From a virus, in the IMG/VR virus record IMGVR_UViG_3300025853_000070, positions 1-64,000 of that record: DNA of 64,000 nucleotides. The stretch is one strand, 5' to 3'. Positions within the stretch are counted from its first letter, which is position 1. The number at the start of each line of letters is the position of its first letter. Under the pieces are notes generated by a model, which saw only the letters and a program-made list of their open reading frames with translations, ran no database searches and had not been told where the DNA came from. The position numbers and the translations under genes were made by a program. Positions 1 through 64,000 of this stretch are shown here, in pieces.

Positions 1-1
1 A

Positions 2-310
2 ATAGTAACACCAGATCTTAGAGATCGCTTTGTAGTTGGTGCTGCGACTACTCTTACGGTTAATAGTACTGATTATCCTGCAACAAATATTACCGGCACT
101 GGAACAACAATTGGTGGTAGTAAAGACGCAGTTGTCGTAAGTCATAGTCACGGTTTACCCAGCTATGTGAGTAATCTAGGTAATGAAAGTATATTAATGA
201 CCACCGTCGGTGTGGGTGATGGACACACAACAAGAACTGCAGGTGAATCTGGAACAAACAAAAACCTCCCACCATACTATGCACTTGCCTATATTATGAG
301 AGTTTCCTAG
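2..310 (+). CDS. Tail fibre / collar-domain protein, C-terminal part (5' end outside window)
   Basis: The frame is open from the window edge and ends at the TAG at 308-310, giving the last 102 residues. It shows the features of phage tail-collar and fibre-tip domains: PDLRDRFVVGA near the start, a metal-ligand-like SHSH motif in the middle, and a closing NLPPYYALAYIMR. This C-terminal signature is typical of T4 gp12-like and related fibre proteins, where paired His residues coordinate metal in the trimer. The gene ends 2 nt before the next start, so both adhesin-like proteins are probably co-transcribed. The full length and N-terminal attachment domain cannot be seen. Confidence 0.85.
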   Translation: MVTPDLRDRFVVGAATTLTVNSTDYPATNITGTGTTIGGSKDAVVVSHSHGLPSYVSNLGNESILMTTVGVGDGHTTRTAGESGTNKNLPPYYALAYIMRVS

Positions 311-312
311 AC

Positions 313-1884
313 ATGGCAGAAAATTATATCAGAACAACAAACTTTTGGAGTACCATTAAAGATACTTATATAAAACATAATGGTGTCTGGGAAAGAGTTA
401 ATAAGCAATATATTAAAGAAGATGGTGCATGGAAACAAATTTTTGATGTGACTACAGACTTATTTTTATTGGAAATTGGAAGTACAAGTTCTACAACTTA
501 TAATTCATGCACAAGTTCAAGAACTACTCATGCAACTTTTGACAGAGAAGGGAATATTCTTGTCGGAGTTGTTAACTATTATCACGACTCTACTCGCGAT
601 AAAGTTCCTTTTATTAGCAAATGGTCTAGAACCGGAGAACTTATTTGGGAACAATCTTTTGACACAACTCAAGACTGTACCACTTCTTTGATAGACACCG
701 ACAGTGATAATAACATTTACTATTTTGTCCAAGAAGAATATTCTAGTTCAAGAATGTATAAGTTATCAAAAACTGATGGTTCGATTATTTGGCAACGATT
801 ATATGCTAGTATCACTGGGGTATATGAATTCGCAATTACTGGAAATGATGATGTAATACTAAGCGGAAATACTGCTTACTATGATTGTTCTCAAAGTAGG
901 ACAAGATATGTACATAAAAAGATATCAACATCCGATGGGACTATAATCAGTAATGGGGGGGGATATCCCGGAAATTCTTGTCTTTCTGGAGCAGGATCCA
1001 TGGCTACCATAACTACGGACGGTACAAGTTTTTATGGTGGTGGTTATGGAGGATATACAAATAGTCCTTATGTATCGCAGGCAATATTTGGAACTCTCAC
1101 GAAATTGAATAGTAGTAATACTGTAACTATACATAGAACTAATTACTCATCTCCTGGTGTAAATTCAAACATATTTCCATATGGTATTTGGGCAAATATG
1201 ACTAGTTTAACAAATAGAACCCCATCAAGTATAGGGCACTCGGTAATGATATATCAATATTATGGTGGTTATACAAACGATATTGTATTTTTGGATTCCA
1301 ATCTTCTTCAAGTTTCTAATTACAAGTATAGAATCGAAGATTCGGATAGACCTTCTCCATATTGGGCTCTTTTATCTCATGATACTTTTGCATATCGTGA
1401 TGGTATAGTTTATGGTGCTGTTATATCAACTAAAAGTATCATTAATATTTTTGCAATGAGTAGTTATGGAAGCATATTGTGGAATAATAAACTGGAAGGA
1501 GTTACTAGTGGTGCTACAACATATGAGGTAGGATTAAATTCAACAACGAATACTTCCAATATTTGTAGAATTGAATATCAAGATGGTAAAATTATTTTAG
1601 TTACTGTTTCTGCTAATAGTACTTCAGCAATAGATGGTAATTTTTCTGGAAATGTTATTCAGGTATGGAAATTGCCAGCAGAACAGATGACAGATACTGT
1701 TACATTTGGTGACGGTTCTTATGAATATAAACCATCAACGGCAATAACATTAGTGACAGGAGGAGGAGCTTCTTATGGAGCTGGATTTCCTGGATTGGCG
1801 GGTGGAGGTTACGGTGGTGACAGTGAAACTGCAAGAAGTAATTTATCCATTGATATTGATTATTATAGATACATTAATGAATAA
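313..1884 (+). CDS. Putative tail fibre/adhesin protein with beta-propeller-like repeats
   Basis: A 523-residue protein with an ATG start 2 nt after the preceding fibre gene. The first 45 residues hold two similar YIKHNGVWERV / YIKEDGAWKQI units, a motif seen at the head of many phage structural proteins. The body has repeated strand-rich units such as ISKWSRTGELIWEQSFD and MYKLSKTDGSIIWQR, which resemble PQQ/WD-type propeller blades. The C-terminus has a glycine-rich stretch (about residues 485-505). I infer a host-recognition protein from position and composition. No enzymatic motif is visible and the propeller call is by pattern only. Confidence 0.6.
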   Translation: MAENYIRTTNFWSTIKDTYIKHNGVWERVNKQYIKEDGAWKQIFDVTTDLFLLEIGSTSSTTYNSCTSSRTTHATFDREGNILVGVVNYYHDSTRDKVPFISKWSRTGELIWEQSFDTTQDCTTSLIDTDSDNNIYYFVQEEYSSSRMYKLSKTDGSIIWQRLYASITGVYEFAITGNDDVILSGNTAYYDCSQSRTRYVHKKISTSDGTIISNGGGYPGNSCLSGAGSMATITTDGTSFYGGGYGGYTNSPYVSQAIFGTLTKLNSSNTVTIHRTNYSSPGVNSNIFPYGIWANMTSLTNRTPSSIGHSVMIYQYYGGYTNDIVFLDSNLLQVSNYKYRIEDSDRPSPYWALLSHDTFAYRDGIVYGAVISTKSIINIFAMSSYGSILWNNKLEGVTSGATTYEVGLNSTTNTSNICRIEYQDGKIILVTVSANSTSAIDGNFSGNVIQVWKLPAEQMTDTVTFGDGSYEYKPSTAITLVTGGGASYGAGFPGLAGGGYGGDSETARSNLSIDIDYYRYINE

Positions 1885-1896
1885 GATAATAAAAAA

Positions 1897-2100
1897 ATGT
1901 TAGATATTCATATTCTAGATTCAAGTCTTTCCAAAAAATGTATGAAAATTATTGAGGAGAGAACCAACAATAATAATATTGGATATATTGGTTCAGAGTA
2001 TTTGATAGAGTTATTTAAAAATTTAACTGAGGATAATTTGGAAGAAACTGCTCAAGTTATCATCGATGAGGCAAATAGAATCGCCAATTCGAACCAATAA
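1897..2100 (+). CDS. Small hypothetical protein
   Basis: A 67-residue predicted helical protein that starts 12 nt after the adhesin gene, with an A-rich leader and no strong ribosome-binding site. It has no recognised domain. Its position at the end of the fibre pair and before a new sigma70-type promoter suggests it is the last gene of that transcript. Confidence 0.6.
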   Translation: MLDIHILDSSLSKKCMKIIEERTNNNNIGYIGSEYLIELFKNLTEDNLEETAQVIIDEANRIANSNQ

Positions 2101-2119
2101 TCCAACTGGCACAGACCCC

Positions 2120-2148
2120 TTGACCACCCGGTCCAGATGCCCTATAAT
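2120..2148 (+). promoter_or_regulatory. Consensus sigma70-type promoter (TTGACC, 17 bp, TATAAT)
   Basis: TTGACC at 2120-2125 and TATAAT at 2143-2148 are separated by exactly 17 bp. The ATG of the next small gene is 29 nt downstream of the -10. The leader (TAATCAA.GGAACA) recurs before the gene at 17535, so this is a repeated promoter-leader unit of host type. Confidence 0.8.
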
Positions 2149-2171
2149 ATGGGGGTAATCAACGGAACAGC

Positions 2172-2366
2172 ATGAACGAGTACGTCAAAGGCATCGTGAT
2201 CGACATTTGCTCTCGCTCTTTCCTTCTGCTCAGCAGCGAAGGAGATGAGAAGTTCGTAGAGTGCGATACTGTCGATCAATTTATGAATGTCCTCGAAGTT
2301 GTAACTGCCAATTTGGAAGAAGATCAGATTGAATATGCGGACCTTGCAATTTGTGAAAAGGTGTGA
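2172..2366 (+). CDS. Small hypothetical protein
   Basis: A 64-residue acidic protein (MNEYVKGIVIDICSRSFLLL at the start). It follows a consensus promoter with a short leader, so expression by unmodified host RNA polymerase is likely. No family recognised. It precedes a small antitoxin-like gene. Confidence 0.65.
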   Translation: MNEYVKGIVIDICSRSFLLLSSEGDEKFVECDTVDQFMNVLEVVTANLEEDQIEYADLAICEKV

Positions 2367-2392
2367 TATACTTAACCTAAATAAACTCAACG

Positions 2393-2560
2393 ATGAAAAT
2401 CTACACTGTGGATCACTGGCAAGAACATTGGGACGAACTGATCTCCAGAGTTGAAGGTGGAGAGCAAATAGGGATCTCAAACGGAGATAACATAGCAGTC
2501 ATGATACCAGCAGACGACGAATTATTACGAATATACACAGAACATAACGAAGGGTCTTGA
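2393..2560 (+). CDS. Phd/YefM-like antitoxin protein, apparently without a partner toxin
   Basis: A 55-residue ORF starting MKIYTVDHWQEHWDELISRV and continuing with EGGEQIGISNGDNIAVMIPADDE. This matches the compact N-terminal fold of Phd/YefM antitoxins, which bind DNA and fold as dimers: a start strand, an amphipathic helix, then a GE.I.I...... .AVMIP hairpin. The usual C-terminal toxin-binding tail is very short. No Doc/RelE-like toxin ORF lies next to it; the next elements are a tRNA promoter, tRNAs and an HNH gene. The family call rests on motif resemblance only. Confidence 0.65.
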   Translation: MKIYTVDHWQEHWDELISRVEGGEQIGISNGDNIAVMIPADDELLRIYTEHNEGS

Positions 2561-2586
2561 CAACAGCATCTCAGGTCTGCTATAAT
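2557..2586 (+). promoter_or_regulatory. Sigma70-type promoter for tRNA genes (TTGACA, 18 bp, TATAAT)
   Basis: TTGACA at 2557-2562 overlaps the end of the antitoxin-like gene, and TATAAT is at 2581-2586 with an 18-bp spacer. Transcription would begin about 2593, about ten bases before the first tRNA. Confidence 0.8.
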
Positions 2587-2603
2587 TGACCTGACACTCA
2601 TTA

Positions 2604-2691
2604 GGAAGTGAGACTTGGTAGTCAGAGTCGCCTTATAAGCGATTTGCGCCAGATTAGCGCCTTTGAGATGGTTCGAATCCATCCACTTCTA
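2604..2691 (+). tRNA. tRNA with long variable arm, anticodon reads UAU (Ile codon AUA)
   Basis: An 88-nt cloverleaf. The acceptor stem GGAAGTG (2604-2610) pairs with CACTTCT (2684-2690, one G-U), followed by discriminator A. The anticodon stem GTCGC/GCGAT (2627-2631, 2639-2643) closes a 7-nt loop CTTATAA with TAT at 34-36. The T arm is GATGG-TTCGAAT-CCATC. Between anticodon and T stems lies a long variable arm with a GCGC/GCGC stem, normally a class II trait (Leu, Ser, Tyr). The D arm is weak (at most about 3 bp) and position 8 is A, so identity and function are uncertain. Confidence 0.6.
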
Positions 2692-2711
2692 TTCCACTTT
2701 ATGTGGTTTTT

Positions 2712-2782
2712 GGGCGGGTACTTTAATGGTAAAAGAGGCTCCTTATAAGGGCTCAATCGGGGTTCAATTCCCCGTCCGCTTA
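2712..2782 (+). tRNA. tRNA-Ile (anticodon UAU), class I, Gly-like body
   Basis: A 71-nt cloverleaf. The acceptor GGGCGGG pairs with TCCGCTT (three G-U pairs). The D stem is CTTT/AAAG, the anticodon stem GGCTC/GGGCT closes CTTATAA with TAT at 2744-2746, and the T arm is CGGGG-TTCAATT-CCCCG, then discriminator A. The D-arm segment TTTAATGGTAAAA closely resembles bacterial tRNA-Gly, suggesting an anticodon change in a Gly-type body. It would read AUA, a codon common in this A+T-rich genome. The actual charging cannot be determined from sequence. Confidence 0.8.
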
Positions 2783-2798
2783 TTTTTAACAAAACTCA

Positions 2799-2806
2799 TA
2801 TAAATA
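2799..2806 (+). promoter_or_regulatory. T4-type late promoter motif TATAAATA
   Basis: TATAAATA lies 24 nt upstream of the HNH gene at 2830, the normal placement of a T4-family late promoter. Confidence 0.55.
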
Positions 2807-2829
2807 AATAGGACTGTCCTATTATAAGT

Positions 2830-3459
2830 ATGAGTTGTAGAAAAGAGGGTTTGTTTGATAAGCACCATATTATACCCAAATATATGGGTGGATCAGATGA
2901 TTTTGAGAATTTAGTTACAGTATCAAGAACTTGCCATACGATGTTTCATTATTGCAATTGGCGTTTATGGAATAATAAGGAAGATTATGTTGCTTATAAG
3001 GGACTATCATCTCAAATATCAAAACAGGATATTATTAAAGTAACTGCAAGTATTGGCGGAAAAAAATGCTATAAAAATAAAACGGGATTATTTTCTTTAA
3101 CTGAAAAAGAAAAGAAACAAGCATCCTCGAAAGGTGGTAAAAAAGCAGGAAAATATATGTCCCAATCAATGTGGATTAATAATGGGATAGAAAATAAGAG
3201 AGTGTTGAAAACTAATACATTGCCAGATGGTTGGATCAAGGGAAAAGTTAAAAAGAAAAAAAGAAAAAGATATGGAAGAAGCTGGGATGAATATATCAAT
3301 ACTTTTAGTGAGGAATATGAAAAAAGAATTAAATATCTTGATAAAATTGACTTGACAAAATGGGGAATTAAAACTATAATTGCTAATGACTGGGGGGTTT
3401 CAAGAACCCAAGTAAATAGGTTTATCAAAAAACACTATTTACCTATAACCAGCACTTGA
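2830..3459 (+). CDS. HNH homing endonuclease
   Basis: A 209-residue protein with an N-terminal HNH core: HHIIP at residues 12-16, the central Asn27 in FENLV, and H36/H40 in the TCHTMFH segment. This is a His-Me finger nuclease used by freestanding homing endonucleases. The middle is lysine-rich (KKKKRKR near residue 138-145). The C-terminus WGVSRTQVNRFIKKH resembles a helix-turn-helix that would set target specificity. It sits between tRNA genes in a cluster with a second HNH gene, a typical location for tRNA-linked homing. Its stop is just ahead of the promoter of the third tRNA. Confidence 0.9.
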   Translation: MSCRKEGLFDKHHIIPKYMGGSDDFENLVTVSRTCHTMFHYCNWRLWNNKEDYVAYKGLSSQISKQDIIKVTASIGGKKCYKNKTGLFSLTEKEKKQASSKGGKKAGKYMSQSMWINNGIENKRVLKTNTLPDGWIKGKVKKKKRKRYGRSWDEYINTFSEEYEKRIKYLDKIDLTKWGIKTIIANDWGVSRTQVNRFIKKHYLPITST

Positions 3460-3484
3460 CCATTAACACTCTTTGAGTTATAAT
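3456..3484 (+). promoter_or_regulatory. Consensus sigma70-type promoter for tRNA-Leu (TTGACC, 17 bp, TATAAT)
   Basis: TTGACC at 3456-3461 and TATAAT at 3479-3484 have a 17-bp spacer. The -35 begins inside the last codons of the HNH gene. The product would contain the partial tRNA copy and then the complete tRNA. Confidence 0.8.
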
Positions 3485-3496
3485 GGTCTCATATCA

Positions 3497-3531
3497 CGGG
3501 AGTGTATTCCAACAGGCAGAGAAACCTGCAC
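3497..3531 (+). pseudogene. 5'-half tRNA remnant (duplicate D arm)
   Basis: The segment ATTCCAACAGGCAGAGA repeats, with one mismatch, the D-arm sequence AATCCAACAGGCAGAGA of the complete tRNA 40 nt downstream. It is preceded by a possible acceptor strand CGGGAGTG. No matching anticodon or T arm follows before the intact gene starts, so this looks like a truncated tandem copy. Confidence 0.5.
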
Positions 3532-3535
3532 CTAT

Positions 3536-3609
3536 GCCCGCATAATCCAACAGGCAGAGATAGGGAGCTTAAAACTCCTCCAGTGTCGGTTCGAATCCGA
3601 CTGCGGGTA
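3536..3609 (+). tRNA. tRNA with anticodon UAA (Leu, codon UUA) but short variable loop
   Basis: A 74-nt cloverleaf. The acceptor GCCCGCA pairs with TGCGGGT (one G-U), then A. The D stem has 3 bp (ATC/GAT). The anticodon stem GGGAG/CTCCT closes CTTAAAA with TAA at 3570-3572. The T arm is GTCGG-TTCGAAT-CCGAC. The variable loop is only about five bases, whereas bacterial tRNA-Leu normally has a long arm. UUA is frequent in this genome. Leu identity is inferred from the anticodon alone. Confidence 0.85.
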
Positions 3610-3661
3610 TTTTGTAAAACGCAACTTTTACTAAATAGTATTGCGTATACCGTTTTTAAGA

Positions 3662-4123
3662 ATGGGACAATATAGAAACTATACAGACGAAGATTTTATA
3701 GAAGCTTGGACTACTAGTGGATCTATAAGACAAGTTCTTGGAAAACTTGGATTGGTAGAAGCTGGTGGAAATTATTCTTGTGCTAAAAAAAGAGCAGATG
3801 CTTTGGGATTAACAAAAGAGCATATGCACGGAAAAGTGTGGAATAAGGGAAAGAAAGTTGGACCAAAAAGACCAGTTGAAGAATATTTGTCAAATCAAAG
3901 ATCTATTCAATCATATAAGCTCAAAAATCGCCTATTAGCAGAAGGTCTCAAACAGCACAAGTGTGAATGTTGTGGTATAACTGAATGGAATGGAAAACCA
4001 GCACCAATAGAGATTGACCATATTGACGGAAACAAGTATAATAACACCATACAAAACCTCCGCATTTTGTGTCCTAATTGTCATGCACAGACAGACACTT
4101 ATCGGGGCAAAAATAAGAAATAA
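3662..4123 (+). CDS. Zinc-finger HNH endonuclease
   Basis: A 153-residue protein using the ATG at 3662; an in-frame TTG at 3641 is less likely. The C-terminal half is a classic zinc-binding HNH: C101-x2-C104, DHIDGN at 119-124 with catalytic His120, then C137-x2-C140-H141. The first 50 residues look like a DNA-binding helix-turn-helix (DEDFIEAW..GSIRQVLGKLGL). With the HNH gene at 2830 it brackets the third tRNA, so both are candidate homing endonucleases associated with the tRNA cluster. Confidence 0.88.
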   Translation: MGQYRNYTDEDFIEAWTTSGSIRQVLGKLGLVEAGGNYSCAKKRADALGLTKEHMHGKVWNKGKKVGPKRPVEEYLSNQRSIQSYKLKNRLLAEGLKQHKCECCGITEWNGKPAPIEIDHIDGNKYNNTIQNLRILCPNCHAQTDTYRGKNKK

Positions 4124-4135
4124 ATCAAATAAAAC

Positions 4136-4384
4136 ATGGACGATCTCAAAATCTATTGCGAAACAATGGAAGATCAATCGGAAATGTTTGACTTCATTTA
4201 TATTACCTGCCCTGATGCACAGATTTGCACATGGGAACCTGATGGCGATGATGAGAATCCTGGAACATGGGGCATGTTTGTAGACAATGCTCCCGAAGAC
4301 TTGTGGGATAAGATTATTGAGGAATTTGAAGACTACTTTGACTTTGAGATGGCAATCGGTCCTGGTGATAGAGAGTACCCATAA
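4136..4384 (+). CDS. Small acidic hypothetical protein
   Basis: An 82-residue strongly acidic protein (Asp/Glu dominate, e.g. PDGDDENPGTWG and IIEEFEDYFDFE), starting 12 nt after the HNH gene. No known family recognised. Very acidic small phage proteins sometimes mimic DNA, but nothing here shows that directly. Confidence 0.65.
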   Translation: MDDLKIYCETMEDQSEMFDFIYITCPDAQICTWEPDGDDENPGTWGMFVDNAPEDLWDKIIEEFEDYFDFEMAIGPGDREYP

Positions 4385-4387
4385 ATA
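4380..4387 (+). promoter_or_regulatory. T4-type late promoter-like motif CATAAATA
   Basis: CATAAATA overlaps the stop codon of the preceding gene and lies 19 nt upstream of the next ATG at 4406. Confidence 0.4.
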
Positions 4388-4405
4388 TATCTAAACGGTA
4401 AGTAT

Positions 4406-4723
4406 ATGTCTTACGAATACAGAATCACTAGCGAATACTGTTGGTATGATTGCGAAACCCACAGTATGATAGTGAAGATGTATTTTATAAATGGAATGCC
4501 ATTTACGTTTGATGAGTTAGCAGACGGACAGTTATACGATCAAGACATCATTAAAGAAGCAAAGAAACATAATAGAAGTTATACCCCAGAAGAATTGTAT
4601 AGATCTTCTTTTTATTTGATAGATGAGGAAATGCACCCTATGATATTTCCTGTTCCGTTAGAGAATCCACAAGATATGCCAGATGACTCTGATTATATTT
4701 GTGAGGAAGATTACCTTCCATAA
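4406..4723 (+). CDS. Hypothetical protein
   Basis: A 105-residue acidic protein (MSYEYRITSEYCWYDCETHS at the start) with a proline-rich end. No known domain recognised. It lies directly before the long fibre gene and after a late-type motif, so it may be late expressed. Confidence 0.65.
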   Translation: MSYEYRITSEYCWYDCETHSMIVKMYFINGMPFTFDELADGQLYDQDIIKEAKKHNRSYTPEELYRSSFYLIDEEMHPMIFPVPLENPQDMPDDSDYICEEDYLP

Positions 4724-4726
4724 ATA
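4719..4726 (+). promoter_or_regulatory. T4-type late promoter-like motif CATAAATA
   Basis: CATAAATA spans the stop of the 105-aa gene, 34 nt ahead of the large tail fibre gene at 4760. Placement suits late expression of a structural gene. Confidence 0.5.
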
Positions 4727-4759
4727 AATCATAGAAATAACTCAAGAAGTCATAATACG

Positions 4760-7700
4760 ATGCCTCTGAATAAGTTAGACAATTTTATCAAAAATACTGA
4801 GGGTAGAATCTTATATGTAAATCCAGATGATTTAGATTCTACAGATTCGATTTCAAATGAAGGTAATTCTCTTGCAAGACCTTTTAAGACTATTCAAAGA
4901 GCTCTTTTAGAGGCAGCAAGATTCTCTTATGTTAAAGGAGATAATAATGATATTACAGAAAAAACAACTATCTTACTGTTTCCTGGTGAGCACGTAATTG
5001 ATAATCGACCAGGATTTGCAATATATAATAATAGTGGAGCAAAAGCAGTATCGAGATCTGGTTCAGAGTCTGTTGCATCTACTGTATTTGATCTCAATTT
5101 AAGTACAAATTTTGATCTAACTCAAGAAGATAACATTCTTTATAAATTTAATAGTTATTATGGTGGTGTTATAATTCCAAGAGGAACTTCTATTGTTGGT
5201 CTTGATTTAAGAAAGACAAAGTTAAGACCAAAATATGTTCCAAATCCAACAGATGATACAATAGGAAAGTCTGCTATTTTTAGACTTACAGGTGCATGTT
5301 ATATTTGGCAATTTTCATTATTTGATGCAGATCCTAGTGGAACTGTATATACAAATCCTGACGATTTTGGTTCTGTATATAAAGCAACACCAAACTTCTC
5401 TCACCACAAATTAACATGTTTTGAATTTTGTGACGGTGTAAATAACATTGGATCTTATCCATTAACTGATCTTGATATGTATTATAATAAGGTATCAAAT
5501 GCCTTTAATGCATATCGAAATATTGATCAAAAGTTTCCAGAATCTTCTCTTGGTTTTAGTAAGAAAAATCCAGAATGGGAGATTGTTGGTGCCTTTGCTT
5601 CAGATCCTATTAATATTAGTAATATTATTTCGGGTAATGGATCAACTGCTAATTCTATTGTAACAGTAACAACAGAGACTGATCATGGATTAAACCAAGG
5701 AACTCCTATTAGAATAAGGGGAGTAAGTGGAAGTAATGTTATTGACCCATATAATATTTCCACAACTGTTCAGAACGTAACTGGAGCAAGAACGTTTACA
5801 TATCTGCTTCCCGATTTTAACTCCACACCAAACTTGAACCCAAGTCCAAGTTCAAGTTCTGCAACAGTAACAGTTGAAACTGATACTGTTAATGGTGCTT
5901 CTCCATACATTTTTAATGTCTCTATGCGTTCCGTATGGGGAATGAATGGTTTACATGCCGATGGTAGTAAGGCAGCAGGTTTTAAAAGTACCGTTGTTGC
6001 ACAATTTACTGCTATTTCACTACAAAAAGATGATCGTGCATTTGCAAAATATAATAGTGGATCAAGAGCATACGATAAGATTCCTTATAGTGCTGTAGAT
6101 GGTTCTAAACTTGTTGCAGGAGCATCGGCATCTGGGACGAATAGCACTCAAGTTTATCACCTTGATTCTGGAGCAATTTATCGCCAAGGGTGGGAAACAA
6201 GTCATATTAAGATGTCGAACGATGCCTTCGTTCAGGTAGTTTCTGTATTTGCAATTGGATTTAATAAGCACTTTGATGCAGAAAGTGGAGCTGATGCATC
6301 GATTACAAACTCCAACTCCAACTTTGGTCAATTATCATTGATCTCTGACGGATTTAAAAAAGAAGCATTTGCAAAAGACAATAATGCCTTCATTACTAAT
6401 GTAATTCCACCAAGAGCAATTGTATCTTCTGAAGAAAAAGTAGAATGGTTATCGCTTGATGTTGGTGTTACAACATCTGTTGGTATTTCAAGTCATCTTT
6501 ATATTTCAGGATTTACTGCCAAAGATTCTAAACCAACCGCAATTACTCAGGGATTTAGAATTGGTGCAAGAGTTTCTGATAAACTTTATTTTGAAGGAAA
6601 TGGATCGACATTTTCTGCAAACATTTACATGTGTGATAATGAAATCAGTGAAACTGGAATAACAACTGCTTTAGGAACAACAAGCTCTGTAAAAACATAT
6701 AATGTAACTGGAGCACCTTCATCAAACTCATTTACCATTGATTCAAATAATCTTTTAACCGGAGAAAAAGTTCTTATCATCAGTGACGATGGTGATCTTC
6801 CAGAAAATATTAATGCCCATCAAATTTATTATGTGATTAAGGATGGATCAACAAAAATTAAACTTGCATCTTCATATACAAATGCTATTCGTGGAACTGA
6901 AGTTGCCGTAAATGGAGGAACAAATCTTCATATTTTAAGCAGAGTCTCTGATAAAGATTCTGGAGAACTTGGTTCTCCAATTCAATTTGATGCAGAAAAT
7001 AATAATTGGTTTATTCATGTTGATGCCAATAACACCATTTATAGTGCTTTTGATACTGGTGGTACGGCAACATATGGGACCAAAACTGATCTATCATATG
7101 TAAATCGTATTTCTGATGAAAGAAGTTTGGATGAAAAACTTTATAAGGTAAGAGTAGTTGTTCCGAAAGAATTATCAAATGCAAAAGATCCAGAGTCTGC
7201 ATTTGTTCTTCAAGAATCAAGCACTACAGGTGGTCAAGGAAGCACTGATTTTACTCAAACAGTAATTGACGCAACAGATTATAATTTATTAAAAAACCCA
7301 AGATTTATTTCAACATGTAGTGAAAGTAGTGGAAATGTTACTGTAATTACAGAACTTCCTCATAATTTAAATTTGAATGATGTTGTTAATATCAAAAATG
7401 TTAAGAGCAGCACTAATACAACTGGTGAAAATAATTTAGGTTATAATGGAAGATTTGCAGTTACCGGAATTACAAATTCTTTCCAGTTTACATATTCAAC
7501 AACTGATGTTGACGGAAAAGTACACTCTGTAGGAACATTTACAAGTGATGTGAATACTAGAGATCAAAATCTTCCAAGATTTGAAAGAAATGATCTTAGG
7601 TCAAATCTTTATATTTATCGTAATGAAGTTATTTCTCCATATGTTTATAATCAACAGGATGGAGTTTACCACATATATCTTTTGAATGCTGGAACTTCTA

Positions 7701-9982
7701 TTCCGGCAGAATTTACTAATTTAAAATTTAGTCAATTGCCAACTGATCTCTATCCTCAGTTGGATAGAGATAATATAAATGCAAATCCACAGGCAGCAAA
7801 GACATTTGCAAAACGTTCTCCTCTTGGAGATGTTGTAACTAATGATCTCAAAAAGAGTCTTACCAGAGAAACTATTGATACTGCAATTACAAAGTTTGGT
7901 AAGGGTCTTGATATTTCATCAGTTAATAATAGCACTGGTGAAATAACATTTACACTAGATCATGGTCTTTCTGGTATTCAAACTGGAAGTCTTCTTAATG
8001 GAGGAACATCCTATCCTTCCGGCAATCATTATAATGTAAAACTCTATAATGATTCTGGATTGACAAGTTGGAGTGGAGCAACTGCAAAAGTTTTTGTTTC
8101 TGGTGGAGGAATATCTAATACACAATCTCCAGCAGAAAATAGATCTCCAGTTATTGTTTCTGCTGGAAGTAGTTATTCTGCCGGAACATATTATTTCGAT
8201 CAAATAAATGGTGTTGGATCTGGTGGAACTCTTCAAGTATATTCGACTGGTATTTCTAATGCAGTTAATGATGTTATTCAGGTAACTGGTGCAGGAACAA
8301 CCTCTGATGGTTATTATCGAATCACTTCTGTTGATTCTGAGAAAATAGTTTCCGTTGCAAAAACTTCTGGAGATCCTAATATTACAACAAATCAATATGC
8401 ATTTGTTGTTGGACCTGCAATTCAAATAACTTCAGTTTCTGCTTTAGATTCTTCTTCTGGAATATCTACATTTACAACTTCATCTGCGCACGGTCTTTTA
8501 GTTGGAAATCAATTTAGAGTTACAGATTCTAGTAATAATAATCTTGGAGATTTCATAGTTAAAGAGAAAAAGAGCGTAACAGAGTTTACATCTATTACAA
8601 ATAAGAGCATTTCTGCTGCAAGTGGTTGGATTCTAAAGCACGGATTATCTGCCAATGAAGGGATTTCTGATATCAGGGACGAGAATCTGGGATCTCGTGG
8701 TATTACTTTCTATTCAGGGGATAAGTTTACTTTAACATCTACAATTAGTTCTTCTGATACTACCATTTCATTTGCAAATGCCTCAAGACTTAAGTTGGGG
8801 ACTTATATTCAAATTGATAGCGAGATTATTAGAGTTGCAAGTAGCAATAATACTAATTCCATAACGGCAATTCGTGGTGCTTTAGGAACGATAAGTTCTT
8901 CTCATGATGCAAATTCTCTAATAAGAAAGGTATCTCCACTTCCAGTTGAATTCCGTAGACCATCTTATGTTCGTGCATCTGGTCATACTTTTGAATATCT
9001 TGGATATGGTCCAGGAAACTATTCAACCGGTTTACCTCAAGTTCAAAATAAATCTCTATCTGAAAAAGAAGAATTCCTTTCACAGGCACAAGAACGTTCC
9101 TGCGGTGTTGTTGCCTACACTGGTATGAATAATGATGGGGATTTCTTCATTGGAAACCAAAGAAAATCATCCGCAACTGGCGAAGAAACTACATTTGATA
9201 CTCCAGTTCCAACTATAACTGGTGATGATCCAAGTAAATTGAGTGTTGTATTTGATGAAGTTACCATCAAGGAAAGACTTCTTGTTGAAGGTGGAGATTC
9301 TGCTCAGGTTCTTTCTCAATTTGATGGTCCGGTAACATTTAACCAAAATATAAATTTCAAGGCACCAACATTTGCTTCAAGTGTTCATCGCTTTACTGGT
9401 AATAATTCTGCAAGTTCAACAACAACTGGTGATATTATTGTTGCCGGTGGTGTTGGTATTGGAGAAAACTTGCATATTGGTGGAACTCTGAATGTTGAAG
9501 GTGCCGTTACAGTTGCGAGCGGTAATTTTAAGAACGTTCAGGTTGCAATTACAGATGATAACACCATTGATACTTCTTCTGGACATCTCAAACTAAGTGC
9601 AGTTTCTGGTTCAACCGTTGCTATTCAAACAAATACAACTATTACCGGTATCTTAAGTGTCACTGATGATATTACAGCATTCTATTCTTCTTCTGATGAA
9701 AGATTGAAGAATAATATTACTCCTATTGAAGATCCTTTGGCAAAAGTATTGTCTATTAGCGGTAATACTTTTGAATGGAAGGATCTTGATAATTATCAAG
9801 GAGAAGATACTGGTGTAATTGCACAAGAAGTTGAAGCACTTGGACTTCCAGGAATTGTTAAAAACAACTCCAATGGATATAAGTCAGTTCAATATCATAA
9901 ACTTGTTCCTTTACTTATTGAAGCAGTCAAAGAACTCAGCAGAAAAGTTGAGAGCTTAGAACAAAAATTAACAGATAAATAA
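4760..9982 (+). CDS. Long tail fibre with C-terminal S74 intramolecular chaperone
   Basis: A 1740-residue trimeric-fibre-type protein. The N-terminal region includes a right-handed-helix-like start (TEGRILYVNPDDLDS, LARPFKTIQRALLEAARFS), typical of cyanophage fibres. The middle is repetitive beta-rich Ser/Thr/Gly sequence. The last ~100 residues (from about 1643) are a peptidase S74 / endosialidase-type chaperone: SSDERLKNNITPI carries the Ser and Lys of the self-cleavage dyad, followed by DTGVIAQEVE and the coiled-coil end LLIEAVKELSRKVESLEQKL. This domain folds the trimer and then cuts itself off. It is first of a three-gene fibre module. Confidence 0.9.
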   Translation: MPLNKLDNFIKNTEGRILYVNPDDLDSTDSISNEGNSLARPFKTIQRALLEAARFSYVKGDNNDITEKTTILLFPGEHVIDNRPGFAIYNNSGAKAVSRSGSESVASTVFDLNLSTNFDLTQEDNILYKFNSYYGGVIIPRGTSIVGLDLRKTKLRPKYVPNPTDDTIGKSAIFRLTGACYIWQFSLFDADPSGTVYTNPDDFGSVYKATPNFSHHKLTCFEFCDGVNNIGSYPLTDLDMYYNKVSNAFNAYRNIDQKFPESSLGFSKKNPEWEIVGAFASDPINISNIISGNGSTANSIVTVTTETDHGLNQGTPIRIRGVSGSNVIDPYNISTTVQNVTGARTFTYLLPDFNSTPNLNPSPSSSSATVTVETDTVNGASPYIFNVSMRSVWGMNGLHADGSKAAGFKSTVVAQFTAISLQKDDRAFAKYNSGSRAYDKIPYSAVDGSKLVAGASASGTNSTQVYHLDSGAIYRQGWETSHIKMSNDAFVQVVSVFAIGFNKHFDAESGADASITNSNSNFGQLSLISDGFKKEAFAKDNNAFITNVIPPRAIVSSEEKVEWLSLDVGVTTSVGISSHLYISGFTAKDSKPTAITQGFRIGARVSDKLYFEGNGSTFSANIYMCDNEISETGITTALGTTSSVKTYNVTGAPSSNSFTIDSNNLLTGEKVLIISDDGDLPENINAHQIYYVIKDGSTKIKLASSYTNAIRGTEVAVNGGTNLHILSRVSDKDSGELGSPIQFDAENNNWFIHVDANNTIYSAFDTGGTATYGTKTDLSYVNRISDERSLDEKLYKVRVVVPKELSNAKDPESAFVLQESSTTGGQGSTDFTQTVIDATDYNLLKNPRFISTCSESSGNVTVITELPHNLNLNDVVNIKNVKSSTNTTGENNLGYNGRFAVTGITNSFQFTYSTTDVDGKVHSVGTFTSDVNTRDQNLPRFERNDLRSNLYIYRNEVISPYVYNQQDGVYHIYLLNAGTSIPAEFTNLKFSQLPTDLYPQLDRDNINANPQAAKTFAKRSPLGDVVTNDLKKSLTRETIDTAITKFGKGLDISSVNNSTGEITFTLDHGLSGIQTGSLLNGGTSYPSGNHYNVKLYNDSGLTSWSGATAKVFVSGGGISNTQSPAENRSPVIVSAGSSYSAGTYYFDQINGVGSGGTLQVYSTGISNAVNDVIQVTGAGTTSDGYYRITSVDSEKIVSVAKTSGDPNITTNQYAFVVGPAIQITSVSALDSSSGISTFTTSSAHGLLVGNQFRVTDSSNNNLGDFIVKEKKSVTEFTSITNKSISAASGWILKHGLSANEGISDIRDENLGSRGITFYSGDKFTLTSTISSSDTTISFANASRLKLGTYIQIDSEIIRVASSNNTNSITAIRGALGTISSSHDANSLIRKVSPLPVEFRRPSYVRASGHTFEYLGYGPGNYSTGLPQVQNKSLSEKEEFLSQAQERSCGVVAYTGMNNDGDFFIGNQRKSSATGEETTFDTPVPTITGDDPSKLSVVFDEVTIKERLLVEGGDSAQVLSQFDGPVTFNQNINFKAPTFASSVHRFTGNNSASSTTTGDIIVAGGVGIGENLHIGGTLNVEGAVTVASGNFKNVQVAITDDNTIDTSSGHLKLSAVSGSTVAIQTNTTITGILSVTDDITAFYSSSDERLKNNITPIEDPLAKVLSISGNTFEWKDLDNYQGEDTGVIAQEVEALGLPGIVKNNSNGYKSVQYHKLVPLLIEAVKELSRKVESLEQKLTDK

Positions 9983-9998
9983 CTAAAAACCATATAAG

Positions 9999-11456
9999 AT
10001 GTCAAATAATTTTAGAAAAACATTTAACATTAGAAATGGTGTTCAGGTTGATCAAGATAATTTTATAGTAAATTCTAATGGTCTGGTTGGTATTGGAACA
10101 TCAATACCAAGAGAATTTTTAGATGTAGTTGGAAATGTTCAAGTATCTGGTTTAACTACAACCGGAACATTGTTTGCAGGAACTGCAACTGCCGATAACT
10201 TAACATCAACAAATGCCAATATTACTGGTGTTATTACGGCAACATCAATTTCTGTTGGGGGAGTTACTTTTTCATCAATTGTAGGTTATTCTACAGAGGC
10301 ATGGATTATAGACTATGCTGATGGTTCTTCCGATCCTCAAAGTGGAATATCTACGACACTTAAGGTTGGTATCGGAACAACTCAGGCAAATAATAAGTAT
10401 TCGCTTCTAATTGGAGGTGATCCTGAAGTAGGAGAAGGTATTACACTTAATGGTCCAGATGGAAATATAAATTCATCAGGAATCATGACGGCAACCAGTT
10501 TTTATGGTTCTGGTGCTAATTTGACATCTTTGAATGCAAGTAATATTTCATCAGGAACTATTGATAATAGTTATTTGCCAGCAACAATTAGTGTAACTAA
10601 TGTAAATGCAACCACATTTACTGGCAATTTAACTGGTACTGCTTCTACTGCTACTGTTGCTTCTGGTTTAATAGATACTCCAGATATTAATGTTGGGTTA
10701 TTAACTGCCACCAACATTGTCGGAACTTCATTATCTGTTGGTCTTATAACAAGCACTAGTAGTTTACATTTAACTGGAACAGGTTCACGTATTGGTATTG
10801 GGACTAATAGTCCAACAACTGATCTTCAAATTCGTAGAAGTGGTAATTCTATATTAGAAATTGTTTCTGATACTGATAAAGCAAAAATAGGTCTTGGAAA
10901 TTCTATTGGAATAGGTAATAGTTCTGCCGAAATAAGATTTCATAATAAGAATTTAGAACTTTACAATTATGATACTGGTAATATTGATACCATTATTCAT
11001 AAGGGAACTGGAGCAGGAACAACAGGAAACTTTAGATGGATTTATGGGAAAGATAATAGTGTATTATTGTCCTTAACATATGATGGTAATCTTGGTATTA
11101 ATGAGTCATCTCCAACACATAAACTTCATGTTAGTGGTATTGCGACATTTACGGATGATGTAGATTTTGGAGCATCATCTGATGTAACTACACATGGATC
11201 TCTTACTACAAAAGGAACTGTAACTGTTGAAGATACTTTAACTGTGAGTGGCACCATGAATATTGATGGTGTTGTTTCGACATCAAGCACTATTCAATTC
11301 AACAATGTTGCCAATGGTCCTCAATTTATTGTGCCAGTCGTAACCAATGCTCAGCAAACAGCGATGTCCACATCAACTGGTTCAATAGTTTTTAATAGTC
11401 AAGATGGTGTATTTAGAGGATACACTGGGGTTGGTTGGACTGATTTCCATTCATAA
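9999..11456 (+). CDS. Tail fibre / structural protein with GIGT-type beta repeats
   Basis: A 485-residue protein starting MSNNFRKTFNIRNGVQVDQD, a common opening for cyanophage fibre proteins. Repeats such as VGIGTSIPREFLDVVGNVQVSG and LGINESSPTHKLHVSGIATF are triple-beta-helix-like units found in phage fibres. The C-terminus (QDGVFRGYTGVGWTDFHS) resembles a fibre tip end. It lacks the S74 chaperone of its upstream neighbour. The gene is 16 nt downstream of the long fibre and 13 nt upstream of the glycine-rich protein. Confidence 0.8.
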   Translation: MSNNFRKTFNIRNGVQVDQDNFIVNSNGLVGIGTSIPREFLDVVGNVQVSGLTTTGTLFAGTATADNLTSTNANITGVITATSISVGGVTFSSIVGYSTEAWIIDYADGSSDPQSGISTTLKVGIGTTQANNKYSLLIGGDPEVGEGITLNGPDGNINSSGIMTATSFYGSGANLTSLNASNISSGTIDNSYLPATISVTNVNATTFTGNLTGTASTATVASGLIDTPDINVGLLTATNIVGTSLSVGLITSTSSLHLTGTGSRIGIGTNSPTTDLQIRRSGNSILEIVSDTDKAKIGLGNSIGIGNSSAEIRFHNKNLELYNYDTGNIDTIIHKGTGAGTTGNFRWIYGKDNSVLLSLTYDGNLGINESSPTHKLHVSGIATFTDDVDFGASSDVTTHGSLTTKGTVTVEDTLTVSGTMNIDGVVSTSSTIQFNNVANGPQFIVPVVTNAQQTAMSTSTGSIVFNSQDGVFRGYTGVGWTDFHS

Positions 11457-11469
11457 ACAAACATAAGCA

Positions 11470-12732
11470 ATGACAATTTCATCTCCATCTAAACACGGTC
11501 CAAATATTTCTGAGGGAACAGAAATTAAATTTTCAACTTTAAGAAAATATTTTCTTAAAATGAATCCCAAAACTAATTTTAGTCAAAGTGATAGTGAAAG
11601 TAGTTTATTTGATGCTGAAACAGGATCTGTAAGCGCTTCACAATTATTGAAGAAAGAAGAAGTAACCAACGATGGTAACCCCACAGAATATAGTGAAATT
11701 GATGCAAAAATACCTATTGTTCCTGACTGTACAGAAAATTCATTAATATCTTCATCCACAAATTGGAAATTGTCCCAGTTTGTAGGATCTATAAAATATT
11801 ATTATATTCAACAATCTACTGCATCATCACCAACTAATGATGACTTAAATGTGGTAATAAATGATCTTTCATGGAATGGTAATTTAGATAAGAGTATTCG
11901 CAAAATATTTTTTATTGATGGAACTATAGGTTCAAATACTACCTCTCCATCAGTATCATTGACATCAGAAAGCAATAACTTATCATATATTATAGCAGGT
12001 AATGTTTATGGTTCTAGTGGTTTAGGTGGTGGACAGACTGGTAATAATACTGTTGATGGTCTTAATGGTGGTGATGCTTTTTCCATAAACAATTCCACTG
12101 GTGCCAATAATTATATTAATCTTTTATCTGGTTCAAAACTTTATGCGGGGTCTGGTGGAGGAGCAAAAGGTGGTAGTGGAGGTAATGGAGGGCAAGGTGG
12201 ACTTTCTTGTTTTAATTATGGAACCTCCAATACTACAACTTCTGGTTTTTGTACTGGTAATGGTCCTCCTGGGTTAGGTGGTCCGGGTGGTCTTGGAGGA
12301 AATGGTAGAGGATATTCTAATCTAACTGGTTCTCTACAGGGTATTGCAGCAGTTACAAATTGGACAAATAAAATTGGTCAAACAGATACTAGAAGTGGTG
12401 GATGTGGTTCCGCAACTTCTGGAAAAGGTGGTGATGGCGGTAGAGGAGGAACTGGTGGAAATGGAGGCGATTGGAATCAATCAGGAACCACAGGAACTCT
12501 TGGTGCTAAAGGTGGTGATGGTGTCAATGGTACTATGTCTACAAGCACTTGTAGTCATAGTGTTACTGTTCCAGCACCAACAGGAACTGGAAATCCTACA
12601 AATGGAACAACGCCAACAACAAAACCAGAAGTTGTTGGAAGTCCTGGAAATGCAGTAAGGCTAATTTCTGGTTCCACAATTACATTATTTGGTGATAATT
12701 CTGAAGTAAGAAAAGGTCAAGTTGGTGCTTGA
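11470..12732 (+). CDS. Glycine-rich fibre-tip/adhesin-like protein
   Basis: A 420-residue protein. Residues about 1-170 have mixed composition with SASQLLKKEE and strand-rich segments. Residues about 175-365 alternate glycine-rich blocks (GGGAKGGSGGNGGQGG, GPPGLGGPGGLGGNG, GKGGDGGRGGTGGNGG) with variable stretches. That block pattern matches the distal-loop architecture of T-even gp38-type adhesins, in which polyglycine II helices sandwich receptor-binding loops. Immediate placement after two fibre genes supports a receptor-binding role. Homology to gp38 is not demonstrated; the resemblance is architectural. Confidence 0.65.
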   Translation: MTISSPSKHGPNISEGTEIKFSTLRKYFLKMNPKTNFSQSDSESSLFDAETGSVSASQLLKKEEVTNDGNPTEYSEIDAKIPIVPDCTENSLISSSTNWKLSQFVGSIKYYYIQQSTASSPTNDDLNVVINDLSWNGNLDKSIRKIFFIDGTIGSNTTSPSVSLTSESNNLSYIIAGNVYGSSGLGGGQTGNNTVDGLNGGDAFSINNSTGANNYINLLSGSKLYAGSGGGAKGGSGGNGGQGGLSCFNYGTSNTTTSGFCTGNGPPGLGGPGGLGGNGRGYSNLTGSLQGIAAVTNWTNKIGQTDTRSGGCGSATSGKGGDGGRGGTGGNGGDWNQSGTTGTLGAKGGDGVNGTMSTSTCSHSVTVPAPTGTGNPTNGTTPTTKPEVVGSPGNAVRLISGSTITLFGDNSEVRKGQVGA

Positions 12733-12743
12733 CATAACACTCA

Positions 12744-12772
12744 AAACCCAGTAGAATACCTTTGTTGGGTTT
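12744..12772 (+). terminator. Possible stem-loop after the fibre module
   Basis: AAACCCA (12744-12750) and TGGGTTT (12766-12772) form a 7-bp stem with a 15-nt loop, 12 nt past the stop. There is no run of T after it, so termination strength is doubtful. Confidence 0.4.
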
Positions 12773-12832
12773 GAAGGTCATATTAAGTAAATATTAAATC
12801 CAACTATATAACTCTGAACTATTGACTCAATA

Positions 12833-13456
12833 ATGAATCGAATTAAATCTTTAGTGGCAGTTGCCTTTCTTGGGGCAACTGCTTTTTCATCAGCAGCACA
12901 AGCACAAATGGTTGACAATCGTTATCTTGGTGCTGACGAGAATAATACAGCAATCTTTACAGAAGATCTTGTTAAGACTACGAGACAATCAGATTCAAAT
13001 CTCGTAGAGATTAATAAGAATAAAAAAGAAATTGATTCTCTTAAAGGTGTAGAGGTTAAAGATTATACCGATGAGATTAATGCGAATACAAAGGCAATCG
13101 AGAATCTGAGACAAGATGTATCTGGAGCAACCGCACTTTCTGTTGCAATGTCTTCTCTTCCTTCGACATCTACCGATGCTCCTGTATCTTGTGGAGTAGG
13201 TGGTGGTACGCATAGTTATAAGTATGCTGTTGGTTTAGGTTGTGCCACGAATCTGAATGATAACTTTTCATTGAACTTTGGTGGTTCGATGTTAGTTGGT
13301 GAAGAAATGAAGACCGAAGGATTTGATAAGTTCGCCGGTAAAGTTGGTTTTACTTATAAGTTTGGTCCTGTTCAGAATCATGCCAAACTTGTTAAGAAGA
13401 TAGAGGATCAAGAGGCAAGAATCAAGAAATTGGAAGCATTGTTGGACAGTAAGTAA
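12833..13456 (+). CDS. Secreted protein with coiled-coil stalk and YadA-like membrane anchor
   Basis: A 207-residue protein. Residues 1-24 are a clear Sec signal peptide (basic MNRIK, hydrophobic core, AQA cleavage). Residues about 45-95 form a heptad coiled coil including the YadA-stalk-like phrase INANTKAIENLRQDV. From about residue 97, GATALSVAMSSLPS begins a YadA-type C-terminal anchor, with strands YAVGLGCATNLNDNFSLNFGGSM and KVGFTYKFG. Unlike true trimeric autotransporters it continues about 30 residues past the last strand as a second coiled coil ending KKLEALLDSK. It would place a phage protein in or at the host outer membrane. It could alternatively be a virion protein. Confidence 0.75.
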   Translation: MNRIKSLVAVAFLGATAFSSAAQAQMVDNRYLGADENNTAIFTEDLVKTTRQSDSNLVEINKNKKEIDSLKGVEVKDYTDEINANTKAIENLRQDVSGATALSVAMSSLPSTSTDAPVSCGVGGGTHSYKYAVGLGCATNLNDNFSLNFGGSMLVGEEMKTEGFDKFAGKVGFTYKFGPVQNHAKLVKKIEDQEARIKKLEALLDSK

Positions 13457-13493
13457 ACCGTCACAATGGTCGTCAGAGGCGTCTGTGTGATGC

Positions 13494-13499
13494 TATAAT
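13494..13499 (+). promoter_or_regulatory. TATAAT -10 box upstream of SF2 helicase gene
   Basis: TATAAT stands 32 nt before the spacer to the helicase ATG at 13531. No recognisable -35 box lies 16-18 bp upstream, so any activity may depend on an activator. Confidence 0.5.
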
Positions 13500-13530
13500 A
13501 ACTTTATCAACGCAAGACGCCCTGATCCCT

Positions 13531-14721
13531 ATGCCGACCACTCTACGCCCCCATCAAGAGCGTGCTGTGAACGCCATGTGGGACAATGCCAAAGGTCAGG
13601 TTATCATCCCGACTGGTGGTGGCAAGACTATGTGTATCTTTGAGGACATCTTGTCTTGTATGGAGATGACAACCAAGCGTCATACGTTTGTGATTGTTGC
13701 TCCTCGTATTCTTCTGGCAGAGCAACTCTGCTCTGAGTTCAAAGAGTTTACTTCCAAGAGCATCAATGTGATGCACGTTCATAGTGGTGAGACCAAGTAT
13801 TTCAGCACCACCAAAGTCAATCAGATTCAACTTCATCATAACATCTGTAAGACTGCTGGTGAGCATGAGATCATCTTCACTACTTATCACTCCCTTCATA
13901 AACTTGAAGAGGCAGGTATTGAGGTAGATTGTATTTACTTTGATGAGGCACATAATAGTGTTCAGCGCAATTTCTTTGGCGCGACAGAGTATTTTTCTGT
14001 TAACGCTAAGCGTTGCTTTTTCTTCACTGCTACTCCTAAGCATTCTGCCACTATTGCAAAACCTGGCATGAACATGCCTGAGGTTTATGGTAATGTAATC
14101 TGTCAGGTTGGTGCTCCCGAACTGGTGGAGGGTGGTTACATTCTTCCTCCTAAGGTTGTTGTCAAGCAACTTCCTATGCTCAAGGGTAAGCAACTCATTC
14201 AAGAACGCGATGCAGAGAATCTTTTGGAGACTATCAAGGATAACTCTCTGGATAAGATTTTGATCTGTGCTCGCTCTACCAAGCAGATTGTTCGCCTTCT
14301 CAGTGAGTCTGAGTTTATTGGCGAACTTGCATTCATGGGTTACTCCTGGATGACTATTACTGCCAAGACTGGTGGTATTATTGACGGTAAGAAAGTCAAT
14401 CGTGAGGTGTTCTTTGAGACTCTGAATGCTTGGGGTAAAGATCCTTCCAAGAAGTTTGTGGTGCTTCATCACTCTATTTTGTCAGAAGGTATCAATGTCA
14501 GTGGTCTGGAAGCAGTCCTGTTCATGCGGAACATGGACTACATCGGCATCTCCCAGTCAATCGGTCGCGTGATCCGTCTGGGGGGGTCTCAGAAGACCTT
14601 TGGACTGGTTTGTGTGCCCGTTTACGATTCTGTGGGTATCAGCACTGCTAAGAAGGTTCAGGCAGTCGTTGATGTGGTTTTTGAGAAGGGTGAACCTGCT
14701 GTCAGCGTCGTCAAGCGCTGA
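13531..14721 (+). CDS. SF2 DEAH-box helicase (UvsW/RecG-like superfamily)
   Basis: A 396-residue helicase with the full motif set: Q-like HQERAV at 8-13, Walker A PTGGGKT at 27-33, DEAH at 138-141, TATP at 166-169 and motif VI QSIGRVIR from 342. It belongs to SF2 like T4 UvsW but is shorter than usual for that protein and lacks its N-terminal extension. The functional equivalent (branch migration, recombination or RNA-DNA unwinding) is therefore an inference. Codon use is more G+C-rich than in the neighbouring fibre genes. It has its own -10 element upstream and a strong terminator downstream, so it is a single-gene unit. Confidence 0.85.
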   Translation: MPTTLRPHQERAVNAMWDNAKGQVIIPTGGGKTMCIFEDILSCMEMTTKRHTFVIVAPRILLAEQLCSEFKEFTSKSINVMHVHSGETKYFSTTKVNQIQLHHNICKTAGEHEIIFTTYHSLHKLEEAGIEVDCIYFDEAHNSVQRNFFGATEYFSVNAKRCFFFTATPKHSATIAKPGMNMPEVYGNVICQVGAPELVEGGYILPPKVVVKQLPMLKGKQLIQERDAENLLETIKDNSLDKILICARSTKQIVRLLSESEFIGELAFMGYSWMTITAKTGGIIDGKKVNREVFFETLNAWGKDPSKKFVVLHHSILSEGINVSGLEAVLFMRNMDYIGISQSIGRVIRLGGSQKTFGLVCVPVYDSVGISTAKKVQAVVDVVFEKGEPAVSVVKR

Positions 14722-14726
14722 ATCTT

Positions 14727-14765
14727 AAGATGGTATAAAAAAATACCATCTTTTTCTTTTTTTCT
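14727..14765 (+). terminator. Strong intrinsic terminator
   Basis: AAGATGGTAT (14727-14736) and ATACCATCTT (14743-14752) form a perfect 10-bp stem with an A6 loop, followed by a T-rich run. It begins 6 nt after the helicase stop. This is the best canonical Rho-independent terminator in the window. Confidence 0.92.
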
Positions 14766-14767
14766 GT

Positions 14768-14773
14768 TATACT
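14768..14773 (+). promoter_or_regulatory. TATACT -10-like element before micro-gene operon
   Basis: TATACT lies 29 nt upstream of the ATG at 14797 and directly after the terminator. No convincing -35 is seen. It is the only candidate promoter for the following chain of overlapping genes. Confidence 0.45.
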
Positions 14774-14796
14774 AACTTTATCCAAGAGGAAATCCA

Positions 14797-14940
14797 ATGC
14801 TGATTGAAGTCACTCTCTATGTTGCTGGCAAAACTTTTAAAGAGCAAGTTCATGCTCGTAACTATGATGAGGCACGCGAAGTAGCACTGGCACGTAATCC
14901 AAATGCAACCGTAGTAAGTGTTACTGGTGTCTTTAAATGA
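14797..14940 (+). CDS. Micro-protein, first gene of overlapping operon
   Basis: A 47-residue protein (MLIEVTLYVAGKTFKEQVHA at the start, then NYDEAREVALARNPNATVVSVTG). A good ribosome-binding site AAGAGGA lies 8 nt ahead of the ATG. The fold looks like strand-helix-strand with a YDEAREVA helix, as in many short phage proteins. Its stop overlaps the next start (ATGA), giving translational coupling. Confidence 0.75.
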   Translation: MLIEVTLYVAGKTFKEQVHARNYDEAREVALARNPNATVVSVTGVFK

Positions 14941-15179
14941 AGTTTCAGAAACCATTCATACCAAATCCAAGTCTTTTAAATGAAGTTTTTGGAGATCCTG
15001 ATGGTTATGTAACGAAAGATGGAGCATGGGCTGCTATTCCATGGGGAAATAAGTTCGTTATTATACATAATGGAAAGCAAGTTCATGTCTCTAATAATTT
15101 GAAGACGGCAAAGTCTTACATCAGTAAGAGTAGTAAGGCGACCAAAAACTCAAACTCATCTCTGGAGAATTTTCTATGA
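14937..15179 (+). CDS. Small hypothetical protein
   Basis: An 80-residue protein coupled by ATGA overlap to genes on both sides. It contains DGAWAAIPWGNKFVIIHNGK, a strand-rich core, and a Ser/Lys-rich tail. No known family recognised. Confidence 0.7.
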   Translation: MKFQKPFIPNPSLLNEVFGDPDGYVTKDGAWAAIPWGNKFVIIHNGKQVHVSNNLKTAKSYISKSSKATKNSNSSLENFL

Positions 15180-15355
15180 CGGAAAAAGAGATTAAACGCA
15201 AAGACGCATTCTTTATCTTCTATGAAAGTGTTTTAAAACCAGATCCAGAACTTCGTGCTTATGCTCATGAAGAAAAATGTTTCCATGAGTTAATGGAGTG
15301 GCGTAATGAAGTCATTACCTATCTTGACACACGAAGAAATGAGGAATTTAAGTAA
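15176..15355 (+). CDS. Small hypothetical protein
   Basis: A 59-residue charged helical protein (MTEKEIKRKDAFFIFYESVL at the start), overlapping the upstream stop by ATGA and the downstream start by 1 nt. No family recognised. The coupling to neighbours is the main evidence that it is expressed. Confidence 0.65.
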   Translation: MTEKEIKRKDAFFIFYESVLKPDPELRAYAHEEKCFHELMEWRNEVITYLDTRRNEEFK

Positions 15356-15606
15356 TGGAAACCACCTATTATGCGTGGTTTTTATTATTTGCTTTGATAC
15401 TTTATCTCATCACCATTGACAAGAATATTGCTCAGGCATTTCTTCTTGTCAGTAAGATTGCCCAACTGTGGTTTGCCAAAACCAAATGGTGGATACTTTA
15501 TAATCCACGAAATCCTATCATAAAGTATATGATATGGAGACGTTCTTACAAACTTGCACAACAAATTCAAAAATCAATTGAAAAAGATGCGAATCCAAAA
15601 GGGTGA
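15355..15606 (+). CDS. Small membrane protein
   Basis: An 83-residue protein with one N-terminal membrane-spanning segment (WFLLFALILYLITI, about residues 8-21) followed by an aromatic, basic region. Likely inserted in the host inner or thylakoid membrane. No known family recognised. Confidence 0.7.
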   Translation: METTYYAWFLLFALILYLITIDKNIAQAFLLVSKIAQLWFAKTKWWILYNPRNPIIKYMIWRRSYKLAQQIQKSIEKDANPKG

Positions 15607-15802
15607 CACTGTAAAGTACATTGGTTCTTCTCCTGAAATGGTAAATTGGGGAGCAAATACCGATCCCAATGGTGTTCTTACCAAAGGAAAAGAATATACT
15701 GTGGAATATACCGAAGTCCACACATCTCACACCAAACTTAAACTTGCAGGTTACGAGGGTAAGTTTAATTCGGTTTCATTTATGAAGAGTCAAAACTTAT
15801 GA
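15587..15802 (+). CDS. Small protein with SH3-like N-terminus
   Basis: A 71-residue protein that I start at the ATG at 15587; an in-frame upstream ATG at 15554 lies deep inside the previous gene. It opens MRIQKGDTVKYIG and continues with KGKEYTVEYTEV and TKLKLAGYEGKFN, a five-strand pattern like small SH3/KOW-type barrels. The next gene overlaps its stop (ATGA). Confidence 0.7.
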   Translation: MRIQKGDTVKYIGSSPEMVNWGANTDPNGVLTKGKEYTVEYTEVHTSHTKLKLAGYEGKFNSVSFMKSQNL

Positions 15803-16038
15803 ATAGATTTACAAAGTATTTTAAGTGGTTTTTGCGTCCTACCATGAAACCTGTCTACCCTTCCAACGTTGATAAGATCCAAAAATTGAAGAAAAAGATC
15901 AAAGCACTTGAATATCGTGTGGAAGGTCTTGAAAATGAAATGATGATTATTATGAAAGAATATCGTCATCTTATCAATACTCTTGAAATGCGAATAGATA
16001 CTTTAAATGAGGGTTGTGGAAAATGTACGAAGAACTGA
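15799..16038 (+). CDS. Small coiled-coil protein
   Basis: A 79-residue protein with a basic N-terminus (MNRFTKYFKWFLRP) and a predicted coiled coil of about 40 residues (KLKKKIKALEYRVEGLENEM onward), ending with CGKC. The CxxC end could bind metal or form a disulfide. Function unknown. Confidence 0.65.
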   Translation: MNRFTKYFKWFLRPTMKPVYPSNVDKIQKLKKKIKALEYRVEGLENEMMIIMKEYRHLINTLEMRIDTLNEGCGKCTKN

Positions 16039-16199
16039 ATGACTTTGAAGAAGCACTCAAACACTTTGGCACCAGAGTAGAGTTTGCGATTGCCATGGAA
16101 ATGAGTCGAAGGATTACTCCAGAAGAGGCATATCAATCCATCAAAGAAGAACTTAAATCACTCAAAAAAGTCCGTAAGCAACATAAAAATGATGGATGA
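16023..16199 (+). CDS. Small helical hypothetical protein
   Basis: A 58-residue protein starting at the ATG at 16023, inside the end of the preceding gene; an in-frame TTG at 16014 is less likely. It is charged and helical (ITPEEAYQSIKEELKSLKKV). No known family. Confidence 0.6.
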   Translation: MYEELNDFEEALKHFGTRVEFAIAMEMSRRITPEEAYQSIKEELKSLKKVRKQHKNDG

Positions 16200-16350
16200 T
16201 AGTCTCAAAATACATCAAAATGAAGACAGGTCTTTTAGTTTAGAATGGGACAAAGAAGATCCTAACTGGGCATGGTTAAATGGATTGACAAGTAAGCAAC
16301 TTCAGGTTATCATAGAACAAGCAATCAAAGACTATGAATGCGACAAGTGA
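16189..16350 (+). CDS. Small hypothetical protein
   Basis: A 53-residue protein (MMDDSLKIHQNEDRSFSLEW at the start, then LNGLTSKQLQVIIEQAIKDYE) overlapping genes at both ends. The C-terminal helix resembles those of other small T4-like phage proteins. No function assigned. Confidence 0.6.
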   Translation: MMDDSLKIHQNEDRSFSLEWDKEDPNWAWLNGLTSKQLQVIIEQAIKDYECDK

Positions 16351-16543
16351 GCAATCCTACTACAATGAACGCAGGGATCTTCTTGCTGATGTTATCACCG
16401 AATACATGACGGATAAGTCTATTACTGCTCATGATATTCATCGTGATATTATGGGAGAACTGAATGGATGGGTTACAATGAGCAGTCCATTCATGGAAAA
16501 AGCACAATTGGTCAAAAAACTCATGAAAGGAGACAAAAAATGA
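16334..16543 (+). CDS. Small hypothetical protein
   Basis: A 69-residue helical protein (LLADVITEYMTDKSITAHDI), with 17 nt of overlap with the preceding gene. A good Shine-Dalgarno (AAAGGAG) lies inside its 3' end and serves the next gene. No known family. Confidence 0.65.
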   Translation: MNATSEQSYYNERRDLLADVITEYMTDKSITAHDIHRDIMGELNGWVTMSSPFMEKAQLVKKLMKGDKK

Positions 16544-16818
16544 AACCTGATGAAAAAGATTACAAGAGTTATTCTCTTCGCAATTTGAATGAATGGATCC
16601 ATGATGCTCTGGATTCTGATGCAACTACGGATGAAATCTATAATACGATTGTATCTGCAATCAAGGAGAGAAATCAGTATCATAGTGCATGTCTGAATGC
16701 TGGTGAGGCACTTCTTCGTAAATTTCATGTCGTAACTCCTCCTCATAAGTATGAAAGTATGGATCCTGCATTTCAAAAGTTTTGGGAAGATAAAGATATT
16801 ACAGGAGGAGATTGTTGA
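16540..16818 (+). CDS. Small hypothetical protein
   Basis: A 92-residue protein started at the ATG at 16540 because AAAGGAG sits 8 nt upstream; the longer frame begins inside the previous gene. It contains LNEWIHDALDSDATTDEIYN and TPPHKYESMDPAFQKFWEDK. No known family. The next gene also has a strong AGGAGG site within its 3' end. Confidence 0.7.
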   Translation: MKPDEKDYKSYSLRNLNEWIHDALDSDATTDEIYNTIVSAIKERNQYHSACLNAGEALLRKFHVVTPPHKYESMDPAFQKFWEDKDITGGDC

Positions 16819-17018
16819 TGGCATTATCCAAACAAACAGAAGAATCACTACGAGATGCAGAATCTTGTTTGCGTAATGCTCTTGTTTCTGCCGCACGAAA
16901 CGAGAAACCATATATCTCAAAGCATATCTCTGATATGATTGTAACAATCGAAAGTATTATCAATATTGATAGTATGTTTGACTATATGGAAGAGCGAATG
17001 GGTGATCAGCACAAATAA
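16818..17018 (+). CDS. Small helical hypothetical protein
   Basis: A 66-residue protein with ATG at 16818 overlapping the previous stop by 1 nt and AGGAGG upstream. It is all-helical (EESLRDAESCLRNALVSAAR). It is the last gene of the chain that begins at 14797. Confidence 0.65.
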   Translation: MALSKQTEESLRDAESCLRNALVSAARNEKPYISKHISDMIVTIESIINIDSMFDYMEERMGDQHK

Positions 17019-17021
17019 ATA
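17014..17021 (+). promoter_or_regulatory. Late-promoter-like motif AATAAATA
   Basis: AATAAATA overlaps the preceding stop and lies 27 nt before the ATG at 17048. It departs from the TATAAATA consensus at the first base only. Confidence 0.35.
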
Positions 17022-17047
17022 CTCTTATTAGGACATTTTAAGTAAAA

Positions 17048-17260
17048 ATGGATAACATCGACCAACACATTCAACATGATGAAGAACTTTTGAGTGATCC
17101 AACCATTTCTCCACAAAGCAGAAGACACACAGAAGAAGAACTTGAAGCACTCAAAGTTTATAAAGAACATCATCCTGGAGAGGAACACGATCCAAACTCA
17201 TTAGAGTTGTATTGTGACACTCATCCTGATGCAATGGAATGTAGAGTATATGATGATTGA
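17048..17260 (+). CDS. Small acidic His-rich hypothetical protein
   Basis: A 70-residue protein rich in Glu, Asp and His (MDNIDQHIQHDEELLSDPTI at the start; EHHPGEEHDPN in the middle). No family recognised. It could bind metal given the His/Glu pairs, but no defined site is visible. Confidence 0.65.
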   Translation: MDNIDQHIQHDEELLSDPTISPQSRRHTEEELEALKVYKEHHPGEEHDPNSLELYCDTHPDAMECRVYDD

Positions 17261-17282
17261 TTGTTAGAATTACATAACATTT

Positions 17283-17328
17283 TCTTTATATTTTGGTATA
17301 AATGATAACTTTTTGGTATAATAACGAT
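17283..17328 (+). promoter_or_regulatory. Duplicated extended -10 element (TTTTGGTATAA, two copies)
   Basis: TTTTGGTATAA occurs twice about 24 bp apart, the second copy as TTTTTGGTATAAT. TGGTATAAT fits an extended -10. It precedes only a 24-codon ORF, so it may drive that micro-gene or a leader RNA. Confidence 0.5.
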
Positions 17329-17373
17329 ACTAAATTGATTAAATAGTAATGTAATTTGTATTTAAAAACAAAT

Positions 17374-17448
17374 ATGGAAATCTTTTTAACACTTGGAGTT
17401 TTGGGTCTCGTTGCTTATGTTGCAGGAAAAATGACACCATCGACTTGA
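17374..17448 (+). CDS. Possible 24-residue membrane micro-protein
   Basis: The ORF encodes MEIFLTLGVLGLVAYVAGKM plus PTPST-like tail residues, almost all one hydrophobic helix. It lies between tandem -10 elements and an intrinsic terminator, an arrangement consistent with a separate transcript. It resembles in size the single-helix membrane subunits of photosynthetic complexes, but no identity can be shown. Confidence 0.45.
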   Translation: MEIFLTLGVLGLVAYVAGKMTPST

Positions 17449-17475
17449 GGTGTGACAGTTGAATAAGCGGCACAA

Positions 17476-17496
17476 GGGGCAGCGATGCCCCTTTTT
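17476..17496 (+). terminator. Intrinsic terminator
   Basis: GGGGC (17476-17480) pairs with GCCCC (17487-17491) around a short loop and is followed by five T. It precedes the promoter of the gene at 17535. Confidence 0.75.
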
Positions 17497-17503
17497 AATG
17501 CCC

Positions 17504-17509
17504 TATAAT
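17504..17509 (+). promoter_or_regulatory. TATAAT -10 element with repeated leader
   Basis: GCCCTATAATA and the leader GGTAATCAAGGGAACA match those before the gene at 2172. No -35 is evident at the proper distance because the terminator hairpin occupies it. The ATG is 31 nt downstream. Confidence 0.6.
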
Positions 17510-17534
17510 ACAGAGGTAATCAAGGGAACACCCC

Positions 17535-17936
17535 ATGGCAACCCGCTCACGCATTGGTCTCCAACTCTCTGATGGCAGCATTGTGTCTGTCTATTGTCAT
17601 TATAATGGTTATCCTGCCTACAATGGTCGCATTCTTCGCACTCATTATGATACCATTGAGAAAGTTCGTGAACTGATTGATGGTGGTGATATGTCTTGTG
17701 CTCGGACTGATGCAGGTTGGAACAATGAAACCCTGCCCGAAGTTGGTCCCCTGTATTACTCCGCTCGCGGCGAAGATTGCCCTCCTCGTCATGACGAAAC
17801 CATGACTGAGTTCTTTAAGAATGGTGAAGAATTTGGTTATATCTTCCAAAATGGTGAGTGGTTCTGTTATGATACTAAAACCTGGAGCGATACCTTTGCC
17901 CAGGTTATCGAAATCCCTACTGGAGCACTGGTATGA
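17535..17936 (+). CDS. Conserved phage protein of unknown function (TRSRIG family)
   Basis: A 133-residue protein with the start MATRSRIGLQLSDGSIVSVY, followed by CHYNGYPAYNG and LIDGGDMSCARTD. I recognise this pattern as a widespread phage family whose biochemical role is not known. The sequence is more G+C-rich than the micro-gene operon upstream. It has its own -10 element, and the next gene overlaps by ATGA. Confidence 0.8.
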   Translation: MATRSRIGLQLSDGSIVSVYCHYNGYPAYNGRILRTHYDTIEKVRELIDGGDMSCARTDAGWNNETLPEVGPLYYSARGEDCPPRHDETMTEFFKNGEEFGYIFQNGEWFCYDTKTWSDTFAQVIEIPTGALV

Positions 17937-18118
17937 TTGATCTCAACACTCTGACTCACGACGAAAAAGAAGCACTTGCAGAAGATTGTGAAGATTATCT
18001 GCTGCATCGTCACATTCCATTATTCTCTCATTCTTATGACAACATAATCATTCAGGCAATCCGCGAAGGTTATCAAATGTCTAAGTTTGATCGACCTGTT
18101 CGCAAACCACTTTATTGA
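17933..18118 (+). CDS. Small hypothetical protein
   Basis: A 61-residue protein (MIDLNTLTHDEKEALAEDCE at the start) coupled by ATGA to the TRSRIG protein. No known family. A GGGGGC/GCCCCC hairpin follows 8 nt after its stop. Confidence 0.65.
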   Translation: MIDLNTLTHDEKEALAEDCEDYLLHRHIPLFSHSYDNIIIQAIREGYQMSKFDRPVRKPLY

Positions 18119-18126
18119 GTGGCAAA

Positions 18127-18161
18127 GGGGGCACTGAAACGCCCCCATATGCCCCTATAAT
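18127..18161 (+). promoter_or_regulatory. Hairpin followed by TATAAT -10 element
   Basis: GGGGGC (18127-18132) and GCCCCC (18141-18146) form a stem without a T run. TATAAT at 18156-18161 is 34 nt ahead of the ATG at 18190. The hairpin probably ends the upstream transcript just before the new start. Confidence 0.6.
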
Positions 18162-18189
18162 ACGTTCATACACAAAGGGACCTCCACCC

Positions 18190-18600
18190 ATGACCATCGA
18201 CTTTGCTGCCCAGTGTGCCGACGCCAACGCCTTTGCTGACTTCTGTGCCCAGCAGGATGCCCGCAACACCATTCAACTGAATGTTCATAAGTGGACTCTG
18301 ATGCTGTGTGATGCTCTGGTTGACAACTTCAAGCAGTCTCATCCTAACTCTGATCCTTACAAATTCTATATTGAGAGTGGTCGTAAGTATCACAAAATCA
18401 TTATGGAGACTGGTGCTGGTTCTCGCTCTGTCCATGCTTTTGTTGATAAGAAGACTGGTGAAGTCTACAAACCTGCATCGTTCAAAGCACCTGCCAAGGG
18501 TGTTCGTTATGATCTGCGAATCATTGAGCAACGTGAGTGGTTGCTGGAGAATGCTGATTGGGCAGGTGAGTATCTCTACCTGACCTTTAAAAAGGGTTGA
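18190..18600 (+). CDS. Hypothetical protein
   Basis: A 136-residue protein. I place the start at the ATG at 18190, downstream of the -10 at 18156; the longer open frame to 18115 would run through promoter and hairpin. It contains KFYIESGRKYHKIIMETGAG and SRSVHAFVDKKTGEVYKPAS, reminiscent of small phage proteins with a strand-rich core and a signature VHAFVDKKTG. No function can be assigned. Confidence 0.7.
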   Translation: MTIDFAAQCADANAFADFCAQQDARNTIQLNVHKWTLMLCDALVDNFKQSHPNSDPYKFYIESGRKYHKIIMETGAGSRSVHAFVDKKTGEVYKPASFKAPAKGVRYDLRIIEQREWLLENADWAGEYLYLTFKKG

Positions 18601-18605
18601 TTAAG

Positions 18606-18782
18606 ATGAAAGTTACAGAACACTATGGAAATACTCCCCCTGATCTTCAGGGGGATGAGATTGATGCTTTGTTAGAGTTAGTCAAGGATCAAATCATGAA
18701 TGATGAAGAAAAGTCAGTTCGATTGTTTTATGCCAAAATCTATGGTAAACTGCTTGGTATGAAAACTGCTCTTAATACATGA
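18606..18782 (+). CDS. Small helical hypothetical protein
   Basis: A 58-residue protein using the ATG at 18606 (in-frame TTG at 18597 ignored). It contains TPPDLQGDEIDALLELVKDQ. It begins the overlapping chain that leads into the restriction-type operon. Confidence 0.6.
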   Translation: MKVTEHYGNTPPDLQGDEIDALLELVKDQIMNDEEKSVRLFYAKIYGKLLGMKTALNT

Positions 18783-18940
18783 GAGACAAAATTGTTTTCA
18801 TTCTTCCGTTTATTCAGGTAATCATTGCGATGGTAACATTGTATAGATTGCCAGAACCACCTCCTCAATACTACTGTAAAATTGCAGAGGACACTTATGG
18901 GCAACAGTACAACTTCTTCATTTGTAATCCAAAATTATGA
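18779..18940 (+). CDS. Small membrane protein
   Basis: A 53-residue protein: one N-terminal hydrophobic helix (IVFILPFIQVIIAMVTLY), then a proline-rich PEPPPQYY segment and two Cys. Both ends overlap neighbouring genes (ATGA), so it is translated with the helicase-nuclease downstream. Confidence 0.65.
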   Translation: MRDKIVFILPFIQVIIAMVTLYRLPEPPPQYYCKIAEDTYGQQYNFFICNPKL

Positions 18941-21180
18941 CCAAACAAATCTATTTTTATTCTGACACCGATAGGTATGAAGACCAAATTGCCTTAGGAA
19001 AGACTCCTAAACTCAAGATTGGTGACACAGAATTAAAAGTAGTTGATGAGCGTATTAAACAGCAGGACACTACTGCATGTGCTTTACCTTTAGATAAGAA
19101 GGGTAGTTACTATACATCATTTGGTGATCGGGAGTTTCATGAATATCTTGAAATTCTGGGTTATGAAAGGAGTCGCAAAGAACGTGAATGGTTCTATATT
19201 ACCGTAGAAGATGCGGAGAAGGAACTATTTAATTACAAGAATGGAGTTGTAAAGGTCAATAAGTATTTTGATCCTCGCCCTCATCAGGCATGGGTCAATA
19301 GTGTTATTCTTAGTCGTTTTGATGGCACTCGTACTGTTACTCAACCTCTAAACCTTGCTCCACGTTTTGGCAAGACTCTTCAGGCACTTTCTTTGTTCAA
19401 AGATTCTGGTCTTGAAGTCATGATAGTTGCCGCACATTGGTTGGCAGCAAATAATTCTTTTGTATCCGCAGTTAACGAACGTTTTGATATTACTGCTGAT
19501 ATTGCAGTCATTAAACCCAAATACGAAGAATTTAAGAAAGCAATTTCTCAAGGCAAGCGTGTACTAATCGATTTATCCTTGCATACTGATGCAGAGAAGA
19601 TTGATCCTGTGCTGATTTCTGCGTTATCAGTCTATAAAAAACTCATTATCATTGATGAGGCAGACTTTGGAGCATGGACTTCATCCAGCAGAGAGACTGC
19701 ATCACAGTTTATTAACTCTGGTATCAACCTTGTTTGTGTTGCTACTGGCACCAATATTGAAAAAGCACTGATTGGATCTCATGAAGTTGAGGTGCCTATT
19801 ACAGTTTCTTATTTGGATCTATTGGAGGCAAAACGGTGTAAGGGTCCATTGTTTGAACCCGGAGGATTTTGCTGTGATGATCCTCAGAGTTGGGCATCTA
19901 AACTTGACAATCTTGTAGAGGTTGATTGTCTTACTTTGGATGCTAATCAGACTTTTATTGATTTGCATAATAACTTGAGTAAAGAAGATCGACCTAACAT
20001 GGTTAAGTTCTTTTCCAAGCGTAATGGTCATCTTCAGCGAGAGTTTATCAAGCGGGAACTCTGTGATGAAGATACAAATCAAGACGTATTTGGTTTGTAT
20101 GAATCAGAGTATGGTTCTATTGAAAAACCCGCTGTTATGCTGTTTATTCCAACAACCAAGGCAGATGTAGATAATTTTATCAACTTGGGTAAGAGTATTG
20201 CTCCGTGGTGTAACTGGGTTGCTCTACACAGTGATGAATACAGTAATCGCTCTGCAGAAGATTTGATCAAGAAGTTGATAAACAATAGTGATAAAGAACG
20301 TACAATTATTGTATCCTGCTCTATGGGTGCTCGTTCTTTCTCCATTCCAAACATCATCTCCGTCATTAACTGCTCTGATGGTGGTTCGATGTCTTCTGCC
20401 ATTCAAAAGTCATCACGCTGCTTTACTCCTGGTTGTGGAAAAAAAGTAGGTCTGATTATTAATTGGTCATTCAATACTGAACGATCTTCTAACTTTGAAA
20501 CTGATCTTATTTCTTCTAGTCTGAAGAAGCATTCTTCAGATGTTGATTATGCCATTCGTCGTGTCTTTGGATTGGTAAACTTCTATCGCAAGGATGAGTA
20601 TGGTTATCTCTCAAGGCGTTCTATTTCTGATTTCTCGGAGTATGTAATGTCTGATGAGAATCTTCAGAACATGGCAAGTTCAATTCTTGACTGGGATAAA
20701 ATGTTTGCCAATATTGATCTTGATAATCTCCTAAAAGGAGTCAAGACAGGTGGTTTCAGCGAGACTAAAAAAGAATGGGAACCAATTCTTGAGTCGGCAA
20801 AAAGTTATATTTCAACAGAATCTTCTTCCGAAAAAAGTTCTGATCCCAATGAGGCAAAAATCAAGAAATTCAAGGAAAAGATTCTTTCGATTATCAAGAC
20901 TGCCGGAAATGTTTACTATCTTGCTCCTGGTTCAAATAACTTCAAGGATGCTATGATGGTGATTTCATCTGATGCCGACAAAGTAAAAGATTATCTCAGT
21001 TTGGTTGGTATTCATCCTGAACTGATTCTTGAACATTTTTATGATTATCTTCCTGAGGTTTTTATGAATTTGATTCTAACCAAGAGTGCATCATCCGAAG
21101 GGCAATACAAATATTTTGGATTTGGTAGTTGTGATCACCCAACAGATTTATTTGATTTCAATTTGATTGATTCGATTTGA
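18937..21180 (+). CDS. GIY-YIG (T5orf172-like) nuclease fused to SF2 helicase; probable restriction subunit
   Basis: A 747-residue protein. Residues 1-90 look like a T5orf172-type GIY-YIG domain: IYFYS near 5-9, LKIGDT at 26-31, conserved Arg39 in DERIKQQ, the D64-R-E-F-H68 box and catalytic Glu84 in EREWF. Residues about 115-560 are an SF2 helicase: PRPHQAW, P-loop APRFGKT at 141-147, DEAD at 240-243 and motif VI QKSSR from 490. The last 200 residues are unassigned. It overlaps the upstream micro-gene and is followed at once by methyltransferase ORFs, so I infer the cleaving and translocating subunit of a restriction-modification-like system. The GIY-YIG call is by eye. Confidence 0.8.
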   Translation: MTKQIYFYSDTDRYEDQIALGKTPKLKIGDTELKVVDERIKQQDTTACALPLDKKGSYYTSFGDREFHEYLEILGYERSRKEREWFYITVEDAEKELFNYKNGVVKVNKYFDPRPHQAWVNSVILSRFDGTRTVTQPLNLAPRFGKTLQALSLFKDSGLEVMIVAAHWLAANNSFVSAVNERFDITADIAVIKPKYEEFKKAISQGKRVLIDLSLHTDAEKIDPVLISALSVYKKLIIIDEADFGAWTSSSRETASQFINSGINLVCVATGTNIEKALIGSHEVEVPITVSYLDLLEAKRCKGPLFEPGGFCCDDPQSWASKLDNLVEVDCLTLDANQTFIDLHNNLSKEDRPNMVKFFSKRNGHLQREFIKRELCDEDTNQDVFGLYESEYGSIEKPAVMLFIPTTKADVDNFINLGKSIAPWCNWVALHSDEYSNRSAEDLIKKLINNSDKERTIIVSCSMGARSFSIPNIISVINCSDGGSMSSAIQKSSRCFTPGCGKKVGLIINWSFNTERSSNFETDLISSSLKKHSSDVDYAIRRVFGLVNFYRKDEYGYLSRRSISDFSEYVMSDENLQNMASSILDWDKMFANIDLDNLLKGVKTGGFSETKKEWEPILESAKSYISTESSSEKSSDPNEAKIKKFKEKILSIIKTAGNVYYLAPGSNNFKDAMMVISSDADKVKDYLSLVGIHPELILEHFYDYLPEVFMNLILTKSASSEGQYKYFGFGSCDHPTDLFDFNLIDSI

Positions 21181-21182
21181 TT

Positions 21183-22172
21183 ATGAAAAGTTTTGCATAT
21201 CTTGTAAAAGAACCTGGAAATGGAGCAATGTCTGACATTGAAAACTTATCCAAACGAGGAGAAGTAACAGTCATTGCAACTCTTCCTGGATATATTGATT
21301 TTTTTCGTAAAAAGGGTTATAATACTATGAGTTTTGATAAGTGGGATAATTGTTCAATGGACTTTACTGCAACCATTGGTAATCCTCCCTATACTGATCC
21401 ATCAACTATTCTTGGACCTTCTTCCGGTGGAGGATCCAAGGATTTAGATTGTATTTTTTATGCAAGAGCAATGGAGCGAAGTAGTTATGTTTCCATGATT
21501 ATTCGTTCTAAATTTTTTGCAAAGAAAGGTTCTGCATTTAGAAAGAAGTTATTTGGAGGATCTGAGGGAGGATTAATATCTCTTCAAGCTTTGCCAGAGA
21601 GTACCTTTCCCACCATTTCTTTGACTGAAACTTGTATTCCAACATGGAAGAGAGGTTATAGGGGACCAACAAAGATTACCTTTATGGATGGTACTGTCAA
21701 GGAGATGTATTTGAATGAAGAGACTTGTATCAAGTTGACGAATCCTGATTATGTTGTTGAAGTATCCAATAACATGGCATATCGTCATCAAACAGGGGAT
21801 GTTTTTCTACATGAATTAAAACCCGGAAATTGTCCTATGGTTCAGACTATGGGAGGATTTAGGGGGAATGGTCCTATTATAACAATGGTTGATGAATCTC
21901 AGCATTTCAGTTGCGTAAATCAACATGGAGTCATTATGAATAGTAAGTACGGAGGTACGGAGAAATCTTTTGGAGCAATTTACGTCAAGCAATATGAACA
22001 TTCGATTAGTAGTTCGGCAGTTTGTTTGAAGACCAATTCTCTTGAAGAAAGCGAACGTTTGAGAGATTATCTTTTGTCCGAAGAAGTTAAAAATCTTGTT
22101 CGAATGAATAAGATTTCAAATGTCAATAGTAAGGAACTATTCAAAACCATCCCGGATATGCCAAATGAGTAG
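21183..22172 (+). CDS. N6-adenine methyltransferase-like protein carrying catalytic motif IV (NPPY)
   Basis: A 329-residue protein from the ATG at 21183, 2 nt past the helicase stop; an upstream in-frame TTG at 21177 would overlap. NPPY at residues 67-70 is the adenine-amino catalytic motif of Eco57I/TaqI-type methyltransferases, followed by SMIIRSKFFAKKGSAFRKKL, like the V-VI region. The rest resembles a target-recognition region. The AdoMet-binding motif I is absent here and is found in the next ORF, so the two ORFs probably form one enzyme. Confidence 0.8.
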   Translation: MKSFAYLVKEPGNGAMSDIENLSKRGEVTVIATLPGYIDFFRKKGYNTMSFDKWDNCSMDFTATIGNPPYTDPSTILGPSSGGGSKDLDCIFYARAMERSSYVSMIIRSKFFAKKGSAFRKKLFGGSEGGLISLQALPESTFPTISLTETCIPTWKRGYRGPTKITFMDGTVKEMYLNEETCIKLTNPDYVVEVSNNMAYRHQTGDVFLHELKPGNCPMVQTMGGFRGNGPIITMVDESQHFSCVNQHGVIMNSKYGGTEKSFGAIYVKQYEHSISSSAVCLKTNSLEESERLRDYLLSEEVKNLVRMNKISNVNSKELFKTIPDMPNE

Positions 22173-22575
22173 AAACAAACATAATCAGAATGTTGGATCT
22201 AAGATTGAGAGATCTGATGAAAGAATCAATTCTACGGGAGAAGTATTTACTCCAATGGAAATTTGTATTCAAATGGTTCAATCCATACCAGAAGAGAGTC
22301 TAAAAGATCCCAAATCCAAATTTTTGGACGATTCTGCGGGAAGCGGCAACTTTCTGATCGCTCTCCGCGACGAACTGGTCAAATATCATGATCTTGATCA
22401 TGTTTTGAATTACATGCTCTATGCAGTTGAACTTATGGAGGATAATCATTCAGAATTTTGTGAAAGACTGGGAGTAAGTACGGAACATCCGCATTATGTT
22501 TGCGCAAATTCTTTGAAATACGATTATAGTTTCGGTTCAAGGGTTGATCTGGACTCTTTTATGAAGGACGGTTGA
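22165..22575 (+). CDS. N6-adenine methyltransferase-like AdoMet-binding subunit (motif I)
   Basis: A 136-residue protein with ATG at 22165, overlapping the NPPY gene by 8 nt. GEVFTP at 25-30 is the familiar lead-in of N6-adenine methyltransferases, and DSAGSGNFL at 56-64 is motif I for AdoMet. YAVELMEDN near 86-94 looks like motif II. The ORF ends without an NPPY motif. Together with the upstream ORF it recreates a complete enzyme, but in reversed order (IV first, I second). It is the last gene of the overlapping chain. Confidence 0.8.
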   Translation: MSRNKHNQNVGSKIERSDERINSTGEVFTPMEICIQMVQSIPEESLKDPKSKFLDDSAGSGNFLIALRDELVKYHDLDHVLNYMLYAVELMEDNHSEFCERLGVSTEHPHYVCANSLKYDYSFGSRVDLDSFMKDG

Positions 22576-22580
22576 GCAAC

Positions 22581-22622
22581 TGTCCACTCGGCATCTGACT
22601 CTGCCCCAGTCGGCACTATAAT
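22581..22622 (+). promoter_or_regulatory. ACTGTCCAC-box promoter (box, 29 bp, TATAAT)
   Basis: TGTCCAC at 22581-22587 is followed by 29 bp and TATAAT at 22617-22622; the ATG is 30 nt past the -10. There is no good -35 box. Four other promoters between 26.5 and 29 kb have the same box at 28-32 bp. Confidence 0.65.
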
Positions 22623-22646
22623 AAGCACATAAGCAACCAACCCCAA

Positions 22647-22883
22647 ATGCAACTTCAAACCTCTGCCACTCAGATCGACTTCTATCCCGTCGGCACCGGT
22701 AAGCGTTTCGTAAAGCGTGTCATCTGGCACAAGGGTGAAGAGACTGAGATGACATCTTTCACCACTCGTGTGAAGTCTGATGCAATGTATGACATCAATC
22801 AGTATCTTGCAAATGGTGCCACTGTAACCGACTTCAACCTGGAAGCATACCAGGGTTCTGACTACTCTCCTGTCTACTGCTGA
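22647..22883 (+). CDS. Small hypothetical protein
   Basis: A 78-residue protein (FYPVGTGKRFVKRVIWHKGE; NQYLANGATVTDFNLEAYQG) with predicted strands. Single-gene unit with its own promoter and a hairpin 11 nt after its stop. No known family. Confidence 0.7.
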   Translation: MQLQTSATQIDFYPVGTGKRFVKRVIWHKGEETEMTSFTTRVKSDAMYDINQYLANGATVTDFNLEAYQGSDYSPVYC

Positions 22884-22893
22884 TGCCAGTTCA

Positions 22894-22916
22894 GGGAGTG
22901 GCACATTCCCACTCCC
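22894..22916 (+). terminator. Hairpin terminator-like element
   Basis: GGGAGTGG (22894-22901) and CCACTCCC (22909-22916) form a perfect 8-bp stem. It lacks a T run, as do most hairpins in the small-gene regions. Confidence 0.6.
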
Positions 22917-22935
22917 AAATCGGATCCATTCATTC

Positions 22936-22941
22936 TATAAT
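22936..22941 (+). promoter_or_regulatory. TATAAT -10 element
   Basis: TATAAT lies 28 nt ahead of the ATG at 22964. The leader CTTCAGT.CA.ACAAA is closely repeated before the gene at 28978, so these two promoters share ancestry. Confidence 0.6.
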
Positions 22942-22963
22942 AACTTCAGTTCAGACAAAGCAA

Positions 22964-23224
22964 ATGACCGATCTTGAATTTTCTGGTGTTTATTTGACTG
23001 TTGAGGAGCACGGTTGTGTTTATACTGTTTGTACAGAAGGTGAGTTGTTCTGCGCTCCAATTCATCATGACAATACCATCAATCTGGAAGAGTTTGACTT
23101 TGTTGACTTTATGGCACTGATGGGAGATGAAGTTGATATGAAGGAACAGTTGGATGAGATTCAATTGACATTGTGTAAGATGATGCAAGCAGCAGGATTG
23201 TTTTATACAACTGTGCCTGTATGA
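22964..23224 (+). CDS. Small acidic hypothetical protein
   Basis: An 86-residue protein started at the ATG at 22964 because the -10 lies just upstream; a longer frame from 22883 would cover promoter and hairpin. Acidic and helical at the C-terminus (FVDFMALMGDEVDMKEQLDE). The stop overlaps the next ATG. Confidence 0.7.
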   Translation: MTDLEFSGVYLTVEEHGCVYTVCTEGELFCAPIHHDNTINLEEFDFVDFMALMGDEVDMKEQLDEIQLTLCKMMQAAGLFYTTVPV

Positions 23225-23418
23225 TCTCTCTACCAAACCCAACCAAAATGATTACTACCATGGAAACGTTTAAGGTGATTCTTTCACTTCAGTCCAATCC
23301 CGATAAGTTCACTTTCACCACTGTTGAGGAGTGTACTGATATGGATGATTGTATTCAACATCTTCATCAAGAGTTTCCCCTACACAACATCGAATCCGTC
23401 CGCCGCATTCCCAACTGA
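23221..23418 (+). CDS. Small hypothetical protein
   Basis: A 65-residue protein, ATGA-coupled to the previous gene; internal ATGs at 23248 and 23260 are possible alternatives. It contains FKVILSLQSNPDKFTFTTVE and SVRRIPN. The pattern resembles small strand-helix-strand phage proteins. No function known. Confidence 0.6.
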   Translation: MISLPNPTKMITTMETFKVILSLQSNPDKFTFTTVEECTDMDDCIQHLHQEFPLHNIESVRRIPN

Positions 23419-23424
23419 ATTATT

Positions 23425-23652
23425 ATGACACTCACTCCAAACCAACTGCAGTTTTTCAAGGAGAATTATGCTTCTGTACTTGTTGATGAAATGGAAGAAG
23501 ATGCCATTATTGAGTATGCAATTTTAAAGATTGCCGAAGAGATGAAAGAGATGACAGAAGAGGAAGTTTATGATAGTATTGTAGAGGTTTATGATAAAGA
23601 GACTGCAACTGATCAGTATCGCATTGCAAAACTTTATGATTCGAAGAATTGA
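23425..23652 (+). CDS. Small acidic helical protein (paralogue of the gene at 28268)
   Basis: A 75-residue protein with LQFFKENYASVLVDEMEEDA. The gene at 28268 has LQQLKENYANMIVDGMDLDD and a matching acidic C-terminus, so they are paralogues in the same phage. Function unknown. Confidence 0.7.
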   Translation: MTLTPNQLQFFKENYASVLVDEMEEDAIIEYAILKIAEEMKEMTEEEVYDSIVEVYDKETATDQYRIAKLYDSKN

Positions 23653-23806
23653 TTACTTCTTTCTCTTGTTGTTTTTTGTATTTGGAGTGAACATGGTATT
23701 CTTTGCCATTCGTTCCGAAGATTATGCGGATCGATTACAACGTGTCTGTATCACACTTCCACCAAATACTCATCTTGATTGCCCTATGACACATACATAC
23801 GAATGA
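23636..23806 (+). CDS. Small membrane protein
   Basis: A 56-residue protein starting at the ATG at 23636 inside the end of the preceding gene. One hydrophobic helix (YFFLLLFFVFGVNMVFFAI) and a short tail with two Cys. No known family. Confidence 0.6.
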   Translation: MIRRIDYFFLLLFFVFGVNMVFFAIRSEDYADRLQRVCITLPPNTHLDCPMTHTYE

Positions 23807-23925
23807 ATACTTACGATTTCTCTGCCGGAAATGGCACTACTCTTCTGGGGTTACTTGGTATTATTAGCACTGGGATTATTCTGGTTACTGCTTTTCAACG
23901 CTTTTACAAATCACAAATCAAATGA
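23803..23925 (+). CDS. Micro membrane protein
   Basis: A 40-residue protein with one membrane helix (LLGLLGIISTGIILVTAF) and a basic tail QRFYKSQIK. ATGA overlaps at both ends support translation in the operon. Confidence 0.6.
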   Translation: MNTYDFSAGNGTTLLGLLGIISTGIILVTAFQRFYKSQIK

Positions 23926-24086
23926 TGATTCATTTTACTGAGAAAGAATTACAAATCATTCGTGATGCAGTCGAAGCAGAAGGTTTCATTGTACCAGAAG
24001 ATGAAATAAATGATTATGCTATGATTGTTGATAAGATAGATACAATGTTTGAGGAGACACATGTACGAAACAATAATGAATCTTAA
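23922..24086 (+). CDS. Small acidic hypothetical protein
   Basis: A 54-residue protein (MMIHFTEKELQIIRDAVEAE at the start). Predicted helical. It overlaps both neighbours. No known family. Confidence 0.6.
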   Translation: MMIHFTEKELQIIRDAVEAEGFIVPEDEINDYAMIVDKIDTMFEETHVRNNNES

Positions 24087-24261
24087 CTCCAATGAAATTA
24101 ATATACTCTTATCTGCACTTCAAACATTAGAACTGAGTGAAGAGAATCGTATTGCCAAAGAACACGGATCAGTTCCAACTCTTTATAATAAACTTCATAC
24201 TCATTTAGAAACCATCTCTTACAAGAACACTCAAAAGTATGATCATGAAGCATCTTACTGA
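24061..24261 (+). CDS. Small helical hypothetical protein
   Basis: A 66-residue protein with ATG at 24061 preceded by GAGGAGA. It contains LNSNEINILLSALQTLELSE, a helix-bundle type pattern. Overlaps genes at both ends. Confidence 0.65.
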   Translation: MYETIMNLNSNEINILLSALQTLELSEENRIAKEHGSVPTLYNKLHTHLETISYKNTQKYDHEASY

Positions 24262-24481
24262 AAAGGACAAGTTGATGTCTGCTCTTCTACAAATGGATAA
24301 TGTTGTTCATTTGACAGAAGATAATGAATGGAAGAGTTATATACACAATCAACTCATATCAGTTAAATGTGAATTGGAACGACAGTACACAAATCTGACT
24401 GGTCATAAGTATGATGAGTATATGTATGACTATCATGCCCTCAATCTTGAAACCGGAGAAATGGAGTATTTTGTAGAATGA
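24239..24481 (+). CDS. Small helical hypothetical protein
   Basis: An 80-residue protein; the ATG at 24245 is an equally likely start. It opens MIMKHLTEKDKLMSALLQMD and ends with a Tyr-rich segment. Similar in layout to the preceding protein. No known family. Confidence 0.6.
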   Translation: MIMKHLTEKDKLMSALLQMDNVVHLTEDNEWKSYIHNQLISVKCELERQYTNLTGHKYDEYMYDYHALNLETGEMEYFVE

Positions 24482-24714
24482 AGTATTTGTATATTATTGA
24501 TTACTGGGTTCCCTTTCCACAATCAGAATATGGTGGAATGGTAACTCTTATTGCAGAGAATGATAATGATGCTTTTAATACTATTGTCAATGAAGAACAA
24601 TTGAATAGTTATGAAGGATATACAAGTAAGATCATGGAAAAGATTCTTACTGCCCAAAAGTTTAAATTGTTAGAAGATTATCAGTCAGGTATTCTGGAGG
24701 TATTTACAACATGA
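24478..24714 (+). CDS. Small hypothetical protein
   Basis: A 78-residue protein with MKYLYIIDYWVPFPQSEYGG and LIAENDNDAFNTIVNE. ATGA coupled to both neighbours. The strand-then-helix pattern with AENDNDA resembles small phage proteins without known role. Confidence 0.65.
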   Translation: MKYLYIIDYWVPFPQSEYGGMVTLIAENDNDAFNTIVNEEQLNSYEGYTSKIMEKILTAQKFKLLEDYQSGILEVFTT

Positions 24715-24881
24715 CAGAAGAAATTAAATTGTATCGTATTGAAGAGTTCTGTACTACTGGTTGGGAACTGATTGCAGATGATGCAGTCAAACTTACAAAG
24801 GAACAATGTGATCAACAATTGCAGGAATATTTAAATCTTGGTTATTCTCCAAAAAGAATGAGAGCAGTACTTGATAACTGA
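24711..24881 (+). CDS. Conserved small cyanophage-type protein
   Basis: A 56-residue protein: MTEEIKLYRIEEFCTTGWEL then LTKEQCDQQLQEYL and SPKRMRAV. From memory, this composition recurs in small proteins of marine T4-like cyanophages; no role is known. Overlaps at both ends. Confidence 0.7.
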   Translation: MTEEIKLYRIEEFCTTGWELIADDAVKLTKEQCDQQLQEYLNLGYSPKRMRAVLDN

Positions 24882-25147
24882 TGACTTATGTACCACCGGA
24901 ACAAGTTCCTCACATTGATCAAGATCAGCACTACGCGCCACAAGTAGATCATTATGTAAAGCACAAACATATGGAGGGTTGGATATACTTTGTTGATAAA
25001 CATAAACAGTATCTAACTCTTGAGATTATGGTAAGAGAGAAGAGTGAAGAGAGTTTCAATGATGCAACGTTTCATCGGAATGAAAGATGTTTGGTTGTAG
25101 TGTATCCAGAGGATTGGAAAGACCTGGAATACGTTAAAAAGAGGTAA
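24881..25147 (+). CDS. Small hypothetical protein
   Basis: An 88-residue protein rich in His, Tyr and Pro at the N-terminus (HIDQDQHYAPQVDHYVKHKH), followed by a strand-rich half. It is the last gene before the 449-bp non-coding repeat region. Confidence 0.65.
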   Translation: MTYVPPEQVPHIDQDQHYAPQVDHYVKHKHMEGWIYFVDKHKQYLTLEIMVREKSEESFNDATFHRNERCLVVVYPEDWKDLEYVKKR

Positions 25148-25205
25148 ATTTGGTTAATTTTATATTTAAAAAGATATTTTAAATATGTTTTAGTGTTTTG
25201 TTTCG

Positions 25206-25269
25206 TTTTCCACAACCCTGTGGAAAAGTATTATAATAGTGTGGAAAACCTCTATTATCCTGTGGAAAA
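25206..25269. repeat. DnaA-box-like inverted pair plus 21-bp iterons (TGTGGAAAA)
   Basis: TTTTCCACA at 25206-25214 faces TGTGGAAAA at 25219-25227, a perfect 9-bp inverted pair. TGTGGAAAA then recurs at 25240-25248 and 25261-25269, each exactly 21 bp from the last, so three sites lie on one helical face. TTTTCCACA is, from established work, the DnaA-box consensus reported for cyanobacteria. This suggests initiator or regulator binding; no experiment is implied. Confidence 0.8.
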
Positions 25270-25282
25270 GTATCTTTTAATA

Positions 25283-25381
25283 CTCATAAAGAACCTCATA
25301 AACCTCTCATAAAGCACCTCATTCTTATGCTTTATAAACCTCATTAAAACCTTCTGAAACCACCAGATCTTATGCTTTATA
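25283..25381. repeat. AT-rich direct repeats (CTCATAAA and CTTATGCTTTATA)
   Basis: CTCATAAA begins at 25283, 25295 and 25306, with a degenerate fourth copy CTCATTCT at 25318, giving 11-12 bp spacing. CTTATGCTTTATA occurs at 25324-25336 and 25369-25381. The position beside the iterons and the A+T richness fit a DNA unwinding element. Confidence 0.7.
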
Positions 25382-25484
25382 TCTTATGAAAAGGTCCCTC
25401 CCTGATGCAAGTTTAGCGAGCGTATCATAAGACGCGCAGTTTGTCAAGTGCCGCGCCGCGAAAAATCATGAGACCCATACATTT

Positions 25485-25714
25485 TCTCGACGAGACTTAT
25501 AAATAATGGTTATGGATCTCGACGAGACTCACACTTGACATCTCGACGAGATCATCATATACTTATAAAGTAAACACACATCTCGACGAGACTCTCATGT
25601 TCTACGACGATTACGATCTCGACTATACTCAGGCACAAGATCATACATATGATCTCGACGAGATGGGCGTACACTCATCATATAATATGCAAGATACATA
25701 TGATCTCGACGAGG
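25485..25714. repeat. Array of palindrome TCTCGACGAGA
   Basis: Perfect copies start at 25485, 25517, 25541, 25581 and 25653, with near-copies at 25704 (last base changed) and 25617 (half-site TCTCGAC). The palindrome is CTCG-A-CGAG. Four copies are non-coding and the rest lie in the gene at 25597, where they encode DLDE. One copy fills the spacer of a consensus promoter. Confidence 0.85.
25535..25563 (+). promoter_or_regulatory. Promoter with palindromic operator in the spacer (TTGACA, 17 bp, TATACT)
   Basis: TTGACA at 25535-25540 and TATACT at 25558-25563 are 17 bp apart. TCTCGACGAGA occupies 25541-25551, directly beside the -35, with further copies upstream at 25517 and near +10 at 25581. 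This geometry is that of a repressed promoter. The gene at 25597 begins 34 nt after the -10. Confidence 0.75.
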
Positions 25715-25770
25715 ATTATGCACGAGATACATATGATTACAACGAGCTTGCATACAGGCATTATGCATGA
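25597..25770 (+). CDS. Small Asp/Tyr-rich repeat protein
   Basis: A 57-residue acidic protein with three related units: HTYDLDE, DTYDLDE and DTYDYNE. The units derive from DNA containing TCTCGACGAG, the same sequence found in the non-coding operator array. The protein therefore seems to have been built from, or to preserve, the DNA repeat. A consensus promoter with an embedded palindrome precedes it and the next gene overlaps by ATGA. Function unknown; the acidic repeats could be DNA mimicry. Confidence 0.7.
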   Translation: MFYDDYDLDYTQAQDHTYDLDEMGVHSSYNMQDTYDLDEDYARDTYDYNELAYRHYA

Positions 25771-25955
25771 TAGAATACGCAAACATCGCATCTAGATACA
25801 TGCTCATGCACACAAAGCGCCACGTACGCATTACTCTCGACGTTGAGTGTTATGATGACTTTCGCCCCGAAGATCTAGACTGGAATGATATTCTAGATCT
25901 CGAAGGTGATGAGCATGTTGATGTTAGCATCAAGGATTACTCAGACATCTTTTAA
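25767..25955 (+). CDS. Small acidic hypothetical protein
   Basis: A 62-residue protein coupled by ATGA to the repeat protein. The N-terminus is neutral to basic (MIEYANIASRYMLMHTKRHV) and the C-terminal half is very acidic (DFRPEDLDWNDILDLEGDE). ILDLEGDE contains the codons of a degenerate repeat unit (GATCTCGAAGG). It is followed at once by a 19-bp inverted repeat. Confidence 0.7.
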   Translation: MIEYANIASRYMLMHTKRHVRITLDVECYDDFRPEDLDWNDILDLEGDEHVDVSIKDYSDIF

Positions 25956-25960
25956 ACTTC

Positions 25961-26024
25961 CAGTTCCCAGATTGGCACATGATCTTGAAGAGAGACTCAT
26001 GAGATTGTGCCAATCTGGGAACTG
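25961..26024. repeat. Perfect 19-bp inverted repeat with 26-nt loop
   Basis: CAGTTCCCAGATTGGCACA (25961-25979) and its exact complement (26006-26024) enclose a 26-nt loop that itself contains CTCATGAG. It begins 5 nt after the stop of the acidic gene. No T run follows, so it may act as a terminator, an RNA-stabilising hairpin or a protein site. Confidence 0.9.
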
Positions 26025-26123
26025 CACACTATTTTCCCCATTTTCCCCGGTGATGGGTTATTGTTAGTTCGTGGTTGAGGAAAGGCACATTTTTCTCCCA
26101 CAAATCGTTCACAATTTCTAACA

Positions 26124-26444
26124 ATGAACTTCAGCACTTTCTCCGCACAAACTATCAACTTCGTCGATGATGTGATGGAGTTTGATTATCAACAACTCTG
26201 GATTAATTTGATGACCATTGGTGCAATCTGCGCGGTGATTATCGGAGCAGCATATCAACAACTGCGCCGTGTTAAGTTTTCCACACCTCATCAGATTGGC
26301 GACAAGTTCTACTTTGGTCTGAATCTTACCCGCAATTGTGACAACAATGATGAGCGCATGGGTGTGAGTTTTGGTGCATACTATGCGGGTGTTTATGGTA
26401 ACCAACTGGTGTGGGGCAAAGTTAATGAGAATGGTGCGCTCTGA
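26124..26444 (+). CDS. Small membrane protein
   Basis: A 106-residue protein with one membrane segment (LMTIGAICAVIIGAAYQQL, about residues 29-47), flanked by an acidic N-terminal region and a C-terminal strand-rich domain. No family recognised. It ends ahead of the first of three conserved hairpins. A single TTTTCCACA occurs inside the gene. Confidence 0.7.
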   Translation: MNFSTFSAQTINFVDDVMEFDYQQLWINLMTIGAICAVIIGAAYQQLRRVKFSTPHQIGDKFYFGLNLTRNCDNNDERMGVSFGAYYAGVYGNQLVWGKVNENGAL

Positions 26445-26462
26445 TTCTTTATAGTAACCGTA

Positions 26463-26497
26463 CCGATTCTCAATATACATCTCTTATTGAGAATCGG
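26463..26497 (+). terminator. Conserved intergenic hairpin, copy 1
   Basis: CCGATTCTCAATA (26463-26475) pairs perfectly over 13 bp with TATTGAGAATCGG (26485-26497), with loop TACATCTCT. It is flanked by TAGTAACCGTA and CGGCCGC. The position after a stop and the copies at 27157 and 27792 suggest a common 3'-end signal. No T run follows. Confidence 0.8.
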
Positions 26498-26514
26498 CGG
26501 CCGCCGCAAAGTAT

Positions 26515-26580
26515 CACTAACTAAACGCACGGTTAGTGTTAGAAACTAGGCAGCCGCCCGACCAGTTGGGCAAGTGTCCA
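26515..26580 (+). other. Further stem-loop elements upstream of the gene at 26644
   Basis: CACTAAC (26515-26521) with GTTAGTG form a 7-bp hairpin, followed by CCGCCCGACCAGTTGGGCAA. That last element recurs almost unchanged at 28522-28540 ahead of another ACTGTCCAC box, so the whole cassette has been copied. Confidence 0.6.
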
Positions 26581-26619
26581 CTATTCGCCCCAAACCCCCC
26601 GATTCTGTGCCATTATAGG
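26575..26619 (+). promoter_or_regulatory. ACTGTCCAC-box promoter (variant AGTGTCCAC)
   Basis: TGTCCAC at 26575-26581 is followed by a TATAGG-like -10 at 26614-26619. The start at 26644 lies 30 nt past the -10, as in the sister promoters. Confidence 0.55.
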
Positions 26620-26643
26620 GTCATGGAAAAAAACACCTCTCAA

Positions 26644-26943
26644 ATGTCTCTCTTCTCTCAAGGTTGGAAAGCAGAAGTCTACTTTGGCAGTGAATTGACT
26701 GCACATCACCTTCCGACCCGTTCGGTTTATCGTTTCAAGGAAAACGACAATGTGATTCTCACTCACTCTGCAAAGTACACTGATGATGGCACTGTGGATG
26801 TGTTCGCAGTTGCTATTCGTACAGAGGTCAATCCTCGCCACTCAGTAACTGAAACCATTGAGGTTTTCGATAACTTCCTGGATGCGTATTACGCTGGTGT
26901 GAATTGTGTTAACAATCTGAACCTTGATCTCATCACTCTCTGA
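26644..26943 (+). CDS. Hypothetical protein
   Basis: A 99-residue protein. I use the ATG at 26644 because it lies 30 nt past the -10 and is preceded by CAA like the sister genes; an ATG at 26623 would leave almost no leader and the open frame back to 26536 runs through the promoter. It contains MSLFSQGWKAEVYFGSELTA and DNFLDAYYAGVNCVNNL. Predicted mainly strands then a helix. Function unknown. Confidence 0.65.
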   Translation: MSLFSQGWKAEVYFGSELTAHHLPTRSVYRFKENDNVILTHSAKYTDDGTVDVFAVAIRTEVNPRHSVTETIEVFDNFLDAYYAGVNCVNNLNLDLITL

Positions 26944-26947
26944 AACC

Positions 26948-27142
26948 ATGATGACAAAAATGACTCAAACTCAAGAAGATTTGTTCAACTCTGCTCTGGA
27001 ATCTTTGCCATTGTTTGTTGAAATGTTTGATGCAGATTGGGAGATGGTTTGTGACTTTATGGAAGCACAATGTGGTGACCTTCCTGATGATGCATGGGAC
27101 AAAGTTGAGGAGGTTCATGTTAACCTGAGTAGTCTCTGTTAG
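26948..27142 (+). CDS. Small acidic helical protein
   Basis: A 64-residue protein starting at the ATG at 26948, four bases after the previous stop. It contains FVEMFDADWEMVCDFMEAQC. Acidic with three Cys. It ends just ahead of the second conserved hairpin. Confidence 0.65.
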   Translation: MMTKMTQTQEDLFNSALESLPLFVEMFDADWEMVCDFMEAQCGDLPDDAWDKVEEVHVNLSSLC

Positions 27143-27156
27143 TAACACTAACCGTT

Positions 27157-27191
27157 CCGGTTCTCAATATACATCCACTATTGAGAATCGG
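27157..27191 (+). terminator. Conserved intergenic hairpin, copy 2
   Basis: CCGGTTCTCAATA (27157-27169) pairs with TATTGAGAATCGG (27179-27191); one A-U pair of copy 1 is replaced by G-U, which keeps the RNA stem. Preceded by TAGTAACACTAACCGTT. Confidence 0.8.
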
Positions 27192-27282
27192 CGGCTGCCG
27201 GTGGACGATCACCTAAGTGGCACACAAAATGGGCACAGGGTCCAAAATCGTTTATTGTATCTAAGTCCTCAGGAATTCGACA

Positions 27283-27540
27283 ATGGAAGGTTACAACGGA
27301 TGGGCAAACTGGGAAACCTGGAATGCTGCCCTTTGGATTCAAAATGATCGATTTCTCTACAACACTGCGAAAGCATGTGTGACTTTCCGCGAAGGATTAG
27401 AGACGCCTTGGGATAAGTTTGTCCGCTGTATGATGCACGGGCAAGTAGGTCGCTATCTTGAAAAAACTGGCGACGACGTTGCATGGAATGACCCTGCAAT
27501 TGATGCTGATGAGATGAATGAAATGCTGTGGGAGTTGTGA
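27283..27540 (+). CDS. DUF7249-like conserved phage protein
   Basis: An 85-residue protein opening MEGYNGWANWETWNAALWIQ and closing with DDVAWNDPAIDADEMNEMLW. The NGW.N.ETWN..LW motif and the final D..ID..E.NEM segment fit a small family seen in phages and plasmids and described as DUF7249. Function is unknown. Its leader TAAGTCCTCAGG is shared with the genes at 27919 and 28610. Confidence 0.7.
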   Translation: MEGYNGWANWETWNAALWIQNDRFLYNTAKACVTFREGLETPWDKFVRCMMHGQVGRYLEKTGDDVAWNDPAIDADEMNEMLWEL

Positions 27541-27582
27541 TAATTTAGTAACACTAACCTCTGCACATTCACACTTTAAAAA

Positions 27583-27765
27583 ATGACTTTCTCTGAAATT
27601 TTGCTTGACACTGCTGATCAGAATGGTTGCATTTCGTATGCTGTCGCTGAGGCAGTTTCCCGCAATCATTATGTTTTGGATGACTTTGTGAAAGAGTATG
27701 GAATCCAACAGGATTGGAGCATGGGAGTGGATGCTGGTGAGTTTCTAGTTTGGTTAGGTTATTGA
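27583..27765 (+). CDS. Small hypothetical protein
   Basis: A 60-residue protein (MTFSEILLDTADQNGCISYA at the start; VLDDFVKEYGIQQDWSMGVD). Helical, acidic. Preceded by TAGTAACACTAACC, the same element that leads into hairpins elsewhere, and followed by hairpin copy 3. Confidence 0.65.
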   Translation: MTFSEILLDTADQNGCISYAVAEAVSRNHYVLDDFVKEYGIQQDWSMGVDAGEFLVWLGY

Positions 27766-27791
27766 TGTGTTAGTTTCTAACACTAACCGTT

Positions 27792-27826
27792 CCGGTTCTC
27801 AATATACATCCACTATTGAGAATCGG
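27792..27826 (+). terminator. Conserved intergenic hairpin, copy 3
   Basis: CCGGTTCTCAATA (27792-27804) and TATTGAGAATCGG (27814-27826) with the same nine-base loop as copy 2. Followed by CGGCCGC and GTGGACGATCCAC, an inverted repeat next to an ACTGTCCAC box. Confidence 0.8.
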
Positions 27827-27852
27827 CGGCCGCGAGTGGACGATCCACCAAC

Positions 27853-27893
27853 TGTCCACTAATCCGGCACCGGGACCCGATCCGGTGTATATT
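27853..27893 (+). promoter_or_regulatory. ACTGTCCAC-box promoter (box, 28 bp, TATATT)
   Basis: TGTCCAC at 27853-27859, 28-bp spacer, TATATT at 27888-27893. The start at 27919 is 31 nt downstream. No -35 box. Confidence 0.65.
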
Positions 27894-27918
27894 GATCAAG
27901 TCCTCAGGGATCAACCCC

Positions 27919-28089
27919 ATGTTTCTCAATGTTATGGTCAAGTTTGACTCTGATGAGTTAAGCGAACCTCAATACATTGGACCCTTTTATGATGCCGAGG
28001 ATGCGTATGATTACGCTGAAGAGATGAACTACAAACTGAGTTTATCTGGCATTCCCTCTTCTGTCGCTTGCTACTCTATCTGCATTTGA
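27919..28089 (+). CDS. Small hypothetical protein
   Basis: A 56-residue protein started at the ATG at 27919, downstream of the -10 and the leader AAGTCCTCAGGGATCAACCC; the upstream open frame to 27892 overlaps the promoter. It contains IGPFYDAEDAYDYAEEMNYK, a YDAEDAYDYA helix seen in several short phage proteins. Confidence 0.65.
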   Translation: MFLNVMVKFDSDELSEPQYIGPFYDAEDAYDYAEEMNYKLSLSGIPSSVACYSICI

Positions 28090-28094
28090 TTCAC

Positions 28095-28232
28095 ATGTTT
28101 GATGAACTCTGGTCTGAGATTCAAGATGCTTCCGGTGAGATCTTCGATGTCATCGACTACAAGGAAGAATGGGAGAAAGATGATAACAAGTTCAACGTAG
28201 AAGATTACATCAACTCCAACATCGATTACTGA
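28095..28232 (+). CDS. Micro-protein, acidic
   Basis: A 45-residue acidic protein (MFDELWSEIQDASGEIFDVI at the start), 5 nt after the previous stop and 1 nt overlapping a downstream ATG. No known family. Confidence 0.6.
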   Translation: MFDELWSEIQDASGEIFDVIDYKEEWEKDDNKFNVEDYINSNIDY

Positions 28233-28267
28233 TGGCATTCCTTTCCACCTTCGATCACACAAACACC

Positions 28268-28480
28268 ATGACTGACACCACCATGAACTCAGAGAAACTT
28301 CAGCAACTGAAAGAGAACTATGCCAACATGATTGTTGACGGCATGGACCTGGACGATTTGTGTCAACTGGCATTTGATCTGTTGGTTAGCAACTTTGATG
28401 ACATCAGTGAGCAACAACTTAAGGCAGAGATTGTGGACCTTTATGATGAGGAAATCCTGAATGATTTGATGCCTGAGTAA
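28268..28480 (+). CDS. Small acidic helical protein (paralogue of the gene at 23425)
   Basis: A 70-residue protein; I choose the ATG at 28268 because the paralogue at 23425 begins at the corresponding place, though the frame is open from 28232. LQQLKENYANMIVDGMDLDD aligns with LQFFKENYASVLVDEMEEDA. Both end in an acidic helix. A 10-bp hairpin follows 12 nt after the stop. Confidence 0.7.
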   Translation: MTDTTMNSEKLQQLKENYANMIVDGMDLDDLCQLAFDLLVSNFDDISEQQLKAEIVDLYDEEILNDLMPE

Positions 28481-28492
28481 CACTAACTGTGT

Positions 28493-28519
28493 CGCCCAGT
28501 TTCTAACACAAACTGGGCG
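28493..28519 (+). terminator. Perfect 10-bp hairpin
   Basis: CGCCCAGTTT (28493-28502) pairs with AAACTGGGCG (28510-28519) around CTAACAC. It follows the paralogue gene. No T run. Confidence 0.7.
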
Positions 28520-28541
28520 GCTGCCCGACCAGTTGGGCAAC

Positions 28542-28582
28542 TGTCCACCAAACCCCCACAAGGCACCAATCTGGTGTATATT
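28542..28582 (+). promoter_or_regulatory. ACTGTCCAC-box promoter (box, 28 bp, TATATT)
   Basis: TGTCCAC at 28542-28548, spacer 28 bp, TATATT at 28577-28582, ATG 33 nt further. The upstream segment CCCGACCAGTTGGGCAA is shared with the promoter at 26575. Confidence 0.65.
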
Positions 28583-28609
28583 ACATAAGTCGTCGGGAGT
28601 TCAACCCAA

Positions 28610-28894
28610 ATGTCTTTCACTGCCACTCACTCTCTGCAGGGCAATCACATCATCAAAGATGATGAAACCGGTAAGTGGTTTGTATCTGCCGTTGAGAATC
28701 CTGCTTTCCGCAGTGCAATCGAAGGTCTCTATGATTTCGTGGGAGAGATGGACGCCGACTGCGATATGGCATACGATTGGGTATGCGAACAGGCAGACAT
28801 TTCTACCTTTGTTGCTGATAAGTGGGCATGGGATATGTTCTACCATGTGTGGGAACAATCCGCAGTCAATGGAGGTCACGAACAGATCGGTTGA
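28610..28894 (+). CDS. Hypothetical protein
   Basis: A 94-residue acidic protein (MSFTATHSLQGNHIIKDDET at the start; ADKWAWDMFYHVWEQSAVNG). Helical and Trp-rich. No family recognised. Single-gene unit with the leader AAGTCGTCGGGAGTTCAACC. Confidence 0.7.
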   Translation: MSFTATHSLQGNHIIKDDETGKWFVSAVENPAFRSAIEGLYDFVGEMDADCDMAYDWVCEQADISTFVADKWAWDMFYHVWEQSAVNGGHEQIG

Positions 28895-28909
28895 TGACAG
28901 TCGGGGGAC

Positions 28910-28951
28910 TGTCCACCATTTCCCCCAAACCCCTCCCATCCGTTCTATAGT
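28910..28951 (+). promoter_or_regulatory. ACTGTCCAC-box promoter (box, 29 bp, TATAGT)
   Basis: TGTCCAC at 28910-28916 and TATAGT at 28946-28951 with 29 bp between. GACAGTC and GACTGTC form a short hairpin that overlaps the box. The ATG at 28978 is 32 nt past the -10. Confidence 0.65.
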
Positions 28952-28977
28952 GACTTCAGTCACACAAACGACACCAA

Positions 28978-29337
28978 ATGCGTAAGATCGAACAGGAAAT
29001 GAACGCCGCCATTTCTAACAGCATCAACTGGCAATCTGGCAACACTGCTGTTACTTTCGACCCTGAAACTAACATTTCCACAGTGTATCTCCACGGTGGT
29101 AAGATTGCAGAAGTCGGTGACTTTGGCGTCCGCCTTTGGGACGGTGGGCATCAATCAACCACCACCAAATCGCGTCTGAATGCGATTCTCTCAGAGCACG
29201 CAATCGCAGGAGAACATGTCTTTCAGAAGAACTTCGATTGGTTCATTCGTCTCTACAATGGCACTGAGTTCTTTGTCACTGAGTTTCGTAACTCTATGAA
29301 ACTGGGCACACTTTCCAACGACCTTCTGCTTGCCTGA
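28978..29337 (+). CDS. Conserved phage protein of unknown function (MRKIEQ family)
   Basis: A 119-residue protein beginning MRKIEQEMNAAISNSINWQS, then GNTAVTF and VYLHGGKIAEVG. Later TTKSRLNAILSEH and NFDWFIRL. From memory this is a small phage family found in cyanophages and other marine phages, with no known activity. Predicted mixed strand/helix fold. Confidence 0.75.
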   Translation: MRKIEQEMNAAISNSINWQSGNTAVTFDPETNISTVYLHGGKIAEVGDFGVRLWDGGHQSTTTKSRLNAILSEHAIAGEHVFQKNFDWFIRLYNGTEFFVTEFRNSMKLGTLSNDLLLA

Positions 29338-29347
29338 CGTTATCACT

Positions 29348-29402
29348 GAGGGGTGGGAAACTTCCCCTCTCTAATAACCTCAGCGGGGGTGATGCATCCC
29401 GC
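29348..29402 (+). terminator. Two adjacent hairpins after the MRKIEQ gene
   Basis: GAGGGG (29348-29353) with CCCCTC (29364-29369), then GCGGG (29383-29387) with CCCGC (29398-29402). They sit between two genes and lack T runs, like the other terminator-like hairpins here. Confidence 0.5.
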
Positions 29403-29438
29403 TCAAAACACATCACATTCCATCGCTTTATTATCAAC

Positions 29439-29663
29439 ATGATCTCCAACTTCACTTCTTCCGCTATCAACTCCATCGCTACCGAAGGTGATACCGTCAC
29501 CATCGAATTCAACGGTGGTCGCCAATACGACTACAAGTCCGCTGATGTTAGCGGTTTCGTGAATGAACTGAATAACGTTATCAAGGCAGAGGAATCTGTC
29601 GGTCGTTTTGTGAACACCAGCATCCGCAATAAGGATCTGGAAACTATCAAGGTTGCTGCCTGA
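29439..29663 (+). CDS. KTSC-domain-like protein
   Basis: A 74-residue protein: SSAINSIATEGDTVTIEFNG, then GRQYDYKSADVSGFVNELNN and a closing GRFVNTSIRNKDLETI. The SS.I..I..... .L.V.F..G..Y.Y pattern and the GR.FN..I end fit the small KTSC domain found near lysyl-tRNA synthetase and in many phages. Its activity is unproven; nucleic-acid binding has been suggested in the family description. Confidence 0.7.
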   Translation: MISNFTSSAINSIATEGDTVTIEFNGGRQYDYKSADVSGFVNELNNVIKAEESVGRFVNTSIRNKDLETIKVAA

Positions 29664-29675
29664 TAGTATCAGTCA

Positions 29676-29696
29676 GGGGGAGACACATTCTCCCCC
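29676..29696 (+). terminator. Hairpin terminator-like element
   Basis: GGGGGAG (29676-29682) and CTCCCCC (29690-29696) form a 7-bp stem 12 nt after the KTSC gene. Confidence 0.6.
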
Positions 29697-29737
29697 CAAC
29701 TAACATTAACTCACTGTCCTTCATTAACATTTTTCTC

Positions 29738-29839
29738 ATGTCCGTTGGTCTCATGATTGCACTCCTGTCTCAAGCAGAGAATGGTGAGCGACTGCTCTCC
29801 GTGTTGGATGCTATCACCACGACACCGATTGAGTTCTGA
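29738..29839 (+). CDS. Possible 33-residue micro-protein
   Basis: ATG at 29738 encodes MSVGLMIALLSQAENGERLL then SVLDAITTTPIEF. It is between hairpins and follows a TAACATTAACTCACTGTCC segment that resembles the ACTGTCCAC box. Short length makes this tentative. Confidence 0.45.
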   Translation: MSVGLMIALLSQAENGERLLSVLDAITTTPIEF

Positions 29840-29867
29840 GAGACTCATGAGACTTGCCTGAGAGGGG

Positions 29868-29895
29868 TTGCAGGGGGCACCTGATTTGATAGGAT
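29868..29895 (+). promoter_or_regulatory. Weak sigma70-type promoter (TTGCAG, 16 bp, TAGGAT)
   Basis: TTGCAG at 29868-29873 and TAGGAT at 29890-29895 with 16 bp between. The next ATG at 29918 is 28 nt past the -10, consistent with the other small-gene promoters. Confidence 0.5.
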
Positions 29896-29917
29896 AGGGG
29901 GACCAAACGGAAACCCG

Positions 29918-30142
29918 ATGCGCTATCCAATCGACTGCAGCGACTCTCAGAGCGTTTGGACCCTCCGCTTGAACCCTATCACGGGAACGGCACGGGTCCG
30001 CTGGTTTAACACCCCTCTGACTGAGCACCGTCACACCCACGTCTCACGCCGCGCCATTCTGAAGATGCTTTGGTTCAGCGGCGACACCTCAAAGGGACAA
30101 TGGGTGAACTGTCACGCTATCGGTCCCCGATATGTATGGTGA
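29918..30142 (+). CDS. Small hypothetical protein (tentatively KTSC-like)
   Basis: A 74-residue protein with higher G+C than its neighbours. It contains VWTLRLNPITGTARVRWFNT and THVSRRAILKMLWFSGDTSK. The RVRWFN...HV.R..I pattern with a final GQWVNCHAI recalls the KTSC protein just upstream but is too divergent to be sure. Confidence 0.6.
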   Translation: MRYPIDCSDSQSVWTLRLNPITGTARVRWFNTPLTEHRHTHVSRRAILKMLWFSGDTSKGQWVNCHAIGPRYVW

Positions 30143-30166
30143 CCCTGTAGAATTCTCTCAAGTCAA

Positions 30167-30613
30167 ATGAACCCAAACCGACTCATGACCTCAACCCTGA
30201 CCGCTTCCGACCGCAACGCTCTGGAGTTCTATCAGCAGAACGCCGCCTATGTTGCCGGGTATGGTCTGACCAATCTGGACCGCCCCGAGCGCCTGCTCTT
30301 TAAGAAGGGGCGGCAACTCATGGACGCCGCTCTTGCCGCTGCCATGGCGGTGCCCTCTAAGCGAGTGCCCTACTCTGAAGAGCAGACTGCTTTCATCGCC
30401 GACCGCTACCTTGCAACCGAAGGCGACCGCGATGCCGTCGTCTCTGCTTTCATGGCAGCATTCCCCGAGTCCGGGCATTCTGCCGATTCCATTGGGCAGA
30501 AGTTTTCCCGCTTCCGCGTCCTGGATCGTTCCTGCCCCGGCGACACTGAGTGGGAGATCGATCAGCAGGTGCTGCGGATCGCCCGCCAATATCCTGAGAC
30601 CTTTGCTGCCTGA
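30167..30613 (+). CDS. Putative Myb/SANT-type DNA-binding protein, G+C-rich
   Basis: A 148-residue protein. The first third is helical (DRNALEFYQQNAAYVAGYGL). Residues about 66-118 (RVPYSEEQTAFIADRYLATE and then VVSAFMAAFPESGHSADSIG) form three helices with hydrophobic spacing like a Myb/SANT or homeodomain-like DNA-binding domain. The gene is clearly richer in G+C than the surrounding phage DNA, suggesting recent transfer or a different codon history. A transcriptional regulator is a reasonable inference, not shown. Confidence 0.6.
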   Translation: MNPNRLMTSTLTASDRNALEFYQQNAAYVAGYGLTNLDRPERLLFKKGRQLMDAALAAAMAVPSKRVPYSEEQTAFIADRYLATEGDRDAVVSAFMAAFPESGHSADSIGQKFSRFRVLDRSCPGDTEWEIDQQVLRIARQYPETFAA

Positions 30614-30644
30614 TCAGCAGTCTCATTCGTTCGTTACAGCAGTC

Positions 30645-30664
30645 CGGGGGGGTTCGCCCCCCCG
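30645..30664 (+). terminator. Very stable hairpin with TTCG tetraloop
   Basis: CGGGGGGG (30645-30652), TTCG, CCCCCCCG (30657-30664): a perfect 8-bp stem with the exceptionally stable UUCG loop. It begins 31 nt after the DNA-binding gene. TATATTA follows. Confidence 0.8.
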
Positions 30665-30714
30665 TATATTAAAATCCATGGGTCCCCAGAGTCTACAAAG
30701 TGTTACGATGTCGT

Positions 30715-30837
30715 CTAAGATCTCAAAGGAACACAAAATTCTCTAAGATCTCAAAGGAACACAAAATTCTCCAAGATCTCAAAGGAACACAAAATTCCAC
30801 AACACAAAATCCTCTAAGATTTCAAAGGCACATAAAA
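30715..30837. repeat. 28-bp tandem repeat array
   Basis: Units starting CTAAGATCTCAAAGGAACAC and ending AAAATTCT begin at 30715, 30743 and 30771 (the third with one change at the second base). A fourth, diverged unit starts at 30814 after a 15-bp partial insert. The array ends in an A/T run 50 bp before the AbrB-like gene. No spacers, so not CRISPR. Confidence 0.85.
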
Positions 30838-30873
30838 AATTTTTTTGCTATATAAAAACAACAACTAGGTTTA

Positions 30874-31056
30874 ATGGAGATGCAAAAAAATCGCGCAGAA
30901 AATTTTACGACTATAGAGATTGATCCAGTAAGTGGGGAGTATTTTTTAAAGATTCCCGAATGGATATGTGATGAAAAGGGGTGGTATGAAGGAACCGAAG
31001 TTAATATTGAAGTTGAGAATGACTGTATTATCATTACTGATATTACAGATTCTTGA
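30874..31056 (+). CDS. Small AbrB/MazE-like protein
   Basis: A 60-residue protein: IEIDPVSGEYFLKIPEWICD then KGWYEGTEVNIEVENDCIII. The two strands with FLKIPEWI and the G..V.IEVEND hairpin fit the swapped-hairpin AbrB/MazE fold, which binds DNA as a dimer. It lies just after a 28-bp tandem array that could be its operator. No toxin partner is adjacent. Moderate certainty. Confidence 0.6.
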   Translation: MEMQKNRAENFTTIEIDPVSGEYFLKIPEWICDEKGWYEGTEVNIEVENDCIIITDITDS

Positions 31057-31081
31057 CAGAGTATACATAATGCAGTATGAT
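31053..31081 (+). promoter_or_regulatory. Sigma70-type promoter (TTGACA, 17 bp, TATGAT)
   Basis: TTGACA at 31053-31058 begins in the last codons of the AbrB-like gene; TATGAT is at 31076-31081 with a 17-bp spacer. It serves the glycosyltransferase at 31104. Confidence 0.75.
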
Positions 31082-31103
31082 TCGAAAGTAATTCAATTCT
31101 ATT

Positions 31104-31862
31104 ATGGCTAAAGGATTTACAGTAAAAGCAGCCGCTCCTACAGTGGCGAAACAAGAGCAAGAATGGGACTATGACAAGGCAAAAGAGATGCTTCGAGGAA
31201 AGAGTATTGTTTTTTGTCTTCCAGGGCGCGGAGTATCTTATACGTATTTGAAGAGTTTTGTACAACTTTGTTTTGATCTTGTACAGTGCGGGGCAAGCAT
31301 TCAGATCTCGCAGGACTACTCCTCCATGGTCAACTTTGCAAGGTGCAAGTGTCTTGGAGCTAATGTACTGCGCGGACCGAATCAAATTCCCTGGGACGGT
31401 AAGTTAAAATATGATTATCAGTTATGGATTGATAGTGATATTGTTTTTAATACTGAGAAGTTTTATCAGTTAGTATTAATGGATAAGGACATTGCCGCTG
31501 GTTGGTATTGTACCGAAGATGGTCGCACAACATCAGTTGCTCATTGGTTGGAGGAGGATGACTTCCGTAACAATGGAGGTGTGATGAATCACGAAACCAT
31601 CGAGAGCATCTCCAAGAGGCGCAAACCTTTTACTGTTGATTATACAGGATTTGGGTGGTTACTCATCAAGCACGGAGTCTTTGAGAATGAGGGTATGAAG
31701 TATCCATGGTTTGCTCCGAAGATGCAAGTTTTTGAGTCTGGAGAGGTTCAAGATATGTGTGGAGAGGATGTATCCTTCTGTTTGGATGCCATTGAAGCAG
31801 GATTTGAGATTTGGTGTGATCCTCGTGTTCGTGTGGGGCACGAAAAGACTCGCGTAATCTAA
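31104..31862 (+). CDS. Glycosyltransferase-like protein (GT-A fold)
   Basis: A 252-residue protein. Residues about 31-115 form a Rossmann-like half: KSIVFCLPGRG, then QCGASIQIS and NFARCKCLGANVLRG, ending in LWIDSDIVF with the DSD metal-binding motif at 110-112. Later YTGFGWLLIKHGVFEN and CGEDVSFCLDAIEAG (ED motif) match the acceptor side of GT2-type enzymes. Similar proteins are frequent in cyanophages. The substrate is unknown; virion or host surface glycosylation is possible. Confidence 0.8.
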   Translation: MAKGFTVKAAAPTVAKQEQEWDYDKAKEMLRGKSIVFCLPGRGVSYTYLKSFVQLCFDLVQCGASIQISQDYSSMVNFARCKCLGANVLRGPNQIPWDGKLKYDYQLWIDSDIVFNTEKFYQLVLMDKDIAAGWYCTEDGRTTSVAHWLEEDDFRNNGGVMNHETIESISKRRKPFTVDYTGFGWLLIKHGVFENEGMKYPWFAPKMQVFESGEVQDMCGEDVSFCLDAIEAGFEIWCDPRVRVGHEKTRVI

Positions 31863-32020
31863 TGAGTGAGCGTTATGATATTCTGTACAAAGGAGACAGA
31901 ATATATAAAAACCTAGGTCAACTTGAATATTTTGAGGTAATGGAGGACCTTGCGGTAGAATACTATCAGACTGGTTCTCCGGATCCTTCGGAACTTGAAA
32001 CTGAAATTTACAAGGAGTAA
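31862..32020 (+). CDS. Small hypothetical protein
   Basis: A 52-residue acidic protein (MSERYDILYKGDRIYKNLGQ at the start; EVMEDLAVEYYQTGSPDPSE), overlapping the glycosyltransferase stop by one base. No known family beyond a general resemblance to small phage proteins. Confidence 0.65.
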   Translation: MSERYDILYKGDRIYKNLGQLEYFEVMEDLAVEYYQTGSPDPSELETEIYKE

Positions 32021-32027
32021 AAAAATT

Positions 32028-32174
32028 ATGGCAAAAACTGGTTTTATGAGAAAGGGTAATTATGTCGAAGCCAAACCTAAAAAGTCTCGTCAAGGAAAAG
32101 GGAAGCACACAAAATTGTCCGCAAGTTCTCGTAACTCGGCTAAGAAAAGGTATCGGGGACAAGGTAAAGGTTAA
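32028..32174 (+). CDS. Small basic conserved cyanophage protein
   Basis: A 48-residue protein very rich in Lys/Arg/Ser/Gly (MAKTGFMRKGNYVEAKPKKS at the start; RQGKGKHTKLSASSRNSAKK). I recall near-identical short basic proteins in marine T4-like phages. It may bind nucleic acid, but this rests on charge alone. It follows the 52-aa gene by 7 nt. Confidence 0.7.
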   Translation: MAKTGFMRKGNYVEAKPKKSRQGKGKHTKLSASSRNSAKKRYRGQGKG

Positions 32175-32179
32175 ATAAA

Positions 32180-32776
32180 ATGTACCTAGAAGGAAATGAA
32201 GAATGGAATCAAATTCATCCTCATGACCTTTGGGTTTATAATAAATTAATTTTAAGTCGGGTTTTGGGATATAAATGTGGTCCTGTTGGAACACAAGTCC
32301 CCGAATCCGACTTTTATATTATCCGTCCTTGTATGAATCTTCTGGGTATGGGGCGATTTGCTCGTATTGAATATATTCATGACAATACTGATAACTATCA
32401 TCCAGGTGAATTTTGGTGTGAATTATTTAATGGAGAACATATAAGTATTGATTATCAATACCAGAAGCAAAAATTATCAGTAATAGGAACTCGTAATGAA
32501 GAAGACCCTCTTTATAAGTGGAAAAAATGGCAAAAAATAGAAAGAGATATAGAATTTCCAAACATTTTAAAGAATTTGCATGGTAATTATGAATGGATTA
32601 ACTGCGAATTCATAGGAAACTGTCTTATAGAGGTTCATTTTAGGCAAAATCCCGACTTTAGATTTGGAAATGATGAGGCAATTCCGGTATGGAACAATGA
32701 AATTTCAAATGATATGAAAAATTACCAATATATAAGTGATTCTGATTATTATCGCAAAGGTTTTTGGATAAAATAA
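32180..32776 (+). CDS. Conserved protein of unknown function
   Basis: A 198-residue protein with FYIIRPCMNLLGMGRFARIE, HPGEFWCELFNGEHISIDYQ and NLHGNYEWINCEFIGNCLIE. No catalytic motif is clear. It has the look of a conserved T4-like cyanophage protein found near baseplate genes. A strand-rich fold is predicted. Confidence 0.7.
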   Translation: MYLEGNEEWNQIHPHDLWVYNKLILSRVLGYKCGPVGTQVPESDFYIIRPCMNLLGMGRFARIEYIHDNTDNYHPGEFWCELFNGEHISIDYQYQKQKLSVIGTRNEEDPLYKWKKWQKIERDIEFPNILKNLHGNYEWINCEFIGNCLIEVHFRQNPDFRFGNDEAIPVWNNEISNDMKNYQYISDSDYYRKGFWIK

Positions 32777-32810
32777 ATAATTTTTAGGGATAGCAACCCC
32801 TTTAAAAGTT

Positions 32811-32828
32811 CTGATTTTCACAAATCAG
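32811..32828 (+). promoter_or_regulatory. Hairpin adjoining the ribosome-binding site
   Basis: CTGATTT (32811-32817) pairs with AAATCAG (32822-32828) directly ahead of GGAGC, the Shine-Dalgarno of the gene at 32837. The stem may end a transcript or limit translation. Confidence 0.4.
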
Positions 32829-32836
32829 GAGCTAAA

Positions 32837-33058
32837 ATGTCGAATTTACCAGTCGATAGAAACAAAAACTACATGAGAGAGATGTGGGGAACCACAAAAT
32901 TGGTTACAGATTATGATTCGTTGTCACCAAAACAGGTCTTGCAGGAAGTTATGCACGATGATTTAAAGAAAGAGTATCAAATACCAGAAAATCGTCTTTC
33001 AAGACCTTGTGGTGGTGCAAATGGGTTTGATGATTTTGTTGAAAGATGGCACGAATAG
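32837..33058 (+). CDS. Small hypothetical protein
   Basis: A 73-residue protein (MSNLPVDRNKNYMREMWGTT at the start; SLSPKQVLQEVMHDDLKKEY) with a good GGAGC ribosome-binding site. The layout resembles small cyanophage proteins upstream of gp25. No known role. Confidence 0.65.
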   Translation: MSNLPVDRNKNYMREMWGTTKLVTDYDSLSPKQVLQEVMHDDLKKEYQIPENRLSRPCGGANGFDDFVERWHE

Positions 33059-33059
33059 C

Positions 33060-33067
33060 TATAAATA
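33060..33067 (+). promoter_or_regulatory. T4-type late promoter TATAAATA for gp25
   Basis: TATAAATA lies 20 nt upstream of the gp25 start, the classic place for a T4 late promoter read with the phage late sigma factor. Confidence 0.75.
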
Positions 33068-33086
33068 AAGAAAAATCCCTTGTCTG

Positions 33087-33488
33087 ATGGCAATAACTCG
33101 CATATCAAGAGCGTTTAAGGACATTAGTTTGTCCTTTGAACCTCATCCTATTACGAAAGACTTGCCAATTCTGAAAAATGAAAGAGCAATTAGTCGCTCA
33201 ATTCGCAATATTGTAGAAACAATCCCGAATGAAAGATTTTTTAATCCAGATTTAGGATCAGAAGTTCGTTCAAGTTTGTTCGAATTTGCCGATTTTGGAA
33301 CCGGGTCTATCATTCGGGATCAAATTTTAAATGCAATATCAAATTATGAACCAAGAGTTGAAGATGTTGATGTTTCTGTGGAAGTACTTCCAGATTCAAA
33401 TGAATTTGAGGTTACAATAGTTTTTAATATTATTGGACAAGAGATTCCAACACAACAGTTTACGTTCATATTAGAGGCAACAAGATAA
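33087..33488 (+). CDS. 25: Baseplate wedge protein gp25
   Basis: A 133-residue protein of the GPW/gp25 family, a lysozyme-like-fold wedge subunit. The family pattern is clear: LPILKNERAISRSIRNIVET, then ERFFNPDLGSEVRSSLFEFA. gp25 binds gp6 and forms the core wedge and the sheath-initiation site. The length matches T4 gp25 (132 aa). The late promoter and direct adjacency to gp6 support the call. Confidence 0.95.
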   Translation: MAITRISRAFKDISLSFEPHPITKDLPILKNERAISRSIRNIVETIPNERFFNPDLGSEVRSSLFEFADFGTGSIIRDQILNAISNYEPRVEDVDVSVEVLPDSNEFEVTIVFNIIGQEIPTQQFTFILEATR

Positions 33489-33489
33489 A

Positions 33490-35397
33490 ATGCCTTTTAC
33501 AAAGTTTACAAATCTAGATTTTGATCAGATAAAGACTTCAATAAAAGATTATCTCCGTGCAAATTCTACTTTCACGGATTTTGATTTTGAGGGTTCAAAC
33601 TTTTCTGTTCTGATCGATACGTTAGCATATAATACTTACATTACTGCATTTAATTCGAATTTGGTCGTCAATGAATCATTTTTAGATTCGGCAACAGTTC
33701 GAGAGAATGTAGTATCTCTTGCAAGGAATATTGGATATGTTCCTTCATCAAGAACTTCATCCGAGGCAACCGTATCATTTACGGCAACAACAAGTGGAAC
33801 TGATACATTAACTATACAAGCAGGTCTAGTTTGTATAGGTAATCTTAGAGAAAGTTCTTACGTTTTTTCTGTTCCTGAAAATATTACGGCAACAGTATCC
33901 AATGGGGTTGCAACATTTAATAATGTTAAAATCAAAGAAGGAACGTTTTTAAAGAAAACTTTTACAGTTGATGGATCTCTAGATCAAAGATTTGTATTAG
34001 ATAATTCATTTATAGACACCTCAACAATTGTTGTTTATGTAAAGGGTCCGAATGATAGTGGAAATGGGAATAAGTATGATTTAATTGAAAATATTTTCCA
34101 AGTTAATTCAACATCAGAAACGTTTTTAATTCAAGAAGTTCAAGACGAAAAATATGAACTTCTTTTTGGTGATGGATATTTTGGTAAAAAATTAGAAAAT
34201 GATTCGGTAATTACCGTCACTTATATTGTGACAAATGGAAAAGAAGGTAATGGTGCATCATCATTTTCTTTTGCCGGAGCATTCACTGATGATAATACTG
34301 CAACAGTCAGTGCTATAACAACTATTCAGAGTTCACAAAATGGTTCTGATATTGAATCTATAGATTCTATTCGCAATTTTGCTCCTCGTTTGTATGCTTC
34401 TCAATATAGAGCAGTAACTTCTGGGGACTATGAGACAATTATTAAATCAAAAATATTTCCAAACGCAGAATCCGTATCCGTAGTTGGTGGAGAGGAATTA
34501 GATCCACCTCAATTTGGAAAGGTAATTATAAGTATTAAACCAAAAGGTGGTACTTATGTTTCAGATTTTAATAAGCAGCAAATAAAAAATAAACTTAAAT
34601 TATATTCGGTTTCCGGCATTGATGCGGATATCATCGATGCAAAAATACTTTATGTCGAATTAGATTCATCAATATATTATAACTCTTCTCAGGTAGGTAG
34701 TGTCGAAGATCTAAAATCTAGAGTTATTAATTCATTGACCGCATATTCAAGATCATCGGAATTAAATTCATTTGGTGGAAGATTTAGATATAGTAAAGTC
34801 CTTAGAACCATAGATGCAACAGATGCTGCTATAACATCAAATATTACGAAAGTAAGAATTCGAAGGGATTTGAAGGTTAAAGTCAATTCTCCAACGCAAT
34901 ATGAAATTTGTTTTGGAAATAAATTTCATGCAAATCCTGCCGGAAAAAATATTAAATCTACCGGATTTAAAGTTTTAGGAGAAACCAGTACAGTATACTT
35001 TACTGATACTCCAAATGAAGACCTCCGAACAGGCACAATTTCTATCGTAAAGGACGTAGAAACAATCTCTAATGCAGATGGTACTATATCTTCCTCAATA
35101 CCAGTTGTGGTCCAGTCAGCGGGTACTGTGAACTATGTTACGGGAGAAATACTAATAGGAGCCGTAACCATTACATCTACATCTTTAACTGGTGATATTG
35201 TGGAGATACAAGCATTCCCAGAATCAAATGATATCATTGGTTTAAACGATTTGTATTTGTCCTTCAGCATTGGCAAAAGCAATATAAATATGGTAAAAGA
35301 TGTTATTGCATCTGGTGATGATATATCAGGAACAGTATTTTCAAGAACTGATTATTATAGATCAAGCTATTCAAACGGGGAATTAAAGAGGATATAA
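33490..35397 (+). CDS. 6: Baseplate wedge protein gp6
   Basis: A 635-residue protein that follows gp25 by one base. The N-terminus FTNLDFDQIKTSIKDYLRAN, and later FSVLIDTLAYNTYITAFNSN, are the gp6/baseplate J-like signature. T4 gp6 (660 aa) forms the inner wedge ring with gp25 and gp53. Size and order fit well. The next gene starts 1 nt after its stop. Confidence 0.93.
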   Translation: MPFTKFTNLDFDQIKTSIKDYLRANSTFTDFDFEGSNFSVLIDTLAYNTYITAFNSNLVVNESFLDSATVRENVVSLARNIGYVPSSRTSSEATVSFTATTSGTDTLTIQAGLVCIGNLRESSYVFSVPENITATVSNGVATFNNVKIKEGTFLKKTFTVDGSLDQRFVLDNSFIDTSTIVVYVKGPNDSGNGNKYDLIENIFQVNSTSETFLIQEVQDEKYELLFGDGYFGKKLENDSVITVTYIVTNGKEGNGASSFSFAGAFTDDNTATVSAITTIQSSQNGSDIESIDSIRNFAPRLYASQYRAVTSGDYETIIKSKIFPNAESVSVVGGEELDPPQFGKVIISIKPKGGTYVSDFNKQQIKNKLKLYSVSGIDADIIDAKILYVELDSSIYYNSSQVGSVEDLKSRVINSLTAYSRSSELNSFGGRFRYSKVLRTIDATDAAITSNITKVRIRRDLKVKVNSPTQYEICFGNKFHANPAGKNIKSTGFKVLGETSTVYFTDTPNEDLRTGTISIVKDVETISNADGTISSSIPVVVQSAGTVNYVTGEILIGAVTITSTSLTGDIVEIQAFPESNDIIGLNDLYLSFSIGKSNINMVKDVIASGDDISGTVFSRTDYYRSSYSNGELKRI

Positions 35398-35398
35398 C

Positions 35399-38300
35399 AT
35401 GATCGAAGCTGGTTTTGAATCTAGAATAAAGATTCAGCAAATAGTTGACAATCAACTCCCAGAATTTATTATAGATGAAAGTCCAAAAACTGCCGAATTT
35501 TTAAAGCAGTACTATATCTCTCAAGAATATCAAGGTGGCGTTGTCGATATTATTGACAATCTTGATCAATATTTAAAACTTGATAAGTTCAAACCAGAGG
35601 TTATAGTAGATAGTTCTACAACAACACAAGCAGTTCTTGTAGATGATAGTACGATTAGTGTTAGTAGCACAAAAGGATTTCCATCAAAATATGGTCTCAT
35701 AAAAATTGATGACGAGATCATTACTTACACTGGATCAACTACAACAACTTTTACTGGTTGTGTTCGTGGTTTTAGTGGAATTACCAATTATCATCAAGAA
35801 TTAAATCAAGAAGACCTCATATTTTCAACATCATCTGCGTCGTCTCATGATGCAAATTCTCCTGTTCAGAATTTAAGTTCCTTATTTTTGAAGGAATTTT
35901 ATAAAAAAATTAAATATTCTTTAACACCGGGACTAGAAAATTTAAATTTCACTGAAAATTTAAACGTTGGCAACTTTATTAAAGAAGCTAGAACTTTTTA
36001 TGAGTCTAAAGGAACAGAAGAGTCCTTTAGAATATTGTTTAATGTTCTTTATGGAGAAACTCCAAAGGTAGTTGATCTAGAAAAGTTTTTAAATAAACCA
36101 TCTTCATCTACATACATCAGAAGAGATGTAGTAGTTGCGGAAGCAATATCAGGAAATCCCTTAAATCTTGCTGGGCAAACTATTATTAAAACAACAGATT
36201 CTGGCAGTACAGCACCAGTGTCTGAAGTTGAAATAATTAATAGAAAAGGAAAAACTTACTATAAACTTTTTCTTTTTGTCGGTTTTGATGATGCATTTCC
36301 AACAACTACTGGCACATTTAATATTACAGGTAGTAGCAGAAATATAAACGATATCCTGACTACAGATACTGTCATTACGGTAGATAGCACCATTGGTTTT
36401 CCAGAGTCCGGAACACTTTATGCAGGAAATAATCAAATAACTTATACAAGTAAGTCTATAAATCAATTTTTTGGATGTTCAAACATTACAGAATATGTTC
36501 CTACTGCATCTATAGTTCGTTCTAATGAAACATATTATGGGTATGAAAATGGAGACATTACAAAAAAAGTAGAGTTAAGATTAACTGGCGTTATATCTGA
36601 GTATAATTCAGGAAAAGAAGAGTCATCAGTATCAGTTAATGAAAAATTAAAGGTAAAAAATCTTGGAGAAATAATTGAAAATCCAATAGATAATAAAACT
36701 TATAAAGAGATATTTGCAAATAGTTGGATTTATAATACAAGTTCCAGGTATGAAATCAATAGTTTTTCATCTGGAGAAACATCTCAAGTAACTTTAAGTA
36801 GTGATATTGACAAATCAAGTTTAAAGGTAGGTGATGTAGTAGATATACTTTCAAGAAATTCTCAAAATAAAGAAGAAACTGATTTAGAAATCACATCGAT
36901 TGCAGGAAGAACAATTTCTTTATCAAAGTCATTTGTACTTAAAAATGGTTTTAAGTATGATATTAGAAGAAAATTAAAGTCCTCTTCATCGAGAAATGTT
37001 AATTTAGAATTTAATTCTATAGTATCTGATATTCAAAATGTTTATAATGAAAATGATGAGTTTATGTATGTTGCATCAAATTCATTACCATCATATGAAA
37101 TAACTAAAAATATTTTTAGTTATAATGCATCAGGAGTTGGTGGAAAAAATACAAATACTGATCTTTATTCAACGATTACTTTTTCGTCAAAAGTTTCATT
37201 CAAAACTGGATCGGAAGTCTATTACTCTGCAACTGGAAACGTAATTTCTGGATTGTCAGAAAGATCGTATTTTGTTGAGGTTTTATCCGACAATCTTTCA
37301 ATAAGATTGCACGAGTCTAGATCCACATTAGGAACTTCTGGATACAAATATTTTGGTATATTGCCCCCAGGAACTCATAATTTTGTTCTCAAATCTCAAA
37401 AAGAAAAAGTTATATCAGCTCAAAAAATATTAAGGAAGTTTCCATTATCGGTCAATATGGGCGATGGAAAATCTGATTTAATAACTCCAGGTTCTATTGG
37501 AATGTTAGTCAATGGAGTCGAAATTACAAGCTATAAGACCGATAACAAAATTTATTATGGTCCTTTAGAGTCTGTTAATGTTTTATCTGGTGGATCTGGA
37601 TACGATGTTATTAATCCTCCACTTCTTTCCGTCGATTCTGGTACTGCTCTTGTCCAACCTGCAATAAGAGGGTCTGTAGAAAAAATATTAGTAGAACCAC
37701 AAGATTTTGATATTGATGTCATAGTCTCGGTTGTTTTAACAGGTGGTAATGGTAAAGGTGCATCTTTTGAACCTGTTATTAGAAAAAAACGTAGGGAAAT
37801 AGAGTTTAATGCAGCACAATTATCTAATGGTGGAGGTGTTGATGTTACAAACGAAACTATAACATTTACAAAACCTCATGGTTTAGTTGATGGAGAGCCA
37901 ATTACTTATCTTGCTAGAACTGGAGTTTCTGCTTTAGGTATAGGAACTTTTAATGGTTCGAATGATAGTACTGGAGAAACCCTTAGCAATAATGTAACTT
38001 ATTACACTAAGTTTATAAGTGATAATACTATTCAACTTTACAAATCATTAGGTGATTATAAGTCTGGTATTAATACTGTAGGATTTACTTCTACTGGTAC
38101 TTTGGGTATACAAAAGTTTGGAACTCAAGTAAAAAATACATTATCAGAAATTAGAGTTATTAATGGTGGAGAGGGATATGAAAATAGAAAAATTTATGTC
38201 GATCCATCAAATATTAGTCCAAAAAATAGAAAAAATTCAATAACTTTTAAAAATCATGGATTTAATAGTGGAGAGTTAGTATCATATACATATGAAACAT

Positions 38301-41300
38301 CTGCTGTTACTGGTCTTTCTTCGGCAAATCAATATTATGTAACTAAAATTGACGATGATACTTTTAAAGTATCTGATGCTGGAATAGGTGGAACCATAAA
38401 AACAAATTATGATAGACAAAAATATGTCCGATTAGAATCTGGAGCAAGCGGATATCAAATTTTTAATTATCCAGATATTAGTCTTCAAGTAAATTATGGA
38501 GCGGTTGGATTAGGTAGCACGCAATTTAGAGGTTCAATCAGTGCTACACCTATCGTAAGAGGAAAAATTGTTTCTGCATTAGTATATGATCAAGGATCTG
38601 ATTATGGATCTACTATTTTAAATTATAATAAAAAACCAACAATTGAAATAAAAAATGGAAAAGATTCTCAATTTATTCCCATTATTTCAAATGGCGGTAT
38701 AGAAAGAGTATCTATTCAAAGTAAAGGTAGAGAATATTATTCAGTACCAGACATTATTGTCAGTGGAAATGGAACCGGAGCTGAGTTAAAACCAGTATTG
38801 GTCAATAATAAAATTGATAGTATTATTGTTGTTAATAGTGGTATAGGTTATTCAACATCAAATACAATAATTCAGGCAAAATCTGCAGGTAGTGGAGCAT
38901 TACTTGATGCTAATATTCGTTCATTAAATGTAAATAATAATATTTTTTATAATGACGTTACAAGTACAGATGCTGAAGCAAATGAGATTATATCTTCTTC
39001 TTACAATAAACTTCAGTATTCTATTTGCGGATATGGAGATGTCATAAAAAATGAACTCGGAGATGTGGGAACAGACGCTTCTCCAGTTCATTCTCCAATT
39101 ATTGGTTGGGCTTATGACGGTAATCCAATTTATGGTGCGTTTGGATATTCCAATCCAAAAGATATTAAATCAGATACTAAACGTTTGGTTTCAGGATATT
39201 CTAAGAGTTTAAGCAATATACCAAATAGACCTTCCGAATCTTCTACTGGTGAGGTTGGATTTTTTATAGAAGATTACAAGTTTACAAATATTGGTGATTT
39301 GGATGAATATAATGGTAGATATTGTGTAACACCCGAATTTCCCAATGGAACATATGCTTACTTTGCCACGGCAGTGGAAAATGCCGAAGGAGATAATGTA
39401 GGAGTATTTCCATACTTCATAGGAGATAGATATAGATCATCTTTTGTTAGTGAAAATAAAGATTTAAGTCAATCATTTGATTTTAATAATTCGAATTTAA
39501 TTCGTAATACATTTCCGTATAAACTTTCTGCCGATAATGCTGAGAACGATTTTATTATTGAATCAAACGAAATTGTTAAGCAGAATATTAATGTAGAATC
39601 TGTTTCTAAGGGATCTATTGAAAATTTTAATATTATAAACTCAGGAGACAATTATAAAGTTGGCGATACTCTTCAATTTAACGAATCTGAAACAGGGGGT
39701 AGCGGTTTAATAGCACAAGTAGGTAGAATTGGTGGAAAACAAATTGAATCAATTGAAACAACGACTTTACCATACAATGATTCAATTTTTGTTTGGAACG
39801 ATAAAGATAGTGTAAAGGTAAAAGTATCTCCAAGACATTCTTTAGATAATTTAGACTATGTAACTATTTCTGGATTTTCAACTACTTTGACAGAGTTGTT
39901 AGGAACACATCAAATAGGAGTAACATCTTATACGACTGTTCTCAATAAAGAAATTCCTGCTGCAGGAGTAGTAACTGATATTTACGTTTCAAGAATACCA
40001 AATAATGTTTCTATTGGAAGTAGTATTGAAATTGGATCAGATACTTTTACGTTATTGAATATTTTTAGAAATCAAGGTGTTTTAAGAGTTGATAGAGGGT
40101 CTGTCGGATCTGCTCATAGTGCATCTACAACAGTTAATTTTATTCCAGATTCATTTACAATTAGTAAGTCATTACAATATTTTGATTCAAAAGAAAACGA
40201 CTTAGTATATCTCAACCCTAATCAATCTGTTGGTGTTGGAACAACAGCAGGAATTGGAGTTGCTGTAACTTACAATGTTGGCAACCAAACTAATAATATT
40301 ATTTCCATACCTACTCAATCTATTTTCCTACCCGGACATCCATTTAAAACAAATCAACAAGTAACTTTAACAAAGCCTACAGGATCATCTTCTATTTCTG
40401 TAGCAAATACTTCTGCAAGTTCTCCATTTGATTTGCCAGATGGAGATTCTCAAAATGTTTATATTATAAAAAAATCTCCTGATCATATTGGAATCGTTAC
40501 TGAAGTTGGTTTAACTACAACTACTAATGGGTTATTCTTTATTAATAATGGAGATAATAACTACAAATATTCTTTAGAATCTAATTTTACTCAAATAACT
40601 GCAGATATAAAAAGAATTAGATCTCAAGTTTCTGTTTCAACCTCTCATGGTCTTACAAATGGGGACTCTATTAATCTAAGTGTTCAACCAAATCTTAATG
40701 TTGGTATTGGGACTAGCACATCTGTTGCAATAACTTTAGATGTTACACATAACTTACCCAGCATAAGAACTTATTTTAATCCAGGTGTTAGTGTTGATAC
40801 TAGTAATGATGAAATAACAATATCTTCGCATGGATATAAAACTGGTGATAAAGTATATTATTCTTATACAACCGGCGGAAGTATTGTTGATACTAATATT
40901 GGATCTTACTATATTTACAAAATTGATGATAACACATTTAAACTATGCGAAACCTACTTAGATTCTACCAAAAATCCCCCAATAGTTAGTTCATTAACTA
41001 GTAGTGGTGATTCTACAAGTAATTTCCGTTTAATATCTCCCCAAATAGAAGTAATAAAAGGAAATAATTTAGTTTTTGATACTTCAGACTCTAGTTTGTC
41101 TGGATATAACTTAAAGGTTTTTTATGATAATGAATTTAAAGATGAATTTATTTCTACCGGTTCAACAGATACTTTCAATGTAATTGCATCAGGAACTCCA
41201 GGAAGTGTAGGGTCTGCTTTAACAGTTTATCATGATGAGAATATTCCTACTAAACTTTATTATAACTTAGAGAAATCTGGATATATTAGCACTGCTGATA

Positions 41301-44300
41301 AAGAAATAAAAAATTATAATGAAATACTATTTGTTGATAGTGTTTATTCTGGAACATATAATATTTCCGGATCTGGAACAACAACCTTTAATATTGTATT
41401 AGATAAGGAACCAGAAAAAGTTTCATATGCAAAAACAGAGTGTGATGTATTAAAGTACACTACAAATTCATCATCTGCTTCAGGAAGTGTTTCTGACATC
41501 AGAACTATATCACCAGGATTGAATTATAAAAAGATTCCCGATTTTGTTAATATTGAATCTCAGTCAGGAACAGAAGCATATGTTGTTGTCAAATCAGATA
41601 CTATAGGAAAGGTAAATCAAGTAAAAATTATTAATCAGGGATTTGAATATTCTTCTGATAAAACTTTAAGACCAGAAGCGTCTATTGATAAGTTAATAAC
41701 ATTAGATAATTCATATACTATCAGTTCTATTAATGTAACTAATGGAGGTAAAAATTACTTATCAACTCCAGATTTAATTGTTATTGATGGAGATACTGGT
41801 AAAGTTAATGATTCTGGGTTATTGCGTGCAAATCTTTCAGGAAACTCAATAATATCAGTTTCGAATGTTGTTTCATCAAAGGGATTAACTTCAAATACTA
41901 TTGTTAGAGCAATCAATAATACAAATGGTATTGGAATTAATACTTTCTATGCATCATCTTCTGGTATTGTAACTTGTATTCTTACGACTCCAGCTACTGG
42001 TTTTGGTGAAGAACCATTCTCTACCGGAGACAAAATATTTGTAGAAGGTCTTGAAAAGAGCAGTTCTGATGGTGATGGATTTAATTCCTCAGATTATGGA
42101 TATAATTTCTTTACAGTTTCTTCCTATACTAATAGCGGAGTTGGAGTAAATGCAGAACTTGAGTTTGATATTTCAGGTTTAACAACAAATCCAGGTATAG
42201 GGCAAACCGTACAAAATGTATATGCTTCGATAGTAAACTTTAATAATTATCCCAAGTTCAATGTTTCCTTAGACTATGCTCAATTTATTATTGGCGAATC
42301 TTTAGAAGTTAAAACTAATGTTGGGTTTGTTGAAGTGGATTTGAGAGTTTCCGAATCTAATAAAAACTCCATCAAAGTCAGTGGAGATTACAAAATTAAG
42401 AAAGATGATATTATAAGAGGAAGAGAATCTTATACTACAGCAACAATTAATACCATTAAAGAGTCTGTTGGTAGATTTGAAGTTGATTATTTTACCAGAC
42501 AAGATATTGGATGGTCTGATGATATTGGAAAATTAAATCAAGATACTCAAGTCATTCCAAATAATGATTACTATCAAAATCTATCCTATACTGTAAAGAG
42601 TAGACAAAAATGGGAAGATATTGTAAGTCCAGTAAATAAACTTCTCCATACTAGTGGTCTTAAGAATTTTGCGGATACTGAGATAATTAAAAACGTTGAG
42701 AGTGGAATAACAACCTCCGTAAGTGCTTCAATAACATTAGTTGATTTGATAAATCAAAATAGAGTAGATACTATCAATAATTTTGATTTTGTTTATGATG
42801 TAGACACCATTACTGGTGGATCTAGATATTTAAAATTTAAAAATAAGAGACTATCCGATTACATATATTGCAAAACAAATAGAGTTTTACAAATTGATGA
42901 TATAAGTAACTTATTTGCAAATAGTGAACAGTCACAGGAATTATCTTCAGCGGTTGATGACTTACAAACATCAAGAAAGTATAATAGATATTTAATTCAA
43001 ATTACTAGTGATGATTACTCTGAAGTTCAATTTGATGAAATTATTGTCCTAAATGATGATGATGGAAATACATTTACCTTTGAAAAAGGTTCTATATCTA
43101 ATGTTGGATTAACAACATCGGATCACACTAAAATAGGTGATATTTCTATTGAAGATAAGAATGACATAAAAGTTTTAAAATTTAGTCCAAATAATCCTTA
43201 CAGCACTGATTATAATATTAAATATTTGAATTCATATTTTACAAGTTTTTCTTCTGGTATCGGAACAGAGTCATTTGGATTTATTGATTTAACATCTTCG
43301 GCAAAGATTGTTGGATCTGGAAATACCTCCACATTAATTGGAATTTCAACTTCTAAAATTGAATCAATACATTCACAAATTCATATTATTGATAACACAA
43401 ACAATAATATGAATTATGTTGAATTGTTTGTTGATCATGATGGTACAAATACTAATATTTCCGAACTTTATTTTGATACTAATGAAGATGAATTAAGTTC
43501 CAACTTTATTGGTTCTTTTGGAGCTTCAATAAGTGGTGGAATTTTAAGTATTGAATATACAAATACAACTGACAACTCAATCATAGTTAGATCTAGAAAT
43601 GTTGGATTCGGAACTACGGCATCTGGAATTGGTACATATAGATTCAAATCTACTGGTCAACCAGATGAGTCTGAAAAAACAGTTATCTATGATGCATTAT
43701 ATTCAAATATTTCCGCTGCCTCTACAATTAAATCATTTGATGTAAATACATTTACCTCCCTCAAATCAACCGTAAAGGTTGGTGTTGGAACTACAAGTGC
43801 ATTACACCAAGTGATGTTAATTTCGGATAGAACCAATGTTGTTACTATCCAACACCCATTTTTATCAATAGGAAGCACAAGCGGAATAGGGACATTCGGT
43901 GGAGATATAACTGGATCAGTAGTATCTCTAAAGTTTTATCCAGATCCAGAATTTTCTGGAAATCTTGAAATTTTAACATATAACGAACTATTTTATTCAG
44001 AAATAGATCAGATAAATGTTCCAAACACATTACAATACAATAATAATGCAGAGTCTGTCAATGTAAATCAATACCTTTCGGGTTTGGATAGAACTATTTT
44101 TGATTTAAATTATCAAAATACTCCAATCTTTACAAAATCCTTTGATCCAAACAATGCTTCTCAATTGAATTTGTCTACAGGAGAGTTTAATATACCGAAT
44201 CATTTCTTCCAAACAAATGAAGAATTGATTTATAGACCAAAATCAACTTTTGTTGGTGTAGGTTCAACACCTATGCAGTATGAATCTGCAACTGGAATAG

Positions 44301-47245
44301 GGTCATTGCCATCAAGAGTATTTGCTATTAAATCCAACAATAATACATTTAGCATCTCAACAGAAAGAGCAGGAACAGCGGTTACTTTTGTTTCTCCTGG
44401 TGAGGGCAATGCTCATGAGTTTGAAATGGTAAAGAAAAATGAAAAAGTAATTATTTCTATTGACAATGTTGTTCAACCTCCATTATCATATTCATTGTTA
44501 CAATACAATGTAGATAATAATGGTAATAATATTGGATTTACTACCAATATTATTCCTCTGAGTGGAATTTCATCAATTGTTCCTAATGACGTTTTAAAAA
44601 TTGGTGATGAGTACATGAAAGTATCTAATGTTGGTTTTGGAACCTCAATCTCAGGACCAATATCATTTGGAGGAACTTTCCCACTTGTTCAAGTTGAGAG
44701 AGAGTTTGTTGGTACTTCTGCCTCAACATATTCTGACGCAACAACGGTTTCTCTGTATAGAGGTGCGTTTAATATTGCAGGAAACAAAATTCACTTTACA
44801 GCACCTCCTACTGGAGTTTTGGAAAATAGATCTGAAGAAGATGATAATAATCTTCCAGATGCAAGATCTTCTTTTGGAGGCAGAGTCTTCTTAAAACAAG
44901 ATTATACTACAAATAAAATTTATGACAATATTTCAGAAAACTTTACTGGAATTGGACAAACATATCAACTGACAGTTGGTGGAATTAATACAACTGGATT
45001 GGGTTCTACGGGAGGAAGTGGAATTGTATTAATTAATGGTATTTTCCAATCTCCAACAACAGAAAATAATCCATCAAATAATTTCTTAATAGAAGAAGAT
45101 ACCGTTGCCGGTATTAGTTCTATTGTATTCTCAGGAATAACTTCAACAGATGGCTCTAAAATAATTTCTGAGTCTGATGTCAACCAGAATCAACTTCCTA
45201 GAGGTGGCATGATTGTCTCTCTTGGTTCTACTCCTGGTTTGGGTTATGCACCTCTTGTAGGAGCTTCTGTAACGGCTATAATTGCCGGAGGATCAATTAC
45301 TTCTATTGGTATCGGTACAACTGGAAATTGGGGATCTGGATATAGAGAACCCGTTTCTATTGCAATTACAGATTCTAGTGGTGGTTCAGGAGCAGATATT
45401 AGTGTTATTGTTGGAGCAGGTGGAACACTATCATTTAATGTTTCTAATGGTGGAAGCGGATATGATGAATCTACGACAATAGTTGAATTACCTTCTCCAT
45501 CTTATGAAAATTTATCAGTTATTGGAGTTTCTAGACTTGGTATTGGAACAACAACAGAAACTGGAACCGGATTGTTGTTGAATATTGAAATTGGAGCAAG
45601 TCAAACTACAGGCATTGGTTCAACATTGTTCCAGGTAAGCGAATTTAGCGTTGTTAGAAGTGGTTATGGATTTAAACCTGGAGATGTTATCACTGCTGTA
45701 GGTCTTGTGACTGATTATGGGTTGTCAGAACCACTGGAGCAATTCCAATTAACTGTCTTAGATACCTTTACAGATCAATTCTCTTCATGGGAATTTGGAA
45801 CATTAGATTACATCGATTCTATAAAACAGTATCAGGATGGGATTCAAAAGAGATTCTCATTGTTCTATAATAATCAATTACTGAGTTTCGAAAAAAATAC
45901 ATCAAATGATGATTCCCAATTCATTGATATGGATTCCTTGTTAATAATTTTTATTAATGGAATTCTTCAACAACCAAAAGAATCATATCAGTTTGAAGGA
46001 GGAACATCATTTGTATTTACAGATGCTCCAAAACCAGAAGATGATGTTGCAATTTATTTCTATAGAGGAAGTTACTCAGACAGTTTCATCGTAGATGAAG
46101 AAGAAACTATAAAGATTGGGGATAGTGTTCAAGTATTTGATAACATTAATATTGAGGACACTAAGACTCAAGAAATTAGAACAGTTTCAGACATTGCATA
46201 TTCTGATAAAATTCAGACAAATCTTTATAGGGGAGTTGGAATTGATGAAGTAAATGACAAACCACTATATTGGACTAAACAAAAAGTAGATAAAATTATT
46301 GATGGATACCCGGTTTACAAAACAAGAAATTCGATCGAACCTCAGGTGTATCCTACTGCTAAGATTATTAAGGATGTAACAACAACAGATTCCACCATAT
46401 TTGTAGACAATTCCCAGTTCTTTGAATATGATACTCCAACATCATTTGATGGGTTAATCGTTTCCGGAGTATCTGATCCAGTATCAGCTGCGGTAACAGC
46501 AGTCGTTTCTGCTGCGGGAACTATTCAATCACTTTCAATAGAAAGTGGCGGAAGCGGTTATACTGGTTCTTCAGTTGTTGCTAAGATATCTGCCCCACAA
46601 AGAGTTGGTGTTGGTATTGGAACAACTGCTACTGCTACTATTACTGTCTCAAATGGTTCCCTAACTACTCCAGTAACTATTACAAATCCTGGTTTTGGAT
46701 ATACTCAAACAAAACCACCACAAGTTATCATTGCTCTCCCAGAAATAGTTTCTGAAGAGATAACAAATATTCAAACTGTTCAGGGAGCAGATGGAAATAT
46801 TACTGGTATTGGAACAACAGTTGGAATTGGAACAGATTTGGCATTATATTTTAATATAACTACTGGCGATTTGCAAACTGGATATTACATTTATGTTTCA
46901 GATACTATTGTTGGAAATGGAGTAACCTCTATTATCGATACTGATGATGATATAGTTGGCATTGGAACAACATGTGTAGATAACATCTATCGAATTAGTG
47001 GATTGGATGCAGGAGCGGGTATTGTTACTTGCAATATACATTCTCAAACAAATGTTGTTGGAATAGCAACCACTACTGGAAACTATGTTGGAAAATTCTC
47101 TTGGGGAAGATTATCCAACTTAACTAGAGGAGCATCTCCAATATCAATAGGAGTTTCTGCATATGAAGTTTCTTCAGGATTGACAACATTCCCAACAATT
47201 CAAAGAAGAGGAGAAGGATTAAGAAACATAGGTCCTATTTCATAA
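35399..47245 (+). CDS. Giant baseplate/tail structural protein with YHYH domain (gp7 position)
   Basis: A 3948-residue protein in the slot held by gp7 in T4 (1032 aa). The start MIEAGFESRIKIQQIVDNQL and residues 1-250 look like a wedge-binding part. A YHYH domain lies near residues 1225-1345 (HSPIIGWAYDGNPIYGAFGY through FPNGTYAYFATAVEN). The remainder is made of repeated beta modules, many with VLSGGSGYDVINPP / INGGEGYENRKIY / VVNSGIGYSTSNTI-type units. Similar giant YHYH proteins occur in cyanomyoviruses. Equivalence to gp7 is from position, not sequence. Confidence 0.8.
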   Translation: MIEAGFESRIKIQQIVDNQLPEFIIDESPKTAEFLKQYYISQEYQGGVVDIIDNLDQYLKLDKFKPEVIVDSSTTTQAVLVDDSTISVSSTKGFPSKYGLIKIDDEIITYTGSTTTTFTGCVRGFSGITNYHQELNQEDLIFSTSSASSHDANSPVQNLSSLFLKEFYKKIKYSLTPGLENLNFTENLNVGNFIKEARTFYESKGTEESFRILFNVLYGETPKVVDLEKFLNKPSSSTYIRRDVVVAEAISGNPLNLAGQTIIKTTDSGSTAPVSEVEIINRKGKTYYKLFLFVGFDDAFPTTTGTFNITGSSRNINDILTTDTVITVDSTIGFPESGTLYAGNNQITYTSKSINQFFGCSNITEYVPTASIVRSNETYYGYENGDITKKVELRLTGVISEYNSGKEESSVSVNEKLKVKNLGEIIENPIDNKTYKEIFANSWIYNTSSRYEINSFSSGETSQVTLSSDIDKSSLKVGDVVDILSRNSQNKEETDLEITSIAGRTISLSKSFVLKNGFKYDIRRKLKSSSSRNVNLEFNSIVSDIQNVYNENDEFMYVASNSLPSYEITKNIFSYNASGVGGKNTNTDLYSTITFSSKVSFKTGSEVYYSATGNVISGLSERSYFVEVLSDNLSIRLHESRSTLGTSGYKYFGILPPGTHNFVLKSQKEKVISAQKILRKFPLSVNMGDGKSDLITPGSIGMLVNGVEITSYKTDNKIYYGPLESVNVLSGGSGYDVINPPLLSVDSGTALVQPAIRGSVEKILVEPQDFDIDVIVSVVLTGGNGKGASFEPVIRKKRREIEFNAAQLSNGGGVDVTNETITFTKPHGLVDGEPITYLARTGVSALGIGTFNGSNDSTGETLSNNVTYYTKFISDNTIQLYKSLGDYKSGINTVGFTSTGTLGIQKFGTQVKNTLSEIRVINGGEGYENRKIYVDPSNISPKNRKNSITFKNHGFNSGELVSYTYETSAVTGLSSANQYYVTKIDDDTFKVSDAGIGGTIKTNYDRQKYVRLESGASGYQIFNYPDISLQVNYGAVGLGSTQFRGSISATPIVRGKIVSALVYDQGSDYGSTILNYNKKPTIEIKNGKDSQFIPIISNGGIERVSIQSKGREYYSVPDIIVSGNGTGAELKPVLVNNKIDSIIVVNSGIGYSTSNTIIQAKSAGSGALLDANIRSLNVNNNIFYNDVTSTDAEANEIISSSYNKLQYSICGYGDVIKNELGDVGTDASPVHSPIIGWAYDGNPIYGAFGYSNPKDIKSDTKRLVSGYSKSLSNIPNRPSESSTGEVGFFIEDYKFTNIGDLDEYNGRYCVTPEFPNGTYAYFATAVENAEGDNVGVFPYFIGDRYRSSFVSENKDLSQSFDFNNSNLIRNTFPYKLSADNAENDFIIESNEIVKQNINVESVSKGSIENFNIINSGDNYKVGDTLQFNESETGGSGLIAQVGRIGGKQIESIETTTLPYNDSIFVWNDKDSVKVKVSPRHSLDNLDYVTISGFSTTLTELLGTHQIGVTSYTTVLNKEIPAAGVVTDIYVSRIPNNVSIGSSIEIGSDTFTLLNIFRNQGVLRVDRGSVGSAHSASTTVNFIPDSFTISKSLQYFDSKENDLVYLNPNQSVGVGTTAGIGVAVTYNVGNQTNNIISIPTQSIFLPGHPFKTNQQVTLTKPTGSSSISVANTSASSPFDLPDGDSQNVYIIKKSPDHIGIVTEVGLTTTTNGLFFINNGDNNYKYSLESNFTQITADIKRIRSQVSVSTSHGLTNGDSINLSVQPNLNVGIGTSTSVAITLDVTHNLPSIRTYFNPGVSVDTSNDEITISSHGYKTGDKVYYSYTTGGSIVDTNIGSYYIYKIDDNTFKLCETYLDSTKNPPIVSSLTSSGDSTSNFRLISPQIEVIKGNNLVFDTSDSSLSGYNLKVFYDNEFKDEFISTGSTDTFNVIASGTPGSVGSALTVYHDENIPTKLYYNLEKSGYISTADKEIKNYNEILFVDSVYSGTYNISGSGTTTFNIVLDKEPEKVSYAKTECDVLKYTTNSSSASGSVSDIRTISPGLNYKKIPDFVNIESQSGTEAYVVVKSDTIGKVNQVKIINQGFEYSSDKTLRPEASIDKLITLDNSYTISSINVTNGGKNYLSTPDLIVIDGDTGKVNDSGLLRANLSGNSIISVSNVVSSKGLTSNTIVRAINNTNGIGINTFYASSSGIVTCILTTPATGFGEEPFSTGDKIFVEGLEKSSSDGDGFNSSDYGYNFFTVSSYTNSGVGVNAELEFDISGLTTNPGIGQTVQNVYASIVNFNNYPKFNVSLDYAQFIIGESLEVKTNVGFVEVDLRVSESNKNSIKVSGDYKIKKDDIIRGRESYTTATINTIKESVGRFEVDYFTRQDIGWSDDIGKLNQDTQVIPNNDYYQNLSYTVKSRQKWEDIVSPVNKLLHTSGLKNFADTEIIKNVESGITTSVSASITLVDLINQNRVDTINNFDFVYDVDTITGGSRYLKFKNKRLSDYIYCKTNRVLQIDDISNLFANSEQSQELSSAVDDLQTSRKYNRYLIQITSDDYSEVQFDEIIVLNDDDGNTFTFEKGSISNVGLTTSDHTKIGDISIEDKNDIKVLKFSPNNPYSTDYNIKYLNSYFTSFSSGIGTESFGFIDLTSSAKIVGSGNTSTLIGISTSKIESIHSQIHIIDNTNNNMNYVELFVDHDGTNTNISELYFDTNEDELSSNFIGSFGASISGGILSIEYTNTTDNSIIVRSRNVGFGTTASGIGTYRFKSTGQPDESEKTVIYDALYSNISAASTIKSFDVNTFTSLKSTVKVGVGTTSALHQVMLISDRTNVVTIQHPFLSIGSTSGIGTFGGDITGSVVSLKFYPDPEFSGNLEILTYNELFYSEIDQINVPNTLQYNNNAESVNVNQYLSGLDRTIFDLNYQNTPIFTKSFDPNNASQLNLSTGEFNIPNHFFQTNEELIYRPKSTFVGVGSTPMQYESATGIGSLPSRVFAIKSNNNTFSISTERAGTAVTFVSPGEGNAHEFEMVKKNEKVIISIDNVVQPPLSYSLLQYNVDNNGNNIGFTTNIIPLSGISSIVPNDVLKIGDEYMKVSNVGFGTSISGPISFGGTFPLVQVEREFVGTSASTYSDATTVSLYRGAFNIAGNKIHFTAPPTGVLENRSEEDDNNLPDARSSFGGRVFLKQDYTTNKIYDNISENFTGIGQTYQLTVGGINTTGLGSTGGSGIVLINGIFQSPTTENNPSNNFLIEEDTVAGISSIVFSGITSTDGSKIISESDVNQNQLPRGGMIVSLGSTPGLGYAPLVGASVTAIIAGGSITSIGIGTTGNWGSGYREPVSIAITDSSGGSGADISVIVGAGGTLSFNVSNGGSGYDESTTIVELPSPSYENLSVIGVSRLGIGTTTETGTGLLLNIEIGASQTTGIGSTLFQVSEFSVVRSGYGFKPGDVITAVGLVTDYGLSEPLEQFQLTVLDTFTDQFSSWEFGTLDYIDSIKQYQDGIQKRFSLFYNNQLLSFEKNTSNDDSQFIDMDSLLIIFINGILQQPKESYQFEGGTSFVFTDAPKPEDDVAIYFYRGSYSDSFIVDEEETIKIGDSVQVFDNINIEDTKTQEIRTVSDIAYSDKIQTNLYRGVGIDEVNDKPLYWTKQKVDKIIDGYPVYKTRNSIEPQVYPTAKIIKDVTTTDSTIFVDNSQFFEYDTPTSFDGLIVSGVSDPVSAAVTAVVSAAGTIQSLSIESGGSGYTGSSVVAKISAPQRVGVGIGTTATATITVSNGSLTTPVTITNPGFGYTQTKPPQVIIALPEIVSEEITNIQTVQGADGNITGIGTTVGIGTDLALYFNITTGDLQTGYYIYVSDTIVGNGVTSIIDTDDDIVGIGTTCVDNIYRISGLDAGAGIVTCNIHSQTNVVGIATTTGNYVGKFSWGRLSNLTRGASPISIGVSAYEVSSGLTTFPTIQRRGEGLRNIGPIS

Positions 47246-47253
47246 TATAAATA
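47246..47253 (+). promoter_or_regulatory. T4-type late promoter TATAAATA for gp8
   Basis: TATAAATA lies 1 nt past the stop of the giant gene and 20 nt ahead of the gp8 ATG. Confidence 0.75.
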
Positions 47254-47272
47254 TAGAAAAAACAATATTCAC

Positions 47273-48853
47273 ATGCCTGCTCTTGTAACGGATCAATTTA
47301 GAATATTAAATACCACAAGTTTTGTAGATTCTGTCAATGATTCTTCAAATTCATATTATGTTTTTGTTGGATTAACAAATCCAACATCTAGTGGGTATGG
47401 TAGAGATAGTAACTGGGATACAACAACTCCAAATCCAGTTGATAATATTGATAGATTAAATCATTATGAATCTACGATGCTTTTTGGAAAAAAAATTACG
47501 ACTGCCAATATTAGAAGAGTAATACGGAGAATTAATTGGACTTCGGGACTAACTTATGAGATGTATAGGTCAGATTATAGTATTCTTAATCCATCTCCAA
47601 TCTCTAACTCTTTGAGACTATATGATGCTGATTATTATGTGGTTAATTCCGATTATAGGGTTTATATTTGTATTGATAATGGATCATCTGGAATAAGCAC
47701 AAATGGTACTGCATCTACAGTAGAGCCATCTTTTACTGATTTGGAACCAACCAAATTGAGTGATGGATATACTTGGAAATATTTGTATTCTATTTCTCCA
47801 AGTGATATTGTAAAGTTTGATACTACAGAATATATTACAGTTCCAAATAATTGGGATACATCAACAGATCCTCAAATCTCAGCAATTAGAACAAATGGCA
47901 ATTCTGATGTAAATGAAAATCAAATTAAAAAAGTTTACATCCAAAATCAAGGAAAGGGATATTCCATAAGTGATGGCGATACAGCAAAAATAGTTGGCGA
48001 TGGAACTGGTGGAGAAGTTTCTTTAAGTGTTGATAATAATAAAATTACTAATGTTACAGTAATTTCTGGTGGAAGGGGATATACTTATGGAATGATAAAT
48101 TTGGGAACAGATCCAAATAATCTGCCAGAAATTAATGCAGAATTAATCCCAATTATCCCTCCGTCAAAAGGGCATGGTTTTGATATCTATGAGGAACTTG
48201 GAGCAGATAAAGTTTTAATTTATGCAAGATTTGATGACTCGACAAAAGATTTTCCAATAGATACTAAATTTGCTCAAATTGGAATTGTTAAGAATCCAAC
48301 AGTTTTCGATTCAACGGGCATTAATACTACAGTTTACTCTACCAATGAGTTTTCTGCACTCTATGCTATGAAGGTTAATGTTTCTAGTGGTTCGCTGTCT
48401 CCCGGAGACAAAATACAACAAACTTCTGATGGGAAAACTGCCTTAGCATATGTTGCTTCGTATGATATTTTGGATGAACAAGGAAATACTGCAGTAATTA
48501 AATATTATCAAGATAGATCACTATTTTATAATCAATCTACCTATGGTCATATAGATTTTACTAATATTGGAACTTATTATGATACTAATGGGACTATTTT
48601 AAAGTTTAAAGGTGATTCTGGCAACATCACAAAAACTGGGGGAGGATTCAGTGGAACTATTGACACCGGATTTGGAGGAATAACTACAACTATCTCAAAT
48701 AAAGTTATTAATTTGGGAGTAGTGTTTAATGGAGGTCTTGCTAATCCCGAGATAAATAGTAAGTCTGGAGATGTAATTTATATTGACAATAGAAAAACTG
48801 TTGAAAGAAACAGTAGACAAAAAGAAGACGTTAAAATTATCCTGGAATTTTAA
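47273..48853 (+). CDS. 8: Baseplate wedge protein gp8
   Basis: A 526-residue protein. Residues 1-180 match the T4 gp8 pattern: FRILNTTSFVDSVNDSSNSY, YYVFVGLTNP, then YTWKYLYSISPSDIVKF. gp8 is a dimeric wedge subunit that binds the gp7-gp10 complex. T4 gp8 is 334 aa; this one is longer because of an inserted repeat region with GYSISDGDTAKIVGDG-like units. Late promoter and order support it. Confidence 0.9.
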   Translation: MPALVTDQFRILNTTSFVDSVNDSSNSYYVFVGLTNPTSSGYGRDSNWDTTTPNPVDNIDRLNHYESTMLFGKKITTANIRRVIRRINWTSGLTYEMYRSDYSILNPSPISNSLRLYDADYYVVNSDYRVYICIDNGSSGISTNGTASTVEPSFTDLEPTKLSDGYTWKYLYSISPSDIVKFDTTEYITVPNNWDTSTDPQISAIRTNGNSDVNENQIKKVYIQNQGKGYSISDGDTAKIVGDGTGGEVSLSVDNNKITNVTVISGGRGYTYGMINLGTDPNNLPEINAELIPIIPPSKGHGFDIYEELGADKVLIYARFDDSTKDFPIDTKFAQIGIVKNPTVFDSTGINTTVYSTNEFSALYAMKVNVSSGSLSPGDKIQQTSDGKTALAYVASYDILDEQGNTAVIKYYQDRSLFYNQSTYGHIDFTNIGTYYDTNGTILKFKGDSGNITKTGGGFSGTIDTGFGGITTTISNKVINLGVVFNGGLANPEINSKSGDVIYIDNRKTVERNSRQKEDVKIILEF

Positions 48854-48856
48854 AAA

Positions 48857-51800
48857 ATGGCTCAAAAAACTAATTTAAATGTAAGTCCATATTATGATGA
48901 CTTTTTAGAATCCGGTGTAGGTGCTAAAGATAAAAATTACTATAAAGTATTATTCAATCCAGGAAAGCCAATACAAGCTCGTGAATTAAATACTTTACAA
49001 TCTATATTGCAAGACCAAGTAGAGAAATTTGGAAGTCACGTCTTTAAAGAAGGTTCGCTAGTTATTCCAGGTAGTACAACCTTTGACAATAATTTATATG
49101 CAGTTAAGTTAAACTTAACTCAATTCGGAGTTAGCATATCTACTTATTTGTCTCAACTTGTTGGGAAAACAATTGTTGGACAAAATTCTGGAGTTAGTGC
49201 ATCAGTGCAACTTGCACAACTTCCAAATTCTGAAGTAGAATATCCAACCTTATACGTTAAATATCTTAATTCTGATTCAAATTATGAGTTCAATCCTTTT
49301 CAGGATAATGAACCTCTTTCGGCGTCTGAAAATATTACATATTCAACTACAACAATTAACGCTGATACAACTTTTGCGACAACTATTTCTTCTGATGCAA
49401 CAAAAATTGGTTCTTCAGCGTCAATTAATGAGGGAGTTTATTTTGTTAGAGGGGCATTCGTTAGAGTTCCAAAGCAGACTATAATTTTAGATTATTATAC
49501 AAATAGTCCTTCATATAGGGTCGGTTTACAAGTCAATGAAGAAATTATAACTGCTAAGGACGACTCATCTCTTTATGATAATGCAAAGGGATTTACAAAT
49601 TTTGCTGCTCCTGGAGCAGATAGATTTAAGATATCTTTAGTTCTTACAAAGAAATTGTTGTCAGATACTAATGATACTGATTTCATTGAGATTTTACGAG
49701 TTAAAGATGGTGCAATCAAAAAGTTAGATATTAAATCTAACTATAACATAATTAAAGATTATTTGGCACAAAGAACATATGATGAATCTGGAGATTATAC
49801 AACAACCCCATTTGAAATAAAAATAAAAAATTCTTTAAATGATAGATTAGGTAATGATGGTGTCTTCTTTGATACTGAAAAAACAGATAAAGGCAATATC
49901 CCATCGGATAATTTATTGAGTATTAAATTATCTCCAGGCAAAGCTTATGTTAGAGGATATGATATAGAAAAAACTGGTATAGAAATCATTGATGTTGAGA
50001 AGCCAAGAACCACGGAAACGGTCTCTATTTCAAATGTTCCATTTGAAATGGGTAACCTGTTAAGAGTAAACAATGTAACAGGATCTCCAAAACAAAATAA
50101 TGTCGTATATCTCCAATCAGAAAGAAAGAATAGTACTGAGACCGCAGCAGGAGTTACTATTGGAGATGCTCAGGTATATACATTCAATTTAACAGATGCT
50201 GCATATCAGAATCCATCCACTAATTGGGATTTGTATCTATATGATGTACAAACATATACAGAGTTAACTTTAAATCAAAGCGTTAGTTCAACAGATGTTC
50301 CCCAGTCATCTTACATAAAAGGTAAGAGTAGTGGAGCGAGTGGATATGCAGTTTCCGCTGGGTCTGACACTGAGATTATACAAATTAAACAAACCTCAGG
50401 AACTTTTTCTGCTGGTGAGAAGATTTTAATTAATGGTTCAGAATTGGTTTCTAGAACTATTAAGACTGTCAGATCTTATCAAACTTCGGATATTAAATCT
50501 GTTCATCAATCAACTTCAATCTCTGGGTTTCAAACCGCATTCTTAGCAGATACTCAACTCGATAGAATATCGAGACCAGGTATCATTAAAATTACTACAG
50601 GAGGAACTGCAACTATTGGATCCCCTGCTTCATTCAGTGGAATTAAAACTGGGGATATTATCAGATATCAAATAGATGATAGTACTGAAACATATAATAA
50701 GGTATCTTCCATTGATCCATCACTACTTTCAATGGAATTAAGCGAGATTGCTAATGTCAGTGGTGTTTGCAGTGGAACTTATCCAGGAAGTAATTTCTCT
50801 GGTTCTTATTCTTTAGGTGTTCCAAAAATTAGAAACGAGGAAGATGGATATCTGTATGCCCAAATTGAAGATTCAAATGTATCTTCAGTAAATTTAAGTT
50901 CTTCTGTAATTTCATTTACGGCAGACTCTAATACAACTTTTACTCCTTCATCAGGAACTCTAACCGTAAATAGAGGCAACTTCACATTAGGTGTAAACTC
51001 AATAACCGCTCAGTTTGAGCAATTTGATGAAGAAAGATATTCTATTTCATATAGTGATGGAACAATTGATGATTTAACTCCAGACAAATTTAGTTTAAGT
51101 AATAATGAAGTAACTTTTACTGGTCTTGACAATAAAGAAATTTCTAATATAAAAGCAACTTTTGTAAAGAACGGTATTCAGAGTAAGGCAAAGCAGTATA
51201 ATAGAAGCAAAATAGTTAATGTAGTTCTTTCTAAAAATCCACAATCTGGTTCTAGTGCTAATAGTTCAATTAATGATGGTCTGACTTACAATAATCAGGC
51301 ATATGGTTTAAGAGTTCAAGATGATGAAATAAGTTTAAATTATCCAGATGTAGGAAAAGTTTTAGCAGTTCTTGAATCTTTAGATAATAATTTGCCAGTA
51401 TTGGATCAAATAACATTTAGTTCTTTGGCAAATGTAGATACAAATGCAATTATCGGAGAAAATATTATTGGGAGGTCAACCAATACTGTCGCCAGAGTGG
51501 TAACAAAGACTTCTACAGATACTCTTGGTATCGTATATTTGAATAATAATAGATTTTCTACAAATGAATCTGTAATATTTGAAGATTCTAATATTAAAAC
51601 AGAAATACAAACAATTGTATCTGGACAATATAGAAATATTACCGATAAATTTGCATTAAATAAAGGTCAAAATGATCAATTCTACGATTATTCTCGTCTT
51701 GTAAGAAAGAGAGGTCAAGATTCTCCATCAAGAAAACTTTCAATTATATTTGATTATTATTCGATTCCTTCTGGAGATACTGGAGATTTATTCACAGTAA

Positions 51801-54800
51801 ATAGTTATTCGCAAGAAAGATTTTTATCAGATATTCCTAATATTGGAAGATCTGCTGTAAGAGCGTCTGACACACTCGACTTTAGACCAAGAGTATCTCC
51901 ATTTACAGGAACAACAAGTTCTCCTTTCTATGGAACTCCAAATAGATTTGCTAACTCTCTGAACTTTATAGTTTCGCCAAACGAAAGTGCTTTAATTGGA
52001 TATGACTTTTATTTACCAAGAATCGATAGATTGTTCTTAGATAAGACTGGAACACTCAATATTGTTAAGGGAATTCCTTCAGTAAATCCAAAACCACCAG
52101 CAAGTCTAGATGATGCAATGGAACTTGCAAGCATCAGATTACCAGCATATCTTTATGATACAAATGATGTTGAAATAACATTAGTTGATAACAAAAGATA
52201 TACTATGCGTGATATTGGAAAAATCGAAGATCGTGTAGAAACTCTTGAGAGAGTTACTTCATTATCATTGTTAGAGTTAAATACAAAAACTTTACAGATC
52301 AGAGATGCTCAGGGTCTTGATAGATTCAAGAGTGGATTTTTTGTAGATGATTTTAAGAATTATGACTTGATAAATGTTGGCGTTTCTGATATAGAAATTA
52401 ATTCTGAAAATAATGAGTTAACAACTCCATTGACTAGAAATAGTCTTGAAATGAAGCTTGTCACTCAAGAAAATATTTCTGATGAAAACTTAGATTATGC
52501 CAATAATTACACCTTAATTGACAATAACGTACAAAAAACAGGAGAAGCAGTTACTTTAAAATATGAAAGCGTTGACTGGATAAGTCAAAATTTTGCAACT
52601 AAAGTGGAAAATGTCAATCCTTTCCATGTCATCCTTTATACAGGAAATATCAAATTAAGTCCCGAAAGAGATAGTTGGGTTAGACCAATCAGACTTGCCG
52701 ATCAAATTATTAGTCGAACTAATACATTTTTTGGAGGTTCATGGGGAGTTAGTACATTCCAGTGGGGATTTGATCGAGTAGTTGCTTCTGGAAGTGAAAC
52801 TTACATGAGATCCAGAAATACAGGATTCTCTGTTGTTAATCTAAAACCATTAACAAGGTATTATCAATTTTTGGATGGAAATAGTGGAGTTGATTACATT
52901 CCCAAATTAATCGAAATCGCAACAGATTCTACTTTAGAAAACTATGGTGCATCTGGAGCATTTACTGTAGGAGAAACTGTAGTTGGTTCTTTTGATGGAC
53001 AAAGATTAATAACTTTTAGAGTTGCACAATCGAATCATAAAGAAGGACCATTTAACAATCCATCTATAAAATATACTACAAATCCATATTCAACAAATGA
53101 AAATATTCCTGAAGCGTATAGTGCATCATCAAAAACTTTAAATGTTGATATTGCCGGTCTATCTGCTCAAGCACAAGGTTTATATAATGGATATCTTGTA
53201 CAGGGTATGCAATTAGTTGGACAAACTAGTGGAACCGTAGCTTATGTAAAGAATCTAAGATTAATTAGTGATATAAATGGATTCTTATCCGGTTCATTCT
53301 ATTTGAAAAATCCTCTTACAAGTCCACCACCATCAGTTAGAATTGAAACCGGATCCAAAGTTTATAAATTAACATCTAGTCCCACAAATGAAACTCCTCT
53401 TCCAGGAAGTAAATTAATTTCTTCTGGAGAATCCTTGTATACTTCTACAGGAATTTGGCAAGCATGGCAAAGACTTACAATAAGAACTACGAATATAAGC
53501 ATTCGTGTTGATTACAGCGATCCTTTGGCACAATCATTTACCGTTGGTGGGAGTATCGAAGATGTTCAAGCACCAAATATTGCAATCAGAAGTGATGATG
53601 CATATGGAGCCTATTTAACAGCAGTTGATGTATTCTTTGGAAATAAAGATTCAGGAAATGCTACAGTCAGTCTTGAAATAAGAAAGGTTGAACTTGGGAC
53701 ACCAACAAACAATAGAATTGGAAATAGGGTAACTTTAAATCCTGATCAAGTATTTACATCTAGAGATGCTTCTATCCCAACAACCTTTACTTTTGATTAT
53801 CCAATTCCTCTCGAACCAAATTCAGAATATGCATTAGTTCTTCTTGCACCGCAATCAGACCAATATGAAGTTTGGATTGCTGAAATGGGAGAAAAAACTA
53901 TTGAAACCAGAGATCTTCCCGATTCTCAGGCAATTAAATATGGAAGACAGTTTGCTATCGGAAGTCTTTTCAAGTCCCAAAATGGATCTATATGGACTGC
54001 AAATCAATATCAAGATATGAAGTTTAAACTTCATAAAGCAAACTTCACTTCATCAAGCGGCAGCGTATTATTCCACAATCCATCTTTAGATGTAAGTAAT
54101 GGATATATTCAATCTCTCAATTCAAATCCACTGACTATTGTTCCAAGAGAGGTTAAACTTGGCATTACTACTTTAACAGATGATTCTCTTATTGGTATTC
54201 TCACAGAAGGAAGAAAAATTTCAACACAATTGAGACCATATACTTATGGAACTATTGTTGGAACAGGTGCTTCCGTAGTTACTGTTGGAATTACTACAGG
54301 TGGATTTAATTATGTAACTGATAGCGACAATGAGTGCTCTACTTTTGCAATTACTGGAAACGGAAGCGGTCTTACCTTAGATGTTGAAGCAAATGCAGGA
54401 ATTATTAACAGCGTAACTCCAGTAAATTATGGGAGCGGATATAATGTTGGCGATGTTGTTGGCATTGTAACTTCTGATATGTCTTCCGGTACTGGTAGAG
54501 ATGCTCAAATAACAATTACTGGAATTGGAACAGGAGCAAATACTTTATTCGTATCAAATGTTCAGGGAGACTCTTTTGCTGGAGCGGCTGCAACTTTAAC
54601 ATACTATGATAATAGCGGAGTAGTACAAGTTGCCACAGCAACAACTGTAAATACATCAACACCTACCGGTGGAATTTATTCTGGAAATTATTTCAAAGTT
54701 GACCATTATCATCATGGAATGTATTCAGATTTAAATAAAGTAGTTATTTCGAATGTCATTAGTGACATTAAACCAACAACATTGGCAAACCGATTAACAA

Positions 54801-56047
54801 CTAGCGAAACTTCTATACTCGTTGCTTCTGCAAGTGATTTTGAAACTTTTGAAGGTTTGGTAGTTGATGGCAACAATCCAGGATATTTGAAAATTAAAGA
54901 TGAAATTATTAAGTATACATCAGTTGTTGATAATACAATTTCAGGTTTGACAAGAGGTATAGATTCAACTATTCAACTAGATTATGATTTGGGCACTAAA
55001 GTATATAAGTATGAGATTGGTGGGGTTTCGTTGAGAAGAATTAATACTGAGCATTCTATTAGTTCTAATAGCAATGATATTGATAGTTATTATGTCGTAT
55101 TTGATAGATCTAACTTCGATTCAAATACAATTAATAGAAATTCGGATCAAGATAGTGCTCCTCAATCCTCTGGATCACCATTACTTTCTTTCAATAAATC
55201 ATTGGTTTGTGGAGAAAGTAATGTAACCGCAACAGAAAATATACAATTCAATGCAATTAATCCCCATATCGACTTAATTAATCCAAATTCGCAAACTTCA
55301 GTAACTGCTCAAATTAGAACAGTAAGTGGAACTAGTGTTGGAGGAAATGAGACCTCATTTGTTGATCAAGGATATGAATCTGTTGAAATTGGATCAGAAA
55401 ATAGATTATCTTCAACCAGAATAGTCTGTTCGGATGTAAATGAAACTACATATTTAAGTAATTTATTGAGAAATAAATCATTCACATTAAAAGTTGACTT
55501 ACAATCAAATAATCCAAATTTATCTCCAATTGTTTTCTGGGATAATTCTTCTATAGAATTTATCAGTAATCGTCTAAACAAACCAATTTCAAGTTATCCA
55601 AGTGATAATAGAGTGAATTCAATTTCCAATGATCCACACTCTGCAGTATATGTCTCAAATACTGTTAGACTTGCAAATCCAGCAACATCTCTTAGAGTAT
55701 ATTTAAGTGCTTATCGTCATTCATCTGCTGATTTTAGAGTTCTTTATAGTTTAATTAAACCAGATTCTAGTGAAGTTTCACAATCATTTGAATTGTTCCC
55801 AGGATATGACAATCTAACTTTAGATAATGATACGGATGGATTCTTAGATGTTGTCGATCCATCAAAAAATAGCGGATTGCAAGATCGTCGTATTCCTGCT
55901 AGTTTGGAAGATGAATTTAGAGAATATGAGTATAGCATAAATGACCTTGACAGTTTTGTTGGATATACAATTAAAATTGTAATGTCCGGAACAGATCAGG
56001 CACATGCACCAAGATTTAAGGACCTCAGGAGCATAGCATTAGCATGA
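48857..56047 (+). CDS. DUF4815-type structural protein (gp9/gp10 position)
   Basis: A 2396-residue protein. Its opening YYDDFLESGVGAKDKNYYKV and KPIQARELNTLQSILQDQVE are the DUF4815 signature found in cyanophage baseplate-fibre proteins. Later parts contain repeated adhesin-like modules and a region near residue 1550 with GGSIEDVQAPNIAIRSDDAY. It is the gene after gp8, where T4 has gp9 and gp10, so a role in attaching fibres to the wedge is likely. This is inferred. Confidence 0.82.
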   Translation: MAQKTNLNVSPYYDDFLESGVGAKDKNYYKVLFNPGKPIQARELNTLQSILQDQVEKFGSHVFKEGSLVIPGSTTFDNNLYAVKLNLTQFGVSISTYLSQLVGKTIVGQNSGVSASVQLAQLPNSEVEYPTLYVKYLNSDSNYEFNPFQDNEPLSASENITYSTTTINADTTFATTISSDATKIGSSASINEGVYFVRGAFVRVPKQTIILDYYTNSPSYRVGLQVNEEIITAKDDSSLYDNAKGFTNFAAPGADRFKISLVLTKKLLSDTNDTDFIEILRVKDGAIKKLDIKSNYNIIKDYLAQRTYDESGDYTTTPFEIKIKNSLNDRLGNDGVFFDTEKTDKGNIPSDNLLSIKLSPGKAYVRGYDIEKTGIEIIDVEKPRTTETVSISNVPFEMGNLLRVNNVTGSPKQNNVVYLQSERKNSTETAAGVTIGDAQVYTFNLTDAAYQNPSTNWDLYLYDVQTYTELTLNQSVSSTDVPQSSYIKGKSSGASGYAVSAGSDTEIIQIKQTSGTFSAGEKILINGSELVSRTIKTVRSYQTSDIKSVHQSTSISGFQTAFLADTQLDRISRPGIIKITTGGTATIGSPASFSGIKTGDIIRYQIDDSTETYNKVSSIDPSLLSMELSEIANVSGVCSGTYPGSNFSGSYSLGVPKIRNEEDGYLYAQIEDSNVSSVNLSSSVISFTADSNTTFTPSSGTLTVNRGNFTLGVNSITAQFEQFDEERYSISYSDGTIDDLTPDKFSLSNNEVTFTGLDNKEISNIKATFVKNGIQSKAKQYNRSKIVNVVLSKNPQSGSSANSSINDGLTYNNQAYGLRVQDDEISLNYPDVGKVLAVLESLDNNLPVLDQITFSSLANVDTNAIIGENIIGRSTNTVARVVTKTSTDTLGIVYLNNNRFSTNESVIFEDSNIKTEIQTIVSGQYRNITDKFALNKGQNDQFYDYSRLVRKRGQDSPSRKLSIIFDYYSIPSGDTGDLFTVNSYSQERFLSDIPNIGRSAVRASDTLDFRPRVSPFTGTTSSPFYGTPNRFANSLNFIVSPNESALIGYDFYLPRIDRLFLDKTGTLNIVKGIPSVNPKPPASLDDAMELASIRLPAYLYDTNDVEITLVDNKRYTMRDIGKIEDRVETLERVTSLSLLELNTKTLQIRDAQGLDRFKSGFFVDDFKNYDLINVGVSDIEINSENNELTTPLTRNSLEMKLVTQENISDENLDYANNYTLIDNNVQKTGEAVTLKYESVDWISQNFATKVENVNPFHVILYTGNIKLSPERDSWVRPIRLADQIISRTNTFFGGSWGVSTFQWGFDRVVASGSETYMRSRNTGFSVVNLKPLTRYYQFLDGNSGVDYIPKLIEIATDSTLENYGASGAFTVGETVVGSFDGQRLITFRVAQSNHKEGPFNNPSIKYTTNPYSTNENIPEAYSASSKTLNVDIAGLSAQAQGLYNGYLVQGMQLVGQTSGTVAYVKNLRLISDINGFLSGSFYLKNPLTSPPPSVRIETGSKVYKLTSSPTNETPLPGSKLISSGESLYTSTGIWQAWQRLTIRTTNISIRVDYSDPLAQSFTVGGSIEDVQAPNIAIRSDDAYGAYLTAVDVFFGNKDSGNATVSLEIRKVELGTPTNNRIGNRVTLNPDQVFTSRDASIPTTFTFDYPIPLEPNSEYALVLLAPQSDQYEVWIAEMGEKTIETRDLPDSQAIKYGRQFAIGSLFKSQNGSIWTANQYQDMKFKLHKANFTSSSGSVLFHNPSLDVSNGYIQSLNSNPLTIVPREVKLGITTLTDDSLIGILTEGRKISTQLRPYTYGTIVGTGASVVTVGITTGGFNYVTDSDNECSTFAITGNGSGLTLDVEANAGIINSVTPVNYGSGYNVGDVVGIVTSDMSSGTGRDAQITITGIGTGANTLFVSNVQGDSFAGAAATLTYYDNSGVVQVATATTVNTSTPTGGIYSGNYFKVDHYHHGMYSDLNKVVISNVISDIKPTTLANRLTTSETSILVASASDFETFEGLVVDGNNPGYLKIKDEIIKYTSVVDNTISGLTRGIDSTIQLDYDLGTKVYKYEIGGVSLRRINTEHSISSNSNDIDSYYVVFDRSNFDSNTINRNSDQDSAPQSSGSPLLSFNKSLVCGESNVTATENIQFNAINPHIDLINPNSQTSVTAQIRTVSGTSVGGNETSFVDQGYESVEIGSENRLSSTRIVCSDVNETTYLSNLLRNKSFTLKVDLQSNNPNLSPIVFWDNSSIEFISNRLNKPISSYPSDNRVNSISNDPHSAVYVSNTVRLANPATSLRVYLSAYRHSSADFRVLYSLIKPDSSEVSQSFELFPGYDNLTLDNDTDGFLDVVDPSKNSGLQDRRIPASLEDEFREYEYSINDLDSFVGYTIKIVMSGTDQAHAPRFKDLRSIALA

Positions 56048-56244
56048 TACCAGTAAAAGGGCATCCAAATTTATATCGGGATGAAAAATCCGGAGCCATT
56101 ATAAATTGTGACAGTCAATCCTACAATCAATACATTATTTCATCAAATAATAGAGAAACTCAAAAAAGAGAAATTGAAAAAATGAAAAGTGATATTGAAG
56201 AAATTAAAACATTACTAAAGGAGTTGGTAAATGAATCCAAATGA
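56044..56244 (+). CDS. Small conserved structural-region protein
   Basis: A 66-residue protein overlapping the DUF4815 stop (ATGA). MIPVKGHPNLYRDEKSGAII is followed by a coiled coil (EIEKMKSDIEEIKTLLKEL). From memory, similar short proteins appear at this place in other cyanophages. Function unknown. Confidence 0.75.
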   Translation: MIPVKGHPNLYRDEKSGAIINCDSQSYNQYIISSNNRETQKREIEKMKSDIEEIKTLLKELVNESK

Positions 56245-56419
56245 TATTGAATTGGAAACTATGGCAAAAATGTTTGCATATGAAAAAGAATCTAGAATGA
56301 TTGATGAAATTGAAAATATTGAAGATTTAAAAAATATTGCAAAGTCCTATATCAAACTTTATTTGAAGCAGCAAGAGGTTTTAAAATCTTTACCAACTAT
56401 TGGAAATATAAATACCTAA
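56231..56419 (+). CDS. Small acidic helical protein
   Basis: A 62-residue protein (MNPNDIELETMAKMFAYEKE at the start; EDLKNIAKSYIKLYLKQQEV). It overlaps the previous gene by 14 nt. Its 3' end contains a late promoter motif for the next gene. No known role. Confidence 0.7.
   Translation: MNPNDIELETMAKMFAYEKESRMIDEIENIEDLKNIAKSYIKLYLKQQEVLKSLPTIGNINT
56407..56414 (+). promoter_or_regulatory. T4-type late promoter TATAAATA
   Basis: TATAAATA overlaps the last codons of the 62-aa gene and lies 26 nt before the ATG at 56441. Confidence 0.7.
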
Positions 56420-56440
56420 AGATATATTCTTTTTTAAATA

Positions 56441-56776
56441 ATGGCAGTATATGTATCCAATATAGTAATTGAGCAAGGTTTCGATTTTGATACTTCTTTC
56501 CAATTAGAGGATACTAGAACAAATTCTTTTCTGGATCTTAATAATTATACTACCGAAGGTCAATTGAGAAAGCATCCTGGCAGCTCTACCGCAGTTTCAT
56601 TTGCCACGACTGTTACTAATCCAGATACTGGTATTATTTCAATATCACTGACTGCTGCCCAAACTATTTTGATAAAACCTGGAAGATATAATTATGATAT
56701 AAAAGTGGCGGCAGATGGAAAAGAATACAAAGCTATAGAAGGTTCCGCACTCGTTAGAGCAGGAGTAACAAGGTAA
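56441..56776 (+). CDS. Small beta-rich structural protein
   Basis: A 111-residue protein with VSNIVIEQGFDFDTSFQLED, NNYTTEGQLRKHP and KPGRYNYDIKVAADGKEYKA. The IEQGFDFD..F.L.D and YDI.V motifs resemble the BppU/Ig-like virion proteins of phages. One base separates it from the fibre-like gene that follows. Virion role inferred. Confidence 0.75.
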   Translation: MAVYVSNIVIEQGFDFDTSFQLEDTRTNSFLDLNNYTTEGQLRKHPGSSTAVSFATTVTNPDTGIISISLTAAQTILIKPGRYNYDIKVAADGKEYKAIEGSALVRAGVTR

Positions 56777-56777
56777 A

Positions 56778-58034
56778 ATGCCTAATATAAACGATAGAAT
56801 TGGATCTCAAAATGTAATTCGTGTTTTATCTAATGCTTCAGCGCCACCAACAAGATTAACTAATCTTACTGATGTAGATTCTACTATAAGAGATGATGGT
56901 GTCATTCTAGTTTGGGATCTTGGCACTGAAAAATTTATAACCACTAGTGTTATTGATAGTGCTATTTTTGGCGCAAGTAGTCTTGTTTCTTTTACTAATA
57001 CTACGGATTCTTCACTTATAACAAATGGTGCTCTTGTTATAAGTGGTGGTGTTGGTATTGGCAAAAATTTAAACATAGGTGGAGGTGTTTCGATAACTGG
57101 ATTATCAACGTTTGCATCTAATTTGGATATTAATGCATCGGTTGATATTCTTTCCAATCTAGACGTTGGTGGAAATATAGTAATAACAGGATTATCGACA
57201 TTTGCATCTAATCTGGATATTAATGCTGCGGTCGATATTCTTACTACATTAGATGTAACAGGAAAAATAACTGGAAGTGGTCTTTTTGAATCTAAAGGAA
57301 CAACCACACTAGCATCAAATGGTGGCATAACAACTACTGGTGGTGATTTATATGTTGATAATGATCTTTATGTTGGTAGAAATGTAAATGTTGTTGGAGT
57401 TTCCACATTTATTGGAAATGTAACATTTAAGGGAGGAACCATTGGTATTGGAGACTCCACTAGTGATGATATTGATATTGGTGGCGAATTTATATCCAAT
57501 TTGGTTCCAAATGATGATAACACCTATGATATTGGTATCTCTACTCAAAGGTGGAGAACTGGACGTTTTTCTGGACTAGTAACAACTACAGATCTATATG
57601 TTTCTGGCATCAGTACCTTAGGAGTTACTACACTTACTGATGTAACTGCACAACAACTCAATGTTTCTGGCATCAGTACTTTAGGAATTACTACTGCTAC
57701 TGATTTAACAGTACAACAACTCAATGTAAGTGGTATCAGTACTTTAGGAGTTACTACACTTACTGATGTAACTGCACAACAACTTTATATATCAGGTCTT
57801 TCAACATTTAAAAATAATGTAAGTATCACAGGATTTGTAACAGTAACTGAAGGTTTATATTATGATAGTGATAATTATACAGGTCCAAATGGCATTGCAT
57901 ATTTTGATGATACAGGAAAACTTATAGGAGCAGCAGCAACTACAACAGGAATAACAACGAGTAATTTTATTCTTACAACAGATGCTGTAGGAATACCTAC
58001 ATGGACATCAGTAATTGACGGAGGATGGTATTGA
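56778..58034 (+). CDS. Fibre-like structural protein with 21-residue repeats
   Basis: A 418-residue protein. Residues about 85-250 carry LSTFASNLDINASVDIL-type units. From about 275 there are three near-identical 21-residue repeats (VSGISTLGVTTLTDVTAQQL), encoded by 63-bp tandem repeats at 57600-57788, then ITGFVTVTEGLYYDSDNYTG. The style is that of triple-helical fibre shafts. The stop overlaps the gp13 start. Confidence 0.8.
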   Translation: MPNINDRIGSQNVIRVLSNASAPPTRLTNLTDVDSTIRDDGVILVWDLGTEKFITTSVIDSAIFGASSLVSFTNTTDSSLITNGALVISGGVGIGKNLNIGGGVSITGLSTFASNLDINASVDILSNLDVGGNIVITGLSTFASNLDINAAVDILTTLDVTGKITGSGLFESKGTTTLASNGGITTTGGDLYVDNDLYVGRNVNVVGVSTFIGNVTFKGGTIGIGDSTSDDIDIGGEFISNLVPNDDNTYDIGISTQRWRTGRFSGLVTTTDLYVSGISTLGVTTLTDVTAQQLNVSGISTLGITTATDLTVQQLNVSGISTLGVTTLTDVTAQQLYISGLSTFKNNVSITGFVTVTEGLYYDSDNYTGPNGIAYFDDTGKLIGAAATTTGITTSNFILTTDAVGIPTWTSVIDGGWY

Positions 58035-58879
58035 TGGCTCAACCAAGCACTAGACAAGGATTAATCGATTATTGTTTAAGGAGATTAGGATCTCCTGTGT
58101 TAGAAATAAATGTTGATGATGATCAAATTGATGATTTAGTAGATGACGCCCTTCAACTTTTTCATGAGAGGCATTTTGATGGTGTAGAAAGAATGTATTT
58201 GAAATACAAAATATCTCAAGATGACCTAGATAGGGGAAAAGCATCAGGGACAACTGGAGTTGGAATAGCAACAACCATAGGAACATCAACAAGTATTCCG
58301 GGTTATGGATCCACATCATTCAATTTTTATGAAACTTCTAATTTTATTCAAATACCAGATTCTGTAATTGGTATAGAAAAAGTATTTAAATTTGATACTA
58401 GCAGCATTTCTGGAGGAATGTTTAGCATCAAATATCAATTATTTTTAAATGATTTATATTATTTTAATTCAGTTGAACTTTTGCAGTATGCAATGACTAA
58501 ATCGTATTTGGAAGACATAGATTATTTACTGACAACAGATAAGCAATTAAGATTTAACAAAAGACAGAATAGATTGTATTTGGACATTGATTGGGGATCT
58601 CAATCTTTAGACAATTTTTTAGTTATTGATTGCTATAGAATTTTAAATCCCAATGATTTCACAAGAGTTTATAATGATAGTTTTGTTAAAAGATATCTTA
58701 CTGCATTGATAAAGCGCCAGTGGGGACAAAATTTAATTAAATTCCGTGGTGTAAAACTTCCTGGAGGAATCGAACTTAATGGAAGAGAATTATATGATGA
58801 TGCAGAAAAAGAAATCGCCTCCATTTTACAGAGAATGTCGATGGATTATGAACTTCCACCTTATGACTTTATCGGATAA
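58034..58879 (+). CDS. 13: Neck protein gp13
   Basis: A 281-residue protein starting at the ATG at 58034 (overlap TGATG); a longer frame from 58025 adds only MVL. MAQPSTRQGLIDYCLRRLGS and DDDQIDDLVDDALQLFHERH are typical of gp13 in T4-like cyanophages. gp13 with gp14 forms the neck that connects head and tail. Length is close to T4 gp13 (309 aa). Confidence 0.93.
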   Translation: MAQPSTRQGLIDYCLRRLGSPVLEINVDDDQIDDLVDDALQLFHERHFDGVERMYLKYKISQDDLDRGKASGTTGVGIATTIGTSTSIPGYGSTSFNFYETSNFIQIPDSVIGIEKVFKFDTSSISGGMFSIKYQLFLNDLYYFNSVELLQYAMTKSYLEDIDYLLTTDKQLRFNKRQNRLYLDIDWGSQSLDNFLVIDCYRILNPNDFTRVYNDSFVKRYLTALIKRQWGQNLIKFRGVKLPGGIELNGRELYDDAEKEIASILQRMSMDYELPPYDFIG

Positions 58880-58881
58880 TC

Positions 58882-60315
58882 ATGGCACTAAATCCATTTT
58901 TCTTACAAGGTTCTCAAAGTGAGCAATACCTTATACAAGATCTTATAAATGAACAATTAAGAATGTATGGCATAGAAGTATACTATTTGCCAAGAAAAAT
59001 ATTTACAACTGACAATATTATCAGAGAAATACAATCATCAAAATTTGATGATACTTTTTTGATAGAAGCATATCTGAACAATTATGAAGGATATGCTCCA
59101 GGAAGTGATATAATGACTAAATTTGGATTATCTCTAAAAAATGAGATTAGTATTACAATCTCAAGAGAACGTTATGAAGAATTTATTGCACCTTTCTTAG
59201 AAGGTATATCTTCCGGAGTCCGTGAAGGTAGAATTACTGGATTTGATTTTGCTGACTTGATTACAAGACCAAAAGAAGGAGATTTAATATATTTTCCATT
59301 AGGTGAAAGATTATTTGAAATTAAAAGAGTAGAATCGGAAAAACCATTTTATCAACTTGGTAAGAATTATGTCTATGAATTAAATTGTGAATTATATGAA
59401 TATGAAAATGAACTTATCGATACTGCAATAGATGAAATTGACAACACTGTGGAGGATGAAGGTTATATTACGACTTTGGTCTTAGTAAATGGAGGAACAA
59501 ATGCAACTGCAACTGCTGGTATTGGAAGTGGTTATATTAGGGAAATATTCTTAAATAATGATGGTTATGGATATACCTCGGCACCGACTGTTACATTATC
59601 ACCTCCTCCTTCAGGAACTAGAGCTACGGCAGTTGCTACTGTTACTTCAGTTGCCGGTCTCAAATCTATAGATAGAATTTTATTAACTCATGCTGGATCT
59701 GGTTATGTAGAACCGCCAACAATAACCATAACAGGGGGAGGTGGAACTGGTGCAGCTGCAACTTGTTCGGTTGAACCAATAAGAAAAGGCGTTGTTTCTT
59801 TCAATATTACAAATGCTGGAGATGGATATTATACAAAACCAAACATAATAATTTCCGAGCCAACAGGATCTGGAATTACGGCAACTGCTACCGCAGAATC
59901 CATAATTTCTTCTGGTTCCATTTCTCAAATAGTCATTACAAATCCTGGTATTGGTTATACTGAAAATCCAACAGTCACGGTTGCAGGATTATCTACAACA
60001 GGAATTGGTACATTTATCTATAATGAAGTAGTAACTGGAGAAACTTCTGGTACAACAGCTAGAGTTAGAGATTATAGAACAACAGTTCCAGTTTTACCTG
60101 GAGAAGTTGCCATTACCAATTTACGAGTTGCAATAAATAGTGGTAAGTTTTCTGCTGGAGAGGTTGTTGCAGGTTCAATTTCTTCTGCAAGATATATCGT
60201 CGAGTCTTATTCAACAGACAGTTATGATGATCCATATGATGCAAATAAAGAAATAGAAGATGAAGCGGATTCTATTTTAGATTTTACAGAATCTAATCCA
60301 TTCGGAGATTATTAA
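58882..60315 (+). CDS. 14: Neck protein gp14 (extended)
   Basis: A 477-residue protein. The N-terminal 190 residues match gp14: MALNPFFLQGSQSEQYLIQD, EVYYLPRKI, FEIKRVESEKPFYQLGKNYV. T4 gp14 is 256 aa; this protein has about 220 extra residues of beta repeats (NDGYGYTSAPTVTLSPPPSG, HAGSGYVEPPTITITGGGG), the same repeat style as the giant YHYH protein, suggesting a surface-exposed extension. The last base overlaps gp15. Confidence 0.9.
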   Translation: MALNPFFLQGSQSEQYLIQDLINEQLRMYGIEVYYLPRKIFTTDNIIREIQSSKFDDTFLIEAYLNNYEGYAPGSDIMTKFGLSLKNEISITISRERYEEFIAPFLEGISSGVREGRITGFDFADLITRPKEGDLIYFPLGERLFEIKRVESEKPFYQLGKNYVYELNCELYEYENELIDTAIDEIDNTVEDEGYITTLVLVNGGTNATATAGIGSGYIREIFLNNDGYGYTSAPTVTLSPPPSGTRATAVATVTSVAGLKSIDRILLTHAGSGYVEPPTITITGGGGTGAAATCSVEPIRKGVVSFNITNAGDGYYTKPNIIISEPTGSGITATATAESIISSGSISQIVITNPGIGYTENPTVTVAGLSTTGIGTFIYNEVVTGETSGTTARVRDYRTTVPVLPGEVAITNLRVAINSGKFSAGEVVAGSISSARYIVESYSTDSYDDPYDANKEIEDEADSILDFTESNPFGDY

Positions 60316-61112
60316 TGTTAGGGACTTATTTTTATCACGAAATTATTAGAAAGACCATAGTTGGATTTGGTACTCTTTTTAATAACATTTACATTCGTCA
60401 TGAGAAAAAAGATGGATCAACTCTTGATGAAACAAAAGTTGCTTTGTCTTATGGTCCAATGCAGAAGTTCCTTGCCAAAATAGAAGAGCAGGCACAATTA
60501 ACAAAATCAATTGCTACTACTCTTCCTAGAATGTCATTTGAAATGACATCTATTCAATATGACCCTACAAGAAAGTCGAGTGTAACTCAAACATTTAAAG
60601 CTTCTGATGGAAGTAACTTGAAAAAAGTTTACATGCCAGTACCATATAATATTGGATTCGAATTGAGTATTTTTACAAAATTGAATGATGATGCTCTACA
60701 AATAGTTGAGCAGATACTTCCGTTTTTTCAACCATCATTTAATTTAACGGTTGATTTAGTTAGTTCTATAGGAGAGAAAAAAGATATTCCGATAATACTT
60801 GATAATATATCATTCCAAGATAATTATGAAGGAAATTTTTCTACAAGAAGAGCACTTATTTACACCTTAAACTTTACTGCGAAAACATATCTATTTGGAC
60901 CAATTGCAGAGAGTACGGATGGTCTCATTCGTAAGGTTCAGGTTGATTATTATACTGGAACGGATACAAATACGGCAAAAAGAGAGATGAGATATACTGC
61001 CGTTCCTGATCCAATTGATGCGGAACCAGCAGATGATTTTGGATTTAGTGAAACAATAGAGATGTTGTTTGATTCTAAGGAATATAGTCCAACTCAACAA
61101 AAAGATATATGA
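60315..61112 (+). CDS. 15: Proximal tail sheath stabilisation protein gp15
   Basis: A 265-residue protein with MLGTYFYHEIIRKTIVGFGT, DPTRKSSVTQTFK and the closing YLFGPIAESTDGLIRKVQVD. These are the gp15 signature. gp15 caps the tail at the head-proximal end and stabilises the sheath. Length matches T4 gp15 (272 aa). Confidence 0.94.
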   Translation: MLGTYFYHEIIRKTIVGFGTLFNNIYIRHEKKDGSTLDETKVALSYGPMQKFLAKIEEQAQLTKSIATTLPRMSFEMTSIQYDPTRKSSVTQTFKASDGSNLKKVYMPVPYNIGFELSIFTKLNDDALQIVEQILPFFQPSFNLTVDLVSSIGEKKDIPIILDNISFQDNYEGNFSTRRALIYTLNFTAKTYLFGPIAESTDGLIRKVQVDYYTGTDTNTAKREMRYTAVPDPIDAEPADDFGFSETIEMLFDSKEYSPTQQKDI

Positions 61113-61123
61113 GGTTCTGATAT

Positions 61124-61540
61124 ATGAATAGCAGTTATGATGGTCTTGATAAGGCATTGAATACTCAAAGTAGTATTATAGAAACTACCGCGAAAGAAAT
61201 AGAGATTGCTAAGACTAATAGTAATGATGTGCAAAAAGATTATGAATACACTAGAGCCAACCTCTATTCGCTCATAGAGAAGGGTCAAGAGGCAATTAAT
61301 GGCATTATGGAACTCGCAGGGGAAGGAGCAAGCCCAAGGGCATATGAGGTTGCTGGACAGTTAATTAAGAGTGTTGCTGATACTACTGATAAACTCATAG
61401 ATCTTCAAAAGAAACTTAAAGATGTTGAAGAGGATACTGTCAAGACTACCAATAATGTAACTAATAATGCAGTGTTTGTTGGATCAACTTCTGAACTTCA
61501 AAAAATGCTTAAGCAGGGATTCCTAAATAATAAAGAGTAA
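61124..61540 (+). CDS. 16: Small terminase subunit gp16
   Basis: A 138-residue protein. DYEYTRANLYSLIEKGQEAI and RAYEVAGQLIKSVADTTDKL, followed by LIDLQKKLKDVEED, are the gp16 DNA-packaging family pattern. gp16 forms a ring that assists gp17. Order after gp15 agrees with T4. The large terminase gp17 is not in the window; a different gene follows. Confidence 0.92.
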   Translation: MNSSYDGLDKALNTQSSIIETTAKEIEIAKTNSNDVQKDYEYTRANLYSLIEKGQEAINGIMELAGEGASPRAYEVAGQLIKSVADTTDKLIDLQKKLKDVEEDTVKTTNNVTNNAVFVGSTSELQKMLKQGFLNNKE

Positions 61541-61548
61541 TTTTTCTA

Positions 61549-63102
61549 ATGGGTTGGTCAGAAAAATATAAAAAATCAATTGATTGCAACAACCCAAAAG
61601 GTTTCAGTCAACGTGCTCACTGCCAGGGTCGCAAAAAGAAAATGAGTGAAGAAAAGAAAGATCACGAATACTCCATGGCACGGTCAGAATTAAAGACCGT
61701 GACCAATGCCGTAAAGCGTCTTCAAAAGAAGATGGGAAAGAAAGGTGAGGGGGATTTGCAAGCATGGGTTCAATCCAAAATTACCAAAGCAGCAGATTAT
61801 ATTGATACTGCAGCAGATTATGTGACTAATGAAGAAACAAAATCCGGAGATCAAGGTCTTCACGATTGGTTTGGTAAATCCAAGTCTTCAGATGGCAAAA
61901 AAGGATGGGTTCAACTTGGTGGCAAATGGGCAGGTAAACCTTGTGCTCGTCAACCAGGTCAAACTTCAACGCCAAAGTGTGGAAGTTCTAAAATGGCAGC
62001 AAATTTGAGTGCCGAAGAAGAGGAATCTGCAAGAAGAAGAAAAAATCGTCAAGATCCAAATCAACCAGAAAAATCTGGTGCTGCCAAACCAACTAACGTA
62101 AAAACTGAAGAAATGAACATCCAAGAAGTAAAAGATAAACCAGGTAAAGGTAGCGGCAAGAAAGATGCCTGCTATAACAAGGTCAAGTCTCGTTATTCTG
62201 TCTGGCCAAGTGCGTATGCCTCAGGTGCTCTGGTTAAGTGCCGTAAAGTTGGTGCTGCTAACTGGGGAAATAAGACAGAATCAGTGGAATTTTCTAATTG
62301 GAGAGATGATTTTAAGGCAACTGAATATGAGTTCATTGATCTTATCAAACCAGAAGAAATTGGTGAAGGTCGCACTGTCAGTGGAGTTAGAGATAGTGAA
62401 GCAATAACAAGAAACAAAAGAAGAAGAGAAGAAACTCAAAAAAAACCAAGATTAAGACGTGGAGAAATGCGTTGGAAAAATGCTCAAGGTGAATGGGTTT
62501 CTAACAAAGATCCAAAAATCACAAGTGTTTTTGAAAATTCATCAGAAATTGAGATACCTTCAGGAGATATAAAAAAACTTGTCAAAAAAGCAGTTAAAAG
62601 AATTGATTATGATGTCGATGGCGATGTAGATGCGCAGGATAAAGTTGAGAAGAAGACGGGAGAATATGGTGAACAACTTCCAACTCCATATGGAAAGTTT
62701 AGGACTGGAGACTCTAAAAAAGTAAAGGTCAAGAAAGAGCAGTTTTCTGATTGGAGATCTCAAATTGCAGAGTCTCATTGCAATTGCAAGTGTGGGAAAG
62801 ATCCTTGTATGACCTGTGGTAAATCTTGCCATAAACAAGTCAAAGAAGATTGGCAGAAAGTAAATAAGTCTGATAAAACTGATGGTATGAGTCCTGCTGC
62901 AGTCAAAGCATATCGTCGTGAGAATCCAGGTTCTAAACTCAAGACTGCCGTAACTGGTGATCCAAAGCCAGGTAGTAAGGATGCGAAGCGTAGAAAGTCT
63001 TTCTGTGCTCGCTCTAAGGGGCAGCAAGACATGCATAACATTGATTGCTCTAAAACCCCCGATAAACCTGTTTGTAAAGCCCGTCGTCGCTGGAAGTGCT
63101 GA
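61549..63102 (+). CDS. Lysine- and cysteine-rich protein with DUF5872-like segments
   Basis: A 517-residue, strongly basic protein. It has several Cys-containing motifs: CNNPKGFSQRAHCQGRKKK at the start, WVQLGGKWAGKPCARQPGQT, KKDACYNKVKSRYSVWPSAY, CNCKCGKDPCMTCGKSC and a C-terminal RKSFCARSKG..CRWKC type end. These resemble short DUF5872/DUF6321-type units seen in phages and large algal viruses. Two FSNWR/FSDWR motifs occur (residues 248 and 399). Its place between gp16 and the next gene suggests a DNA-packaging or internal-head role; this is inference. Confidence 0.65.
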   Translation: MGWSEKYKKSIDCNNPKGFSQRAHCQGRKKKMSEEKKDHEYSMARSELKTVTNAVKRLQKKMGKKGEGDLQAWVQSKITKAADYIDTAADYVTNEETKSGDQGLHDWFGKSKSSDGKKGWVQLGGKWAGKPCARQPGQTSTPKCGSSKMAANLSAEEEESARRRKNRQDPNQPEKSGAAKPTNVKTEEMNIQEVKDKPGKGSGKKDACYNKVKSRYSVWPSAYASGALVKCRKVGAANWGNKTESVEFSNWRDDFKATEYEFIDLIKPEEIGEGRTVSGVRDSEAITRNKRRREETQKKPRLRRGEMRWKNAQGEWVSNKDPKITSVFENSSEIEIPSGDIKKLVKKAVKRIDYDVDGDVDAQDKVEKKTGEYGEQLPTPYGKFRTGDSKKVKVKKEQFSDWRSQIAESHCNCKCGKDPCMTCGKSCHKQVKEDWQKVNKSDKTDGMSPAAVKAYRRENPGSKLKTAVTGDPKPGSKDAKRRKSFCARSKGQQDMHNIDCSKTPDKPVCKARRRWKC

Positions 63103-63105
63103 TCA

Positions 63106-63411
63106 ATGAAAAGTTTTCAACAATTTCTCTCAGAAAGCATCACCATTAATGGTGATTTCAATGGAACTCTCAATGTAGGAGGTTCTCAACCAGAACAGGC
63201 ACAAGAGTCGTTCTTTGCCGATGTTGTCTGGGAAGGTAAGTTATATCGTCTTGAAGTAGAAGGTAAAATGCTTTCCAAGAATGAATTGGCAGAGCAGATT
63301 CAAGGAGAATATCCTGGAGCAATGGTTCATCAAATTTATCCAGGAAATTCTCCTTCAAAAATTAAAAACGCACAAAGATATCAACCAGAAAGATTAACTT
63401 GGAGTGACTAA
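63106..63411 (+). CDS. Possible internal capsid protein with T4-like targeting sequence
   Basis: A 101-residue protein that opens MKSFQQFLSES. T4 internal head proteins carry the N-terminal capsid-targeting sequence MKTYQEFI-A-E, cut by protease gp21. The likeness in register (M-K-x-Y/F-Q-x-F-I/L-x-E) is close. The body has ITINGDFNGTLNVGG and a strand-rich FFADVVWEGKLYRLEVEG. The assignment is by motif only. The last base overlaps the next gene. Confidence 0.6.
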   Translation: MKSFQQFLSESITINGDFNGTLNVGGSQPEQAQESFFADVVWEGKLYRLEVEGKMLSKNELAEQIQGEYPGAMVHQIYPGNSPSKIKNAQRYQPERLTWSD

Positions 63412-64000
63412 TGGCTCAGTGGAATAAGAACACACAGGACTTTCTAAACCAAGAAAGAACACTACATGAAGTTTACATGCGGTGTGACGAATATGGTCAA
63501 ATCATTACTCCAAGTGCTTGTGGCGAATCTGCATTTGGTGAGAATATTGCAGTTCCCATCACACCAAAGATTCAGGGTGATGCTGTCTATGGATTAGATC
63601 CAAGAGAGTTTGAGACATTTACATTTAGCAATAGTGGTATTGCAACAAATGGAGATTTTAAATTTAAAGTTAGTGCAGGAACAGATGCTAATTCTTATGG
63701 TGTTATTAGAACCACAAACTTTTTGAGATATCGTCCTGGGCAGGGTGCAGTTGCAAGATTTACTGCCGCATTTTCTTCTAACCCAGTAGGATTTACTCAA
63801 AGAGTAGGTTTATTCAATCAAGAAAATGCCCTTCAAATCGGTTATGCACATACCAATGGACAGTTTGGCGTCCTTCGTGCCAGTGGAGGTAAAGCAAATA
63901 TACAAGAGTTTGCCTTCACTACACTGGCAGATGGGGATGTAACAGTTACTCTCAACGGCACTAGTTTTACTGCGGTAACTTTAGGTGGTGGAAGTATTGC
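63411..64000 (+). CDS. Structural protein, 5' part (3' end outside window)
   Basis: The open frame runs from ATG 63411 to the window edge (196 codons). It begins MAQWNKNTQDFLNQERTLHE and contains DAVYGLDPREFETFTFSNSG and VIRTTNFLRYRPGQGAVARF. The latter phrase resembles the head of cyanophage structural proteins of unknown position in the virion. The start overlaps the preceding stop by one base. Confidence 0.75.
   Translation, partial: MAQWNKNTQDFLNQERTLHEVYMRCDEYGQIITPSACGESAFGENIAVPITPKIQGDAVYGLDPREFETFTFSNSGIATNGDFKFKVSAGTDANSYGVIRTTNFLRYRPGQGAVARFTAAFSSNPVGFTQRVGLFNQENALQIGYAHTNGQFGVLRASGGKANIQEFAFTTLADGDVTVTLNGTSFTAVTLGGGSI

Follow-up and report, generated by a model that had tools for sequence, protein, structure and literature searches.

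What does it mean when a virus carries two neighbouring tRNA genes that share the anticodon UAU on two different bodies? The textbook cargoes of class II tRNAs in bacteria are Leu, Ser, Tyr and Sec, and AUA is normally read there via a CAU tRNA modified with lysidine. An earlier note on this DNA considered it odd for an Ile anticodon to sit on a class II body, described the second body as Gly-like, and proposed anticodon switching or recoding. Here, we explored this issue in the whole stretch of DNA analysed (the window), which covers 64 kb of a 65.8-kb viral record and contains T4-like cyanophage genes (baseplate, neck, tail; Synechococcus phage-related). ARAGORN reported three tRNA genes in the window, called tRNA 1, tRNA 2 and tRNA 3 below. 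The features of the cluster are as follows.

2557..2586, plus strand: promoter-like site TTGACA-18-TATAAT with TG ahead of the -10, matching 12/12 consensus positions and ending 17 bases before tRNA 1
2604-2691, plus strand: tRNA 1, class II, anticodon UAU at 2634-2636 (ARAGORN tRNA(tat), Rfam, covariation, family model)
2612..2623, plus strand: compact D arm of tRNA 1, GACU-UGGU-AGUC, a 4-bp stem with a 4-base loop
2632..2638, plus strand: anticodon loop of tRNA 1, CUUAUAA (U33, UAU, A37, A38)
2646..2660, plus strand: variable arm of tRNA 1, GCGC-CAGAUUA-GCGC, in which the stem covaries and the loop is nearly invariant
about 2711-2783, plus strand: tRNA 2, class I tRNA-Ile, anticodon UAU, A73 (ARAGORN tRNA(tat); RF00005)
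2830..3459, plus strand: HNH endonuclease gene between tRNA 2 and tRNA 3 (PF01844, E = 2.5e-8; PHROG homing endonuclease)
about 3535-3610, plus strand: tRNA 3, Leu anticodon UAA, short (class I) variable region (RF00005, 50.1 bits)

ARAGORN and Rfam agreed with the earlier note that two UAU tRNAs lie side by side, both with the loop CUUAUAA and the first with a long variable arm. With the general tRNA model of Rfam (RF00005, cut-off 29 bits), the scores were 54.1 bits for tRNA 2 and 32.5 bits for tRNA 1; the latter was missed under the default speed filter and passed the cut-off once the filters were relaxed. The earlier note had left it to a covariance model whether the first gene is a tRNA at all, and it lies above the threshold. 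The cloverleaf described here gave −29.2 kcal/mol on the 88-nt strand of tRNA 1 (z = −3.2), better than 200 of 200 shuffles. Regarding tRNA 3, the same Leu(UAA) tRNA with a short variable region occurs near the tRNA 1-type genes of S-SKS1 and S-SRM01, and phage Leu tRNAs in the fetched loci fall into two length classes, short and long. UUA codons of the window, which the UAA anticodon reads, still mean Leu in alignments of homologues.

We found that cyanobacterial viruses and related aquatic phages share a large, overlooked family of UAU tRNAs with a long variable arm and a shrunken D arm. A BLAST search with tRNA 1 matched S-SRM01 and S-SKS1 at about 83% identity. A scan for the D-arm pattern with the anticodon left free matched at least 120 viral contigs, and about 100 of the matches listed were the same tRNA; a scan for the variable-arm pattern that put no constraint on the D arm added, among the matches listed, most of a second subfamily. 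The joint pattern was matched by 196 of the 264 fetched loci, a count in which L001-L003 and L238 repeat records already included. Loci were chosen by pattern match and contig counts are lower bounds; read in this way, the family is present in at least nearly 190 viral contigs, plus the Synechococcus phages S-SKS1, S-SRM01 and S-CBWM1 and two Nostoc genomes. The tRNA is without annotation in the records of all three of these phages. The family covariance model (R1) gave tRNA 1, which was itself in the training set, 103.3 bits, and it found the family tRNA of S-CBWM1, which was outside the training set, at 20931-21017 with 76.4 bits. S-CRM01 has a divergent form (48.5 bits) plus a 3' remnant of a second copy: in this locus (L126), the divergent class II UAU tRNA occupies 2091-2180, and what is left of the broken copy, its variable and T arms, comes next at about 2196-2233.

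Beyond viruses, the family tRNA was found in the two Nostoc genomes only. The search of 385 other cyanobacterial genomes gave zero matches, and none was found in plasmids. Excisionase-like and phage-type hydrolase genes flank one of the Nostoc copies. The family falls into two subfamilies. Subfamily A belongs to cyanophages, several with psbA. Subfamily B belongs to T4-like phages, with psbA absent from the records checked, and encodes the CCA end. Baseplate and reductase proteins of subfamily B phages resemble those of Pelagibacter, Methylophilales and Alcaligenes phages, and it is solely this protein likeness that points to their putative hosts. A single family copy lies within each subfamily B array of 20-38 tRNAs; arrays of up to 38 tRNAs were seen in uncultured T4-like phages (loci L141, L152 and L194) and other subfamily B members. 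No close carrier of the subfamily B tRNA was present among INPHARED phage records. A few unusual copies were also seen. At L057 4419 (plus strand) and L075 11688 (reverse strand), the family tRNA ends after the anticodon arm and a partial CAU-type tRNA follows directly. At L017 5092, there is a short tRNA-like sequence with anticodon CAU and the same D arm sequence, GACTTGGTAGTC.

The fold was then examined in 39 diverse sequences. Unaided, RNAalifold returned a 7-bp acceptor stem joined by a single linker base to a D stem of 4 bp with a 4-base loop; after one more base came a 7-bp anticodon stem, then a variable arm of 4 bp closing a 7-base loop, and last a T stem of 5 bp. Across the family the variable arm has 4-5 bp and the T arm is normal. 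For the pair count, we extended this fold by one pair in the variable arm and by two tertiary pairs, 19-56 and 54-58. In total, 99.7% of cells were paired, both sides changed in 21 of 30 pairs, and the covariation score was 0.545 compared with 0.156 in shuffles, far above both the shuffles and slid controls. Each helix, including the 7-bp acceptor and the 5-bp T stem, was 98.9-100% paired, and the invariant pairs (the last ones of the acceptor, D, variable-arm and T stems) are uninformative on pairing. The D arm reads GUGU-UGGU-ACAC in relatives and GAAC-UGGU-GUUC in S-CBWM1. The earlier note had allowed for a different loop register in the first gene; covariation in the 39 relatives fixes the register as it was read. 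We also considered the 8/4 fold of allo-tRNAs and rejected it: the eighth acceptor pair is missing in 37 of 39 sequences, and the first T-stem pair covaries as in a 5-bp T stem.

The tertiary contacts are kept as well. All three unique sequences with A19 in the D loop have U56 in the T loop, the other 85 of the 88 having G19 and C56, and U54-A58 is reversed to A54-U58 in three of the 88; the covariation at 19-56 and 54-58 comes from few independent changes. Since both contacts are kept, the D and T loops may well dock as in a real tRNA. In the family tRNAs of L032, L072, L105 and L110, where 54 and 58 are swapped, the T loop is AUCGUAA instead of UUCGAAU.

The low score under the general Rfam model, the relatives that are just under its cut-off or missed, and the two truncated copies (L057 and L075) are what would be seen if tRNA 1 were a decayed pseudogene or resembled a tRNA by chance alone. 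However, compensatory change is strong and the anticodon loop is invariant across phages of different genera, and both the score of tRNA 1 with the family model, even with tRNA 1 in its training set, and the recovery of S-CBWM1 from outside that set argue against this explanation. We consider it the least probable of all, and we take the gene and its fold, with the tertiary contacts, as established.

The anticodon was UAU in 181 of 181 parsed copies, and all 181 had the loop YUUAUAA. Three complete scans of viral contigs for any non-UAU anticodon in the family frame gave four chance matches, all in non-tRNA sequence. Anticodon switching within the family, one of the proposals of the earlier note, is therefore unsupported; an ancient switch at the origin of the family is possible. 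The discriminator base was A73 in 88 of 88 unique sequences, and U72 stood opposite a purine in 96 of 97. G1-U72 was examined as a special mark and discarded, as it is frequent in other tRNAs of the same phages.

The variable region, 23-24 bases long, was strongly conserved. We found 16 distinct variable regions among 97 unique family tRNAs, compared with 54 among 58 tRNA-Ser(gct) from the same contigs. Its loop is nearly invariant, C(A/C)GAU(U/C)A, and this conservation is not a search artefact because the first scan made no selection on that loop.

We compared this body plan with known systems. The tRNA-Ile(UAU) of Mycoplasma mobile and Lactobacillus plantarum, which works without lysidine, shares with the family the use of UAU for AUA, A73, and A37 beside U36 as t6A needs. 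These two tRNAs are class I with a normal D arm, a form that tRNA 2, unlike tRNA 1, matches. The family thus has the UAU, A37, A38 and A73 of a tRNA-Ile(UAU) and lacks the short variable loop of class I. A very short D loop, a single linker base and a lengthened anticodon stem are shared with tRNA-Pyl, but the very small variable loop and CUA anticodon of tRNA-Pyl are both absent from the family. The variable loop of tRNA-Pyl is tiny, and the anticodons of tRNA-Sec and tRNA-Pyl read stop codons. tRNA-Sec also combines a very short D loop with a long variable arm; however, its acceptor branch is 13 bp long and its discriminator is G73 (PMC7609411), whereas the family has 12 bp, as 7/5, and A73. 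A long variable arm joined to a non-class-II anticodon also occurs in the allo-tRNA(UAU) found in soil bacteria (Mukai et al. 2017, via PMC7609411), and UAU is one of the most frequent anticodons there. Allo-tRNAs have 8/4 or 9/3 acceptor/T stems and 35 different anticodons (PMC7609411), whereas the family is 7/5 and always UAU. The serine identity of allo-tRNAs goes with G73, in contrast to A73 throughout the family. Among cyanophage tRNA sets, a TAT tRNA is present in S-CREM1 (PMC9964418), and S-PM2 has a class I TAT (UAU) tRNA and is without a close family member. The literature searched, mostly outside subscription journals, contained no description of a class II UAU body plan. The best reading is that the body plan is that of a phage tRNA-Ile for AUA, with no matching description found.

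The second gene of the pair is simpler. The earlier note saw a Gly-like body in tRNA 2. However, tRNA 2 has A73, whereas phage tRNA-Gly has U73 (45 of 46 Gly-tcc in related arrays). It has a class I body with G1-U72, and outside its own species the closest sequence is the class I tRNA-Ile(UAU) of L048. Judged by its sequence, tRNA 2 is an ordinary class I tRNA-Ile(UAU); the window thus pairs two AUA-reading tRNAs that are unrelated to each other, and neither is a Gly tRNA that changed its anticodon. The fetched loci, themselves selected for the class II gene, gave 11 cases of class I UAU tRNAs versus 183 of class II. Both classes occur together in a handful of loci (e.g., L048, L067 and L083).

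Class II bodies usually carry Leu, Ser or Tyr, and A73 suits Leu or Tyr; tRNA 1 might thus carry one of these three and alter the meaning of AUA in the phage. We examined the homologue residues at codon sites of the window proteins. AUA sites aligned with Ile at 50%, Val at 24%, Leu at 11% and Ser at 2% (n = 315), and AUU sites with Ile at 57%, Val at 17%, Leu at 10% and Ser at 2% (n = 641). UUA sites, unlike AUA sites, aligned with Leu at 65%. The same test gave 50% Ile in a subfamily B phage (G006, n = 44), and 27% (n = 49) and 54% (n = 24) in the small sample of G001. Of the 1233 Ile codons in the main window genes, 327 are AUA, about one in four, and two AUA readers with different cargo would conflict in the genome of the window. 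Because AUA aligns with Ile in homologues much as AUU does, the recoding suggested by the earlier note is unsupported and, in our view, highly improbable; AUA can be taken to mean Ile. The oddity raised by the earlier note, an Ile anticodon on a class II body, is nevertheless real and conserved, while neither recoding nor switching within the family is supported.

Our main reading, to which we give a probability of roughly three in four, is that tRNA 1 does real work in translation, inserting Ile at AUA codons of the phage; it would be transcribed, folded, charged by a host synthetase and used in decoding. In part of the family, transcription would start from a strong promoter of its own just upstream. 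A sigma-70 promoter with 11-12 of 12 consensus positions was found in 15 of 67 subfamily A upstream regions versus 16 of 456 random stretches, and in all 15 the -10 ends 12-17 bases before the tRNA. This near-perfect promoter at a fixed distance suggests that the RNA is made directly, and the transcript of tRNA 1 probably comes from its own promoter. Further near-perfect sigma-70 promoter-like sites were seen round the tRNA cluster at 3352-3380 (12/12), 3456-3484 (11/12) and 4014-4042 (11/12). The RNA would fold into an L-shape in which the D arm is shortened and the variable arm long, host IleRS would charge it with isoleucine, and the charged tRNA would decode phage AUA codons on the ribosome; these later steps we infer.

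Charging deserves attention. U12-A23 is an Ile element of E. coli tRNA, and the D stem of tRNA 1, as read from the sequence, is without it. A UAU tRNA is reportedly charged poorly by the IleRS of a lysidine-using host (E. coli). E. coli IleRS needs lysidine at C34 to charge the CAU tRNA-Ile2 (PMC11938285), and t6A37 is a strong determinant for charging by IleRS (PMC9976931). These points make the charging of tRNA 1 the central question. No synthetase of the Ile/Leu/Val/Met class was found in 17 phage records with the family, and no TilS was encoded in the phages checked, so host enzymes must charge tRNA 1. The Synechococcus host of S-CREM1 has no TAT tRNA, the sole S-CREM1 tRNA type that this host is without (PMC9964418). 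We can offer a guess: if one part of the tRNA serves as a charging element, the conserved variable arm is the first to consider; its near-invariant loop would probably be recognised by IleRS, or by an enzyme that processes or modifies the tRNA, and would offset the lost core contacts. More specifically, and tentatively, the arm may be an identity element through which a host synthetase attaches Ile to a UAU tRNA that has no lysidine, and the class II tRNA-Ile body would then have evolved in phages as a way round the normal route of AUA decoding; or the arm may give the tRNA a second, non-translational role in infection.

A class I UAU tRNA is already present in the window, so tRNA 1 would be redundant here, which counts against the main reading. 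It may instead act outside translation altogether, as a tRNA-shaped decoy or regulator, for example as bait for a host anticodon nuclease or as a protein partner via the variable-arm loop. Conservation of that loop goes far beyond what ordinary class II tRNAs show, and tRNAs encoded by phages are known to protect against defences that cleave tRNAs (PMC10264068). In soil bacteria, allo-tRNAs with UAU have been linked to mobile elements or toxin-antitoxin systems, and they did not function when tried in E. coli translation (PMC7609411). However, the acceptor stem, A73, U33, the 19-56 and 54-58 contacts and the encoded CCA of one subfamily are kept, as they should be if the tRNA is charged and used on the ribosome, and the family gene is the UAU member inside full tRNA arrays. 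We regard a purely non-translational role as unlikely.

Reading AUA as Ile by tRNA 1 is thus the explanation we prefer. Because the anticodon is always UAU, the family most likely helps the virus read AUA, a codon that is rarely used by the hosts. A widespread class II body with an invariant UAU breaks both the rule on class II cargo and the rule that AUA is read by a CAU tRNA with lysidine, in a family that standard annotation has missed. The family therefore offers a direct test of what IleRS really requires and of how phages decode a codon that their hosts avoid.
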